Below, piece after piece: positions 1-64,000 of a DNA stretch of 64,000 nt. Source of the DNA: Brachionus koreanus. Lineage: Eukaryota; Rotifera; Eurotatoria; Ploima; Brachionidae. The first letter of the stretch is position 1; each line of letters starts with the position of its first letter. A program made the position numbers and the translations under genes. The notes under the pieces are model-generated. The model searched no databases. It was not told the origin of the DNA and saw nothing but the letters and a program-made list of their open reading frames with translations. The stretch is taken from assembly GCA_016987375.1 (NCBI GenBank), contig PJRA01000016.1, positions 466,599-530,598 on the forward strand, given 5' to 3'.

Positions 1-544
1 TATAGAGACAAAAAACTGATAATTCACTACTTACTTAGTTGTGAGGGTTTTGGTGAAAATTGACGAAGAGCTGGACCAAATTAAGACAATCAAATTTGAT
101 ATTAATTTTTATTTTTGTTATTACAATATCAATTTGAAATAAAAAATAAAAAACGTCTATTTAAAATCGATAAAATTAAACAGGTATGTTTTTTTTTTCT
201 TTAATTTAATGAAAGTTTGATATATTTTAAAAAATCAATTTTATCTATTGCTTAAATTAAATTAAAGCCAATTTAATTAATTGAAAAATATTTGAAATTT
301 TTGAGCACTTTATTGTTTGGTTAATTTATAGAATTTTATCTTTTATGATTTTTTTTCCAATTAAATTTATAATTTAAAGAGCTTGAACAATTTTGTTTGA
401 TTTTTGACAGACAAATTTTGTGATATCTTAAATTCTTAATTTAAAAATAAATTGTTTGCATTATGATATTACACAATCAATATTAGGATACTTTTGTACG
501 CTTAGAAATAATCATAAATTTAAAAAGTGCTTTTCATTCTTCAG
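1..544. other. AT-rich stretch, no gene called
   Basis: Very A+T-rich. A short open stretch near 50-105 (+) could be an upstream exon of the gene whose possible last exon is at 545-632, but it has no convincing splice sites. Confidence 0.4.
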
Positions 545-632
545 ACAATATCCAGTTGGTTCAAATCCATATCCTCCAGAAGACCTAACTATTTCTATCT
601 CAGCGGGGTTGTTAATGGGTCCAGCGAAATGA
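545..632 (+). CDS. Possible terminal coding exon of an unrecognised gene
   Basis: A pyrimidine-rich tract ending TTCAG (to 544) precedes an open stretch that, read with one leading base, gives 28 residues including QYPVGSNPYPPEDLTIS and ends in TGA at 630-632. AATAAA-like signals follow within about 20 bases. The segment is clearly less A+T-rich than its flanks, as expected for an exon. The rest of the gene would lie left of the window or in the AT-rich 5' portion. I do not recognise the protein. The call rests only on composition, acceptor and open frame. Confidence 0.35.
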
Positions 633-704
633 ATAAAAAATACAAAATAAATTTAAACTAAATTAATCTAGATTGTTTTTTTTTAAATTTTAATTTTTTT
701 CCTT

Positions 705-1990
705 ATTCTCTCCTTGTGGAGCATAGAGTCATTACTTTTAATTTCCACTCAAGTCGATCTATCGCCTTCACCCTTGCTTCTCCCCATGTCATTCGGTGAG
801 CTCTTTCATGATTGTTGACATTCATGTTACTGCTGGTCTTTCTACCTTTCGTCGCCTTTGGGGTGTTCACTAAAGAGACTAAAGAGCTTTTTTGCTATTC
901 TTTTTTCTTACATTCTAAGTACATGCCCAAGCCATCACAATCTTTTGTATTTAATGCATTGACTTAATGGCCCTGAACTTGTTCTTTTGTATAGTTCAGT
1001 ATTTGACAGTGTCTCAGGCCCGTGTATCCCAAGAATACTTCGTAGGCTTCCAGCATGAAAGGTTTCAGACTTCTTTTATCAGATTCACACATTTCCCAGC
1101 ATTTGTTTCCGTACATCAGTGTTGCTTTTACTATAGTGTTTTAAAGTTTGAGTTTTGTTTCCTTGCCATAGCTAGTTGATTTCCATGCTGGTAGGAATCT
1201 AGCAAAGGTAATAATCTTTGCTTAAGCAAATTTTTTCTTAATGTCTCTTGTGCTCTCATTGATGTACTGATAATGCTTTCTAAGTATGTAAATTCGCTAA
1301 CACACTAGACTTGTGAATCATCAATGGTGATCAGGGTATCCAATTTAGTGTTTATGCCCATAACGTTCGTTTTGGCTACATTTATTTCGAGTTCAGTTGG
1401 TTTAGCGTTGCTCGCCAGATCTTGTGTCTTCATATGCATATGTTCTTCTGTACTAGATATTAACATCAGATCATCCGCAAAACTAAGACTAAGACTAAGT
1501 TTGAAGACTAAGATCCGCAAAGTCTTAGTCTTCAAACTTTGTTGTTAACCCCTATTGTATATCCCTCGCACTGACAGTTGTTTTCTTCATTACTTAATCA
1601 ATCACTATTAGCAATAGTATCGGAGAGAGAGCGCACCCTTGCCTCAGTCCTGTACAAACTTTGAAGCTCTCAGATTGCTCTTTTTCCAGAATCACACTAC
1701 ACTCGAATTTCTCGTGGAAGAGTTTTTTCAAGTTAACTATTTTCTGTGGTAAACCATACGATCTTAGTATGGCCACAGGGCTATGTTGTCAAAGGCTTTT
1801 TTGAAATCAATGAAGTTAAGATACAGGGGGCTGTTTCTTTCAATGCTTTGCTCTATGATGTTCCTAAGTGCAAATATCTGGTCTATGCATCCTCTCCTTC
1901 GTCTAAATTCTGCTTGTTCTTCTCTGAGTGTAACATCCAAAGAGTTTCTGATTCTTTCCAGAATTATGAAATATTTTTTTGACATTGAAA
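705..1990 (-). mobile_element. Decayed non-LTR retrotransposon (LINE), 3' part of the RT ORF
   Basis: Three reverse-strand frames give consecutive pieces of a LINE reverse transcriptase. At 1764-1985: FRRRRGCIDQIFALRNIIEQ then FIDFKKAFD. At 1594-1776: GLRQGCALSPILL. At 1305-1535: the FADD catalytic box (FADDLMLISS). Further on, 967-1179 read in reverse gives KATLMYGNKCWEM. About 708-860 gives the usual C-terminal tail (TWGEAR...DR..W...LCSTRRE, then TAA). Frameshifts separate the pieces and the 5' half (endonuclease, early RT) is missing, so this is a dead, 5'-truncated copy, typical of LINE insertion. The clade is uncertain; it resembles RTE/CR1-type elements common in invertebrates. Confidence 0.85.
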
Positions 1991-2378
1991 AATTGTTTTA
2001 AATTTTTAAAATTACATTCCAAAATAAAAAAAAAAATTTTTCTTAAGGTCAAAAAATTGTTCTGCAAAATGTATCAACTGATACAAAGTTTGTATCATCC
2101 AAATTTAGATTGTGTAAAATCTCTGCTATTTAATTTTAATAATTTTCTTATGCATTTCTACTGTTTGCACTATAGCAAAGTTTTTTCACTTACATACAGA
2201 GACTGTATAAAAGCTACCCTCCTTGTGGTCATGTCCAAGGCTCTCCTTCTACACTTACAAATAGTTATTTTTTTAAATACGAATTCAATATTGAATAAAA
2301 GTTTACTAAAATAGAGTAATCTACTTTAAAAACATGTCAATCAATTGGGATAAATACGTTATTAGACCAATTCATGCG
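1991..2378. other. AT-rich spacer, no gene seen
   Basis: No supported coding sequence. Around 2060-2100 a short phrase about tgcaaaatgtatcaactgat resembles part of the inverted-repeat element at 39702-40044. Confidence 0.4.
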
Positions 2379-2491
2379 ATTTGTTATAAAAGCATGTGTT
2401 ACATGTGCACTAAAGTCAATGCAAAAACCCACACTCATTATCAGCTCTATCATGGTAATTGAGCTTAGAGAAAGACCCAATAAGTGCATAA
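2379..2491 (-). pseudogene. Copied internal fragment of the Patched-domain gene
   Basis: These 113 bases match 6589-6701 in the same orientation with one visible mismatch (cccaataag against ccccataag). In the parent gene the segment encodes the TM region SSITMIELIMSVGFCIDFSAHVTHAFI. The homology stops abruptly at both ends, so this is a fragment, not a second gene. Confidence 0.85.
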
Positions 2492-2572
2492 GAGAAAAAT
2501 CTAAATTCCATAACAAATTTTGCATTCAAAAAAAATAAATTATTAAAAACAATAAAAATAAAAATTGATTAA

Positions 2573-2787
2573 AAACTATTATTAAAAAAAAAAAGAAGGA
2601 TAAATCATTAAACTAAACTTTTATTTTATCAATTAAAAAAAAAATAAAATTCGAAAACTAAATATGAAATCTATATCTAAAAATTAATAATGCTTGAAAT
2701 TTTAATTGAATTGATTGAATTTTTATAATTCAATTTTTGATGCAGTGTCACTCAAAGCTATGGCCATGTAAGCATCACCGTTTGGTG
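2573..2787 (-). pseudogene. Copied 3' end of the secreted-protein gene
   Basis: These 215 bases are an essentially identical copy of 3806-4020, in the same orientation, 1233 bases upstream. They cover the last codons and 3' untranslated sequence of the gene at 3956-5706. The match stops sharply at 2787/4020. Right after the junction the sequence becomes an inverted copy of another gene (see 2791-3053). Confidence 0.9.
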
Positions 2788-2790
2788 TTT

Positions 2791-3053
2791 TTTCACTACT
2801 AGGCTTTTCAAAATCTTATATATTTAAGTCTTTTTTCAAAACAATGATTATTTTGATGAGTCTTGGAATGCTTAATTCATTGCTTTTTTTGCCTGCATTG
2901 TTGTCTTTGATCGGTCCCAATTGGCCCGTGCACAAAGAATCCGAATCGTGTCAAAACAATGAAGAAGAAATGGTTCATCTAAATGGATCAAAAGTTAATG
3001 AAGCTGTTTAAGTTTTGTTTTTGCTGTTTGATGTTATTGTTAAAGCTTTTTTT
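2791..3053 (+). pseudogene. Inverted copy of the 3' end of the Patched-domain gene
   Basis: These 263 bases are the reverse complement of 6235-6497: the last about 73 codons (ending HLNGSKVNEAV, then TAA) and a little 3' untranslated sequence of the gene at 6277-9015. Coding sense here is on the + strand. The copy is nearly perfect, so it is recent, or an assembly product of two haplotypes. Confidence 0.9.
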
Positions 3054-3661
3054 ATTTTTTGTTTTATAAAATTTAAAAAATATAAAATTTTTGAAAGATT
3101 TTGACCAATTAAGTAAGTAAGTAAAATTTAATTAAATAATTATTAGTGTATTTGATTTTTAAGAAAAATTTTGAATTAAAAACTGATAAAACTGAGCAAA
3201 TATTTTACACAGATTTATATGAAAAATTTTATACAGATCATTAAATTATAAACATTAGAGTTTTTTTTCTCAAAGTTATTTTATTGATTTAAATTCTTTT
3301 TAAAATAGGTAAAAAATCTCTACAGGTAAAGTCTAATTAGCGATATAATTTTTAGTAAATGATTTCGTTTATAGAATACACAAGCACAACTTAAAAATAG
3401 AATATAAATTTTTTTAATTTTAGACATGCTTTTAATTCTTCAATCAATACAAATGTTGATATATTATATAACTAAATTGTTAAATTTGAAATTTTTATTA
3501 ATAACCAATCGGATTTTCTATTGTTATTGACTAAAGAAGAAAAATTATTATTCTTAAAGAAGACTAAAAAAAATATTGGAAGGAGTCTAAATCAAAAAAC
3601 TAAAAAATAATTAAAACGCTTAAGAATTTTTGTTTTTTAAAATAAGAGAGGCAAATTTAGC
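3054..3661. other. AT-rich spacer, no gene seen
   Basis: Long A and T runs and no supportable open frame or RNA gene. Confidence 0.4.
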
Positions 3662-3765
3662 AGGCAAAATGAAAATAATTTTACATTTTCATATTTTTAG
3701 ATTTTTTGTGCAATTTTTCAGAGAATTAAAAAAACACTCTCAAATTATTTGGTAAACAAAATTAA
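3662..3765 (+). mobile_element. Solo half of foldback element family B
   Basis: Starts GGCAAAATGAAAATAATTTT and runs through an AGATTTTTTGTGCAAT phrase to a CTCAAATTATTTGGT phrase. The same sequence forms each arm of the palindromic element at 46849-47034. Only one arm is present here. It is non-coding. Confidence 0.6.
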
Positions 3766-3955
3766 AATTAAAAATTTTTCTTAAATAAAAAAAATAAATT
3801 AATCAAAACTATTATTAAAAAAAAAAAGAAGGATAAATCATTAAACTAAACTTTTATTTTATCAATTAAAAAAAAAATAAAATTCGAAAACTAAATATGA
3901 AATCTATATCTAAAAATTAATAATGCTTGAAATTTTAATTGAATTGATTGAATTT

Positions 3956-5706
3956 TTATAATTCAATTTTTGATGCAGTGTCACTCAAAGCTATGGCCAT
4001 GTAAGCATCACCGTTTGGTGTAATTGCATGTCCAGTGCCAAATGAATCGTATTTTTTCCATGTTTCCAGAGCAACTTTGTTTCTACTGTTTTTACTGCAA
4101 ATGTATCTCTCATTATCAATTAGTCTAGCAACTCTGTGTTTTAAATTTGAAAAATTATCAAAACATGTAACTTGTCCAAAGTCATCTAGTATTAAAATTT
4201 AGAATTATATGCATGATTTTATAATTAAACAAAAAAATGTATTACTATCATTTATAATAAACGAGTATTCATTTATTTTGGTTGATGAATCAAGTCTCAT
4301 TGCAACAACCAAAACTCTAGCATCATTAACACCAGTAAAATCGGGGGAAGTAAATTTTCCACTGCCAGCCATCTTATCAGCAGCTTCTTGTGCAACAGTA
4401 TTTAAAGCTTGATTTTTGTTCAACACAGGTAGACCGTCAGCTTTTCTGTCTTGATTGATTGGCACAATAGACAAGTCCATGGCTCTTCGCCAAATATCGA
4501 CCAAAGAGCTTTTGCCTAGTGGATTTGTAACATAGGATTTTTGCGGTGGAGCAAACCATGGCCATTGTTTAAGTCTATTGAAAAGACTTAGTCTTCTTTC
4601 TCTTGGCAATACTCGTACATCATCTCTAGATGGAAAACTCAATGCAAATATAATGTTTATGTTTCCATTTGAATCAAGTGAATAAGCTTCACCGTATTTA
4701 TTAAAGCTTTTGAATATTTCTTCACGGTCGAACATTTCATACATTGTTTTGAAATGACTCTCAAACTCATCTCTTAGTTCTTGGTCATTTAGTCGTTTTG
4801 TTGGTTTTTTTGGTGCAACAAATGGCTCATTAACCCATAGATTTACTTTTAAAAATTGATGTTCTACTTCAGACGTAGCTCTGATGTGGCCACCATGTGT
4901 CAAAATGGTTACTATTTGATCACCAATACCCCAAACCCCAGTTTCTTCAGTGCTCCAAAATCCTTTGCCAAACAAATCAGGCACATCAAAAGTCATCTCA
5001 TAGTTTTCATTTTTAAATATGCTTGTGTGCACAGTGTCTTTGAATATGTCCAATGTATATCTATCAGAACGTGGATCTGCCATTGATTCAAACACTTTTA
5101 GCATGTTGTTAAATTTTACTTTATAATTGTAATTGTCATTTTGAAATTTGAACACACCAGTACCAGTTCTCCACAAATTTTTAACTGCATCTTCATCACA
5201 TTTCAATGGAACAGTCATTGTATCACATCTTGTGATGTCCATTAATTTTTTCAATTCTTTCAATTCAACATTCAATGTGTTGTTTTTGTATCTAAGATTC
5301 AAATATCCTGGCATACCGTTCATTACGGCTTAAATTAGGATATATTAATTATTTTCTTTTCTTTAAATATTAATAAAAAATATTTACAATCAAAATTATC
5401 AGCCAAAATGTCGTGATAATTTGTGCTGCCATTTAATTTTATTCCAAATACCAAAACATTTAAATCGTCTGGTTTTTCATAGGAATTGATAAAGCTGTGT
5501 GGATTACCATCTAAATCAGCCACTGCCTGAGCCAATTCGGTCAAGTAATCATCTTTTTTAAGTTGCTCGGATCCAAAGTTAAATCCACCCATATATTCAT
5601 TGAGTAAATCAATTGAATGACCAACAAACCAATGCTCTGGATCTCTGAGTGGAACTTTTGCCAAACAAAATCCTAAGCCAAAAACTAGTAGCAATGTTTT
5701 TAGCAT
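3956..5706 (-). CDS. Unrecognised secreted protein with an internal repeat (3 exons)
   Basis: Spliced CDS on the reverse strand: 5706-5388, 5328-4246, 4185-3956. Both introns are phase 1, GT-AG and about 60 bp. It encodes 543 aa. The start is the ATG at 5706 because it opens a clear signal peptide (MLKTLLLVFGLGFCLAKV); the frame is open 32 codons further upstream but those residues are basic and less plausible. The protein is therefore probably secreted or vesicular. An N-terminal segment (about residues 45-105: LTELAQAVADLDG...LNVLVFGIKLNGST) resembles a C-terminal one (LNTVAQEAADKMAG...ARVLVVAMRLDSST), suggesting a duplicated domain flanking a central about 300-residue region. LNTVAQEAADKMA is faintly CAP/SCP-like, but I see no CAP signature. 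Function unknown. A 3' fragment of this gene is copied at 2573-2787. Confidence 0.8.
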
Positions 5707-6276
5707 TTTCTTAGCTTTTTTATTAAATCTAAAAATATTTTTTGAAAAAAAAATAAAATGAAAGCTCCGATTACTCCTTCTTAAATAGCTTTGACTATTC
5801 AATTTAAAGTAAAAATTTTAACTTTTGAACACTGTATGCAGTGATTTTATCGACGCGTATGAAAGCATTTATTCAATTTTTGATTTTCAAGAAATTTTTC
5901 TGCGTTTTATTTGAATACTACCCATTTATCACATCTGATTGTTTGTGATTGAATTTAGATCTAATTTCGCTTAACCGTACATGTTTCATTGCTCTTTTTG
6001 CTCTAAACTATTAAGTTAAAAAAAAAAGCTCAAAACTAATAGAATAAATAAATTTTTTATTTTCTAATTTCTATTTTTTTAATTTACTCATCTTTTGATC
6101 GTATATACAACTTTTTATGAAATTTATTACTTAACTTTATATTAATTAACTTTTTTAATTATTTGAAAACAAAATATTTTTTTTTATTTCAAATTTTGAT
6201 TGCATATATTTCAAGAAGAAAATTTTATTTAAACAAAAAAAGCTTTAACAATAACATCAAACAACAAAAACAAAAT
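5707..6276. other. Spacer between two reverse-strand genes
   Basis: Holds the presumed promoter and 5' leader of the secreted-protein gene and the 3' untranslated tail of the Patched-domain gene. The part from 6235 is duplicated in inverted form at 2791-3053. No other gene is seen. Confidence 0.5.
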
Positions 6277-9015
6277 TTAAACAGCTTCATTAACTTTTGA
6301 TCCATTTAGATGAACCATTTCTTCTTCATTGTTTTGACACGATTCGGATTCTTTGTGCACTGGCCAATTGGGACCGATCAAAGACAACAATGCAGGCAAA
6401 AAAAGCAATGAATTAAGCATTCCAAGACTCATCAAAATAATCATTGTTTTGAAAAAAGACTTAAATATATAAGATTTTGAAAAGCCTAGTAGTGAAATGC
6501 CGACTATAGTAGACAAAGCCGAATTGAATATCGGCACGCCAACATGCATAAACGCTTTGTAAGCTCGCCTGTTGCGATTACCCTTGCCATTTGTTATAAA
6601 AGCATGTGTTACATGTGCACTAAAGTCAATGCAAAAACCCACACTCATTATCAGCTCTATCATGGTAATTGAGCTTAGAGAAAGACCCCATAAGTGCATA
6701 AATCCCATTAGACCTGTCATTATGGATAACATTGAAGCTATGATGCAAAAAACAGACACCAAATCTGGTATGAAAATTAAAGCTATTAAATACATTGACT
6801 CTAAAGCTATTATAAATGACTGGATCACATTTGGCAATGTTTCTTCGAATTGTTCATAGTACTTGAATGTAATTGAGTATGGAATAACTGGTAAGCCAGA
6901 TTCTTGGCAAACTTTTCTCAATAGATGCATCGGTATTGCGTCCAATGAGCTCAAATAGAGCTCTGAGTATTGCAAATAGAAACGTGATGCTTCAATTTGA
7001 TACTCGTACATGTTTTCATTTGCGTCCAAATCGGACATTTTAAAATAGCCAGCCGATACTGTTTTGTTTAAATCATAGTTAAAATAGGTTTTTTTTATTA
7101 TTACATCATTGAGAAATGGTGGATAGGATTTTATTGAATCTATTAAATTTTTAACTGAGTTTTTGTAATCAATTTTGTTTGACTTGAACATGTCTAACCA
7201 ATTTAGTCTGAATGAGTTGCTGATGCCCTTTATTTTGGCCGAATTTTTGAGAAGATTTTCTATAAGTATTCTGTTTTGAATGTCATCATAGTCAATTGGC
7301 TCTTTCATTACCAACATAACTATGGGATACAAATCGTTTAGCTTTGAATTGTCCTTTACATAGGTCGAGTAGTACGAGTCATCGGACACCAGGTCTTGTA
7401 ACTCTATGCCTTCGTGTATATGATAAGCGTTCCATGCTGAAAAACTCATGTAAATTAAAAATAAAAATAATGTTATCAATTTTCCTAATTTATGACAGAT
7501 TAAAAATTCAAAAATTTTCAATCCATTTTCTTTTAATTTTTTAGTATTAAAAAAATTTATGCTCAAATGCTTTGGCTGTGCTTTGATGCAGGGCAGAAAT
7601 GCATTTTGCTTGTTCAATATTCGCCTACAATGCAAGCACAGAAATCCAGTGAAAAATGTCAATTGATAAAAGTAGCAGAAAAGAATTGATATGCCAGCAT
7701 ACAAACAAAATATCTGCACACTTCTAAAGCCAGTTGTTATACCAACCAAAAATGCGGTAAAATCGGTCAATGAAGTTATTGTTATGCTCACACCAGATCT
7801 GGTCAATGTTTTGACAATTAGATCTTGTAGTATTTTATCTTTGGAATCTTGAGAAGAATTTTTTTTGGACACTTGTTGAAAAGAAGAATAGATCAAGAAC
7901 ATGTCGTCTATTCCGATGCCAATAACCAGAAAAGGAATAACAAAAATTAGATTGCATCCTGGGTAATTCAAATAAGAGCATAGGCCGAATGAGGAAGATA
8001 TGCCGAAAAAAGCTGAGCCAATGCCAGCAAATGGAAGAACATAGCTTGGCGAAGTTATCAAATTGGTTCCCAAGGACATCAACAAACAAGCAAAAACAAT
8101 TATTAGAGAAAAAGTACCAACTACTAGTTTTATGTCCAAAGTGATATTAGCAGTCATTTCATTGTCTAAAGATTGGGACGCTGCATAGCTTATTCTAAAT
8201 AGACCATTTTTGTCATTGCATTCACCTTGATTTTTTTTCACTGTTTTCATCAGGCTTAAAAATTTCATCTCCCAATTTATGACCTCAGGTGTTGGATTGT
8301 CAATATTGTCTTTTAAATTGTAGCGAAGTTTGACCAGTCTGGCATAAGCGGGCTCTTTTCCATTAACGCTTTCATTTTGAAAATTTATTCTAAAATCCTT
8401 ACCAAGATTGTATGTGAGGTCAGTAAAGCCAATTTTGCCCGAATCACCAAAACTGACATAGAAGCGAAAGTTTTTCCTATCATAACTTTGATCCCATTGG
8501 TACAAAGAGCTCTTTCGCTCCATAGATGAGCGCAAAAATGATTCATAAAATTGCGGTTCGAGCAAATCAACTCCATCTATAAGACACTCACCGTTTCGTC
8601 TGGCACAAACTTCATCTAAATCTGCCATTTCTAGTACAAGCTCATGAATTTTTTTCACATGCTGCAAATAGTTTTCACTAAGAATGTTCTTGTCCGAGCA
8701 TGTTTGAAAGTTAATTTCGGCCCAGGTGCCGAAATCGGCTAGTTGGTGCAGAAAAAAATCATCACCCAGCATTGTTGAGTTATTGAACAAACTTTTAACC
8801 AGCTTTTCATCTTGTTTGGCCTGTGACCGCACCGGAAAGAACAACTGGTCAACATTGGTTATCATTTGTAAGCGCAGTATGCCCATTGAAAGTACCAAAT
8901 TGACCATGAATGAGGCTACAATTACTTTGACATAGTGACGAGAGATAAATCTGCCATAGTTTAGAAACAATTTCTCATAGAACAAATTCACCTTCTGGAA
9001 TAAATAGTGGAACAT
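6277..9015 (-). CDS. Patched domain-containing transmembrane protein (PTCHD3/PTR-like)
   Basis: Single uninterrupted frame of 912 codons starting at the ATG at 9015. The architecture is that of the Patched/PTR branch of RND transporters: one TM helix near residues 32-55, a large extracellular loop, a sterol-sensing-type five-TM block (about 290-460) containing GIGIDDMFLIYSSF, another TM and loop, and a final multi-TM block with SSITMIELIMSVGFCIDF. GIGIDD is the family's conserved acidic TM4 motif. Length fits PTCHD3/PTR proteins (about 850-950 aa) and is shorter than true Patched. Family members move or sense sterols and lipids in membranes; the substrate here is unknown. The C-terminus is short and polar. 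Lack of introns is unusual beside the intron-rich neighbours. Two fragments of this gene are copied near 2.4-3.1 kb. Confidence 0.9.
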   Translation of the reverse strand: MFHYLFQKVNLFYEKLFLNYGRFISRHYVKVIVASFMVNLVLSMGILRLQMITNVDQLFFPVRSQAKQDEKLVKSLFNNSTMLGDDFFLHQLADFGTWAEINFQTCSDKNILSENYLQHVKKIHELVLEMADLDEVCARRNGECLIDGVDLLEPQFYESFLRSSMERKSSLYQWDQSYDRKNFRFYVSFGDSGKIGFTDLTYNLGKDFRINFQNESVNGKEPAYARLVKLRYNLKDNIDNPTPEVINWEMKFLSLMKTVKKNQGECNDKNGLFRISYAASQSLDNEMTANITLDIKLVVGTFSLIIVFACLLMSLGTNLITSPSYVLPFAGIGSAFFGISSSFGLCSYLNYPGCNLIFVIPFLVIGIGIDDMFLIYSSFQQVSKKNSSQDSKDKILQDLIVKTLTRSGVSITITSLTDFTAFLVGITTGFRSVQIFCLYAGISILFCYFYQLTFFTGFLCLHCRRILNKQNAFLPCIKAQPKHLSINFFNTKKLKENGLKIFEFLICHKLGKLITLFLFLIYMSFSAWNAYHIHEGIELQDLVSDDSYYSTYVKDNSKLNDLYPIVMLVMKEPIDYDDIQNRILIENLLKNSAKIKGISNSFRLNWLDMFKSNKIDYKNSVKNLIDSIKSYPPFLNDVIIKKTYFNYDLNKTVSAGYFKMSDLDANENMYEYQIEASRFYLQYSELYLSSLDAIPMHLLRKVCQESGLPVIPYSITFKYYEQFEETLPNVIQSFIIALESMYLIALIFIPDLVSVFCIIASMLSIMTGLMGFMHLWGLSLSSITMIELIMSVGFCIDFSAHVTHAFITNGKGNRNRRAYKAFMHVGVPIFNSALSTIVGISLLGFSKSYIFKSFFKTMIILMSLGMLNSLLFLPALLSLIGPNWPVHKESESCQNNEEEMVHLNGSKVNEAV

Positions 9016-10555
9016 TTTTTTGTTTTTGCTGAATAGGAATTATATTCCGATTAAAACTAACTTATATATAACAAATTTTGAGCTCGTGGTTTATAACAAA
9101 TTGATTAAAAAAAAATTGACATGAAGCATTCAATTAAAGCATTCATCTAAAAAAATTAAATTAGTTAATTCTAGAATGAGAAAAATAAGAAATATATTTT
9201 CTTCTGTCTTTTTTTAATCTTTTATAGTTGACTGTAGACCCTCTTTAGATATAAAAATATTTTTAAAAAAAATTGGGCTTTTTATGTTTAAAGAAGCATT
9301 TATTTATTTTTTTTTAATTTATTCATCAAGATATAGATAAGTATATTTTTAACCGCACTTAAGAGAAAATTTATGCTCAAGTTTTTGTAAAATATTTATA
9401 AAAAAAAAAATTATAAATAAGCTTTGGCAAATAGACGTATTGCCGAAAGTAAAAATTATTTTATTTTTGTTCATAATTAATTTTTTAAGTTAGTCGAGAG
9501 CAAATTTGATCAAAAACTGCAATTTCTTCTTTTTTTTTTGATCACCAAAAGATTATTGTTTAAAAAACTGTTTGCTCTCAAATGATAACTTTTATTTAGA
9601 GTCTAAATATTTCTCTAAAACAATTATTTTTGAATAATTTATCTGTTTATTTTCACGTGAAAATTAATAATACACACGCTTGATGATAAAATAAAATTTC
9701 CTATCGAATAACTTTAAGTTTTTTTTAATTCTCTATCAAATTAGTTAAGAAAAATTAGTGTTTAACAATTTATCTGCTTATTAAAAATTTTACATGACTA
9801 TGTAAAATATTGCTGTAATGGTATGTTAAATTAGAAAAAATTATTTTCAAAATTTATTTTTAGTTTTGTCTTTTATTTCTAGTTTAAAAAGTGAATTGAA
9901 TAAAACATACATGGAAACTCATTTTGTAAATGCCCTAAACACCCTGCTACAGCTTTAACATTTTCTGGTATTTTTCTTGTAAGAAATAAATAAATTTTTA
10001 AAAATCGATCAAAAATTATTTTTAATTTTAAATCTTAATGAACAAACTCAAAATTCTGATAAAAAAAAATAAGTTTTTAAAATAAGATTCGCGTGAATTA
10101 AAATAATGAATTTTAAAATTTGAAAATTTTTTGATTTCAATTTTACAAAGCAAGAATATTTTTTAAAAAATGTCTTTAGTTTGGAATTTTCTTTACTTTA
10201 TAAAAATCAAAAATATATTTTTCCAAAAGATTTAGTTTTTTTAAAAATTCAAATTTTTTATTTTTGTAAAGACCCTAGCCTCTACTGATGAAAGAATTTA
10301 CATTGGTTCTTGTACAGGAAGTTGAATTTTGAGGTGTTTCAATAATTTAGAAAATATGGGTAGGGAAAACAATCTAAAAAAACTATCTAATTTTAATTTT
10401 TAGGCTGATAATTAACACAAAAAAAAAGGAATAAAATATAAATATTCAATTTAACCTATTAATTTTCTTGAACGACTTTTCGACAACGAACATTTAGTCT
10501 CTATTCCTGGATAATCAATTGCATCCATAAAACAACCAAATGAATGCATATTGCT
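9016..10555. other. AT-rich spacer, no gene seen
   Basis: Upstream flank of the Patched-domain gene. Nothing supportable: only poly-A/T runs and short open frames without coding character. Confidence 0.4.
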
Positions 10556-11150
10556 GTATCTAAAAAGTTAATGCATGGACAATGTATCTGTTCAAAAAAG
10601 ATTTATCAACACTATATGTTTTAATTAATTGACTTGGCAAAATTTTGGTCATCGTAATTTTGGATGATCAAAAATATTTTTGTTTTGCTGTCAATAAAAT
10701 GACAGGAAATGCTGGGTATCATTCAAATGAACAAAAAAAAAAATGTCCAAAAAATATTCTTTTTTCAGCATTCTTTTTCAAAAAGAATATTTTTTGGAAA
10801 TCACACTTGAAATCACACTTGGAAAAATGATTTCTACTATTCATCGAAAAATTATTTTTTTTGTCTGATTTAGCAATGCTGAGATGATTTCTTGGATGGA
10901 TAAAATGGTTTACTATAATACATTAATCCTCCACATGTTCCAGAAGCAAGACTAATAGAGGCATTTTGGGGTATCTTGGCATAGAATGTCTATGAATGAG
11001 ATTGGAAACCAACAAAAGACTAACAATTAATTCAACGTATTGAATCATGTTTAAAAAAGTTGATTCAAACTTACAATCAAAGATCTATAGTTGGTCTAAA
11101 GGTGTTTTGTCTGCATACAAAAAACAATTTTTAACAGAAATAAAATGAGT
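10556..11150 (+). mobile_element. Decayed mariner/Tc-like transposase remnant
   Basis: Two islands of transposase-like sequence survive among stops and frameshifts. About 10645-10730 gives VIVILDDQKYFCF...GNAGYHSNEQ, like the first-aspartate block of Tc1/mariner-type DDE transposases. About 10920-11000 gives NPPHVPEARLIEAFWGILA, like the final block (NPPN.PQARPIE.FWG) carrying the last acidic residue, followed by a Y/W-rich tail with IQRIESCLKKV. No intact ORF or clear terminal repeats remain, so it is inactive. Confidence 0.7.
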
Positions 11151-11737
11151 ATTGCTAAAAAAAAATTTTTGATTTGGCTTTTATCATTCTTAAGTTAAGG
11201 GATTCATGAAGGGGTTTGAATTTGTGTAACTAATAATGCACCACCCGTTAGTGTGCTAAATCCTAGACCCAATTTTTTCTTAGAGAAGTTTTTAATTAAG
11301 TTTAACCTTGAGTTACTGTGTCATTTAATTTCGTCAACCATTTAGTTAAAATTAAATTTAATTTCTTGTTGGCTCTCAATTTCATTTCCACATAGCTTAA
11401 GATCAAATCGGGATATTCAAAAAAAGTATTTTGACAAGAAAATTTTAAAATAACTTTTTTATTTTTAAACAAATTAAATATATTATTAATTAATCTTTAA
11501 ATAATGGGTGTAAATAGTGTTCCAAAATTGATTTTATCATAAAAATTTATTTATTTAATTAAGGCTTTAAATTTTTTTTTTAAATTATAACTTAACAACT
11601 AGCTTACTGAAAAAATAATATCACTTAAAGTATTGAACTCTTTGACGAAGTATGATATCGAGCCTAGAGCGAACACTCTTGGCATGGTCTTGTACAGCCT
11701 TTGGGTCGAATTTTATTTTCGTGTTGCTTAAGATATT
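11151..11737. other. AT-rich spacer up to the assembly gap
   Basis: No gene seen. The last about 100 bases (11636-11737) are less A+T-rich and may belong to the repeat that caused the gap. Confidence 0.4.
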
Positions 11738-12096
11738 NNNNNNNNNNNNNNNNNNNNNNNNNNNNNNNNNNNNNNNNNNNNNNNNNNNNNNNNNNNNNNN
11801 NNNNNNNNNNNNNNNNNNNNNNNNNNNNNNNNNNNNNNNNNNNNNNNNNNNNNNNNNNNNNNNNNNNNNNNNNNNNNNNNNNNNNNNNNNNNNNNNNNNN
11901 NNNNNNNNNNNNNNNNNNNNNNNNNNNNNNNNNNNNNNNNNNNNNNNNNNNNNNNNNNNNNNNNNNNNNNNNNNNNNNNNNNNNNNNNNNNNNNNNNNNN
12001 NNNNNNNNNNNNNNNNNNNNNNNNNNNNNNNNNNNNNNNNNNNNNNNNNNNNNNNNNNNNNNNNNNNNNNNNNNNNNNNNNNNNNNNNNNNNNNNN
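11738..12096. other. Assembly gap (359 N)
   Basis: Unresolved bases. The right flank is a dispersed repeat, so a repeat collapse is the likely cause. Any open frame crossing this stretch is an artefact. Confidence 1.
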
Positions 12097-12262
12097 CCAG
12101 TCGAAACCATTTTTTGATGAAAGGGGTTTAAACATGCGCCCCGTATTGCAGAGACATTTTGAAGATTTTTCCACCCTCAGTGGGTTGTGCTTGCATGACT
12201 CCTCTGCTTGCATGACTAACACACAAACCACTCGGCTGTACAGGCTAAAGCAGTCGACTACA
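12097..12262 (-). repeat. SINE-like dispersed repeat, copy 1
   Basis: The segment GTCGAAAC...CCAT..TTTTTGATGAAA.GGGTTTAAACATG recurs at 21083-21150. Read on the reverse strand, the part at about 12190-12250 contains AGCCGAGTGGTTTGTGTG, which resembles a tRNA A box (RGYNNARYNGG-like). No intact B box is visible. A degraded tRNA-derived SINE is an inference; dispersed repetition is what is actually seen. Confidence 0.45.
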
Positions 12263-12764
12263 TTTTGGCCTTGCTGCCTTCTCTTGGTTAACATTTAAAT
12301 GAGGTCTCTTGTGTTTTTTATACTTTTTGATGTTTGTATAAAATCTTCACTTCACTCTTCTAAAATTTTTCCGATATAGGTATATTGGCAATTAAACTTT
12401 TTAACCATCTTTTTTTGCGAACAACCCAGTATATGATTGAAATAGGCTCTGAGTTTGGCCACCATTAGTTTAGTCGCTATTTTAGCAGGTCTACCATTTC
12501 CTTTTTTTCCCTTGAAAGTTTTATCTTTTACTATGATATCTATCCAACGATAAACAGAACCAGTGAATCACCTAACAACTTCAGCTTTTGGCAAATTTGC
12601 TTAGTTTTCACAAAGCTGTACAAACCTTTTTTGATGGTTTCGTACATTATTTACTAACAACTTATCAAAAATTCAACTTTTTGAAATAATTTTTTTTTTC
12701 TATTTTAAAGCTAGTATATGTCTGATTTTAAATTTTGAAAAAAATGGAAAAGATCTTGTCCACT
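12263..12764. other. Intergenic, no gene seen
   Basis: Somewhat less A+T-rich than average with several short frames, none convincing. Confidence 0.35.
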
Positions 12765-12983
12765 CTTAAAACTAGAACGCCCGAGGGGTTTTTTAGACCC
12801 CTTTTTGAAACTTGATTTTTACAACATATTAATAAAATTTTAAAAAATGGTTTTTATTAACTAAAAATTTTGATTGTAATTTTTTTTGAAAATGAATTAA
12901 TTTTCAAAGAAAATGTTTAATTTATCTTGATAACTTAATTTGAAATTTTAATGAGAAATCAGCCGGGCTTTCTAGTGTTAAAG
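12765..12983 (-). mobile_element. MITE family A, copy 1
   Basis: About 220-bp non-coding element bounded by imperfect inverted repeats: left AAACTAGAACGCCCGAGGGG, right (reverse complement) AACACTAGAAAGCCCGGCTG. Related copies lie at 17511-17660 and 30151-30421. The internal sequence is A+T-rich with no ORF, as in non-autonomous DNA transposons. Confidence 0.7.
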
Positions 12984-14012
12984 AAAATTAATCTTAACTT
13001 TTGTGCCATTTTTTTCTACACTCGTTAATTAATTAACAATTTTAAAACAACAACAAAATAAAAGGTTTATCTCCAACAATTTAACTATTTAGTATAAATC
13101 ACTTAAGACCAATTCTCTCTTAAAATAATAGAGCTCTAAAAAATTCAAAATGATAAAATAATTATCATGATTTATTGGAGTTAGTTAGGTCCAAATTTAA
13201 AAAGCTATCTTATCACTTGACAAATAAATATTTGAATGATAGAGTTTTAATTAATGGAAGCACTTTGTCAATTTTACACCTTGCTAGCATTTTTTATTTC
13301 TAGATTTAAAATTAATTTCATAATTTAGTTGGTCCTTAGCTGGATGACGCCACTCGTTGCTTAGAGCCTTGTTTGCCCACACACAAGCACACATTTAATT
13401 ATTGATTTATTGTGGTCGGATAAATTGTTACTGAGCAAAAAAGTATAATAATAAATTGGAAAAAATAAACAAAACTCATAACAAGCTATATGAAAAAAAT
13501 AAATATTGTTGCATAAGACCCTAGAAGTGAAATAAAACTCTAAACCCTTTCTTAATTATTCAAAATCCCTATAAATAAAAAAATCCATTAAACGCACTGT
13601 TTATCAGATTTTTGAGTCGCGAATAGCCAAATCGGCAGAACTCTTACCTTTAATTTCTAAGAAATCTTAAATATTTAAAGAATTAACTATGAGTTTAAAC
13701 AATAACTACTAAATATTGTTTCTAAACTTGGTGTCGCTATGGGCCCTCACCAACATTTTTTTTTCTTTCCAAAAAAAAAAAATATAAAAGAATATTTTTT
13801 GTTTTTTTCGAATTTTTCATTTTTCTTTGCCAATTTATTTCCATAGAAATATCAATCTAATAGTATGTGTTTTTTCATTCTATTTATTTTCTTTTCTCTC
13901 TCTCTCTTTCTCTTTTTTTTTTTTATTTTAATAATAATAATAAAAATAATAAAATGTAATGATTTGAATGTATTTAGCTTTTGTTTGTTTAAATTATTTT
14001 AGAGCATTTTAA
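12984..14012. other. Promoter-side flank of ANKAR
   Basis: No gene. Contains a (TC)n tract at about 13896-13915, an (AAT)n run at about 13930-13955 and a plausible 3' splice site (TTATTTTAG) at about 13994-14002. The last suggests a non-coding 5' exon of ANKAR upstream. Confidence 0.4.
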
Positions 14013-17000
14013 ATGAATGGGCCAAGACTGGCGTCAAGCTCGAAGCTGCGCGATGCAGCCACTCGAAAGCACACGGCCAGTGTCATAAGCATGTCTAGCT
14101 CGAACTACGAGGCCAACCCGGTAGCTAGAGAGACCGAGGACGACCAAAATTTGCTGAACACCCCGGCAGTGCGCAACATCCTCGGCTTCGATCAGCGATT
14201 TGACCGCGTCGAGGAGCAAGAGCTGCTCGCCGAGATGAACTGTCACTGGCTGCTCTCCATAGACGACTTCAAAATGCCCATAGACCACCCCCAGGGCATG
14301 ATCACACAAATGAGCCCGCTCAACGACAGCCACATGTATGTTCTGGTGCCGTTTGATGAGTCTGTGGCCGACATTGACTACCGCGAGCTGCATCAGATAA
14401 TTCGCGAGCTGACCATCGGCATCTATGTTCTCAACCAGCATCCCTCTCTTCAACTAGAAGCCAATTTTGATCAAAGCACTTCGTGCCAGCTGCCAGTGGC
14501 CTATGTGGACACTAAGTTGGGACAAATTATGGTCAACACTGACTACTGGCTCAAGGCTCTCTGGCACGGTTCTTTTTTTCCGCGCGAAAAAAGAATCAAG
14601 TTCACCGAAAGGTGGAGACAAATGATCGATGTGGATGCTAATGGCGTCGCTCAGACCAAAAAATCGGTGTTCTACGAGTTCATGAACTCGGGCCTGAGCG
14701 ACATTAGCAAGGACCCGGACTACTCGTCTGTGTTCGAAAATGGGCCCGGCGACCCGACAGGCAAAAAGGATGACAGCAACTCGCTGGCCTTTGGAGTCGG
14801 AATGACCGCTGCCAATAGCGGATTTTTGCACGGCAATCAGCCCTCTTCCATCAACATTCAAGAGTACGACAACATGAGCGAGAACGAAATACGCGACAAT
14901 TTAAACACGCTCAAAGACTGCATTGACAATGTGTCTGTCCTAATGACGTTCGGGCTCAATTCAGTCAAGAGTTACAAGAACATATATGAAATCGACTCGG
15001 ACTACTCGATAAATGCGTGTGTTCGAGGCGACAATCAAAAAATAGACAATCGAATATTTGAGAAAATAAAGCCTATTTTGAACAATCATGAAAATTTTCT
15101 GAGACAAAATTTCGAGAAAAAAAAAGAAATAAAAAAAAATTTAATTTATTTGAAAATAGTTAGTTTTTTGACACCGTTCTTAATTGGTCTAAAGAGAAGA
15201 ATGAAAATACCGGACATGAACAATTTGCTTCCATTGATGACCGGTGACGATGTTCAGACAGAGCGCGAACTGCCGCCACTAATGCTCGGCTCAGATTTCA
15301 AGACAACTAGATTTATACCGCTCATTAATCATGAAAAAAACGACTATTTTCACTTGCATGGCGGAATACAATTTGAACTTGAAACTTGTCCTTTATCTCA
15401 ATTGTAAATATTGATTTTAAATTAAAGCTTTTGATGAGCTTTTAATCTTTTTTGTTTGTAAGTGATTTAGAGAAAGATTATGAAAAGATAGCCTCGAAGA
15501 CAACCAAAATTTTAAAGAGTTTTTTGGACTCAGAACAGCTGCAGGAATACAAAATTCCTGTGATCACTATCAATGATAAAAAGTATGTATTTAAGTATTT
15601 TTTTTCAATAAAAAATTTAAAATAAAAGAGATTAAAGTAAAAACGCAGCAACAACAACAACAACAAAAAAAAACTGAATTAAAATAAATTAAATATTTAT
15701 GAATTAATATTGGCATTGGTATTTTTCTGTAAATTAAAAAATTTTATTTAATAAAAAAAAAATCTGTATCGGGGATATTATTCAAATAAAAGAAGCCTTG
15801 GAAAAATTTTTCAAAAAAAAAAAATCCAATTGCTTGAGGGGTTGAATATTTTTCAAAACTTGAAATGCTTTTATTGCGTTTAAGTTATGTGTGCACTAGA
15901 ATTAAATTCAAAACTGAGATTTATTTTTATTTTGGCGAAATTTTTTACTTTTTTTTTTCTAATTCTTTTGTATTTTTGTTCAAAAGAAAGAGTTAAGTTA
16001 AAATTTAATATAATAGTTAATTAGAAATTCATACATCAAAAAGTTTTAGCTTATTTTATGGATTATTTTATGTTGACACATAAAATTTTGCACTTTTAAA
16101 AAAAATTGAATGCTTTAGCATCTATGAAATTCTTAAACTTTAAATCAAAAACAAAACATGACAATATTTTCATTTTTCTTTACAAAGCTTTTGAAAACAT
16201 GAATTTAGCAAACTATTCTTGATAATAAAAATAACAAAATAAAACAAAAACATCGCTTAAAAATTTTTTAAGCCGATTTCTTTCACTAAATTAACGTTAC
16301 AAGTCAACTCTACTTACGGCAGAAGTTTTAGTGAAGCCAAAAGTTTCGAAAAAAAGAAGTGTGGTTGAATGATTCTTCTTGCTTCATTCAATCCAACTAT
16401 ACATATTCACTTGTGACACGGGTGCATCAAGCGAAGACTGTGTGTAGCTTATGCATGCACATTTTCGTATGTGCCTTTTGTGATCCGTTTTGATAGCATA
16501 GAAGCAAAACTTTCTGAACGCTTGCATGTGCTGTTTGAGCGCGATCTTTGACTATTTGTGAATATCTTATATATAAGGTATCCTCTCTGTTCTACCATTA
16601 TCCTATTATCTAATACGCTCTTTTTTGGACTCTTTCAATAATTTTTTTTAGCTCTTATTGATTTTGTAATCAAAATGTGATTTAATCAGTTCTGTTTAAA
16701 AATATAAACTTTTCTTTATCTAAGCATACAAATGAGTTCCATTTCAAGTTGAGTTTATTTTAATTTTTGTATGCTTGTCTTTTAGAATTTTCTTTTGAAT
16801 GTTGCTCTTTTACTAATTTTATCTAATTTCCAAAATTTGAGCAAATTTCATTTTTAATGTAAAAGAAGAAAAAAATTTTTAAAAAATTTAACAGAAATTT
16901 TAAATTCAAGTTTTTACATAAGGAAAAACTTTTTTGATTGTTAAAATTGTAAAATAAAATAAAATTTATTTATCCGTCGAATTTTTTTTAATTTTGTCAA

Positions 17001-20000
17001 AAAAATTAATTTTTCTATGAAAAAAAGACATAAAATTATGAATCATTTTTACCATTTTCAAAGGGTAGAGAAAATTAACTTTAATTAATTAATTAAGATG
17101 ATTTGATATAACATTAGAAGCACCAAGCATTTTTTTTCACGGTTTTTTAATTCAAAAATATTCTATAAAATAACTTTAATAATTTTATAAAGGAATATCA
17201 TCATGAAAATTAATAATTTTATTAAAGAAAATTTTAAATCTACATAAATCAATAAAGATAATAATAAATAATATCATATGAAAAATCTATCCAAAAGATA
17301 CAAGGTTTTAAAAATTTTCAAAAGAGTCCAAATGTCTCTTTTGGTGCTTCCAATGTTAATTGTTTCATTGACCATTATAAAATATATGTCTTAAAAAAAT
17401 TTATTGCAAGAAATGCTATAAAAAAGTACATAAATTATATGTTTTTTCTATTAAAAAGAACTAAGAATTTATGTGTAAAGCAAAACGAATTTTTCATCGT
17501 ACCAATTTATCATTAGAAAGCCAGGCTGATTTTTCATTTAAATTTCAAATTAAATTAAACATTTTCTTTGAAAATTAATTCATTTTCTATAAAATTTATA
17601 TTCAAAATTGTTAGCTAATTAAAGTCATTTTTTGAAATTTTATTAAAAAATTTGTTTTATATGAACTAATTATTTTATATATAAATTTTTTTAAATTGAA
17701 TTAAATGATTAAATAAATAACAAGTAAAAAGATATTTCAATTTGCTGTTTTAAATTGATTAAAAAAAAATTTTAATTTAAAAATTTTATTTAAATTTTTC
17801 TTTGATTGACTTCATTTTTTTAAAACTATTTTTTATTATTTAGTTTATTTATTGATGAACAAAAGCTTAAGATGAAATGATTACTATCAAAATTCGAAAA
17901 ATATTTTTGAAAATTTTAAATGTGCTTGAATAGTTTTTAATTATGATAGTTGACAATATATGTCAATAAACTTAAAATTTTTAATTCAAGTTTAAATTTT
18001 CTATTATAAGCCAATAGATAATTGTTTCATAATTTTTATCAATTTAATTCTAAAATTGATTATCTAGTTAAAATTTTCAATAATTCAAAAACCTATTTTT
18101 TTTAAAGATACTGGTCGATTAGAATCGACTTTGAAAGCTATTATTCGGCATTTCCACAAAAACCCTATTGGGTTTACAAACTAACAGATGACTTGTCCAA
18201 ACTGAAGCCAAAACGTTTGCCAATGACAGACATTCAAATATATGACTTATTCAAAAAATACTTTGGCTATAAAAAAGCCACTAAATTTAAAGTATAAAAT
18301 AATTTAGAAAATAAAATTTTTTTTCTTCTTAATTATAAAAAAAAATTTTAGAATTCAGCATCTGGTCTTCGGGCAGCTTCCCATCGAGGCCTAATAAACA
18401 TATTTCAGAGCTTTGCTCGCAAAATGCCAATCAATAGACTTTCAAAGCATGACGAATATGGGCTTTGTTTGACCCATTATGCAGCAATATACAACCGGCC
18501 ATTGATTATCAGCTCATTAATAATGGTCTCCATTGATGTAAATACCAAACAACAAATAGACTATTTAGCTGTGGGTCCAATGCCGCTGCATTACGCAGCA
18601 AGAAGTGGTTCTTTGGACACAGTATCTTGTTTATTAGCTAGCTATGCGAATATTAGCTTTGCAGACAATGATGGTTGGGCTCCCATTCACCACGCTTGCT
18701 ATTTTGACAATGTGCCTGTGATAACACTTTTAATCCGAAGGCAACAAGAGTTGTTGGAGATTACGACTCGTAGCGAGTCGCGCAAAACCCCTATCTTGGT
18801 TGCTGGGAGTGCAGGATCTCTTGAGGCTGTCAAATGTCTTATCCGCCTTGGTGCTAACATTGCTTTTCATGACGAAAATAACTACAACATCATTCACATA
18901 GCTGCACACCGTAATCGAACAAATATTATTGATTATTTTATTGAACATGAATATCCACAATTACCAACTTGGAAGCTGTTAATTAACATGTTGGCCAGTG
19001 AAAAAAGCCAAGACAGATTGGCTAGTGTAAGATGTCTTCAGCTCTTGACAAATCAAAGCAAAAAATTTTGGTCTTCAATTTTAAATGTTGGCGGCATTGA
19101 AAAGCTAATTTCTATTATGAGGTTATATGTACAAAGTTTGGCCAAGGCGAGTGTTCAGGATGTCGAAGAAGAGATAAGTTTTAATGCTCTGTCAGTTATT
19201 TGCAATTTGTCTGATCAAACAGCGGTAAAACAAAGGTTAAATGAGATTAAAGATCTTGGTAGTATATTGATAAAAATTTTGGAATTGTCCAAAAATGAAG
19301 ATTTGCACTCAAGATCGGCTATTTTGATTGCTGATGTTGTTTCAATTGACGAGAATAATAAGAATTCGTTTGCTCAACAGGGATGCTTGGATCGTCTCAT
19401 GGCTCTGTTGGATGGTGAATACGAGGACTTGCTAGTCAATGCCATAAATGCTTTGGAAATTTTGTGCAAAGACAATCAAACTAATCAGGAATATTGTGCT
19501 GAAAAGGGAATTTTTCAGAGCTTTTTAAGCATCATTGAACTTAATTCAGGTAGCTTGCTTTAATTTTTGAGTTAATCAAAATTTTCAGTTAAATTAATAA
19601 GAAAAAAGCAAAAAAAAAAATTATTTATTAGATCTTATTTGTAATGTCAAGTTAAATTTAAGATTTATACTATTTTTTTTGGTTCTTTTAAAAATTTTCA
19701 ATTTAAATGAAAGTCTTTTTTTATTTTTTGTTGATATTTTTCTAAAAGTTCAATTATCATCTCGTTTTTGAATATATCCATGATTGAAATTGAACTTAAA
19801 GTCATTAAAATATTTTGATTGCATCCTCTTCCATTCATTCTCTCATTTTAAAGAATTTACCTAATTTTTTTCTCTAATAAATCATTTAACAGATTATCTG
19901 TTAACTGAATCTGTTGACTGAATTCTTTTTTGAATTAAAATTTTTATTAACAATAAAAAAGTAGCTTGATATTATTTTAATAGATTAAAATTAAGAATTT

Positions 20001-23000
20001 TTATTTTAATTTTTGAAAAGATAAATTAATTAAAAAAAATTAAAATTTTATTTTAATAAACTACCTAAATTATTTGAACAAAAATTTTTATTTTTTAAGA
20101 TTTGATAAAATCATCTGTTGCTGCCGCCATTTCGGCACTGACCTACAGAAACAAAAAAAATCAAATAATAGCATTAAATGAAGGAATATTGAGACCACTG
20201 GTCGACTTGTTAAAGTCGCGTAATATGACCGTTCAGTTGAAAGTATCAACGGCTCTCGAGGCTTTGGCCATCCGAAATCAGACAACACAAGACGCTTTGC
20301 TTGAGCTGGAAGCAGCTACTTACATGATCCGGCTGTTGGAGGTAAAAATTGCATCTAAATTTGAATAAAAAATAAAATCAAAAAAAAATTGCTACCTAAT
20401 AAGGATCATTCAACAATAAATGCTGTTGTTGAACTCGGCTCTAATCAAAAACTAATTAGTCTAAATGTTGAGCACATTTCAGACGAGCCGGATAAAATTT
20501 TAACCTTTGGAATAAAAAAATTTTTTTGTCCAAATTTTAGACAATATTTAAATAGAAAGGTTTGATCCTTTGCAATTTTTAAGTGTCGCTTTGGCGTTTG
20601 CATGAGCGACCATGATTGTTAAAAGTATTTGCTTTGATTTGATTATTTAAATGTTCTTTGTTATTTTATAGAGAATGTACTATGTTGGAGCCACTGTAGG
20701 TAAACGCTGATCGGGTTTTTCGAGTTTGAGTTTGTTTTAGCTTTTAAGAAAACCCTATTGGCATTTTAATTTTCTCTTTTTTGTTAATATGAGTGCGTGT
20801 CTGTTTGTATGTGAACCCCTTTTTATTTGCTTTCTAGTCACCAAACCATGGATGAACAAGAATAAAATATTTGATTTAAAAATTTATTTATATTCTGATT
20901 AAAACAGCTTGTGTCCAAAAGTTAAGCTTATAACTCTTTTATTCTAAAAGAAATTTAAATAAGGAAAAAAGCTTAATTATATAATTTATTTAATACATAT
21001 TTTATTTGATATCTTAATTTTTAACAAGAAGTTAGATTTTTACTGCATCGAGTTGGTCATCTGCACCTCAATTATTACCCGGTCGAAACTGGTCCATCAT
21101 TTTTTATGAAAAGGGTTTAAACATGTCCTGCAGAGATATTTTGAATCTAAATAGGCTATATAATTAATAACAAATCTCCATTTTATTTTGCAGAATTTTC
21201 AAGCTGTAACAAATTATGATCAAAAAGAACTTGTACAGTTGAATCATAGATCAACTTTATTCTATTGCATAGTTGCATATTTATAATGTAATTTGAGACT
21301 AAAGAAAGATTGTTATAACTAATTGTTTATAAAATAATTAGATAACTATAATAATATTTTTTTCAAAAATTGAAATGTTTAATTTTGAAAACAATAGACA
21401 AGCTCTTTCAATTATTATTTAATCATTGTTTATTTTTTTTTGAGAGTCTCAGAGGAAATAAGACAAGTCATGGAAGATAATCAACACAACTTGCTTTTCA
21501 GTTTGTTTTCAATGTTTTTTTGAACTTCAGTTTAAAAAGCAATCTTATTTTGCACAGATTTTGCATACTTTTTCACAAAAAGTTGAAAATTTTAAAATTT
21601 TTGTATGACCAAAACTGATCATAGTGCCAATTTTTAAACATTCATTAGTTTGTAAATTTTAAAGAATATAAAAATTTATTTTAAGTCCAAAATTAGAATC
21701 AAAAATTTTTATTTTTTTTTTCATCGATTAAAATAGATAAATTTTTCAATTGTCCATTCTTTTTTCAAAGACAAAATTGATAAAAATTTTATTCTTTTTC
21801 ATCCGCTGATGTTTTTTCACTTAGTTTTTTTTTTTACTCACCTTGATTGTTTATTAGATAAAAAAAAATATGATAATAGATAAGATAATATTTGATGTAT
21901 AATAGATAAAATCGAATATGGAAGATTGGTCGATCATAATTCGAGAGCAGGCCGCAATGACTTTGTGGACATTGGCCGGTGCTCAAAAACCGCAGCGTAA
22001 AATGATAGCTGAAAAAATAGGCATATCTCAGATAATAAGCATGTTGATATCAAAATCAGAAAAGCTACAGTATGTTGGCGCCAAATGTGTTGTCTCGCTT
22101 GTATTTGAAAATTTGAGCAACCAAAATTTAATTCTGAAAGAAAACGGTATTGATCCATTGATAAGGCTGCTAAAACTAGAGAAAACAAGTGACCGGGTCA
22201 TATTGGCTGTGGTTGAAACAATTGGTGCTCTATGTGTAGATATAGCTCATGTAAATAATGAAAGAACCCAGACAGAGCTAGCCGAAAAGGGTGCTCTAAC
22301 ATTGCTGCTGAGAATACTAGAAAATCCTCCATCGAAATTTATTCAAATCGAAACAGCCCATGCAATTGCTTGTTTAATTCTAAACAGGCCAAATAGCGAG
22401 TATTTGGAAAAAAAGCTAGATATTAGTCTTATTCTGGGTCTATTGGAAACAAACGATTTGGAAATGAGACTAAAAGCAGGCTCGGCAATTACTGTACTTG
22501 CTTACAATAATACCGAAAATCAGTACGATATCAAAGTAAATGGTGGCATTTCATACGACTATTATGCTGTTTATTTTGAAAAAAAGAGCATAAATCCAAT
22601 TCTACTTTGTCGGGCTTGTTTTCAAGTAAGTGTTGCTTTATTATTTTCTTTAGACAAATAAAATAAAATTTAATATTTCAATAAATTTTCTAAAAAAAAC
22701 AATTAATTTTAGACTGTTGTACTAGCACGAGTGATAGTGGGAAGAGATCATGTATGGTTGACAGCTCAGGGAATCAACAAACTTGTCCAACTGCTTTTAT
22801 TTGACGATGATCAAGTGGTGATTCAGACAGCGAGTTATTTGTCTAGTTTGGCTCATACTAGAACAGGTATTACAGACGCCATGATTACATGTGATGCAGT
22901 AGACATCTTATGTGACCGTCTGTATTCGCCAAATGACCAAATTCGTTTTGCCAGTGCTATAACACTTGGTTATTTGAGCTTCAACCGAACAGCTTCGCGG

Positions 23001-23426
23001 CTATTGTTACACAATTGCAGAAACTATCCACATCTGTACAAGACTCTTATGTCAATTATTCCATCTAATGCCAAAATATCCGGACAATTTGTGCAAAGTT
23101 TTCAAACATCTTTAACACTAGGTTTACCTAAACTCCTTGTACACAACCAAGTCAAATTTTATAGTGTCAATCGCAACCCAAAAGCCCAGGACGATTTCAA
23201 AGGGTTTTACTCTGGCAAAGAGTTAAATAGAACTAATTTTTCAAAAATGAGCTTCTACGATATTGATAAATTAATCAAGCCAAAATCAAATGAAAATTTT
23301 ACAGCCACCACAAGTCGATCACAATCTGCACCATTGTCCAAGCATATCAAGGACTTACAATCTATAAATAAGACTAGAAATGCAACTATGATTGAAATAA
23401 AAAAACAGGCTAAAATGGCTTCATAA
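14013..23426 (+). CDS. ANKAR: Ankyrin and armadillo repeat-containing protein (7 coding exons)
   Basis: Spliced CDS: 14013-15403, 15463-15582, 18108-18291, 18352-19549, 20100-20341, 21906-22625, 22713-23426. All junctions are GT-AG with matching phases and the total is 4569 nt, or 1522 aa, close to vertebrate ANKAR (about 1430). The N-terminal third is a non-repeat region. Exon 4 carries ankyrin repeats (e.g. GPMPLHYAARSGSLDTVSCL, DGWAPIHHACYFDN) and then armadillo repeats continue through exons 5-7 (e.g. REQAAMTLWTLAGAQ, NQNLILKENGIDPLIRLL, ASAITLGYLSFNR). These are protein-interaction scaffolds; the cellular role is poorly known. Intron 2 is about 2.5 kb and contains a MITE; intron 5 (about 1.6 kb) contains a SINE-like copy. 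Exon 1 up to about 15090 is strikingly G+C-rich compared with all later exons. Confidence 0.9.
15643..15671. repeat. (CAA)n microsatellite
   Basis: Run of CAA units followed by poly-A inside ANKAR intron 2. Confidence 0.8.
16290..16620. other. Less AT-rich block inside ANKAR intron 2
   Basis: About 330 bases with clearly higher G+C than the surrounding intron, including CTTATATATAAGG at about 16566-16578. No long open frame and no recognisable RNA gene. It could be a regulatory element or an old insertion. Confidence 0.3.
17511..17660 (+). mobile_element. MITE family A, truncated copy 3
   Basis: Begins ATTAGAAAGCCAGGCTGATT and stays alignable with the reverse complement of 12830-12980 (phrases TTCAAATTAA, AAACATTTTCTTTGAAAATT, TTAATTCATTTTC). 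The other terminal repeat is not visible. Lies in ANKAR intron 2. Confidence 0.6.
21083..21150 (-). repeat. SINE-like dispersed repeat, copy 2 (fragment)
   Basis: Shares GTCGAAAC, TTTTTTATGAAAAGGGTTTA and CAGAGATATTTTGAA with 12097-12165. Located in ANKAR intron 5. Confidence 0.45.
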
Positions 23427-24447
23427 TTTTTTATAATTTTAGTTTTTTTTTTTTAAACTAATAAATTTTTTATTTAAAACTACTGTTATTTAATGATTAC
23501 AAATACAAAAATTTTTAAAAAAATAAATTAGAAATAAAAAATATATTGAAGTATTTTATTTTGGACAATCAAAACCAGAGTTTTTATAAATTTAATTTTT
23601 TATGTTTTTTTTCTTGACTCAACTAAATAGAATATGTAAATTTAGAAAATTTTGTAATAAAATCAACTCCATGCCGAATTTGAGTTGGTCTAAAATGGAA
23701 TATTCAAATTCTAAAATGTTAAATAAAAATTTCATCTTTTAAATAACAAATTTTACAATCATTGCATCTATCAGCAAAAAACTTGGTAAATATATCATAA
23801 ATTTAAAAGAATGAATTTAAAAGAATGATCTAGTATTTAATTAAATATATAATAATAATCGTAATTAAAAAAATTCATATATATTTATAAGTAGACCTTG
23901 TCTTTGTATAGTCTTTCTTTTTCAAAATACCCATTTTAGTCGTTTTATTAATTCTAACTTTTATTTCAAAATTTTTTATTTTTATTCAGACGAGCAATTT
24001 TTTGCTTGTTTTTCTCATTAGAAAAAGATTATTATTGGCGAAGAATGAGAAAAATATTTTCAATGGGTAATTTAAAAGATAAAGAGAACCGTTTTAAAAG
24101 ATATAATAAAGTAAAAGTAACTTAAAATTATAATTTTTTACATAATAAAAGTTTATTTGAAGAACATGAAGACAAAAATGATCGAGTTGATTGAGTAAAT
24201 AATAAAAATTTGCTGAAATTTTGTTAAAGACGATGAGGACTTACAGTCAAAAATTTAGATATTTGTAAAAGTTGAGACTTTCAATAAAGATAGTATGGAA
24301 AATATACAAATGATTTAAAGGATCATTGATTCAAATAGATATTTATTTTATTTGAAAAAAGACAATATCAAATTTTTAAAAATTAAATAAATTAATATTT
24401 AACTTAATTAATAAGGAGTTAATTTAAAATAAAAAAGGTAATATTTC
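23427..24447. other. Spacer between ANKAR and hairpin locus A
   Basis: ANKAR 3' untranslated tail, then AT-rich sequence. No gene seen. Confidence 0.4.
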
Positions 24448-24501
24448 TTCATTTTATTTATTTTATTATAAAAAATAAGATATGATGATAACAAGTCCAG
24501 A

Positions 24502-24568
24502 ATATCGACTATTTGCAATAGCCAGGCACTAGGTACACAGCTAGCGAGGCTATTGACAAACAGTGAAA
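24502..24568 (+). ncRNA. microRNA-like hairpin A1
   Basis: 5' arm ACTATTTGCAATAGCC pairs with 3' arm GGCTATTGACAAACAGT: 3+4+7 bp blocks split by a single mismatch and a 1x2 internal loop, with a terminal loop of about 25 nt. The 3' arm carries the family sequence GCGAGGCTAT-TGAC-AAACAGT. Processing and strand are not proven. Confidence 0.65.
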
Positions 24569-24620
24569 CACTGATACTTTAATTATTTAACAATAATTAA
24601 CCAAGTCGGTGTGATTATTC

Positions 24621-24697
24621 AACTTTAACTGTTTGTCATAGTCTCGCGACCAGACACATTGATACACGCGAGGCTATCAAAAAACAGTAAAAGTGGA
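24621..24697 (+). ncRNA. microRNA-like hairpin A2
   Basis: 5' arm from CTTTAACTGTTT to CATAGTCTCGCG pairs with CGCGAGGCTAT...AAAACAGTAAAG: about 11 bp apical and 11 bp basal helices around a small internal loop, with a terminal loop of about 18 nt. This is the best-formed member of the cluster. The 3' arm is a family member. Confidence 0.7.
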
Positions 24698-24733
24698 ATT
24701 GAGAAAAACTAATTTTGTAGTTGAAAATGAGCA

Positions 24734-24818
24734 CAACAACTACTGCTTAGAACAGCTTCGCGTCAACTCCTCTTTTTCTAAAAATCGCGAGGCTATTGGT
24801 AAACAGTACTAATTGTAA
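24734..24818 (+). ncRNA. microRNA-like hairpin A3
   Basis: 5' arm TACTGCTT...AGCTTCGCG pairs with 3' arm CGCGAGGCTATTGGTAAACAGTA: 9 bp apical (one G-U) and about 8 bp basal (one C/A mismatch) around an internal loop. Terminal loop about 23 nt; one of the four copy A/copy B differences lies in it. Confidence 0.65.
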
Positions 24819-24855
24819 GTGAATTAATGTAATAGATGGATGAAAATTAAACTTG

Positions 24856-24926
24856 CTCAATGGTACTAAAACAGGGCATAGCGGTTGAATATTCCTACCC
24901 GCTATACCGTATTTTAGTGCATTGAA
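24856..24926 (+). ncRNA. microRNA-like hairpin A4 (different family)
   Basis: 5' arm CAATGGTACTAAAACAGGG... pairs with ...CCGTATTTTAGTGCATTG, closed at the top by CATAGCGG/CCGCTATA; terminal loop about 12-15 nt. It lacks the GCGAGGCTAT motif, so it is a second hairpin family inside the same cluster. Long stem with only scattered mismatches. Confidence 0.65.
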
Positions 24927-24965
24927 ACAAAGTAATTAGTTGATTTGAAATTGTTGTTTTTGTGC

Positions 24966-25044
24966 CCGAACGATTACTGCTTAAAAATACCCTCGCATTA
25001 GGCCTCATTTACAAGCGAGGCTATTTATAAACAGTTCTTTTTCG
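24966..25044 (+). ncRNA. microRNA-like hairpin A5
   Basis: 5' arm ACTGCTTAAAAATACCCTCGC against 3' arm GCGAGGCTATTTATAAACAGT: 18 of 21 positions pair, with isolated mismatches. The terminal loop (about 17 nt) contains another of the copy A/copy B differences. The 3' arm carries the family motif. Confidence 0.7.
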
Positions 25045-25059
25045 TGACATGACATATTG

Positions 25060-25149
25060 TTAGCTAAAGTTAAAAAATGATGAATGTTCTAATCGGTTTG
25101 GGTAATGCAAACTCGATTAAATAGAAGAGAGTGTGTTAGCTTAAAAGTG
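25060..25149. other. Non-homologous insert between duplicated blocks, copy A
   Basis: 90 bases with no counterpart in copy B (which has an unrelated 69 bases at 27984-28052). A weak inverted pairing (TTAGCTAAAGTT / GTTAGCTTAAAA) is visible. Confidence 0.6.
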
Positions 25150-25552
25150 TTAAGTTAAACTTTTAAACCGGGCCATTATGAATAAATAATTTAGTTCTCC
25201 ATTTAATACACATACTGTTTTCATTGAACAGGACCATCTTGTTTGTCTTCATTTTGACCTATTGATTCATTTGATTTGTGTAAGCTTATGATTTTTGTTT
25301 CTAAATAGAAGAAAAACTTTTTGAATGAATTAATTTTTTTAAAACAAGTGTTTATATAGCCGATGTACTTGTTAAAAAGTCTTATGAAAGTTGACTTGTA
25401 CGAGACACATAAACACATGCATTTTAACTAGTGAGTGTTCAAATCATATGCTTTTGGATTGAAAATCAACATGATTCTCGTTCTCCTACACACATTTACT
25501 CTCTTTCTATTTCACTCTGTAATGAATTACAAAATCATACATCAGTCTAGTC
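25150..25552. repeat. Duplicated block 2, copy A
   Basis: About 403 bases repeated essentially identically at 28053-28455. The 65-codon open frame inside (reverse strand, 25221-25418) is AT-biased and lacks coding character; I treat the block as non-coding. A weaker hairpin occupies about 25346-25418. Confidence 0.9.
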
Positions 25553-27370
25553 TCAATGCAGCAATAGTTTTTACTAAGGATTGTTTTTTTACAATAACGT
25601 TTCATCTGGAGCGATTCATTGTTTTAAGCGCATATTAGTGCGATTAGAGATTGTGTCTTTCATGTTCATAGTCCTTTATAAAAATTAAAAAAACAATTTC
25701 TAAACTAGTTTGATTTTAAATCACTCAATTAGTTTTTATTTGAAAATAATTCGTTTCAACAAGTTTAGTTATTATTAATTTATCTCTTTTATAAATATTT
25801 TTTTTCATTTAGATTTATTTTATTTTGTATTTAATATTTACTTGTTTAGGACAAATTTCAAACAGATTTTTAAGATAAAATTTAATAAAATAATTTAAAG
25901 AAATTTAGAAATTTTTCATCATTTAAGAGAGTATTTTGTCGTATTTTTTTCATTTTAGTTAATTATAATTTTTCTTAGAAAGCAAGAATTTTTGTTTTAA
26001 TTGTATTTGAAGTTTATCATACCTCATTTTTATTTGAAAAATGTACAATAATAATATACCGTAAAAATTGAAAAGCTTCATAAACATTCTTTGGCTTTAT
26101 GATATTTATAAATTTGTTTATAAAACTCTAATTTTTTGAAAAAAATTAAAGCAATTTAGATTTTTCATTTAATAAAAAATCTAATATTTTTTCCTCTAAA
26201 TATATCAGAAAAAATAAAAAAATAAATAGAGCTCTCTATCAACTTCAGATTTTATTTTTTTGATTGACTTTTATTCAAATTTTCGAGAATATTCTAATTT
26301 TAAAATTCACATTTTTTTTGTATAAATCAGAATAACATATAAATTTTTTGTCAGCTTTTAAATAATAACAATAATCTTCATTGAAATAAATGACTGTGTC
26401 TCAGAGAAAGCAATTAATGAATTTGAAAGTTTAAAATTTTATTATAAAAATTAAAAAGATTGATTTCTCGTTTAAAATTACAATTTAAAATATTTTAGTT
26501 TTCAGTAATATAAAATTAAATTTAGTTTGATTAAAGCTTTATTTTTAGTTGAAATTTTTAATTTTCTATTTAACGAATAATGAATTATTATTAACTGTCT
26601 TAATAAATTAAACATTAAAATTAAAGTTCAATAAATGTTAAAAATTATTTATGAAAGATTGTTAATAAATTTTGATTTTTGTGAAAAAAAATCCCAATTT
26701 TACATTATTTATTATAACATTAAATTAATTAGTGTAAACGAGCATGAATTTAATAATATTGGTAGAAACAAACAACGAAAATTGTACTAGAGTGGGACTA
26801 AAATTGTAATCCTGTTTTGTTGATTTAGTCAGACTATGTTGAGAGTAGAATAATTAAAGTTCGTGTGAAGCAAAAATTCTACACAATAAAATTTTAATCA
26901 ACTACTAAATAGTATCTAAAATAGGCTTCAGTTCTTTAAAAAAAAAAATCTTCCTCCAAAATAGACATTAATTTTTTGGATTTTCATTTCTATTAGTTTT
27001 ATAATTGCTTCTATATACATAAAAATTTTCCAAAAAATGGTTTTCTAAAGGATTTTTTGATCAATACATGGTACCAAAGACCGCGGTGGATGCTATATTT
27101 AATAAGAAGCGGTTAACTAAAGTTTTTAAATATATTTATATATTTGAGTAAAGTGAATTCATATTTTAAGAAAAATAATAATTTTAGGTATATGTGTCGG
27201 TAATATAGGAAAAAAAGGAATTAATGGATTTTCAAATTGGCAAAATAATTTAGGTAGAAATTTTAAAAAATTTAAATTTATTAAATCATAAACATTTATT
27301 AATTAAACTAAACTAAAAAATAACAAAAAATTTGAATTTATAATGACGAATCTAAAAAAAGATTTAGTTG
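25553..27370. other. Spacer between the two copies
   Basis: 1.8 kb of AT-rich sequence. Short frames only, no hairpins of the cluster type and no gene seen. Confidence 0.4.
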
Positions 27371-27424
27371 TTCATTTTATTTATTTTATTATAAAAAATA
27401 AGATATGATGATAACAAGTCCAGA

Positions 27425-27491
27425 ATATCGACTATTTGCAATAGCCAGGCACTAGGTACACAGCTAGCGAGGCTATTGACAAACAGTGAAA
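27425..27491 (+). ncRNA. microRNA-like hairpin B1
   Basis: Identical to A1 in both arms and loop. Confidence 0.65.
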
Positions 27492-27543
27492 CACTGATAC
27501 TTTAATTATTTAACAATAATTAACCAAGTCGGTGTGATTATTC

Positions 27544-27620
27544 AACTTTAACTGTTTGTCATAGTCTCGCGACCAGACACATTGATACACGCGAGGCTAT
27601 CAAAAAACAGTAAAAGTGGA
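27544..27620 (+). ncRNA. microRNA-like hairpin B2
   Basis: Identical to A2 in arms and loop. Confidence 0.7.
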
Positions 27621-27657
27621 ATTGAGAAAAAACTAATTTTGTAGTTGAAAATGTGCA

Positions 27658-27742
27658 CAACAACTACTGCTTAGAACAGCTTCGCGTCAATTCCTCTTTT
27701 TCTAAAAATCGCGAGGCTATTGGTAAACAGTACTAATTGTAA
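27658..27742 (+). ncRNA. microRNA-like hairpin B3
   Basis: Arms identical to A3; one C/T difference in the terminal loop (GTCAATTCC against GTCAACTCC). Confidence 0.65.
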
Positions 27743-27779
27743 GTGAATTAATGTAATAGATGGATGAAAATTAAACTTG

Positions 27780-27850
27780 CTCAATGGTACTAAAACAGGG
27801 CATAGCGGTTGAATATTCCTACCCGCTATACCGTATTTTAGTGCATTGAA
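27780..27850 (+). ncRNA. microRNA-like hairpin B4
   Basis: Identical to A4. Confidence 0.65.
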
Positions 27851-27889
27851 ACAAAGTAATTAGTTGATTTGAAATTGTTGTTTTTGTGC

Positions 27890-27968
27890 CCGAACGATTA
27901 CTGCTTAAAAATACCCTCGCATTAGGCATCATTTACAAGCGAGGCTATTTATAAACAGTTCTTTTTCG
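27890..27968 (+). ncRNA. microRNA-like hairpin B5
   Basis: Arms identical to A5; one loop difference (AGGCATC against AGGCCTC). Confidence 0.7.
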
Positions 27969-28052
27969 TGACATGACATATTGATATCTAAAATAAGATT
28001 TTAATATAGCTCTTAAAATTGCTGTTCTAATAAATCAAGTTTTTAAATTGCC

Positions 28053-28455
28053 TTAAGTTAAACTTTTAAACCGGGCCATTATGAATAAATAATTTAGTTC
28101 TCCATTTAATACACATACTGTTTTCATTGAACAGGACCATCTTGTTTGTCTTCATTTTGACCTATTGATTCATTTGATTTGTGTAAGCTTATGATTTTTG
28201 TTTCTAAATAGAAGAAAAACTTTTTGAATGAATTAATTTTTTTAAAACAAGTGTTTATATAGCCGATGTACTTGTTAAAAAGTCTTATGAAAGTTGACTT
28301 GTACGAGACACATAAACACATGCATTTTAACTAGTGAGTGTTCAAATCATATGCTTTTGGATTGAAAATCAACATGATTCTCGTTCTCCTACACACATTT
28401 ACTCTCTTTCTATTTCACTCTGTAATGAATTACAAAATCATACATCAGTCTAGTC
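28053..28455. repeat. Duplicated block 2, copy B
   Basis: Second copy of 25150-25552, offset 2903 bases. Homology ends sharply at TCTAGTC (28455). Confidence 0.9.
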
Positions 28456-28878
28456 CAAAATTAAAATTTAATTTTCAGAGTTTGTCCTCCTTTATAACGT
28501 CAGAACTATCAAAATATTTGAATCTTTAAAATTTGAAACAAAAATTCTTTTTAGAAGTCTAAAGTTTCATTTTGATATATTCTTTATTTTTAATGAATTA
28601 AAAATAAATAAACTTTTAAAAAAAATTAAATCAATAATTAATTTGATAAAATTTTTGTTAAGACAAATATTATGTCTATACAAAAAAATAAATAAATTCA
28701 TAGTTTCATATCGTCTCCATTTTCAGAAGCATGCTCCACCTTAAATAAACTTTCAATTTCACCACCAAAAATTTTTTATTGATATTTCTTAAATAATTTA
28801 TTATAGTTCACACATAAAATAATATGCTCTCTTTAATTATTATTATATCATTATATTCATTATCCATTCCTTTTTCAA
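28456..28878. other. Spacer before the basic TM protein
   Basis: AT-rich, no gene seen. Includes the presumed promoter and 5' leader of the next gene. Confidence 0.4.
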
Positions 28879-29736
28879 ATGAAATCAAATATTAATGAAT
28901 ATTATAAAAAATATAGTTTAAAAAGTCCAATTTTAAAACTAGAAAATATTGATAATTATTTGAAAATGAATTCGACAAAAACCGAGTCAATGCGTCTAAG
29001 GACACGTACATCAACTAGAAAAACTTCTGATGAAAGCATGCATTCAGACATTTTAGTTGAGAGACCCAAGAGGCGCAAGTCAGCAGATCCAGCCAACGAT
29101 CCGGCAAAGCGCTCAACCCAAAGGTCCAAATCAAGCCGAAATAGAAGTAATAGCCGAAGTAGATCTAACAAAACAAATACACCCAAATTATATACAAAAA
29201 AAGATTTGGAAACAAGTCCCGTCAAGACCCGTTCTCGTCGCAAGACAGCCACCAAAACTACTAGTGAGACTGAGAAAGTACACGAACCAGATATAATTGA
29301 AGTTGAAACCATCAAGACTACATTTGCTTCTTGTGAATATGATATCGTTGAAAGACCAAAAGAACAATCAAAAGAACAAATTAGCTCTTCTAATTTAAAT
29401 GAAAATATCAGTTCGGAACACAGATTTGAAGATGATGAAATTCAAGATACAAAAAATAGAGAGAAAAATTTCAACGAAAATGAATTAATCAAAGACAAAG
29501 ACACCAAAGGTTGTAGTTATTACAATGCCGGTTATCTTAGATTCACTACTTGTACAGTTCTTCGAATGTTTTTAGCAACATTTATGTTCTTAGTCATTTT
29601 AACTGTTCTTAATAACATTTACAAATTTGAATCTCTTACTCAATTAAGTGATAAATGGCCCTCTATATCGTCTTTTAAAAAGAATATAGATCAATCAATT
29701 CATTCATTTACTAATTTTGTCTTCGAATTATTTTAA
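28879..29736 (+). CDS. Basic, Ser/Arg-rich single-TM protein (unrecognised)
   Basis: Uninterrupted frame of 285 codons. The first ATG is at 28879; the ATG at 28966 (MNSTKTESMRLRTRTSTRK) is an alternative start. Residues about 38-130 are very basic with RS/SR dipeptides (RSKSSRNRSNSRSRSNK) and KKDLETSPVKTRSRRK, suggesting nucleic-acid or chromatin contact or a nuclear localisation signal. The middle is acidic and polar. A single hydrophobic helix lies at about 225-245 (TVLRMFLATFMFLVILTVL), followed by about 40 residues. A basic N-terminal domain plus one C-proximal TM is the plan of several inner-nuclear-membrane proteins (LAP2/LEM type), but I see no LEM motif, so this is only a suggestion. 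Codon use looks coding throughout. Confidence 0.7.
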   Translation: MKSNINEYYKKYSLKSPILKLENIDNYLKMNSTKTESMRLRTRTSTRKTSDESMHSDILVERPKRRKSADPANDPAKRSTQRSKSSRNRSNSRSRSNKTNTPKLYTKKDLETSPVKTRSRRKTATKTTSETEKVHEPDIIEVETIKTTFASCEYDIVERPKEQSKEQISSSNLNENISSEHRFEDDEIQDTKNREKNFNENELIKDKDTKGCSYYNAGYLRFTTCTVLRMFLATFMFLVILTVLNNIYKFESLTQLSDKWPSISSFKKNIDQSIHSFTNFVFELF

Positions 29737-30150
29737 ATTGTTGTTTTTTTTTTTATTATTATTAATTCAATTTTTAAATTTTCATTTTAAATGAAATTTT
29801 TAGACATCATTTTTAATTGTAAATTTTTATTTGCTTTCAAATAAATTTCTAATTTACAAAAAAAATTATTTTTGTTGTTATTGTTGTAAAAGTTTCTGAT
29901 AAAGAATTAATTTTATGAAATAGAGGTAGAAGTTCTTCAAGATCAATTATTAACTCTTATAAACGTTATGTATTTATCGAGATTAAAAATTTATTTTTCT
30001 ACTGCTAAATGAAAAAATGATATCAAATTAATTTTTTTTAAAATTTTTTATTAGAAGATAAATTTAAAAAATTAACTCTTCTTGGTAAACGTTTTCATTC
30101 AAAAAATTCCAATGATGAATATCCAACACTGATGAATAGTTGACTTATCC
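29737..30150. other. 3' flank, no gene seen
   Basis: 3' untranslated tail with AATAAA-like signals, then AT-rich spacer. Confidence 0.4.
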
Positions 30151-30421
30151 TAACACTAGAAAGCCCGACTGAATATTAATAAAAATTTCAAATTTAGTTA
30201 TTTATTATTTAATTCAGTTAGCGCCATATTCTGGCGATATAAAAAAAATGTAAAAATTTTGATTTTGTATTTTTTCTGAGAATTAATTAAATTTTTTAAG
30301 AATCAAAAACAGTATTGTTAGCTTTACAAGCTATTCTATAAAATTTTATTTCTATCAAAAATATTTGAGTTATATTTTTTTAAAAGGGCTCCAAAAAAAC
30401 CCTCGAGTTTTTTTAGTGTTA
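30151..30421 (+). mobile_element. MITE family A, copy 2
   Basis: Starts AACACTAGAAAGCCCGACTG and ends with the reverse complement of AACACTAAAAAAACTCGAGG. The termini correspond to those of 12765-12983 but in opposite orientation. About 270 bp, non-coding. Confidence 0.65.
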
Positions 30422-30865
30422 AATCTCAATTTTCAATTGTTTAAGATTCCATCTAATTTTTATTCAATTAAGAATCTAAAAAATATCACATGTTATTCAC
30501 AATGATTTAAAGATAAGAAAACTAATAAAAAATTTTTTTTTTATTTTTTTGCAGTTTTTTTGTATTTTGTTTAAGCTTCTAACAAAAAAATTCTTTTTAT
30601 CAAATTATAAAACATTACGAAACATTCAGATATGATTAAAATCGACAAACAGTAATTTAGTTTTACCGAACTAAAAATCAAGTTTACTTTAGTTTGTCGA
30701 TAGACTACAAATTTAATTAATTTTATCTTAGAATAAATTTTATCTCTTAATTTATTTAGTTTTTTTTTTAAATAAAAAAATTGACTTTTTTATAGCAGAA
30801 TTAAAATCATAAAATTTGAAAAATCAAATTAGGAAGTTAAACTAAAATTATTTCATAAAAATAAA
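30422..30865. other. Upstream flank of the GPCR
   Basis: AT-rich. A palindromic phrase (CGACAAACAGTAA ... AAACTAAAGT-type, about 30640-30710) is visible; no gene. Confidence 0.35.
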
Positions 30866-31828
30866 ATGGCAGAAAATTTTTTTATGTCAGCTATTGGTTT
30901 GTATTGTTTATTGCTTATTATTATCGGAACGATCGGAAACTTACTGACCATTTATATTTGCCTGCGAAGACGCCTGAGGTCCTACACTACGTTTATATTC
31001 ATAGTATTCATGTGCATTTGTGACACTTTTTCTTTGTACATTTGGTGCCTTGATCACTTTATGGAACCATTTTTTAGCTTAACCATTGAAGAATTGAGTC
31101 CGATTACATGCCGGATCGGCTTTTTTGTTCAATTTTTTTCTCTGCAATCGTCATCTTGGCTTTTGGTCATGTCCAGTTTGGATCGATATTTGGGGGTCAG
31201 AATAAAGCAATGGCGCACTATTTATTTTAAAGCAAACCAAGCATTATTTTGCTCGTTTTCAATTGTAGCCCTATCTTTAATCGCCAATTCTCAGCTGTTG
31301 GTTTTAGGCATGGAAAAAAATAAAATCCACGAGTGTTATTCAAGAAATTCAGTTGAAGATTGGATCAATACATGGAAACGAGTTCATACGTACATTTATT
31401 CTATTGTGCCATCTGTTTCTTTGTTTTTAATTAACACAATTTTGTTCTATACAACTTGGAAAAAAAGTGTATCAATTAATGTATCAAATGACGGAAGTGA
31501 GTCATCTAGATCTGGGAAAAAAAAATTCGGTCTTGTAATAACAATCTTTACCTTTGGTTTTATGTTGACTACTCTACCTTCAGCCATTATAACAGGCTTT
31601 TTTTATACAAAATTAAGCTCACATGAAAAAACTAAAATTTACATTTTCATATGCGATTCGTTGTCTTTTTCGTTCCATAGTTCAAAATTTGTGGTCTTGT
31701 ATATTTGCAATTATCAATTCAAAAAAGAAGTTATGGCATTTTCTCAAGAAATACTGGCCAAAATGAAATGTTTACATCAAAAATTCTACTCTAACAACTC
31801 TAATTCAATCACTGAATCGAGTTATTAG
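30866..31828 (+). CDS. Rhodopsin-family G protein-coupled receptor (orphan, peptide-receptor-like)
   Basis: Intronless 320-aa protein with seven hydrophobic helices. Diagnostic features: GN in TM1 (IIGTIGNLLTIYICL), a Cys at the top of TM3 (SPITCRIGFF) with a partner Cys in the second extracellular loop (HECYS), DRY after TM3 (MSSLDRYLGV), a TM5 with a Pro (IVPSVSLFLINTILFY), and TM6 after a basic loop (SGKKKFGLVITIFTFGFML). TM7 lacks canonical NPxxY (SFHSSKFVVLY instead), a substitution seen in divergent invertebrate peptide receptors. The C-tail is short and Ser-rich. It would signal from the plasma membrane to heterotrimeric G proteins; the ligand is unknown. It resembles FMRFamide-type or other expanded lophotrochozoan orphan receptors. 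Confidence 0.85.
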   Translation: MAENFFMSAIGLYCLLLIIIGTIGNLLTIYICLRRRLRSYTTFIFIVFMCICDTFSLYIWCLDHFMEPFFSLTIEELSPITCRIGFFVQFFSLQSSSWLLVMSSLDRYLGVRIKQWRTIYFKANQALFCSFSIVALSLIANSQLLVLGMEKNKIHECYSRNSVEDWINTWKRVHTYIYSIVPSVSLFLINTILFYTTWKKSVSINVSNDGSESSRSGKKKFGLVITIFTFGFMLTTLPSAIITGFFYTKLSSHEKTKIYIFICDSLSFSFHSSKFVVLYICNYQFKKEVMAFSQEILAKMKCLHQKFYSNNSNSITESSY

Positions 31829-31974
31829 AAAATAATTAACTTTTAATTTAGTAATTAAAATAAAATTTAAAACAAAAATTTTTTTATCTATTTTTTACTT
31901 TATCTAACATTTTTTAGAAATATTTAAAAAAAAAAAAAGAAGTTGTAGAAAATGAGAAAAATTAAGAAAATAGA

Positions 31975-32040
31975 AAACCATTTTATCAAAATAGATTATT
32001 TCTTTAAGAAGAATTTCCAATCCATTTGTCATCAAGATTT
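31975..32040 (-). promoter_or_regulatory. SECIS element (type II) in the selenoprotein N 3' UTR
   Basis: On the reverse strand, 29 bases after the stop: ATGA (32032-32029), a helix arm CAAATGGATT, GG, unpaired AA (32016-32015), a mini-helix TTCTT-CTTA-AAGAA, the returning arm AATCTATTT, and TGAT (31988-31985). The quartet aligns as U-U, G-A, A-G, C-U, followed by about 9 bp including one G-U. AA lies 12 nt after ATGA. All core SECIS landmarks are present, and the apical mini-helix makes it form II. Confidence 0.92.
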
Positions 32041-32060
32041 TTTATTTAAATATTTTCGGA

Positions 32061-34004
32061 TTAATTTTTCTCATATTTTTTCAATGCTTCTTGTAAAAAT
32101 TTTGCATATACCATGCTGACTGAGTCCTCATAAATTCCGTTGCTGACATCCACATGATCGATTTCTTTATTAGACATTTCTAGAAGATCGTTGGCATTCA
32201 ATTGATGAATAATTCTTCCATCTGCATCCATTATGTAAGACATGACAGGAAATTTATAAGAATCTAGTGGCAACTTGCATCTTTTTTTATCATCAGAAGA
32301 AACATCAGTATTATTCAAACAATTCTTTAAATATATAAAAAATTTTAGATTAATTTTTTTTTCAACTTTTATTTTTACTTCTAAATCTACAATCAAAGAC
32401 CAGCTGCTAACGAACTTTTCATCGAGCAGCTTCATTACGGCCGAACTCTCGAGAGCAGTTTCTCTTAGAGTTCGGCCCGAGCCTCAGCAGGACTGGTCAT
32501 CCAAAGCACCCCATAGCAAAATATAATGAACAAATTTGTTCAATTCTTGGGCTTTTTTAAATGATTCCAAAAATGAATAGTAAGTTATTTTCTTAAAAGG
32601 ATAAAAAGCCCTTTCAAGCAAAGAAAAAGCTTCGCTTTCATCAATTTCTTCATCCCATTTAATCAATTTTATCATATTTTCATATCTTTTTTGATTCATT
32701 GGTTTCATCAATGAATCGGAAACTTTAATTTTTTTAACTTGATCATTTTCTGTATGATTTGTGACCGATTTTAGCGAAGGCATTGATGAAACTATTTCCA
32801 TTCGATTCACATATCCAATATCAACCTCCATATTTTCGTTTATGTCATTCAACCATTCCATATCTATAAGAACACTTTAGTCACTTCAATCAGAACAACA
32901 AGTTCAATTCACCTATGTTCAAGCGTTTTTCATTGGGAACATATATATTAAAGTATTCAATGTGACTTGAATCTTTGGAAATGATTAAGCGACCGTTAAA
33001 TTGGGCTGGAGTGAACCAAAATGGCAAATATGGTGGATCATTTAGTTGAAATTCAGCATGAATTCTTTTTAATAATTAAAATTGTTTTTTTTTTTTTAAA
33101 TAATAAATAGATACCTAAAAAAAATGTCTAAATAATTTCCATTTTTTGCGCGAAGAACCAAAGAAGTACCTTGAGGTGCAAAACGAGACATCAAAAATGG
33201 CTTCTTGTGAAACATTTGAAGTAGTCTGAACAAAATGATCTGATTATGATCCGGCTCTGGTGGATTATATCTTTTGTTAGATAGCTGGTTCGAGTCTCTT
33301 TTCAACCTTGGAATCAAATCCCACACTTGGCCTATTTTGACATTGTCTACATCTTGAGGCAACAAAAACCTGAATTCTTTGCAACCAAAATTCAACACAG
33401 GTCGGTTTGGCTCTTTCCAATTTTTCAAATTTTTTATCGAGTCTGAATTAGTCTAAAAAATTCATCAAAAAAGAAAATAATTTTTTTTCTTCCTAAATTT
33501 ATATTTTACCAAAAATTCATATTTGTTCGAATTTAATTTAGTCACATCTAGTGGTTCATAAAAAGCATTTAGAGTAATAAATTCATCATCATCCGATATA
33601 GCCACATCATAGTCATGTTCTAACTTTGAAAAATTAATTTTTAATTTATTATAAACAAAATCAAAAATAGTATTTAATACTTTAATTTCTAGAAATTTAA
33701 GTGCCAAAGGCTCAAATTCATCTATGTCAATTGTGCCATCAGAATTAAGATCATATTTTTGATACAAAAGCAGAACATCTGTTGATATTGGCAAAGTTGA
33801 ATCAAAGCCCTGATTATGACCCAAACTTGAATTGGTAAAACAGAAATTAGCTATGATTATAGAGCTAATAAGGGAAAAAATTAAAATCTTAAAAGTAGAT
33901 TTTTTGCATTCTATTGTGTAATTGTCGTTCGCTATTGATGATCTATTTATTGAAGAAGCCAGATTTGTTTCATCGTCTCCAATACCTTTTTTGTGTCGTT
34001 TCAT
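32061..34004 (-). CDS. SELENON: Selenoprotein N, with UGA read as selenocysteine
   Basis: Five exons on the reverse strand: 34004-33510, 33452-33115, 33064-32913, 32863-32379, 32324-32061. Phases match and the total is 1734 nt, or 577 aa (human is about 590). N-terminal TM helix (ILIFSLISSIIIANF), then an EF-hand (DLNSDGTIDIDEF), then conserved SelN blocks including RIHAEFQLNDPPYLPFWFTP, FNIYVPNEKRLNIDMEW and [20 protein letters not shown]. The redox motif SC-U-G uses an in-frame TGA at 32486-32484 (residue 455). The protein is an ER-membrane oxidoreductase linked to calcium handling (SERCA regulation) in other animals. The SECIS follows the stop. The last intron is only 54 nt. Decoding needs tRNA-Sec, EFsec and SBP2, which must be encoded elsewhere. 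Without the UGA read-through the two halves look like separate small ORFs. Confidence 0.95.
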
Positions 34005-34150
34005 TTTTTTGAAAATGATTCAACTCTAATAAATGATTTATTCAATATTTAACTTTAATTTTGCTGAGAAAAAAACATATTTTAAATAAAAATCTAATCT
34101 AATTTTTATATTTTATTTTCAAAAAAAAAATTAAAAGATAAAATAAAATT

Positions 34151-37100
34151 TTAAAATTCATAATTCCACTCAGCAATGTGATTTTCTTTTAACATTTGTT
34201 CATTATTTTCCATTGAAATCCATTCATTATTATATTCTTTGTCTAGATTACCGTATTCTTTGAGTAAAGGTTTTCGCGTATTCATCCAAGCTCTGATTAT
34301 TTCGTTTTTAAATTTTATATTTGCTGAATTAGATGGATTTTTTCCATACATTTCATAATTTTTTCTAACATCAGACAACCAGTCAGGATGCTCTTTTTCC
34401 AAGAATTCTGTACAGTTTTTAAATTCTTTTTCGCCCATATAAATTTTAGCATATTTAAATTTGATTTCTTCCCAACAAAAATAAGTTGTCACTTTATTTG
34501 TATCTTTTTCTGACCATCTAAAAAAGCTACCTAATATGTGAAAATCAGAGCAATGATCGCCTTCATGTCCTTTAGCATTTTGACATTTTGATCCACATAA
34601 GGGACATCTTGAATTACATCCAAGATAGACATCTATATAATCTTTAATTTCAGATTTACATTTTTGATCTAAATCCTCATTAAATTGATTTAATTTTATC
34701 TCAATTTGCTCGTAAAATTTTCCAATTGATTCTTTAAAACCAGAAATAAACAAATTCTCATCTTCTATTTCTGTTCCAATAATAGAGTTGGTTGCTTGGA
34801 ATAGGTGAGCTAATGTTTCATTAGTTTTTTTGACTTCATCAATTAAATTTCGAAAGAATTCACTACATTTTGAAATTTTAGTTGTGGGTTGAAACATTTT
34901 CAAAAATTCTAAAAATTGAGTATAAAAATTTTTAATTTTCTCTTGTTCCCTAAGAACAAGAATTTTCAAATCATTTTCTATACTCTCGAAGCAAACTTCT
35001 TTACAATATCTGTTGACATCAATTACATATTTGAATACTTTGTTATAATTGCATTGCTCAAAGCTTATTTTAAATGCATGTTCAATCAATGCATTTGGTG
35101 TTGTAAATTTTTCATTTATTTTTTCTTTGCACGAATTTGTTATTGACAAAGTTTCAGTTTGAATCAAATTATTGAATAATTTATCAATAAAATCACTAGC
35201 TATAGATGAACCAAGCTTTTTGGAGTTTTTTTTTAGTCTAAAAATTTCACTTGCTTTTTTAATTAGTTCTTTTTCCTGATTTTCATATTTTTTTTTTTCA
35301 TCTTCGAGATTTTTTTTTCTAATTTCGTCACATTTATTTACAACCAAAAATAGAAAATGCTTTATTAATGTATTAAATACTTTACCAAAGTTTAAGCCAT
35401 ATTTGCTGTATATAGATTCAGGATGAGAGAGAGCAGAATTTAGATAAATAATAATATCACTGATGAATCCTTCGGTAACATGAAATTCATTTGAATTAGT
35501 TAAATATTCCTTGTCAAAAGCAATTATCAAATTTTCACACCATTTTTGTAAATATTCTTTCATTTTGGTTTCATTTTGAAAAATAAAATTTTTCACCTTA
35601 TTTTTTGCTTTATTATAAAAATTTGACCAGTCTTGTTCATAATCATCAATATTAATTGAGTTATCATTAATTTTAGTTTTATAATATTCTTTTAAATTTA
35701 GATTATTTTCTACTCCATTCAATTTATTATTTCTATGACTAATTAATCTTATCCTATTAGAAAATAGTCTTTGTACTTCGTCTATAGTATCATCCTTATT
35801 TTTTAACATTGATTCCATTTTTTCAATATTTTGATTTTTAATTTCATTCAATCGTTTACTAACATCTTCAATTAAATGTCCTTCATTTTGATGTATATTT
35901 TTGTTTAATAATTCATTTATCTGTTTAATAGTATACTCATTAGCATTGTGAAATTCATGCATATTTTTGAGACAAATACAGTTTTCGCTTAGCCTGCGTA
36001 AACTTATATCCTCTATCCATTTAAATTGATATGATACTAATTTTTTGAACTCATCTTTAATTTCTTTTGAATAAAATGACTTATCTGTTTGTGAGTCAAA
36101 TTGTTTATCAACATTATCTTTGGTATCACGTATCAGTTGAATGATATCTTGTTTGCACTTCATTTCACTATTGCTATCATATGTTTGTTCAAATTTTTTG
36201 ATTATTTCATTGATTTTTTGGTCAATTTCTTTATTCAAATTAGTCCTATATTTTTCTAATAGTTCATGTGATATAGCAGCTATTTCATTACGAATTTTCA
36301 CCTCTTCTAAATCCTTACAATTGAAAATATTATTGCCAGTTCTACTTATTGTGTTCCAATGTGATTCTAATCTAGTGTACAAAGAAGACAAATTTTCAAT
36401 CACATTTTCCTTATCAATTGAATCCAAATGTTCCAACAAATTATTTCTCAGCTCTAAAACCTGGTCGGGAAATATTGAGTTTCTACATTTGATTGGTCTG
36501 TTCAAAGATGAACAATCTTGTTCAGAAAAAGCACTCGAAAGAAGCGTTAATTTGTTCGTGTCAATATCAAGAACATCTTCTACTGATGTTTTTATAAATT
36601 CTGACTGTTTAATTAGTCTTTCCTTTAGTCTCGAAACTTGTGTATTTATACTTGACTTGCTTCTATCAAATTGATCTCTTAGCACAAAAAATATGGTAGG
36701 CTTATATGAATAATTGGTCAGATTTATTTTTGCAAAATATGTGATGCCCAGAATATTTTCCAAATTTGAACTAATCTCTCCTTTGTGATTTATTAATATT
36801 TGATGAGAACTAAATACGGACATTGTAGCCATTTGGTTATCGAATAATTTATTGCTTGACTCTATGGATGCAAGGCCTTCTGTATCCAATATGACAATTG
36901 TCTTGTCGTCACATTTTACAAAATTCATGTAAATACCAACAGTACATCTTCCGGCACTTGTCCTAAAATCACATCCAAAAAGTGAATTTAGTAAAGAGCT
37001 CTTTGCTGAACTTTGTTCGCCGATAACAGATAAAACATAAATATTTTTATAATCATCTAGTCTATTCATTATATCTCTAAGCAAATTTGACTTGACACTC

Positions 37101-39441
37101 AAAGGACTTCCTCTCAATAGATGAATACTGTGGCCATTTTGAATCAATTTCATAAATCTGTCAACAATTGTATTCTTAAGCTTTTGATCCGGTTTTTTTG
37201 TTTCATCCAGCCAGTCAACATACAAGAACAGCTCGTCCCAAAACTTGTCCACAGTCAGATCAATAATTTTTATTTTTTCATCCAGTTGAAGTAAACATTG
37301 CTTCAAATGTTCATAATTCTTGTTGTCAACTGTTTTCTTTAATTTTATTTGAATGTCCAATTTTGATAATTCATTTGAAACATCTTTTCGCTTTTCTCTC
37401 AAATTATTTAGTTCCTCTTTTTTGAAATTAATTAGACATTTCTCAAATATTGACAAGTTAATGAGAAAATTTTGGTCAGACTCTAGAATCTTGATAAAAA
37501 ATCCTAAAATTTCATTCATTGGGTTTATATTCTCAAGATTATTTTTAAGATTAATAATCGTTTTATTAATATCATTTGTATTTAAGTTCTTATCATAGGA
37601 ATCGATTAATTTGTTTAAATTTATTTCAATATCTTTGTAAATATTTGACAGCTTAAAAAATTTTGAAATGGCTTCAAATTCAATTTTTTTTCCTTTTACA
37701 TTGAACAATTTCACAAACTCTTCTTCAATCCAACTCACTTGTCTGTGCACAGGGTGATTTTGTTGGCCCATTTTCTCCAAATTTTCATAAAAAAATTTCA
37801 CATCAAAAATAGAATGAAATTTTCGATGCTTTAAACTATTGAATACAATCTGAAAGTCTTTTTTGAAGTTGTTCTTATTTATTTTTGTAATTTCACTATT
37901 GCTAGATGGGTCAAATAAATTATCAACAGTCAAAACAGCTGTATTAGAATAATATTTGCTCAAATTTATTTTAATTTTTTCAAATAAATCAAAATAATTT
38001 TCAAAATTGAAATGAATTAATACAATCAAATTAGTGTTGTAATGATCAGAATAGGCACTGAATTTTTTATAGTTGTTTAATATTTCAATTACTTCATTGT
38101 TGGGCTCTCCTGTCTTTTCATCAAAATCGCTTATATTTACATTTAGTACATGCATTGATGCAAAAGCCGAAAGCGATCTGAATAAATTGACCATTTTTGA
38201 ACCTTTCAATTCACCATGGAAATCTGCTATAATCCAGCTATCGTTTAATTCTTCATTACAAATGATGTCCACACTATTTTGAAATGGTGTTTTTTGATTC
38301 ATTTCATAAACTGAATTAATATTAAGACCCGGGAACATAAACGGAATAAGCATTGATTTTCCTTGACGAATGGTTGATGAAGTGCCACTTACAATAGCCA
38401 AAGATTTATCTGTCAAACAAAGCAAATCAGTCAAAATTTCAAAATTAATTTTTTCTTCTAATTCTGCTCTTTCGTGATCATAAACCTGATAAAACAATGG
38501 CAAAGGATAATCATTTTTGGACAATAGACAACCAAGTCTAGGCAACGATCTACTGCCAATAATTTCCATCAAACAAATAACCAAATCTTTTTCATTTATC
38601 AATTCGAGCAGCTTTTTTGTCTCTGGCTCAAAATTTGTCTTATCATAAGCTATTTCTTTTAATCCGTCTTTAATTGATTCAAATCGCTTTATTCGTTTTA
38701 AATTGTCCATTAGATATGGTTTTAAATCAGATAGAAATGTTTTTTTGTTTATAAAAAATTTTCTCAAAGACTTATGACTTAACTCTTTGAGAATTATTCT
38801 ATTAAAATCTTGGTCAAATTGATCTTTTCTGCAACTTTCTGAGCTGAGTAATTTTTTCAACTTTTTAATATTCAACTGCATTTCAATTTTTTTTTTATTT
38901 TCTTCCCTAATTGATAAAATATCTTTATTCTTTTTCATTAGGGTTGGAATTACTCTCAATTTGAAACCATACTTTTTGAAGTCTTCTCTATTAAATTTCA
39001 AAAATTGATCAAAACTAACATTGTCTTCTACAATGAATTTGATTTTTATTCAATTTCAAATAAATTTTTTAAATTCATACCCAAAAATTTTTCTATTATT
39101 GAATTATCCAAACCATTATTATTGTCAACTAGTTTAACAATACTGTTAATTTCACTCAAATCATTCTCTATTATTTAATTTTTAAGCTTAAATAGCGAAA
39201 ATTTTAAAATAAATATATACTCTTGTTGTCGCTTCCCAATGTAATTTGTAATTCTTTTTCTAACTCACTATCATCAAAGTCAATTGATGTTGATAAATCT
39301 ATACCGGATTCTAAACAAAAGTTTAAATGAATAAAATTTTAAAAACAATTTACCATTAATTTCTTCCATTTTAGAGTCGTCTAATTGTAAACCAAGCAAT
39401 TTTTCAAAATTCCTCTTGGTTTGAATGTCGATTTCTTCCAT
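34151..39441 (-). CDS. VLIG/GVIN-like very large GTPase
   Basis: Four exons: 39441-39354, 39310-39221, 39167-39081 and a giant last exon 39027-34151. All introns are phase 1; total 1713 aa. The start is the ATG at 39441 (MEEIDIQTKRNFEKLL). A first, degenerate nucleotide-binding-like region (SGTSSTIRQGKSMLIPF) precedes a complete VLIG-type GTPase domain. G1 is GEQSSAKSSLLN at about residue 758; then TVGIYMN, G3 DTEG (VILDTEGLASIESSN) and RDQ as the G4 equivalent. A long alpha-helical, Lys/Glu-rich region follows. Near the C-terminus is a Cys/His cluster (CPLCGSKCQNAKGHEGDHCS) and WSEKDTNKVTTYFCWEEI, also typical of vertebrate interferon-induced very large GTPases. Vertebrate members are cytosolic or nuclear and interferon-linked; function in invertebrates is unknown. 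It ends 146 bp before selenoprotein N. Confidence 0.88.
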
Positions 39442-39701
39442 GATTAAAAATGCTACACTGTGATTAACAATATCTAGTTGTGAAAATGAAAAAAAAATGA
39501 TTATTTTATTTTTGCAATTCTTTCTAATTATTCTTAAGAAAATAAATTTTAAATTTTATTTTTTTCTCTATTTATTTGATAATAATTTTTGGGAATTTTC
39601 CCTTTATCTTAAGAAAAAAAAACTGATTATACTTATTTTTTAGTGTTTTTTTTTGAATGCAACACTATAAAATATATATTTTCATACATAAGCTTTAGTG
39701 G
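39442..39701. other. Upstream flank of the VLIG-like gene
   Basis: AT-rich presumed promoter region. A TATA-like run (TATAAAATATATAT) is at about 39666-39680 on the + strand. No gene seen. Confidence 0.4.
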
Positions 39702-40044
39702 CAGTGTGAATTTTAGAACAAAAAAAAAACAAAAATTTGAGATAACTTTTTTATTTTGACTTTAAAACTTGATCTGCAAATTGTAAAACCAGAGTGTGCA
39801 AAAATTCTGCAATTCAATTTTTTTAAATCTCTCAAAACATTTAATTTTTTGAAGAGTTGCAGAGATTTTGCACAGAATAAATTTTGGTGAAACAAATTAT
39901 GTATCAACTAATACAGTTTAGGTAGTTATATTAGTACAGTTTAGGTCAATTACATTAGTTGTGATAAAAATTTTTAAAATCAAATAAAAAAGTTATTTCA
40001 AATTTAAATTTTTGTTTTTGTTTTTTGTTCCAAAATCCACACTG
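39702..40044. mobile_element. hAT-like non-autonomous inverted-repeat element
   Basis: Termini: left CAGTGTGAATTTTAGAACA, right (reverse complement) CAGTGTGGATTTTGGAACA, with similarity continuing into AAAAATTT.GA.ATAACTTTTTTAT. A 10-bp direct repeat TAAGCTTTAG sits at 40045-40054 immediately outside the right end and at 39689-39698 three bases outside the left end. CAGTG termini with a short target duplication suggest hAT. No ORF for a transposase. Confidence 0.7.
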
Positions 40045-40312
40045 TAAGCTTTAGCTTTCTTAATTATTTAAATAAAAACTTGGATAAGATATGTGATTGT
40101 TTTTAATTAAAGCTTTATTGATAAAATCCCTGATTAAAGTTTCAGAAAACATATAAAAAAAAATTCATTTTTATTATATCTAATATACACCAAAATTTTT
40201 TAAATTAAAATTTATGAAATTTGAAAAAAAAAATTTTTTTTGTTTATAAAAAAACCCAAATAAAAAACATCATTAAAAAAAAGACTCTCTTAGATTGAAT
40301 AAAAAAAAATAT
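40045..40312. other. 3' flank of alpha-catenin
   Basis: AT-rich 3' untranslated sequence; no gene. Confidence 0.4.
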
Positions 40313-43300
40313 CTAAGCTTGAAAATCACTTAGTTCTCTGATCGGCTCAGCTTTTTTCTTTTGCGAAGCCTTTTTTACTCTTGCCGCAGCATCTTGCGGT
40401 TTAGGAGTCATAATCAATGGTTTTTTCTCAGGCGCCTTCATTTTCCACTGCACAATGGGTTTCTGATTGCCAGTCTTGCTAGTGTACTTGGTCGAAGCTA
40501 CATACGAAGCTTTAACCACGGACACAACAGCCGTCATCAAATTCTTAGCCGAAATGATCAACGAAGTAGCACTATCCAGTCCAGTAATAATCGGCTCACC
40601 ACTCACATCAATTACATTAGCCTTTACCTTACTAGCGATGTTCAATTGGTTGCAAAACAAAGGAATTGGTTTGAGATATGCATCTAATTCTCGTTTAGAC
40701 TGAGACTCAGGACACTCCTCGGCTATGTCTCGTGCTAACTTGTCCAATTTGGCACCGCACTCTGATATCTTCTTGGCCGCAGTTATTATATCCATTGTTG
40801 ATTTAAGTGGTCCTCTTCCACGCGTAAAATCTGTCATTTCCATCATAATTACACACATTTGTTTGGCCAAAACAATAATATCATTTCCTTTGTCATCCCA
40901 CTTCAACACTTCTCTGTCAAAATTTTTCTTCTCTTGTCTAAACGACTCAAGTTGCTTTTGAATCTGTTGTCTTTGCTCTTGTGGATAATTTATGAAGTGT
41001 TCTTCCTTGAATGGTTCTTGTTCGGTCTCAGCTTTGTACAAATTGCCAGGCCAATAAGTGTTCGTATCTGCATACACTTGCTGATTCATCGAATTCATAT
41101 CAGGCATGGAGTCGTCATCGTTTAGCTCAGATTCTGCATCAAAGCTATTATCATACAACATTAGGACAGCATTTCTGACATCATGAATACCATCGTAAAT
41201 CAATCTACTAGCCTCAATGAATCCGTTGTCATCTATTTGTTGCTGTTGCTGTAGCGAACTGACCGCATGATCCACTGCATGGGCAAAATTTCCAATCAAC
41301 TGATCCCTCAAAACAAAAACAGCGTCATTTATTTTGCTTATTACCTCATCAGGTTCATACAAATCGGTCTCGGACAAAACCACATTGCATACACGAATGC
41401 ATCTAGCGCGTATTCCGCCAGCCAGTCGGTCCAATAAATCCGGATCCGAGTCTCTAAGTGCAACACAGCCCCTATTCAAGTCATCTAGAATATGATTTTC
41501 ACTCACTGATAGAAAATCGTTCACTTGAGTTATATCATCAACTGAGTCAGTCAATAGTTTGACATTTTTGGTCCATAGATCTCGAAACACATCCATATTT
41601 TCCAAGGCCACTTTGGAGCTTTGACGAGAAGCAAGTATTTTGGCTGAGTTGATTATTTGCGGTGTTAATTGTTGAACCTGAATGGCAGCCATGCGCACTA
41701 GTTTTATGCCTTCGAGATTGTTCGACATAGAACAGGCCATTGACGATACTTCGAGCAATTTTTCAGCATTGTCCAAAAATATTTGGGAATAGTCTTCTAG
41801 TTGCTTGTCGTCGCCTCTCTTGGCCACATCAATTAAACTATCCAGTGGAAGATTAACCTCTATGAATGAATCGCTTATGTGATCGATTACAGCTTTGCGA
41901 AGCAGTCTTCTTAAATTGCGCGTAAGTTTGGTCATGTCAGTGGTGGCTATCTCAATTTGATCATTGCTTGAATTTGTCTTATTATTTGAATAGGCATTTA
42001 ACAAATCTTGCAAAGCTTGACGTAGTACATTGCATTCATTAACAATGCGGTCGCGTCTTCCCGCTCTGGTTGACTCACTATCGGCCATCAAAGCCACCGC
42101 ACTGATTATATTTTCCAACTGGGTTTCCAATTTGAGACGCATGCGCGATTCATTAAATTGACTTGGATTAATGCTTACTATTTGCCTGTCCAGTTCGTCA
42201 AGCGCTGAAGACAAACTCGCTGTCTCGTCATACAGATGGCTAAGGTTCTCGCTTGTCAACTCATTGGTAACTATGCTCTGTATTCTTTCCAGGGCTTCAT
42301 TTTGTTCCTTGTAAATTAAGTCATGGTTTGTTTGTGCAGCACTCAATTCTGGATGTCGTATCAATGTCTAAATGGAAGATTAGAAATTTTTTCTCTTATT
42401 TTATTTCAATTATTTTTATTTTTATATTTTAACAAAATTAGATTTTTTCTCTGTAAATACTAATATTTTGCATATTTAAAAAATGTATTAAATTTTTTTA
42501 AAATTTTTCTGACAAATTTTTATTTTAAAAAAAAAAGTAAAATTTATTTAAAATACAATTTTTGGGCTTATTTAGACAAAAGTAAAAAAATTATTTTTAG
42601 AATTTTTTTTTTAAGTAATAATAAATCGTTTTTAATATTATTTGATATAATTTTTTTCTTGGTATCAAATCACTTAATAATAGAGCTAAAATAAAGGCTT
42701 TTCTCGCCCATCTTAACTCATAGTTAAAATTACATCGAATGCTACAAATATATGTTTTAAATCTTGAATTGAAAATTTAATTTGAATTCAATTTCTCTAT
42801 AATATTCATCAAATATATTATTTGAAAAATTTCCTATTAATTTTCATAGTCTTTTAATCTTGAAAAAATCTAATTTCAACCTATGTCTAGATAGTTCGAA
42901 AATTTTATTTTTTCAAATTCTTTGAAAATTATTTTTTCAAAACTAAAAAAACTCTTGATAAGTTCGAAAATTAAAAATAAAGATAAAATGTTAACATTGT
43001 TGAACTAGTAACTAATTAGAAACCTTAGTGTCCATCGATGAGCCCGCGGTTGCTAGGGCTGGGATGCTGGCCTGATACTGCAAGTTTACGGATACTCTAA
43101 ATTAAATTTAACACCAGGAAGAAAATATGAGAAAAAGAAAATAGAAGTGGAAAAAAGAAAAAAAATTTTTACTTGAAATAAATGAAATGCTAATAAATGA
43201 AATATGTATATGTATAGACCTGGATAACTAAATTCAACACGGACTAATTATATTGTTCTTTAATTTTTCAGTTTGTTCATTTTACAAATAAAATAAATGA

Positions 43301-44361
43301 ACAAGGCAATGCTCAACTAATCTATCCAGCAATCCAAAGTATTTGAATAAAAATGCACATTTTTTCATCAAGCAAAATAATGGAATTCTGTTTCTGGTTA
43401 AAAATTTGAATGATTTTTTTAAATCTTAAATTTAATTTATTTGCTTAATTTTTAAAAAAAAATAGTGAATATTTTTCATTAAGAAAAAGTAGAACAGTAA
43501 TACTAGATTACCTAATATTTATTTTAAATGATCAAATTTAAATTAACATAATATTATTCGACCTATATGTTTAGAATATCACAACCAAATAAAAACTTAG
43601 CTGGGATTTAATTATCAAAAAGAGCAAATGTTTATTTTATCCTTAAATACTAAATTGATATTTACCTTTGACGAGGTGAACAACTTAAGACTATTCCGCT
43701 TGAGAATAGCTCTGCAGGAGGCCAGCTCGTCCTTTAGCCTTAGGTCATTGAGTAATGCTTGCCTCTTTCCAGCCAAATTGGTCAAATCAATCAAATCACT
43801 GCCATAATTTTTGAAATTTGCTGCCAATTCGTCCTGATTGTTGGACTGTTTTAACTTGATCAAATCCTGTTTAACCAGCTGAATTGACTGAAGTAGCAGA
43901 CTGGAGTCGATCAAGTCTCCGATTTGTAGCAGTGCAGCTATTGAGTTTAGCAAATCTTTGGATATTTTGACCATATGCATTCTTTTCTGCACTGACAAAG
44001 GATCCAAAGAAAAGTCACGTGATGCCTCAATCATCATATTACCATGCTGACGTATTTCCTCAATGCACTGCATGATTTCTTCACGATATTGAACATTCTC
44101 TTGTGCCATATCGTTTGCATGATGCATAAAAAGCTCAATTGATTTGATCAACGAGTCGACTAAATAGTTTGCCTTTTTAGAAGTGCCTTTTTTGCGTTTT
44201 AATAGCGTGCTGGCCGTCTGCGGATTAGAGGCTAAATTAAGCTGGTTTAGTTGATTAATAATAGGTGCAATTAGACTCTCTACTGTTTTTGACTGGTAGC
44301 TAAGCTCGGACGAGCCTGAAGTCGACATTGTCGGCGACGGCATGACCCCTTGATTAACCAT
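40313..44361 (-). CDS. CTNNA: Alpha-catenin (2 coding exons)
   Basis: Exon 1 is 44361-43666 and exon 2 is 42367-40313, joined in phase 0 (LFTSSK | TLIRHPELSAAQTNHDLIYKEQ). Total 916 aa, matching alpha-catenin length (about 906). The N-terminal vinculin-homology domain binds beta-catenin; then come the middle modulation bundles (e.g. ARCIRVCNVV...LYEPDEVISKI), a polar linker, and the actin-binding tail with TDFTRGRGPLKSTMDIITAAKKIS, VVKASYVASTKY and VQWKMKAPEKKPL, near-diagnostic for alpha-catenin over vinculin. The protein links cadherin-beta-catenin complexes to F-actin at adherens junctions. The start is the ATG at 44361. A probable 5' untranslated exon with GT donor lies at about 44641-44690. 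The 1.3-kb intron holds a GC-rich exon-like island (see 43020-43092). Confidence 0.95.
42368..43019. other. Alpha-catenin intron, AT-rich part
   Basis: No embedded gene seen. Confidence 0.4.
43020..43092 (-). other. CTNNA: Candidate poison or alternative exon in the alpha-catenin intron
   Basis: A 73-nt island of high G+C in an otherwise AT-rich intron, bounded on the reverse strand by TTTAG and a GGTTTC donor-like site. Spliced in phase 0 after exon 1, it reads 23 codons (SIRKLAVSGQHPSPSNRGLIDGH) and then TAA. Its length is not a multiple of three. Inclusion would truncate alpha-catenin. Function is inferred. Confidence 0.35.
43093..43665. other. Alpha-catenin intron, AT-rich part
   Basis: No embedded gene seen. 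Confidence 0.4.
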
Positions 44362-46129
44362 TTTGTGCTCGGACTTTATAATTTGAACTAGTTTTTTTTA
44401 TGTTTATTTCAATACTCAGCTATATGTTCAAGTTTTTCTCTATTTTGTATTATTCTATGAATATTTATTCAAGCCATAAATGTTATTTAGTATAGCAAAT
44501 ATATAGGAAAATAAAGAAAAGTTTGATTAGAGAAGAGAGATGTCGTTTTGAACAGGAAGAAATATATATTTTAAATTAAGTCAATAAATTAGTCTTGAAA
44601 ATAGCTATTTGTAAAAATATCAATTGTTTTTTCTTACTTCTTCGTGCATCCATGGTTACTCTTAAACAAACTGCTTGTACCGGACTTACTAAAATGAACA
44701 AACAATAAAATTTTGCTTTTTTTTTATATTAGTTGATTAAAAATTTATTATTTGAATAGAAAAAAGTTATTGATCGTTTTTTTTTTCTAATATGAAAAAT
44801 AATTTATAAGTTTATTGGACAAATTTTTTTTCTTTAAAAAAATTGAAATTCTATATCCAAGTTTTTGACCTAAAATTAACACCTATAGACAAAATTAATG
44901 CATATTATTTAATGAAAAATATTTTCCTAAAACCTATATTTGGAAAATTTTAATATATTTTTTTTAAACTTAGTAGTCTCTAATCAAAGTTTATAACTAC
45001 GTTGATTCAATATGAAAAGTTGTTTTTATATTCAAAATCCAACACTTATTAATTAATTTAAAATTACATTTTATTTTAAATATAAAAAAAATTTTCTAAT
45101 AAATTTATGTAAAATTTTTCACACAATAATTGAATTAATGCTTATTTTTTTCTCTCTTTTTAGTAAAATATTGACTAAAATTACAAAATTTTGACCAGCC
45201 TTTAGAAGGTGAAGCAATAATTAAAGAGACTAAATTTTATGTCTATGCCCAAAATGACCAAACATATCATATAATAAAGCTAAAACCATGGATCTGCCTG
45301 GCATCTACTGACGCTTTTCTATTGCTCTCTTAATCATTTTTTCAAATTCTAGAAGGTGGTCCGGGTTTAATATTAAAAGCTAATTGAAAAATCAGAAATT
45401 TTTGATTTTGCTCATTATGAATGAAATTTAGATTATCGTATTAAATGAAAATTTCTATTTCCGCTAATATTTTTGTCTTTGATAAAATAAAAATAAATTT
45501 TAAATTTGTTCCTTTTATAAAAAAGAATTCAATACTGATTAAAAAACAATTTAAATTAATTGAGTAAAAAAAAGTGATTGAAAATTTCTAAAAAAAAGAT
45601 TCTAAATCTACTTTAATCTGAAATTTAAAGCCATAATTTAAAATAAAAATATCTACAGAATATTTTTGAAGATTTTCTTTTGTTTTTTCTTTCTTGAAAT
45701 TCAATTTAAATAATAAAATTTTAGTGAAATGTTAACTTAGATGACCTATGAGTTAGACAAAAAAACAATATTTCTAATTATTCAATTAAAATCAAACAAA
45801 CTTTTCATTAAATTTTAAAAATTTGTACTTTTAAATATCGTTTTCAAATTATCACAGATATTGAATAAATATTTTTAATTAAACTTGAACCTTGTTTATA
45901 TTTATAGTAGTTTTGTTTTTGTAAAAATATTTCAATTAATTTTTAAGGCATTAAAAAAGATATTTATTTTTTGTTGATGCTAAATTAATGATTATCAAAA
46001 TACCTTAAATAAAATTATTTTTTTAATGCTTCAAAAATAAAAATACTGATATTGGTCTTCAAATATTAAGATTTAATTTAAAAAAAAAAAACATATAAAT
46101 TTTTTCTTTTCAGCAAAAACCGACTGCAA
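44362..46129. other. Alpha-catenin upstream region
   Basis: Probable 5' untranslated exon near 44641-44690; otherwise AT-rich. A 48-codon open stretch at 45175-45330 (+) was examined and not accepted as a gene. Confidence 0.4.
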
Positions 46130-46805
46130 CTCAAACTAATTGTTTTGGTATTCTTTTTTTTGATCCAAAAAAAATAATTCTTCATCTTCAGAATTTTCGA
46201 GTTTTTGAATCATTACTTTCATATTTCAATACCTTCTTTCTCAAATTGTTTCTTTTTTGAAAAACCTAATGAAAATATAATAGACTGAGTCAATTTCTTC
46301 TTTGGACTACGATATTTTTATGACCAAGTTACAACTGTCATGCTTTTGTCCTTGTTTTAAAATCTGATTCAAAAGAAGATTGAAAGTTTTTCGACCAGCA
46401 TTATATTATAGATGTTCCATTCACTATTTCTTATTAAATTTACATATTCTTGATAAATTTTGAGATTACTAAGAGCTCTTATTGTATTTATGCGTTCTCT
46501 GTACCGAGCTAATGTTCCTTCAGATTAAAAAACTAAAATTTAAAATCAAAATAAAATTAAATAAATATAGATAAAAAATGGTAAATATAATTTAAAAAAG
46601 TAAATAATATACTAAAGTATTAAAAATGTTTAAAATGAAATTGATTTATTCTTGATACAAAATAGATCCGACTGCTGAATTTTGAATAGTTTCTAATTTT
46701 TTAATATCGATTACTGAAAATAAATTTAATCAAAAAAAAGAATATAAATCCTATCAAGGATTAGAATAGGTTTCCTAATGTTTGAGGTTTCAGACTCCAT
46801 ATTGA
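46130..46805 (-). pseudogene. Decayed coding remnant of unknown origin
   Basis: Reverse-strand fragments look protein-like but are broken by stops and shifts: MESETSNIRKPILILD (about 46800-46750), VIDIKKLETIQNSAVGSILYQE (about 46710-46645) and LARYRERINTIRALSNLKIYQEYVNLI (about 46520-46435). KKLETIQNSAV is reminiscent of the C-terminal part of LINE reverse transcriptases (K.LE..QN.A.R). The identification is weak. Confidence 0.3.
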
Positions 46806-46848
46806 TTGATATGATATTTTTTGTTAAGTCTTTAATTACAACTTTTTT

Positions 46849-47034
46849 AAGGCAAAATGAAAATAATTTTTACATTTTCATATTTTTAGATTTTTTGTGC
46901 AATATTTAAGAAGTTTTTTTTATTTTGTTTTTTTTTTAACCAAATAATTTGAGGGAGTTAATTTTCTGAAAGATTGCACAAAAAATCTAAAAACATGAAA
47001 ATGTAAAAATGTAAAATTATTTTCATTTTGCCCT
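46849..47034. mobile_element. Foldback MITE family B, complete copy
   Basis: Palindromic element. Left arm GGCAAAATGAAAATAATTTT... continues through ACATTTTCATATTTTTAGAT to TTGTGCAAT. The right arm is its reverse complement, with one extra ACATTTTT repeat unit. Arms are about 55 bp or longer, centre about 70 bp. A solo arm lies at 3662-3765. Confidence 0.7.
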
Positions 47035-47741
47035 TTGTTAAAATCATCTTTAATTAGTTCAAATGATTGAAGTTTAGATTAGATTTTATTTAAAAAAATG
47101 GAAGTCTAAGCTAATAGGACTATATCGATTTTAAAAAATAAATAAAAATAAAAAAAACTTATCATGTTGTAAAATAACATTTAGAAATTATTTATTTTTT
47201 CAATTTTTTTTAATAATCAACGGGTTAAATTCGACAAATTGAAGTTTATGATCAAATTAAAATAATCATGCTCAATAGTTATCATTGAAAAAAGGTTTTA
47301 AAATATTTTTGAGTGAAAAGTTAATTGCAGAAGCAAATTTTTAAAGAAAGAGTTCAATTTTTTATGTCTGCCAATGATTTACGAATGCTGAATCATGCAC
47401 AATAGTTGGATTTGGTTTAGCATGTTATGCTACACATAAAAACATTTCTCTCCATTAAATTTTTCTTTTAAAAAACTTATCAAAAATTTATAAAAAAATT
47501 GTATTTGAACATTTTTATCATTCAAAAAAAAATAATTTTTTGCATTACTTTTAAGACTAATCTAAAAGTTGTTAATTATATATATTTAATAAAGTCCAAA
47601 ATTTATAAAAAATTTACTGGCTAGTTTTTTCAAAATACATGTGAAACAATTATTTAGTTTTTAATTTAAATCTAAATCGAAGACAAAATTTTTGTCTCAA
47701 ATATAAATTTATACATTTGAATTTTAAATTTGAAAAAAAAA
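47035..47741. other. Upstream flank of the TFIIIC-like gene
   Basis: AT-rich; no gene seen. Confidence 0.4.
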
Positions 47742-50224
47742 ATGTCTAGTTTAGAACCGGCTGATTCACCAGTAACACCCGTTAAGAGGCCAAGAGGCCG
47801 TCCACCAAAAAACAAGCCACAAGAAGCATGTGCAAAAATATCTAAGTCTGCATCCAAAGCAAATACAAAGCCAAAGAAATCGACTAAAAAAGCATTAAAA
47901 CTAGAAAGTGATACTGATTCGGAAGAATTAGAGGAGAAGTCAAGTGAGGATGAGTTTTGGCCACTGAGTGAAAAAAGCGGATCCGAACCGGAAGAAGAAA
48001 CATCGAGCGAGGAAGAAATAATACCGAAAAAAAGCCGTCTAACCAGGGGTCAAAGGACACAGTTGGCCGAAAACTCACAAGAAGATTTATCAGCTATTGA
48101 AAAATTTGATAAAGAAGAAAAAATTGCTCAATGGGACTATGAGCTTGATTTTGAGAGCCAGGTCTTTAGGAAACCAAAAATTCCAAATCTTTCCGACAAT
48201 GCCATAAAGCCTTTCATTAGCACTAAATCAAAACCGCCCAAACTAATAATTTACGAGTGTCTTTTTTGTGCACGTGTGTTCACCTATCCGCTGGTATTTA
48301 AATCCCATTTATATTCTTGTGAGCTAAACAAAAATGTACCCGAATACATTTTGTATTGCATCAAGTGTGACTATAAATCAAAGAAAAAACAAGACATGCT
48401 AAATCACTACACAGACGAGCATCTTAAAAATGAAAATTTAGATCGCGAAGATGAATCAAAATTTGAATTGACTCAATGCAAAAAAAATCAACTAAAAGCC
48501 ACTAGTTATCTTTTTATTGATCAGCTAGTATTCAAGTTTACTAGAGATTATTATTCAATTCTATTTGAAATGAATAAAAATTTGAAAAAAATTGATCAAT
48601 TGCTCAAACATGAAATTGATAGACAATATACAATAGATGATAATTCACACTCGGCCAATCTCAATTTTGAATATAATAATTTAAATTTTAATTTAAAATG
48701 CTTTGAATCGCATCAAACTAATTCCAAGCATTGTTTTAAAATAGTGAATTTAGGTGAAAAAATAACATCGTTTGACTGGTGTCCGTCAGCAGCACAATCA
48801 GATCAGTATATGGCTGTGTCCACTTTGCCAAATAGTAATTTATTGGATCAAATTGTTCAGTCAAATCAGACAAAATTAAAGACACTATTAGAAATTTACA
48901 ATAGTACAAATTTGATTTATATTTTAAAATTTTCTGATTTAAACTCACTAAATGAGATAAAAAAATTTGCTCTATTGAACAAACAAATTGGCCACATAAG
49001 CCAAGTAAAGTGGCGTCCAGATTTTGGAAAATCAGTGTGTCAAGAACAAGAATTCATCGGCTATTTGCTGGCATGTGGCTCTGATGGAAATGGCTATATC
49101 TACCGAATTAAGGACATGTGTGATCAAGTGAATGAAGAGAAAAAATTCTTTTGCTATGAGCCTAAAAATTGGCTAGTTCTTAAACCAAGTTTTTCATACG
49201 GCCAGTGTACATCTGGAGATTGGTCCATGTTGAATGGCGCGTGTCAAGTAGCGCTTGGCTACTCGAATGGCTCATGTGCTATTTTTCAATTGAATTCTAA
49301 CAATTTAGAAAAACAAAATTTAGGTGCAAACAAAAATTTTATTCTTCCAAAATTAGTAATCAATGCACATTTTACTTTTGTTAAGACAATAAAATGGTCT
49401 AAGCTTAACAGTAGTGTGCTTTGTACAGGATCTATTTTTAGTAGAGAAATAAAATTGTGGAATTTGTCTCAGCCGAATAAGGCTGTTATCGACTACGAGA
49501 CATTCTCTACTGATTTTGAATTCAGCTTGCATTCAAATGATCTTCTAATTTCAAAAGAGATGAATTTAAAAGGCGAAAATCACATGGTTGCGTTGACTTT
49601 AGAGTTTAATTTAATCAATAATGATAAAGATGAGTCAAGAGCGCACTCGTCATTGTTCTATACAAACTCGACCATGAATTCAATAAGTCAATCTGATTAT
49701 TTTAACAAATTTCTTTTGTGTGACAATGATGGATCAGTTGTATTGAGTAGATCGGATAATTCAAAGTATTGGGTTCAAAAAAACAAACTAATGTGCAATA
49801 CTTTTTCAGTAATTATTTGTATAAAAAAATTTAAACCAAAAATCAATTAATTTTTTATAATAGAAAATAGCAAAATTTGAAGTTAAAGAAAATGAAAAGA
49901 ATAAAGAAAATGCATACAATTTGAGTTCTTTGTCCAAAAAATCTGATGAAACCATATCTATATGTCTAGATCATTCTAGTTTGGTAAATAATTTGAGCTG
50001 AAATTTAGCAATTTAAGTTAAACTTTGTTTTGTTTTTTTTTTTTTTTTTTTGTTAGAAACCTGGAAACAAACAAACAAGCAATCAATTGAACTCAATCGG
50101 TATCAATTTGAACAATTTGACAAAAATAAGATGGAATCAAAACTTAGGATTTATGAATTGGTATGCTTGTGCTAGTTTGTCTGGATTTTTGTTCATACAA
50201 AAAATAGAAGAGCTTAATAACTAG
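47742..50224 (+). CDS. GTF3C2: General transcription factor 3C subunit 2-like (AT-hook, zinc-finger, WD-repeat protein)
   Basis: Three exons: 47742-49808, 49864-49983, 50057-50224, all phase 0, 784 aa. The first ATG of the frame is 47742 (MSSLEPADSP). The N-terminus has an AT-hook (KRPRGRPPK) and a long acidic/basic stretch. Residues about 170-235 carry two C2H2-like fingers (YECLFCARVFTY...H, LYCIKCDYKSKKK...H). The C-terminal half is a WD40-like propeller (FDWCPSAAQSDQYMAVST, GYSNGSCAIFQ, AHFTFVKTIKWSKLN, LCTGSIFSREIKLWNLSQ), finishing with LTKIRWNQNLGFMNWYACAS, similar to the end of GTF3C2/TFIIIC110. That subunit helps TFIIIC recognise B-box promoters of tRNA and 5S-type genes. The assignment rests on overall order and motifs and is probable, not certain. 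Confidence 0.75.
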
Positions 50225-50965
50225 AATAAAATTTTATTAAAAAAAAAAAATTAATATCATTTTTTGGCTATTAATAGTTACATTAAAAATCTATACTATT
50301 TTACTATTGTTCGCTATTATTCTTGGATTCATTTTCCTAAATTTAAAATTGATTTTTTATTGTGATTGATTGATCAAATTGCCTGTATATCTTACTTAAC
50401 CTTTAAAAAAAAAAATTATTTGTAAAATAACCTAATTGTTCGATTTTAGGCATCTCATAAAATAAATAAATACATGTCTTTTTTAATCGAACACCGATTG
50501 AAATTTTTAAAATTTTATTTTATTTTTAAAATTTTTTTTAAAATGAAAAATTTCATCTTCTTAAAAAAATAAAAAAATTCAAAAATTACCACTTAATTAA
50601 AAGAGCAGAAAAAGACAAATTTATTGGCATTTAATTGGTTTTGTCCAGAATTTTATTTTGATAAGTAAGTTTAAAATTCCTAACTAAATGATATATTATA
50701 ACTTCAAAAAATATTATTTTGCTTTGTAAAAAAAGTGAGGTTAGTATTTTCCAGCGATTGTCACATACCCAATTGTTACAATACTCATATGAAATCATCT
50801 GGTTTTCTGATTATTCTTTTGGTATTTATTTCTAATTATATTATGTTGATTTACTTATTGAATTTTGTGTTTTTTTTTAAATGAAAATTTTAAAATTTTG
50901 GTACTTTTATGTCATTATTGAAAAAAAAGTCTATCATTAGTGATCAAATAAGATAATACAGGCAA
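50225..50965. other. Convergent spacer
   Basis: 3' tails of two convergent genes; AT-rich, no gene seen. Confidence 0.4.
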
Positions 50966-52967
50966 TTAATTCAGAAAAACGAATATTAAATTTACTTTTT
51001 TTTTTAAAAATTTTTTTAACATGGTCTCATAAAATACGATTGATTTAAAAAAGTCTATACAAAAATATTAAAAAAGTATACTTAAGAAATTCATTTTAAA
51101 TAATTTACCAGCAATATAGCTAATAATGAAGCCGATGAAAACAGAAAGAAATACTGCTATGAGACCATACCATTGGTAGCTGACTGAAAATCTATGTGGA
51201 TTGGGATTTACTTCAATTTCTGATGAATCATTTATTGAACAGTTTAAAGTATTGAACTTTTTGTTCATTTGGGGCTTAGATCCTATTATAAACATACTCA
51301 ACGATATAACGAAACTTGCAGAAGCTCCGAACATGACACCTATAGAATTTGCTTTTTGTATATATATTCCCAATAAGAAAACTCCTAAAATTGGACCAGA
51401 TATTATGCTTATTTTTGAGAAATTTTATTTTTTCTTGTTACAAAAGAAAGAGAAAAATTACCTGAATAAAGAAAGAACTGTCTGTAATGAATTGTTCATC
51501 AAATAGGGAATATATGTTAAGCTCATAATTAATAAACCAAATAAAACACACAATATCCTAGATATCTTGACCAAATTTTTATCTGTAATTTTCACTTGAT
51601 CCTTTAAAAAGTCTTCGATTATAATCGAAGATAATCCATTTATACCACTGCTAATTGAACTCAGCACAGCTGCGAACAAAACACATAAAAAAAGACCAGG
51701 TATTCCGGGACTATGCTGCATTGAGTCCATTATATAAATTGGAAGCAACTGTTCTGCTGGTTTATTTTTAAGGATATTACATCCATTGTAATAAGCAAAT
51801 ATGATCATTCCAAGCAATGCATTTAGTAAAGTGATTGTTGAATACAAAATTAAATTAATGTTTATGGCTTGTTTTGCTGATTTGATTGAAGAGGCGCTTA
51901 AATAGCGCTGAACTTGTATCTGATTACTTCCGAAAACACTCAACCATTGCATCGAGCAACCAAATAAAAGATTCCACATTGTGTGTCTTTCACCAGGCAT
52001 TAAGCTAAAGCTTTTCAAAAAATTAATAAAAAATTTATTTAAAATTTAGATTAAACTAATTTGATAAATGAAAAAAAAATGATTAAAATTTAATTTTCAA
52101 TAAAACATTAAATTAAACCAAAATTTAAAACTTAACTTTAATAAATTTATTTTCTCATGTTGCCAATTTATTTTCAAAACTTTTCTCAAACCTTGTGTCT
52201 GATTTAAACCTATTGTAATTATTATAATTAGACCTGAAAACATTACAAAAACTTGAAAAACATCTGTCCACATTACAATGATCAAGCCACCCTTTTTATT
52301 AAATTTAAATTTTGAATTTTATTTTTTTAATTTTGTCTACTAGAGCTGTGTAAAAAGTTGATATTACTCCAATAGTTATTACTAGTACCCAGACATTCAT
52401 TTTGGTTACTTGTTGAACAGCTAATGCTGGGCCATATAAAACAAATGCAAGATAAAGCATCTTAAAAATTGAATGAATTTAAGGAAAAACTTTTTTAATC
52501 TTACAGTATTAATAATAAAAGCAGAGGAAGCCATTAGTTTTACTTTTCGACTGAAGCGTTTTTCCAAATACTTTAAATTTTGATGATTAAATATCCACAA
52601 AAGAAAAAGTGCTATAAATTTTTCATACTTGATAAGCAGATATTAATCTTTGCTCAATAAAAAAGGGAACAAAAACTTTGCTTGTAATAAATAAACATAT
52701 TGAAACACCAGCAATACTCCATAGAAACATTATATCATTGTAATATGTGTCAAATGGACCAACTAAAATTGTAGCTCCCGATGCAAAATTAGCAAATAAG
52801 CTCATTGAAACCGGAAAACAATTCATATCTTCATTTCCTGCTAACAAATATCTTGTTGTTCTTGGCTTTTTACTAAAACAACTAAAGAATATTCCAATAC
52901 CTATTGAAATGGATAGCATCAGGGCAAAAATTGTATAGTCAAGGTTGTCGAAAGATCGGTCTTTCAT
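50966..52967 (-). CDS. Sodium-coupled monocarboxylate transporter-like symporter (SLC5)
   Basis: Exons on the reverse strand: 52967-52629, 52570-52505, 52460-52341, 52291-52137, 52010-51462, 51407-51109, and a tentative last exon 51054-50966. Phases match; 538 aa. Starts MKDRSFDNLDYTIFALML. SLC5 hallmarks in order: LAGNEDMNCFPVSMSLFANF-ASGATILVGP, SAYQ-YLEKRFSRKVKLMAS, MLYLAFVLYGPALAVQQVT, GGLIIVMWTDVFQVFVMF, ERHTMWNLLFG...GSNQIQVQRYLSA, PGIPGLFLCVLFAAVLSSISSGINGLSSIIIEDF, and SGPILGVFLLGIYIQKANSIG. The order and spacing fit SLC5A8/SLC5A12 (SMCT): Na+-driven uptake of lactate, pyruvate or short-chain acids at the plasma membrane. The C-terminal cytosolic tail is much shorter than in vertebrates, or the last exon is mis-chosen; the transport core does not depend on it. 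Confidence 0.88.
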
Positions 52968-54067
52968 TTTTAAAATACTTTTTTTTAAATTAGAAAAAGA
53001 TTTTAGACAGAATTTATATCATTTATTTTTGATAAAGGATAACTTTATCAAAACTAAATAAAAGGAAGTTTTTTGATCAAGTTTTAGAAGCAATAAATCA
53101 GAAATTTAAAGCTAATAAAATTGAAACTAGTTTTTTTTTAAATAGCTTTATTTATTCGATCTTTGATGACAACAAAAAAAAACTGGCTTGATTTATTTAT
53201 TATTATTATTAGAAATCGATTTTTATTTTGTAAATTTTTAAAATTTTCTTAATTTATATTAATAGAAGCAAAAATATTATGACCCCATCAGTCTAAGAAT
53301 TAAATTTTTTTCAGTTTAACCTTGTAATTCTAATAAATATGTTGATCATCAATTGCAAAATATAACTTAGGCTAAAGAAACAATTAGGTTTACTTTTTGA
53401 TAAAAAAAATATTTTTTTAATGGCTTTTACATATACTGTCGAGTCGCTTTAATGCAAACTCTTTGAGCATGTAAAATAAAGGCTCAGATTACAACAAAAA
53501 AATTAATTAAAAAAATTGATAATCATTTTATAAAGTTTTCATATGAAAAAATGTGTTCATAAGTCAAAATAAACTTTTTGACTCGAATAAAAAATTAAAA
53601 ATCGATTATATTTTTTTACAGAGGGGTTAGGGAATATAGATAAACCGTTCTGTAAGCAAAGTATTAGTTTAGCTGCATGTACTGACGCTTTAGTTCTTAA
53701 TTTCCTGAGCAGATGCCTATCAGAATGCTTTTTGTTTCTATTTATCATTCTGTGTCTTTCTCTAGTGTTCCATACAATACATAGTTCTTTTATATGAAGC
53801 CAAATATGGTCTAATTATTTAACTTTTATTACAAAATCTGCTTATTTTCATTGAATAAAAAGTAAAAGTTTTAAATTGCCTTTTTCAAATAATACATGCT
53901 TAGCCATTTTCGAATTTTTCATATTCTAAATTGGCATTTGATTACAAAACATTAATTGAATAAAATTGTAAAATTTTCATTTTTCTCATTTTTTTATTTG
54001 AATAAACATTTCTGAACAATATGTTAAAATTAAATATTTTCAAAAATAGAAAATAATTGTTAAACTT
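52968..54067. other. Upstream flank of the symporter
   Basis: AT-rich. A less AT-rich patch at about 53620-53780 has only short frames. No gene seen. Confidence 0.4.
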
Positions 54068-55548
54068 TCACAACCGGGTTATTGTTTCACTAGATGAATG
54101 ATGAACATTTGCATTTCTTTTCTCATTAGTTTTGTCAAGTGAAATTTCGTTTGAAATTTGATTTAAAACACTGGCTGATTTGCTAAGATGCAATGAATAA
54201 AGACTGTTAATTGCTGCGTTTGGATCAAGTGCACTATTGAATAAATATTTTCTATCCAACTCTAAATTTTTCTGACTCAGTTTATCTACTAGTTCATTTT
54301 TATACACTAACAATTGCTTTAGAAATAAAAGTTAAAAAAAAAATATTTTATTTAAAAATTAAAAATTCTACTTTTTCTTTATATTCTTTCAGATTCTTCA
54401 TAGATGTTTCGGTGATCTGTTTAATCAATTTTTGCTTTATTTTCATTAATTCGTCAAGTTTGGAATTCTCGTTTACCGCATATGAAACCGATTCTTTTTC
54501 AATTTTTTTGCACAGCCTTTTTTTTTAATTAAATAAACTAAAAATCCGATCATAAAATTTTATTTAATTTTACCTGGCAAATTCTTCTTTATCTTGCACT
54601 GTTTCACTCAAGAGTTTTTTTTTCGATTTAATCAGCTGATGAGTTTGTTTATTGACTATTGAATTTTCTTTTTCAGAACGAGTTTTCAATTGTTGCATTC
54701 GTCTCTCTTGAATTTCCAGTATAGCCTTTTCCAATCTGATATATAACTGAAAAAAGAACATTAATTAAAAAAAATTTAAATTAAAAATTAATGCACTGTT
54801 TGTAAGCAGACAAGGCGTAAATTGCGAATTTTGACATGAGCATCTTCATAGACAGCTTTCATTCTATTAACATATTTTTCAGTGGTTGTAAGATTCACAT
54901 TTTTTAAAGTGGCATCAAAATCAATTGATGATCTGGACGTTTTAAGAGCAAAGAGCTTTCGTTTTTTTTCCGGTTTCGGTTTTTGCTTAACATAGTCTGT
55001 TTTAAGTCTATCAAGCTCAACTATTAAATTGTCGTTTAATTCTTTAATTTTCTGGAAAAAAAATCATTTAGAGAAAAAAAAAAAATTTTATTGCTTTCTT
55101 TCTAAACCTTTTCAGCTTCTTTCTCTAAGCGTTGGCATTTTTTATCAAAAGTTTTCACAATGTTTAGATTGTTCTTCATTTTTTTGAGGTCTTCCAAATT
55201 TATTTCGGCAAACAAACTCGGATCGTTGAGCAATGAGAAACTTCTCTTTGTTTTTTCGAGATTTTCGTAGTCATTGAAAAAAAGTGATTGAGATCTTGGT
55301 ATGTTGAACATGCTGCTACTAAACGGCTTAGTGCTTAACAAATCTGATTTTCTAATTTGATTGTATTTTTCACATGAAATCGAGTAGCGGTTCTCTCGCG
55401 GGCTAAAATTTGTCATACTGTCACAATTGAGAAACCTAAGATCATTATCTAACAGATTGACCAAGTTAGAAACACTTTTGGAAATTTTAGAATGCTCTAA
55501 ATCTGACTCATCTTCCAAATCGTACAGACCCAAATCTCGACTTGAGCT
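54068..55548 (-). CDS. Coiled-coil protein, 5' end unresolved
   Basis: Five exons read in reverse: 55548-55109, 55051-54797, 54746-54574, 54516-54372, 54316-54068. GT-AG junctions; phases agree from exon 2 on. About 420 residues. The first exon here begins at an AG with in-frame stops just upstream, so at least one 5' exon is missing (56880-57023 is a candidate). The N-terminal part is Ser/Asp/Asn-rich and low complexity (LGLYDLEDESDLEHSKIS). From about NLEDLKKMKNNLNIVKTFDKK onward it is heptad-rich, Lys/Glu-rich coiled coil (IRLEKAILEIQERRMQQLKTRSE, LDELMKIKQKLIKQITETSMKN, NELVDKLSQKNLELDRKY). No enzymatic motif. Such proteins are often ciliary or cytoskeletal, but there is no specific evidence here. 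Confidence 0.7.
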
Positions 55549-56879
55549 CTTTTATTAAACAATTTTAAAGGATTTTTTTTTCAAATTGTTATTAATAATT
55601 AATCAAAAAAGTTAGTAATTTTAGTTTAAAATTTATTCTAGTTTAAATGATTAAAAGTGTGATTTTATTTTATAAAAAGCATTTTAAAATAAATCAAAAT
55701 TGACTTATAATCGTGTGGTTTGAATAAAATCCTAAAAAAAAAATTATTTTTTAATTAAATGCATTTAAAATTTTGGTCTTGGTCATTCGTTTTTTAATTT
55801 TTAGTTTTTTCAATTTAGATGCAATGTCAAAAGCAAAATTTTATTCAATTATTTAATTTGTATCATTCAAGTGCTAAATAAAAATTACTCAAACCTTTTT
55901 TATTTGAAGCAAAATATTTTTTTATAATGTTAAAAATTTGTTTTAAAAATTTATTCTAATAACACTTGTAAAAGAGTAACATTTTTTGAATTTTTTTTTA
56001 ATTATAGATTGTTGATCATATCTTTCATACTAAATATGAAATGCAAGTTGTCTACTTAATTGTTCTTCAAAAGCTATTTATAAAACTAAATTTTAGAATT
56101 TAAACAACTTTTTTATATACCTAAGAGACCTAATTACGAAGCTAACAAGTTTTTTTTAAAGACATTTTACTAAGCAGAGCTGTTTAAAAATCACATGTTA
56201 AAAGTCAAGTACTCGGAATGATTTTAAAAATTTTTTTTATATGTTGGTTTGACAAAAAAAAAACATTTCCTTTTAAAATAGTTTTAATTTTAGAACTTTT
56301 TTTTGGAGTTTAAAAGCCTGCTACCAAGGACATATTATTAAAAAACTTTTAATGAAAAAAAAATATTTTAATAACCCTTATTACAAGTTAAAATTCAATC
56401 TAAAATTTAATTCGTATGAATTAAAAAAAATATTTTATTAAAATTTTTTGAAATGATATTTTTAAATAAAAATTCACTTTAATAAATTTTAACTTCAAAT
56501 AAGCGAAGTGCTATTTTTTTTTAATTGAAAATTTAATTTTTTGCATAGAATTCTAAAAATTATCTAATTTTACATAAAATGTCAAAATTTAGCGTAAATT
56601 AATCTATTCAGTTTCAAGGCTAATCAACAGGCTAGTGCCCTTGTCTAATAGACTGATTAACACTTCATTTATTTAAATTGTATATAAAACAATAAATACT
56701 TTTAAAATAAAATAGATGTTTTGACTTATTTAAAAATTAAACATTGAAAAATTTAAATCAAATCTTTTAAATTTTTTAACAAAATCTGTAAAAATTAAAT
56801 TTAAATTATTGTAAATAGAAAGCTTGAATGTAGTGAATTTCAACATTGATCTCTTGATCACAAAGCTATTTATCAATCT
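55549..56879. other. AT-rich spacer or intron
   Basis: No supported gene. May be an intron of the coiled-coil gene. Confidence 0.35.
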
Positions 56880-57023
56880 TTAGTAAAAAAATCCCAACGT
56901 TTTTTCTCCATTATTAGATTTTGCCATTGGTTCTATTAAGTTTTCGCTTTTCCTTAAATTATATCTTAAATTTCTTGAGTCACTTTTGGATAATTTATTT
57001 TTTAAATGTTCTGAATGACTCAT
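56880..57023 (-). CDS. Small ORF, possible first exon of the coiled-coil gene
   Basis: 47 codons beginning MSHSEHLKNKLSKSDSRNLR, with codon and residue content (Ser, Lys, Asn, Arg, Glu) like the coiled-coil protein. A weak donor (ACGTTGGG) would join in phase 2 to a weak acceptor just inside 55548. Equally it could be an isolated small peptide gene or chance. Not recognised. Confidence 0.3.
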   Translation of the reverse strand: MSHSEHLKNKLSKSDSRNLRYNLRKSENLIEPMAKSNNGEKTLGFFY

Positions 57024-57177
57024 TTAAAAAACAAATGTAACCTAGAAACGTTCAAATAGATATAAATAAAAATAAATGGGATATTTAACTTAACTTGTTA
57101 AAAGTCTAAATTATTATTAGAGTGAGTCAAAAATTTAAATTTTTTTTTTAATTTGTCAATACAAAAAAATTAGTTAG
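57024..57177. other. AT-rich spacer
   Basis: No gene seen. Confidence 0.35.
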
Positions 57178-57480
57178 CTAATTTTCAAAATATAAACAAA
57201 TTTTCTTTAAGTCTTTATACATATAACTAAGATGATGACTAGATGTGTAATGGATGAGAAAATGTATTACCCTTTTGGAAATTACATCCAACCCACAAAA
57301 TATATGATCAAAGCTTCCTTTTTTCACAACTAATTGAGCTGATTCAGATGGATCCATCCTTTTTAAAATTTCCATAAAAAATCCACTTTTCGTCAAAAAT
57401 ACTGATCCATCTGTTAAATATCGAAATCTGCCCGATAATGAGGAGCAACTCGGAAACGTCTGTAAACTTTGTTATTCAAA
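57178..57480 (-). pseudogene. Decayed protein-like fragment, unrecognised
   Basis: Reverse reading gives YRRFRVAPHYRADFDI (about 57465-57420), then after a frame change TDGSVFLTKSGFFMEILKRM and VVKKGSFDHIFCGLDVISKR. The composition is protein-like and less AT-rich than its surroundings. Broken frame and isolation suggest transposon or pseudogene debris. Confidence 0.3.
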
Positions 57481-58103
57481 TTAAGGTGACCAAACATGGC
57501 CAATTTTGATGTTTAAAGGTCATTTGATAATTGGAGAACTTGAAGTTCCTCTCTAACCAGCAAAACAACGAGAATTCTCACCTGAACCATTTTTCTTCTT
57601 CTTCTCAAGGCTAGGACAACTATCAAATTTCTTAAACAATCTTGTGGCTCATTTTCACTTTCAACAAGACATGCTTACAACCAGCTACAGCTGTTGCTGA
57701 TAGACTGTTTTTCCAATAATGACGTAACAATACCAAAATTTCAAAATTTTCATTTTAAGTTTTCATTTTAAAAAATTTTTTAGAACTAAATAAACAAATA
57801 TAATTTTAAAGAGCATTCAATTCTTCACTATTTTAACATGTAATGTGACTTTAAGTTTTAGGGTTAGAAAGATGCTAAAATAAAAAATATTCAACTTTTA
57901 AACCCTAAAAAACGATAAATTTTCATGTGATTACTAGTTAAACAAACTTTTAAACAAAATTTTTTATAGACAGTTCAATTTAATAACATCATCAATTAAT
58001 CTATCTATTCTTTAGATCAAATCTTTTAAAAAAATAGAATGAGGCTTTACAGTTTATAAACATTTTAATTAAAAGATGCTCCGCATGGATAAGGTAATTA
58101 ATA
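57481..58103. other. Intergenic, no gene seen
   Basis: A less AT-rich patch at about 57480-57720 has no sustained frame on either strand. Confidence 0.35.
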
Positions 58104-58797
58104 CCCGAGGGGACAAAAACAAGCAAAAAACACTGTTTAAACGCTGTTTAAACGGCGTTTGGTAGCTGTTTTTTGGGCGTTTTCGCTTTGTTTTTTTGCG
58201 TTTGGAACGTGAGCGTTTTTGGGCCAAAAAAAACGAGCGAAAAACACTTTATAAACAAGACAAAATATTTTATTTAGAAAGTTTTTAAGCCTTTTTTGAC
58301 GCGCCAAATACATTTTAAGCCTGTTTTTATCCCGTTTTTAGGACTTCAAAAACAAATTAAGCATGTTTATTATTCAGGAATGATTTTAAATAATCAAATT
58401 ATTTGTTTTAATATTTAATATTAATTTTAAAATAATAATTAAAATATTTCTTAATAATAAAAACTGTAAAAAAACAACCGAAAAGAATTAAAAAAAAAAA
58501 CCCAATAAAAAACACCTCAAACACTCATAAACACTATTTAAACACCTAAAAACGCTTAAAAGACACACTACTTTACAATATTTTTGAAAAATATGTTGAA
58601 TTTTTTTATGTAAGATTTTATTTTAATTTAACTATTTATGACTAAATTTGTCTAAATTCTTGTCTTTATTCTTTTTTTTAGACAAAAATAATAAATTTTT
58701 TTTTTCTGGCTGTTTAACCCCCGTTTATGGTCTGTTTTTATTTCGTTTAAACGCTCACGTTTAAACAGTGTTTTTTGCCTGTTTTTGTCTCCTCGGG
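58104..58797. mobile_element. Non-autonomous TA-inserting DNA transposon
   Basis: About 694 bp. Left terminus CCCGAGGGGACAAAAACAAG, right terminus (reverse complement) CCCGAGGAGACAAAAACAGG. Both continue into CAAAAAACACTGTTTAAACG, giving terminal repeats of 40 bp or more. Flanked by TA at 58102-58103 and 58798-58799. The interior is rich in variants of CGTTTAAAC and AAAAACAC and has no ORF. TA target and TIRs fit Tc1/mariner-type mobilisation. Confidence 0.75.
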
Positions 58798-59025
58798 TAT
58801 ACATTTAAATGATAACAAAATTAATCAAATAGAAAATGATCCATAAAAAAAATTTTTGAACCAAAAAACAGATCATTTGATTAGGCAACATAAATATTTA
58901 CTAAAAGGTAAATCTATCTCCTAAAAAATTTTGAGATATTATAAAGGTCTAAAAAATGACTCTTACTGAAATAGAATGAGGCGAAGTTATTAAAAAATTT
59001 TTTGAGTTTTATGGTTATTAGATGG

Positions 59026-59369
59026 AGGCAATGTGAAATTTCATACAAAATTTTCAATACAAAAATTAAAAAATTCTATAACTTTTGTTATAAAGGCCAA
59101 AATTTGTTCTGCTGTTGAAACAAAGTGAAACAACTGTTGTTTCACCAACTGGGGAAGTCTGCAAAATCTCTGCAAATTGATTGCGATTTATTTTCAATAT
59201 TATTATATTGGGTGAAATTTTGCAGAGATTTAGCAGACTTTCCCAGTAGGTGAAACAACAGTTGTTTCACTTTGTTTCAACAGCAGAACAAATTCTGGCC
59301 TTTATAACAAAAGTTATAGAATTTTTTAATTTTTGTATTGAAAATTTTGTATGAAATTTCACATTGCCT
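59026..59369. mobile_element. Foldback element with about 150-bp arms
   Basis: Left arm 59026-59178 and right arm 59218-59369 are near-perfect reverse complements (about four mismatches), starting AGGCAATGTGAAATTTCATA. The centre is about 40 bp. The arms contain GAAACAACTGTTGTTTCA, itself a palindrome. Non-coding; lies between PLC-beta exons or in its 3' region. Confidence 0.85.
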
Positions 59370-59771
59370 TACATGGATCGTATCCAAAAAATATTCAAAT
59401 TAAGTTAAAATTTGTTTTATTTAAAGAAAACAACTTTTCAAGTTGAGGGGTGAATTATAAGGAGGGAGGAAGAAGTCCCCACTCCTTGTTGTTAATGCTT
59501 GAATACAATTTAAAATCAATTCAATTAGTAAAAACATTTTTCCGATATCCTTTAATTTCGGCTTAAATAAAATTACTAGATGTTGGTGTAAAAAATAATT
59601 TCCGCCAAAATTTCTGCTATTTTTAAAGCAAAATTTTATTTCCTTTCAAATTATAGAGTGATAAGGAAAAAAATTTATTTTTAAATTCGAATGACGCAAA
59701 CAACCAAAATTAATGCTGTAAAAAAACATTGTTTTACAGCGCCGAAAATAGAAAAAAATAAATCAACTAAC
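59370..59771. other. Sequence 3' of the last recognised PLC-beta exon
   Basis: No downstream PLC-beta exon could be identified here. Confidence 0.35.
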
Positions 59772-62700
59772 CTCGTTTGCATCGTCTGTTAAATTTTTAA
59801 CAATCTCATCCTTTGTCAATTTTGACACAAAACTAATTGGATTAACAAGTGCAGAAGCGAATTCTAGCATTAAATAAAATATAAAAATAAATAGCATTTT
59901 ATTAGAATAAACTTTAGATAAAAATAGTTTTTACCTTCGTATTCTTCAGGTATATAATCTCCTAATTTAATGTGAACAAATAAACTGCTCATTAGCAATT
60001 GTTGATTGCTCTCGTTTTTAAGAGAAATAAATCTATATCCTGGTTTAAGGCCAACAACTGGTAGAACTCTTTGACCAATTTGTTTGTTTTGTTCATCAAA
60101 GACTGTTATTTTTAACAGGGCCAACTCAGGCATTAAAATCTAGATTAAGAGGCTTTATGCTTTAATCTTTAACTACTTAAAAAAAGAATATCACTTTTTT
60201 GAAGCTGTACCCTATGGGATCTGAGTAAATGACACTAAAATATTTGGATGAGAGCAATTTAACTCTGTGTGCCTTCTGTCCTCTAACAGAGTCAGCAGGT
60301 AAACCATACATTTCCACTGTAACCACATGGCCAATTTTTTTTTCCTCAGTGCGAACATGATTCAGAAATATTCCACTAATTACCTTGAAAAAAAATGCCG
60401 GAAAAAAAGTTTTTAATTGCTATTATATACCTTGATGCTAAGAGTGGAAGCAACAATTCCATCTATTGGATTTTCTGTCAAAGGATCAAAGTATCTATTT
60501 AGGTCCATGCGGCGCATTATTTCTGGCTTTAGTAAATAACCACATCTATTGTTGTATTCAAACTTTCCTAGATTTAATTGCATGCCAATGTCTAAAAAAT
60601 TTCAAAAATATTTCACTTGTTTTATTATCGAATATTAATGAAATAATTGCCTAATGTTTGAAAATTCAATGAGACCATTTGACAGCCGACATTCCAAAAT
60701 AACTATGAAAATAAATTTTTCTATTCGACTTTTTATTTAAAAATAAAAAAAAAAACAAAAACTTGAGGAATAAAATTATCCGAAGATATTCGAGTTCCTT
60801 TTGGATATATGCGACTAAATTGTCGCTTATTGTAGCTTAATTGATAAAAAATTTCAATTATTTAAATAGATTAGTTTTCTAAATTTTAATCACTTGATAA
60901 ATTCACTTGATTTTTCTTTGTGTAAATTAAAGGCTGTTGTTTCAACAAAAGAAAACATTTCGTAGCAGCGATTTTTTCCTTTTGAAAAAAAATAAATAAA
61001 TTGAAAAAAAAAATTCACAAACACTCATTTGTTTTTTTGTTTTTAGTTTAAAATTTTTTAATTAATTAATTTTTGTTACAAATCATCAGACTTGTTTTTA
61101 AGTCACAGTTTTAAGTCAAAGTTATGACTTAAATAAAAAAAACTTAAAGCTTTGACTTGACTTGACTTTAGACTTGTGACTTAAAAACAAATCTGCAAAT
61201 CATGCTTATTTTGACGAAACAAAAAGTAAAAAGAAGGAAAAATAAGACAAAGACTTTGTTAAATTTTTAAAAAATACTTTGAGCAATTTCAAACGATCTA
61301 AATGTAGCCGGTTGTAAATAATTGACAAGCTGGGCCATCTCATTTATCGGCACTTCTTGATTACCAGAAGATTCCTTAACTTTTGAATAGGAAAAGTCTT
61401 CACATACAAAAATGTAACATTTACCGAAATGCTTGATAAGTAGACGCCGACTGGCTTTTTGTACAAAGCATCTTCTTTTTCACTATCAGAACTATCACTA
61501 TTCGATGCCACGCTCTCCATTCGTGGCAGTTCTATCTCTTGATTCAATTCGCCATTTATTACTGTCACAGACTTTTCATTATTTTGCTCAACATTCGAAC
61601 GAACTAGACCTTGTCCATTACCACTACGGTTCACATTTGTTTGCAATTCTAAAAATTAAAAATGATCTCATTTTAAAAATTTATTTTTTTAAAAATAATA
61701 AAATTTTAATTATAATTTTATTTTACGAAAATAAAAATATTTTCTTTAAATTTAAAATAGAAAGTGTAAATTTACTTTCTGATGGTTTTTTTCTAAATTT
61801 GACCAAAACTTTGTATTTAAGATCTTCTGGTGTGGGCAGAGCTACGCCAGGTTTGAGCTTTTCCAAAAATGAAAGTTGGTTAATATTTCTTTGAGAAAAT
61901 TGAAAAAATTACAGGATATTCTGGCAGAGGATCAATTAAAAGCTTGTCGCCCAGAATCTCCTTTAGATATTTGACCATTTTTTCTTGCATTCGTTTGCCA
62001 CAGTAGTTTTCAAACGAAAGTAGTACTGGGTACGGAGAAGTTTTAAATGCGGACTCATTAATGGCATTTATGGCTTCATAGAAAAATATTTTTGTGCACA
62101 AAGTTCTACCATGTGTGATTATGGGCTCATCGGAACTATCGTCTTCATGACAGTCAAGCTCAATGCACCGACAACCACTGAGCAAAACTTGACGGTACAT
62201 TTCTGCGTCACTTTTTCCTGTCAGCTGATGTCCTGTTAAATAAGTGTTATGGCTTGAGTTTATGAAATAATGGCTCAATGGCTGGTTCATTTCGTGCTCT
62301 TGGAGCTCGTATTTTTTAGGCTCAATAATTTCATTTTCAAAGTCCATCAAATACCGAAGTAGTCCTTCGGTGGACAGCTTTTCTTTAAAAATTTTATTTA
62401 TTTGAAAATTTTAGAATGCTACACAAAAAAAAACAACTTTTTTTTCTAAATGAATCATCTATTTCAAATTTATTGATCAGTTCAGTGGTTTTTTGTGCTG
62501 AATAAAATGGAAACAGAAGCTCATTTAAACTAGGATCTCTTTGCTCTTTGTTTAAAAATTGCTCAAATTTTTCGACATTTAAATATTGTTTTGATTTTGT
62601 TGCACTTGAATTGGAAAAAATTTTTTTAGACTTTATTTCAAAAATTTGTATTAAAATAATCAACAGTAAGAATCACAACGTGCATTTCTGTAACAACACA

Positions 62701-63583
62701 ACGAAATAGGACTTACTCTTTCCAGCTGTTTTAAATAATCAAATTTGAGGATTGTGTTTTTAAAAAAATTTTATTTTAATCTAAAAAAAATCAAGCTTAC
62801 TAATTCAAAAAAATTGTGTCTATATCTCTGGTTGATGTCAAAGTTACTATTAATCTAAAAAATTTTTCTATACTAAAATTTTTTTCATCTATTAGATCAT
62901 TCTGAAAAAATAAAACTCAAATGAAAAATTTTATAAATTTTTTTTGTTACTTTTCCGCTTGGTAGACCGAGAGAATGTAAGGCAGCAGTGACATTATTTC
63001 TTTCTGATTCACTTGATTTACCATTTGATACAAGTGCACTGACAAGGCTTTAAATATAATTTTAGAATTTTAACATTTTTTCTAAAATTATTCTACGTTT
63101 TGACTGGAAGTTTAAATTCATGGCTTTTGTTGTCCATGACACCGCGGCCATATAATAAACAGCTTCTTAGCTTTATTAAATTCTCCCAAGGCGAGAGATT
63201 GTGCATTCTTTGATTAGTGATGCATTTGAACAAAAAATTTGACCATGACTTTCAAATTGTATATTAAAAAAAATTATTGAAATAATCAATTTTTGTGCCA
63301 GAAATTTTACTTTAATAATGTCAACCGCATTTTCGGCCACAGAAACAAAGTTAATAATTTGTATGCTACAAAAATCAGAGCCGTAGTAAATAGACATGGT
63401 TCGGTCTTGTATTGAACCAGTCGATTTTCCAGCAAACAACACTTCTTTGGAATTTCCATCCTTCAATCAAAAATTTCAAATTCTTTTCTCTATAACTTTT
63501 ATCCAAAAGTCTACTTTTGGTACTGATGCGTATTTGCCAGTTTTTACGTCACGTATACATGATATTTCCAAAAAATCCGATAT
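59772..63583 (-). CDS. PLCB: Phosphoinositide phospholipase C-beta (partial; both ends unresolved)
   Basis: Seventeen exons read on the reverse strand: 63583-63515, 63460-63311, 63248-63097, 63047-62951, 62901-62801, 62604-62438, 62382-61913, 61857-61776, 61648-61425, 61374-61278, 60978-60894, 60835-60763, 60702-60651, 60591-60431, 60383-60195, 60139-59935, 59863-59772. All phases agree; 822 codons. Order: end of the PH domain ([19 protein letters not shown]), EF-hand region, X domain with catalytic residues kept (SHNTYL, ELDCHED, ITHG, SFEN), acidic X-Y linker, Y domain ([45 protein letters not shown]), C2 domain ending SDYIPEE-like ([10 protein letters not shown]). It cleaves PIP2 to IP3 and DAG downstream of Gq. 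Missing: the start and the long C-terminal coiled-coil domain (donor at 59771). The 60592-60650 intron is GC-AG. Confidence 0.92.
61087..61195. repeat. Small inverted-repeat element in a PLC-beta intron
   Basis: CAGACTTGTTTTTAAGTCAC at the left matches the reverse complement at the right (CAGATTTGTTTTTAAGTCAC). The inside is variants of GACTTAA/GACTTGA. About 109 bp, MITE-like. Confidence 0.55.
62717..62725 (-). other. PLCB: Candidate 9-nt microexon of PLC-beta
   Basis: On the reverse strand AAACAG precedes CTGGAAAGA, followed by the consensus donor GTAAGT. Inclusion between the exons ending 62801 and starting 62604 stays in frame (adds WKD within FLNY-WKD-ATKSKQ). It lies in the loop region between EF-hands. 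Confidence 0.4.
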
Positions 63584-64000
63584 CTTTAAACCAATTTAAA
63601 TTTAATTTTTTTGTTTTTAATAATTTTGAAAAATAAAACTTAATCCATTTTTAATAAATTTATCACTCATTTTCAGTTAATTCTTAATTGTCATGAGATC
63701 AAATTTTTAAGCTTATTTCACCCAAAAAAAATGTTTTATTTAACAACTTGAAAAAAATTAAGACATTCAATATTTTATAATTAATGCAAGGTTCAGAAAA
63801 TGCAATATTTTCAAATATTTTCAAAGTATCTTCACTATCGCATAACGTAAATGGTAAATGGACAAAAATTAAAAGCGAATATCTCAAAAAATTTAAATGA
63901 TATTAAGTTTTGGTTTTTTTTCTGATGTAAAGAATTTATTTTTCAATAGAATTATGATTTTCAAATAATGAAAAAACTCCATCGTGAGCGATTTTTCTGA
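63584..64000. other. Upstream PLC-beta region, incomplete
   Basis: Should contain or precede the PH-domain exon. A stretch reading SDKFIKNGL on the reverse strand (about 63680-63654) resembles the family's GDKFIKW motif, but I cannot resolve the splice sites. Confidence 0.35.

Follow-up and report, generated by a model that had tools for sequence, protein, structure and literature searches.

The locus

The DNA analysed here, referred to as the window, is a 64-kb stretch with about 27% GC (contig 31, bases 466599-530598) from a genome of 83.26 Mb in 92 contigs. At about 24493-25050 it contains five hairpins, labelled H1 to H5, which stand in tandem about 120-230 nt apart inside a block of 612 bases (24448-25059). 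A second copy of this block, 99% identical and absent from the preliminary description of this DNA, lies 2.9 kb away at 27371-27983. The cluster is flanked on one side by plus-strand frames (18424-23426) that encode ankyrin and armadillo repeats and may form a single gene, and on the other by a plus-strand frame at 28879-29736 without a Pfam match. The features are as follows, on the strand that is argued for below and with predicted ends for arms and precursors:

24448-25059, minus: cluster copy 1, five hairpins; order of transcription H5, H4, H3, H2, H1 if minus
24544-24565, minus: H1 predicted guide (5p arm); predicted pre-miRNA 24504-24565
24504-24527, minus: H1 predicted 3p arm
24668-24689, minus: H2 predicted guide (5p arm); predicted pre-miRNA 24625-24689
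24625-24645, minus: H2 predicted 3p arm
24787-24808, minus: H3 predicted guide (5p arm); predicted pre-miRNA 24739-24808
24739-24759, minus: H3 predicted 3p arm
24862-24919, minus: H4, a hairpin of unrelated sequence, with its 5p arm predicted at 24898-24919 and its 3p arm at 24862-24883
25015-25036, minus: H5 predicted guide (5p arm); predicted pre-miRNA 24973-25036
24973-24994, minus: H5 predicted 3p arm
25150-25552, minus: upstream block, 403 bp, which may be a promoter or the 5' portion of the primary transcript
27371-27983, minus: second copy of the cluster, which differs from the first by three substitutions and one additional base, all outside the predicted arms
27467-27488, minus: H1b predicted guide, a match to the arm pattern
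27591-27612, minus: H2b predicted guide, a match to the arm pattern
27711-27732, minus: H3b predicted guide, a match to the arm pattern
27786-27843, minus: H4b hairpin, at the copy 1 position plus 2924
27939-27960, minus: H5b predicted guide, a match to the arm pattern
28053-28455, minus: upstream block of copy 2, 403/403 identical to that of copy 1

The window also holds an alpha-catenin frame with 87% identity to a protein of Brachionus calyciflorus and 94% to one further protein; identities to other named organisms, including one bdelloid rotifer, are 50-53% (among the matches listed, 120 of 1383). The DNA is that of a brachionid rotifer, close to but distinct from the source of the B. calyciflorus protein. 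A long near-palindrome at 59100-59290, whose two arms (GTTCTGCTGTTGAAACAAAGTGAAACAAC... and its complement) each measure about 75-90 bases, looks like a small non-autonomous transposon. Contigs C31 and C35 begin with runs of TTAGGG.

Folding of the hairpins

Four of the hairpins (H1, H2, H3 and H5) carry GCGAGGCTAT-N4-AAACAGT as their plus-strand arm. A search of the 64-kb window for the minus-strand arm pattern, with up to 3 mismatches, returned 10 matches as compared to a mean of 0.04 in shuffled sequence, i.e. eight exact ones and two complementary arms with 2 mismatches. Relative to dinucleotide shuffles, folding z-scores for H1 to H5 are -5.36, -4.28, -3.35, -6.06 and -5.53 on the minus strand, where 0, 1, 1, 0 and 0 of 200 shuffles are at least as good, and -3.74, -5.98, -2.33, -4.28 and -3.08 on the plus strand (0, 0, 4, 0 and 1 of 200). 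That is, on both strands each hairpin folds better than most shuffles, and the comparison with shuffled sequence that had been proposed in the preliminary description turned out in favour of all five. In sliding folds across the 64 kb, ranked by best-strand energy, the ten hairpins of the two copies make up 10 of the top 21 non-overlapping 90-nt windows; eight of the remaining 11 have a GC content of 0.44-0.60, far above that of the window as a whole. The hairpins are real and exceed chance, as does the arm common to four of them, so that this part of the preliminary description stands.

The most stable 90-nt fold of the window (32396-32485; -43.1 on minus, GC 0.52) sits at the edge of two minus-strand frames, 32061-32435 and 32484-32861. 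Stretches of 90 nt with 53-60% GC also occur in a plus-strand frame of 464 aa at 14013-15407, which has no Pfam match and faces long frames on the opposite strand.

Canonical animal microRNAs derive from imperfect hairpins with arms of about 22 nt and a loop of at least 8 nt; below the cut, the lower stem spans about 11-13 bp. On the minus strand, all five hairpins are imperfect, with arms of ~22 nt and loops of at least 8 nt. From the predicted arms, loops measure 14-27 nt and precursors 58-70 nt, and pairing of the lower stem is predicted to extend to -9 to -13 in 5/5, H1 being limited at -13 by the end of the folded stretch. For monogonont precursors, section 7 of PMC12256650 gives a mean of 69.

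Probable strand of transcription and layout of the predicted guide

Four lines of evidence, namely folding energy, single-hairpin shape, CNNC motifs and the layout of a 5p guide, favour the minus strand. The summed folding energy is -158.8 kcal/mol on minus (H1 to H5: -33.7, -28.0, -29.8, -34.6, -32.7) as compared to -125.9 kcal/mol on plus (-24.4, -29.9, -20.4, -28.7, -22.5). The minus strand thus folds better in 4/5 cases, the exception being H2 (plus -29.9 versus minus -28.0; z -5.98 versus -4.28). In the first copy, a single-hairpin shape is adopted by all five hairpins on minus and by three of five on plus.

A CNNC motif downstream of the 3' cut is common in canonical animal microRNAs, and a basal UG is common in vertebrates; neither is required. 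On minus, the distance from the predicted 3' cut down to the start of CNNC is 17, 17, 16, 20 and 17 nt (with extra motifs at 14, 19 and 24), that is 16-20 nt in 5/5, and the motif falls wholly inside the -16 to -21 range of PMC9976908 in 4/5. At a local background of 0.096 for starts at 16-20, 5/5 has a probability of about 8e-6 if the hairpins are independent, a figure that goes with a range chosen after the data were seen and with a Drosha cut that is itself predicted. On the plus strand, no CNNC occurs within 30 nt downstream of any of the five hairpins. Judged by eye against further ranges from PMC9976908, a basal UG at -14 to -12 is present in one of five hairpins on minus and UGU/GUG at +21 to +26 in two of five. 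That source scanned CNNC at -16 to -21 and reports it as absent in Caenorhabditis and enriched in other animals; according to PMC8761633, no effect of the motif was seen in flies or zebrafish.

Read on minus, the shared arm is a 5p arm of the form N-ACUGUUU-NNNN-AUAGCCUCGC (22 nt; in DNA letters N-ACTGTTT-NNNN-ATAGCCTCGC). Positions 2-8 and 13-22 are identical in 4/4 paralogues (H1, H2, H3 and H5), and positions 1, 9-12, 23-30 and -1 to -12 are all variable. In this numbering, position 1 was set one base before the block so that its limits match seed, centre and 3' region, the alternative being a shift by one base. Contiguity of the four variable positions within the 21-base block has a chance of 0.003. 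As judged from the four paralogous sequences, this succession of fixed 2-8, variable 9-12 and fixed 13-22 is the anatomy of an Argonaute guide. Section 7 of PMC12256650 describes bilaterian guides with strongly conserved seed and 3'CR and variable positions 9-12 and 17-22, shown on MIR-1; fixation of 17-22 in our guides departs from this usual pattern and is the one unusual point of the layout.

Taken together, the transcript most likely corresponds to the minus strand. The orientation implied in the preliminary description is probably wrong: the arm quoted there is the antisense of the likely guide. We regard it as unlikely that the plus strand, alone or together with the minus strand, gives rise to the microRNAs, in which case GCGAGGCTAT-N4-AAACAGT would be a 3p guide. 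Bidirectional microRNA loci do exist, the five plus-strand hairpins also exceed shuffles and H2 is better on plus. However, the summed stability is lower on this strand, two of five folds split, CNNC is missing within 30 nt downstream in 5/5, and the variable bases of such a 3p guide would lie at about 11-14 rather than at the boundary between centre and 3'CR.

Pairing of the arms

Within the cluster, the paralogues have almost only the 5p arm in common, and loops, lower stems and spacers have diverged. The claim that the opposite arm drifts and yet keeps pairing holds up: when the arms of the four hairpins are assigned to each other in all 24 possible ways, each hairpin's own arms give the best result (-111.5 kcal/mol, against an average of -88.5 kcal/mol where none of the pairs is correct). 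One non-cognate pair nonetheless outdoes the cognate one (5' arm of H2 with 3' arm of H5, -27.9 versus -25.7). Strong covariation, as claimed initially, was overstated. In the RNAalifold consensus, whose alignment seems to place the 3' arm of H5 one base off, both partners changed in 2/21 pairs, and the term for covariation (+2.25) is unfavourable. Classical covariation is weak because one arm is fixed.

Relatives of the family

A covariance model of the family found 16 matches in the window. These are eight hairpins on minus with 72-81.5 bits, of which four had served to build the model, and their plus-strand counterparts with 21-33 bits; none corresponds to H4. On this sequence evidence, H1, H2, H3 and H5 are best read as paralogues and H4 (24862-24919) as an unrelated companion hairpin. 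Genome-wide, the guide pattern with up to 3 mismatches yields 76 matches as compared to 61 for the reversed control. Beyond the eight exact guides and the two complementary arms, folding covered the two additional matches with 2 mismatches: L017 is at best an irregular hairpin with a weaker fold, and L018, which adjoins what by its look is presumably a tRNA gene, is without a comparable hairpin, and both were rejected as paralogues.

The covariance models of Rfam 15 gave no match at gathering score in the window and none at E up to 1 in 24300-28500, in accord with the initial impression that the arm belongs to no recognised conserved family. Searches of the literature with the guide and H4-arm strings, in DNA and RNA letters, returned no rotifer or microRNA-gene paper among the matches listed, and the passages covered of PMC12256650 and PMC8728216 print no such guide. 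It is plausible, on a comparison that covers Rfam and the literature searched, that the family is lineage-restricted. For Brachionus plicatilis, PMC12256650 and PMC8728216 give 54 microRNAs in MirGeneDB and 35 conserved families, and the H1/H2/H3/H5 family may be among these MirGeneDB microRNAs.

Known microRNAs were tried as yardsticks. The canonical miR-1 string has no match in the genome, whether 1 mismatch or three free bases are allowed. The Rfam let-7 model has no match at E 0.001, and the controls likewise gave none. A let-7-like string with one mismatch occurs once in the genome (L049, G000:C5:2263670-2263686); the fold around it leaves the seed outside the stem, and the string is therefore unusable as a yardstick.

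Duplication of the cluster and the upstream block

The two cluster copies differ by substitutions at 24730, 24767 and 25004 and by an extra base in copy 2 after 24708. Two of the four differences lie in loops (H3 and H5), two in spacers or flanks and none in a predicted guide or star arm, which with n=4 is not significant. The upstream block is identical at 403/403 positions. Between block and cluster, 90 bp in copy 1 (25060-25149) and 69 bp in copy 2 (27984-28052) are unlike in sequence amid a duplication that is otherwise 99-100% identical. A BLAST search with each part found two places in the 83-Mb genome and no third copy of cluster or upstream block. The outer flanks of the two copies have only short matches of 21-60 bases in common, which argues against a simple allelic mis-join as the origin of copy 2; we therefore disfavour this origin. 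A local assembly error could still account for copy 2. The best reading of these sequences is that the cluster was duplicated recently and the upstream block with it.

A copy of TATATAAA lies in the upstream block at 25358 on minus; it is one of 5 on this strand of the window and is thus a weak signal for the block. A sigma-70 scan was set aside as being of no use for animal DNA.

A probable microRNA cluster, duplicated

With considerable confidence, we interpret the locus as a polycistronic cluster of canonical microRNAs on the minus strand, composed of four paralogues with 5p guides plus H4, and duplicated. The original proposal of microRNA-like hairpins finds good support in structure, arm pairing and the conservation layout; the orientation it implied is probably wrong, and strong covariation is overstated.

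A minus-strand transcript, perhaps starting in 25150-25552, would carry H5 to H1. Drosha would cut each stem about 9-13 nt above its base, the loop would be taken off by Dicer, and the 5p strand would be loaded. The resulting guides would consist of the seed ACUGUUU (2-8), a free centre (9-12) and the fixed part AUAGCCUCGC (13-22) and would repress mRNAs via the seed, probably with 3' supplementary pairing. Having one seed and one 3' half, the four guides would be redundant with one another; a second specificity would come from H4, and the second, near-identical copy 2.9 kb off would raise the dose. Eight matches to the RNase III domain were found in the genome, Drosha-like and Dicer-like frames among them. 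The Drosha-like frames comprise two RNase III domains and a dsRBD, with no PAZ in the frame read, and PAZ is present at two Dicer-like loci. Two Drosha-like frames on different contigs (L050, G000:C36:589926-590723; L051, G000:C21:2148884-2149681) are 98% identical over 713 aa and represent either a recent duplicate or an uncollapsed haplotype.

Several tandem hairpins in a genome with Dicer-like genes could also be a source of endogenous siRNAs (hpRNA) or of other double-stranded RNA. We consider this very improbable, since the stems are short, imperfect and of microRNA size, each with one sharply bounded conserved unit of 22 bases, and since an siRNA source has no need to keep one arm in four hairpins whose loops and flanks have diverged. 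Least credible of all is a by-product of repeats or inverted duplication without RNA function (a mobile element or recent tandem copying), which would fit the recent duplication of the whole cluster but not the restriction to two loci in 83 Mb, nor a 5p arm that is nearly the sole common part among diverged loops, lower stems and spacers, nor arms that still pair.

Returning to the microRNA cluster, one may go a step further and speculate that a two-part target recognition was selected, by seed 2-8 and a fixed 3' half of ten bases around a free centre of four. In this case, the paralogues would read the same bipartite sites, and tandem hairpins as well as duplication of cluster and block would have raised the dose of a lineage-restricted family. 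We put this forward tentatively and hold it to be somewhat doubtful. Perfect bipartite sites of the form GAGGCTAT-N(0-20)-AAACAGT occur twice in the genome outside the clusters, as compared to three times in the reversed control, and hence are not enriched. One of them (L040) overlaps an opposite-strand open frame; at the other (L039), no open frame of at least 90 aa is listed.

Known systems and significance

Clustered animal microRNAs with a shared seed include the mir-35 family of C. elegans and the mir-2 clusters of insects. The present cluster resembles clustered canonical animal microRNAs in its tandem hairpins, its one guide sequence, the drifting star arm and loops, and a lower stem of the Drosha type. 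It differs in that no sequence relation was found in Rfam and in that positions 13-22 are as invariant as the seed. Guides of the let-7/lin-4 type use the seed plus 3' supplementary pairing. Such guides likewise have a conserved seed and 3' region with a free centre between; in contrast, their sequence is unrelated, and perfect bipartite sites are not enriched here. In syndermatan MIR-1, according to PMC12256650, positions 17-22 are more variable, whereas they are fixed in the present guides. The rotifer-specific and novel microRNAs of Brachionus plicatilis in MirGeneDB, as described in that paper, belong to the same genus-level group and are alike in the precursor size expected and in the layout of the guide.

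The cluster is probably a fairly ordinary gene-regulating RNA family, whose layout hints at how targets are recognised. It belongs to rotifers, an animal group with few studied microRNAs, and its young duplication would show such a cluster shortly after its copy number rose. Should MirGeneDB already contain the family, its value is confined to the conservation layout and the duplication. Within one genome, position 1 and positions 9-12 are the only places in the guide where the four paralogues differ. Thus, the shared seed and 3' half may serve as a natural experiment on selection that acts through 3' pairing and not through the seed alone.
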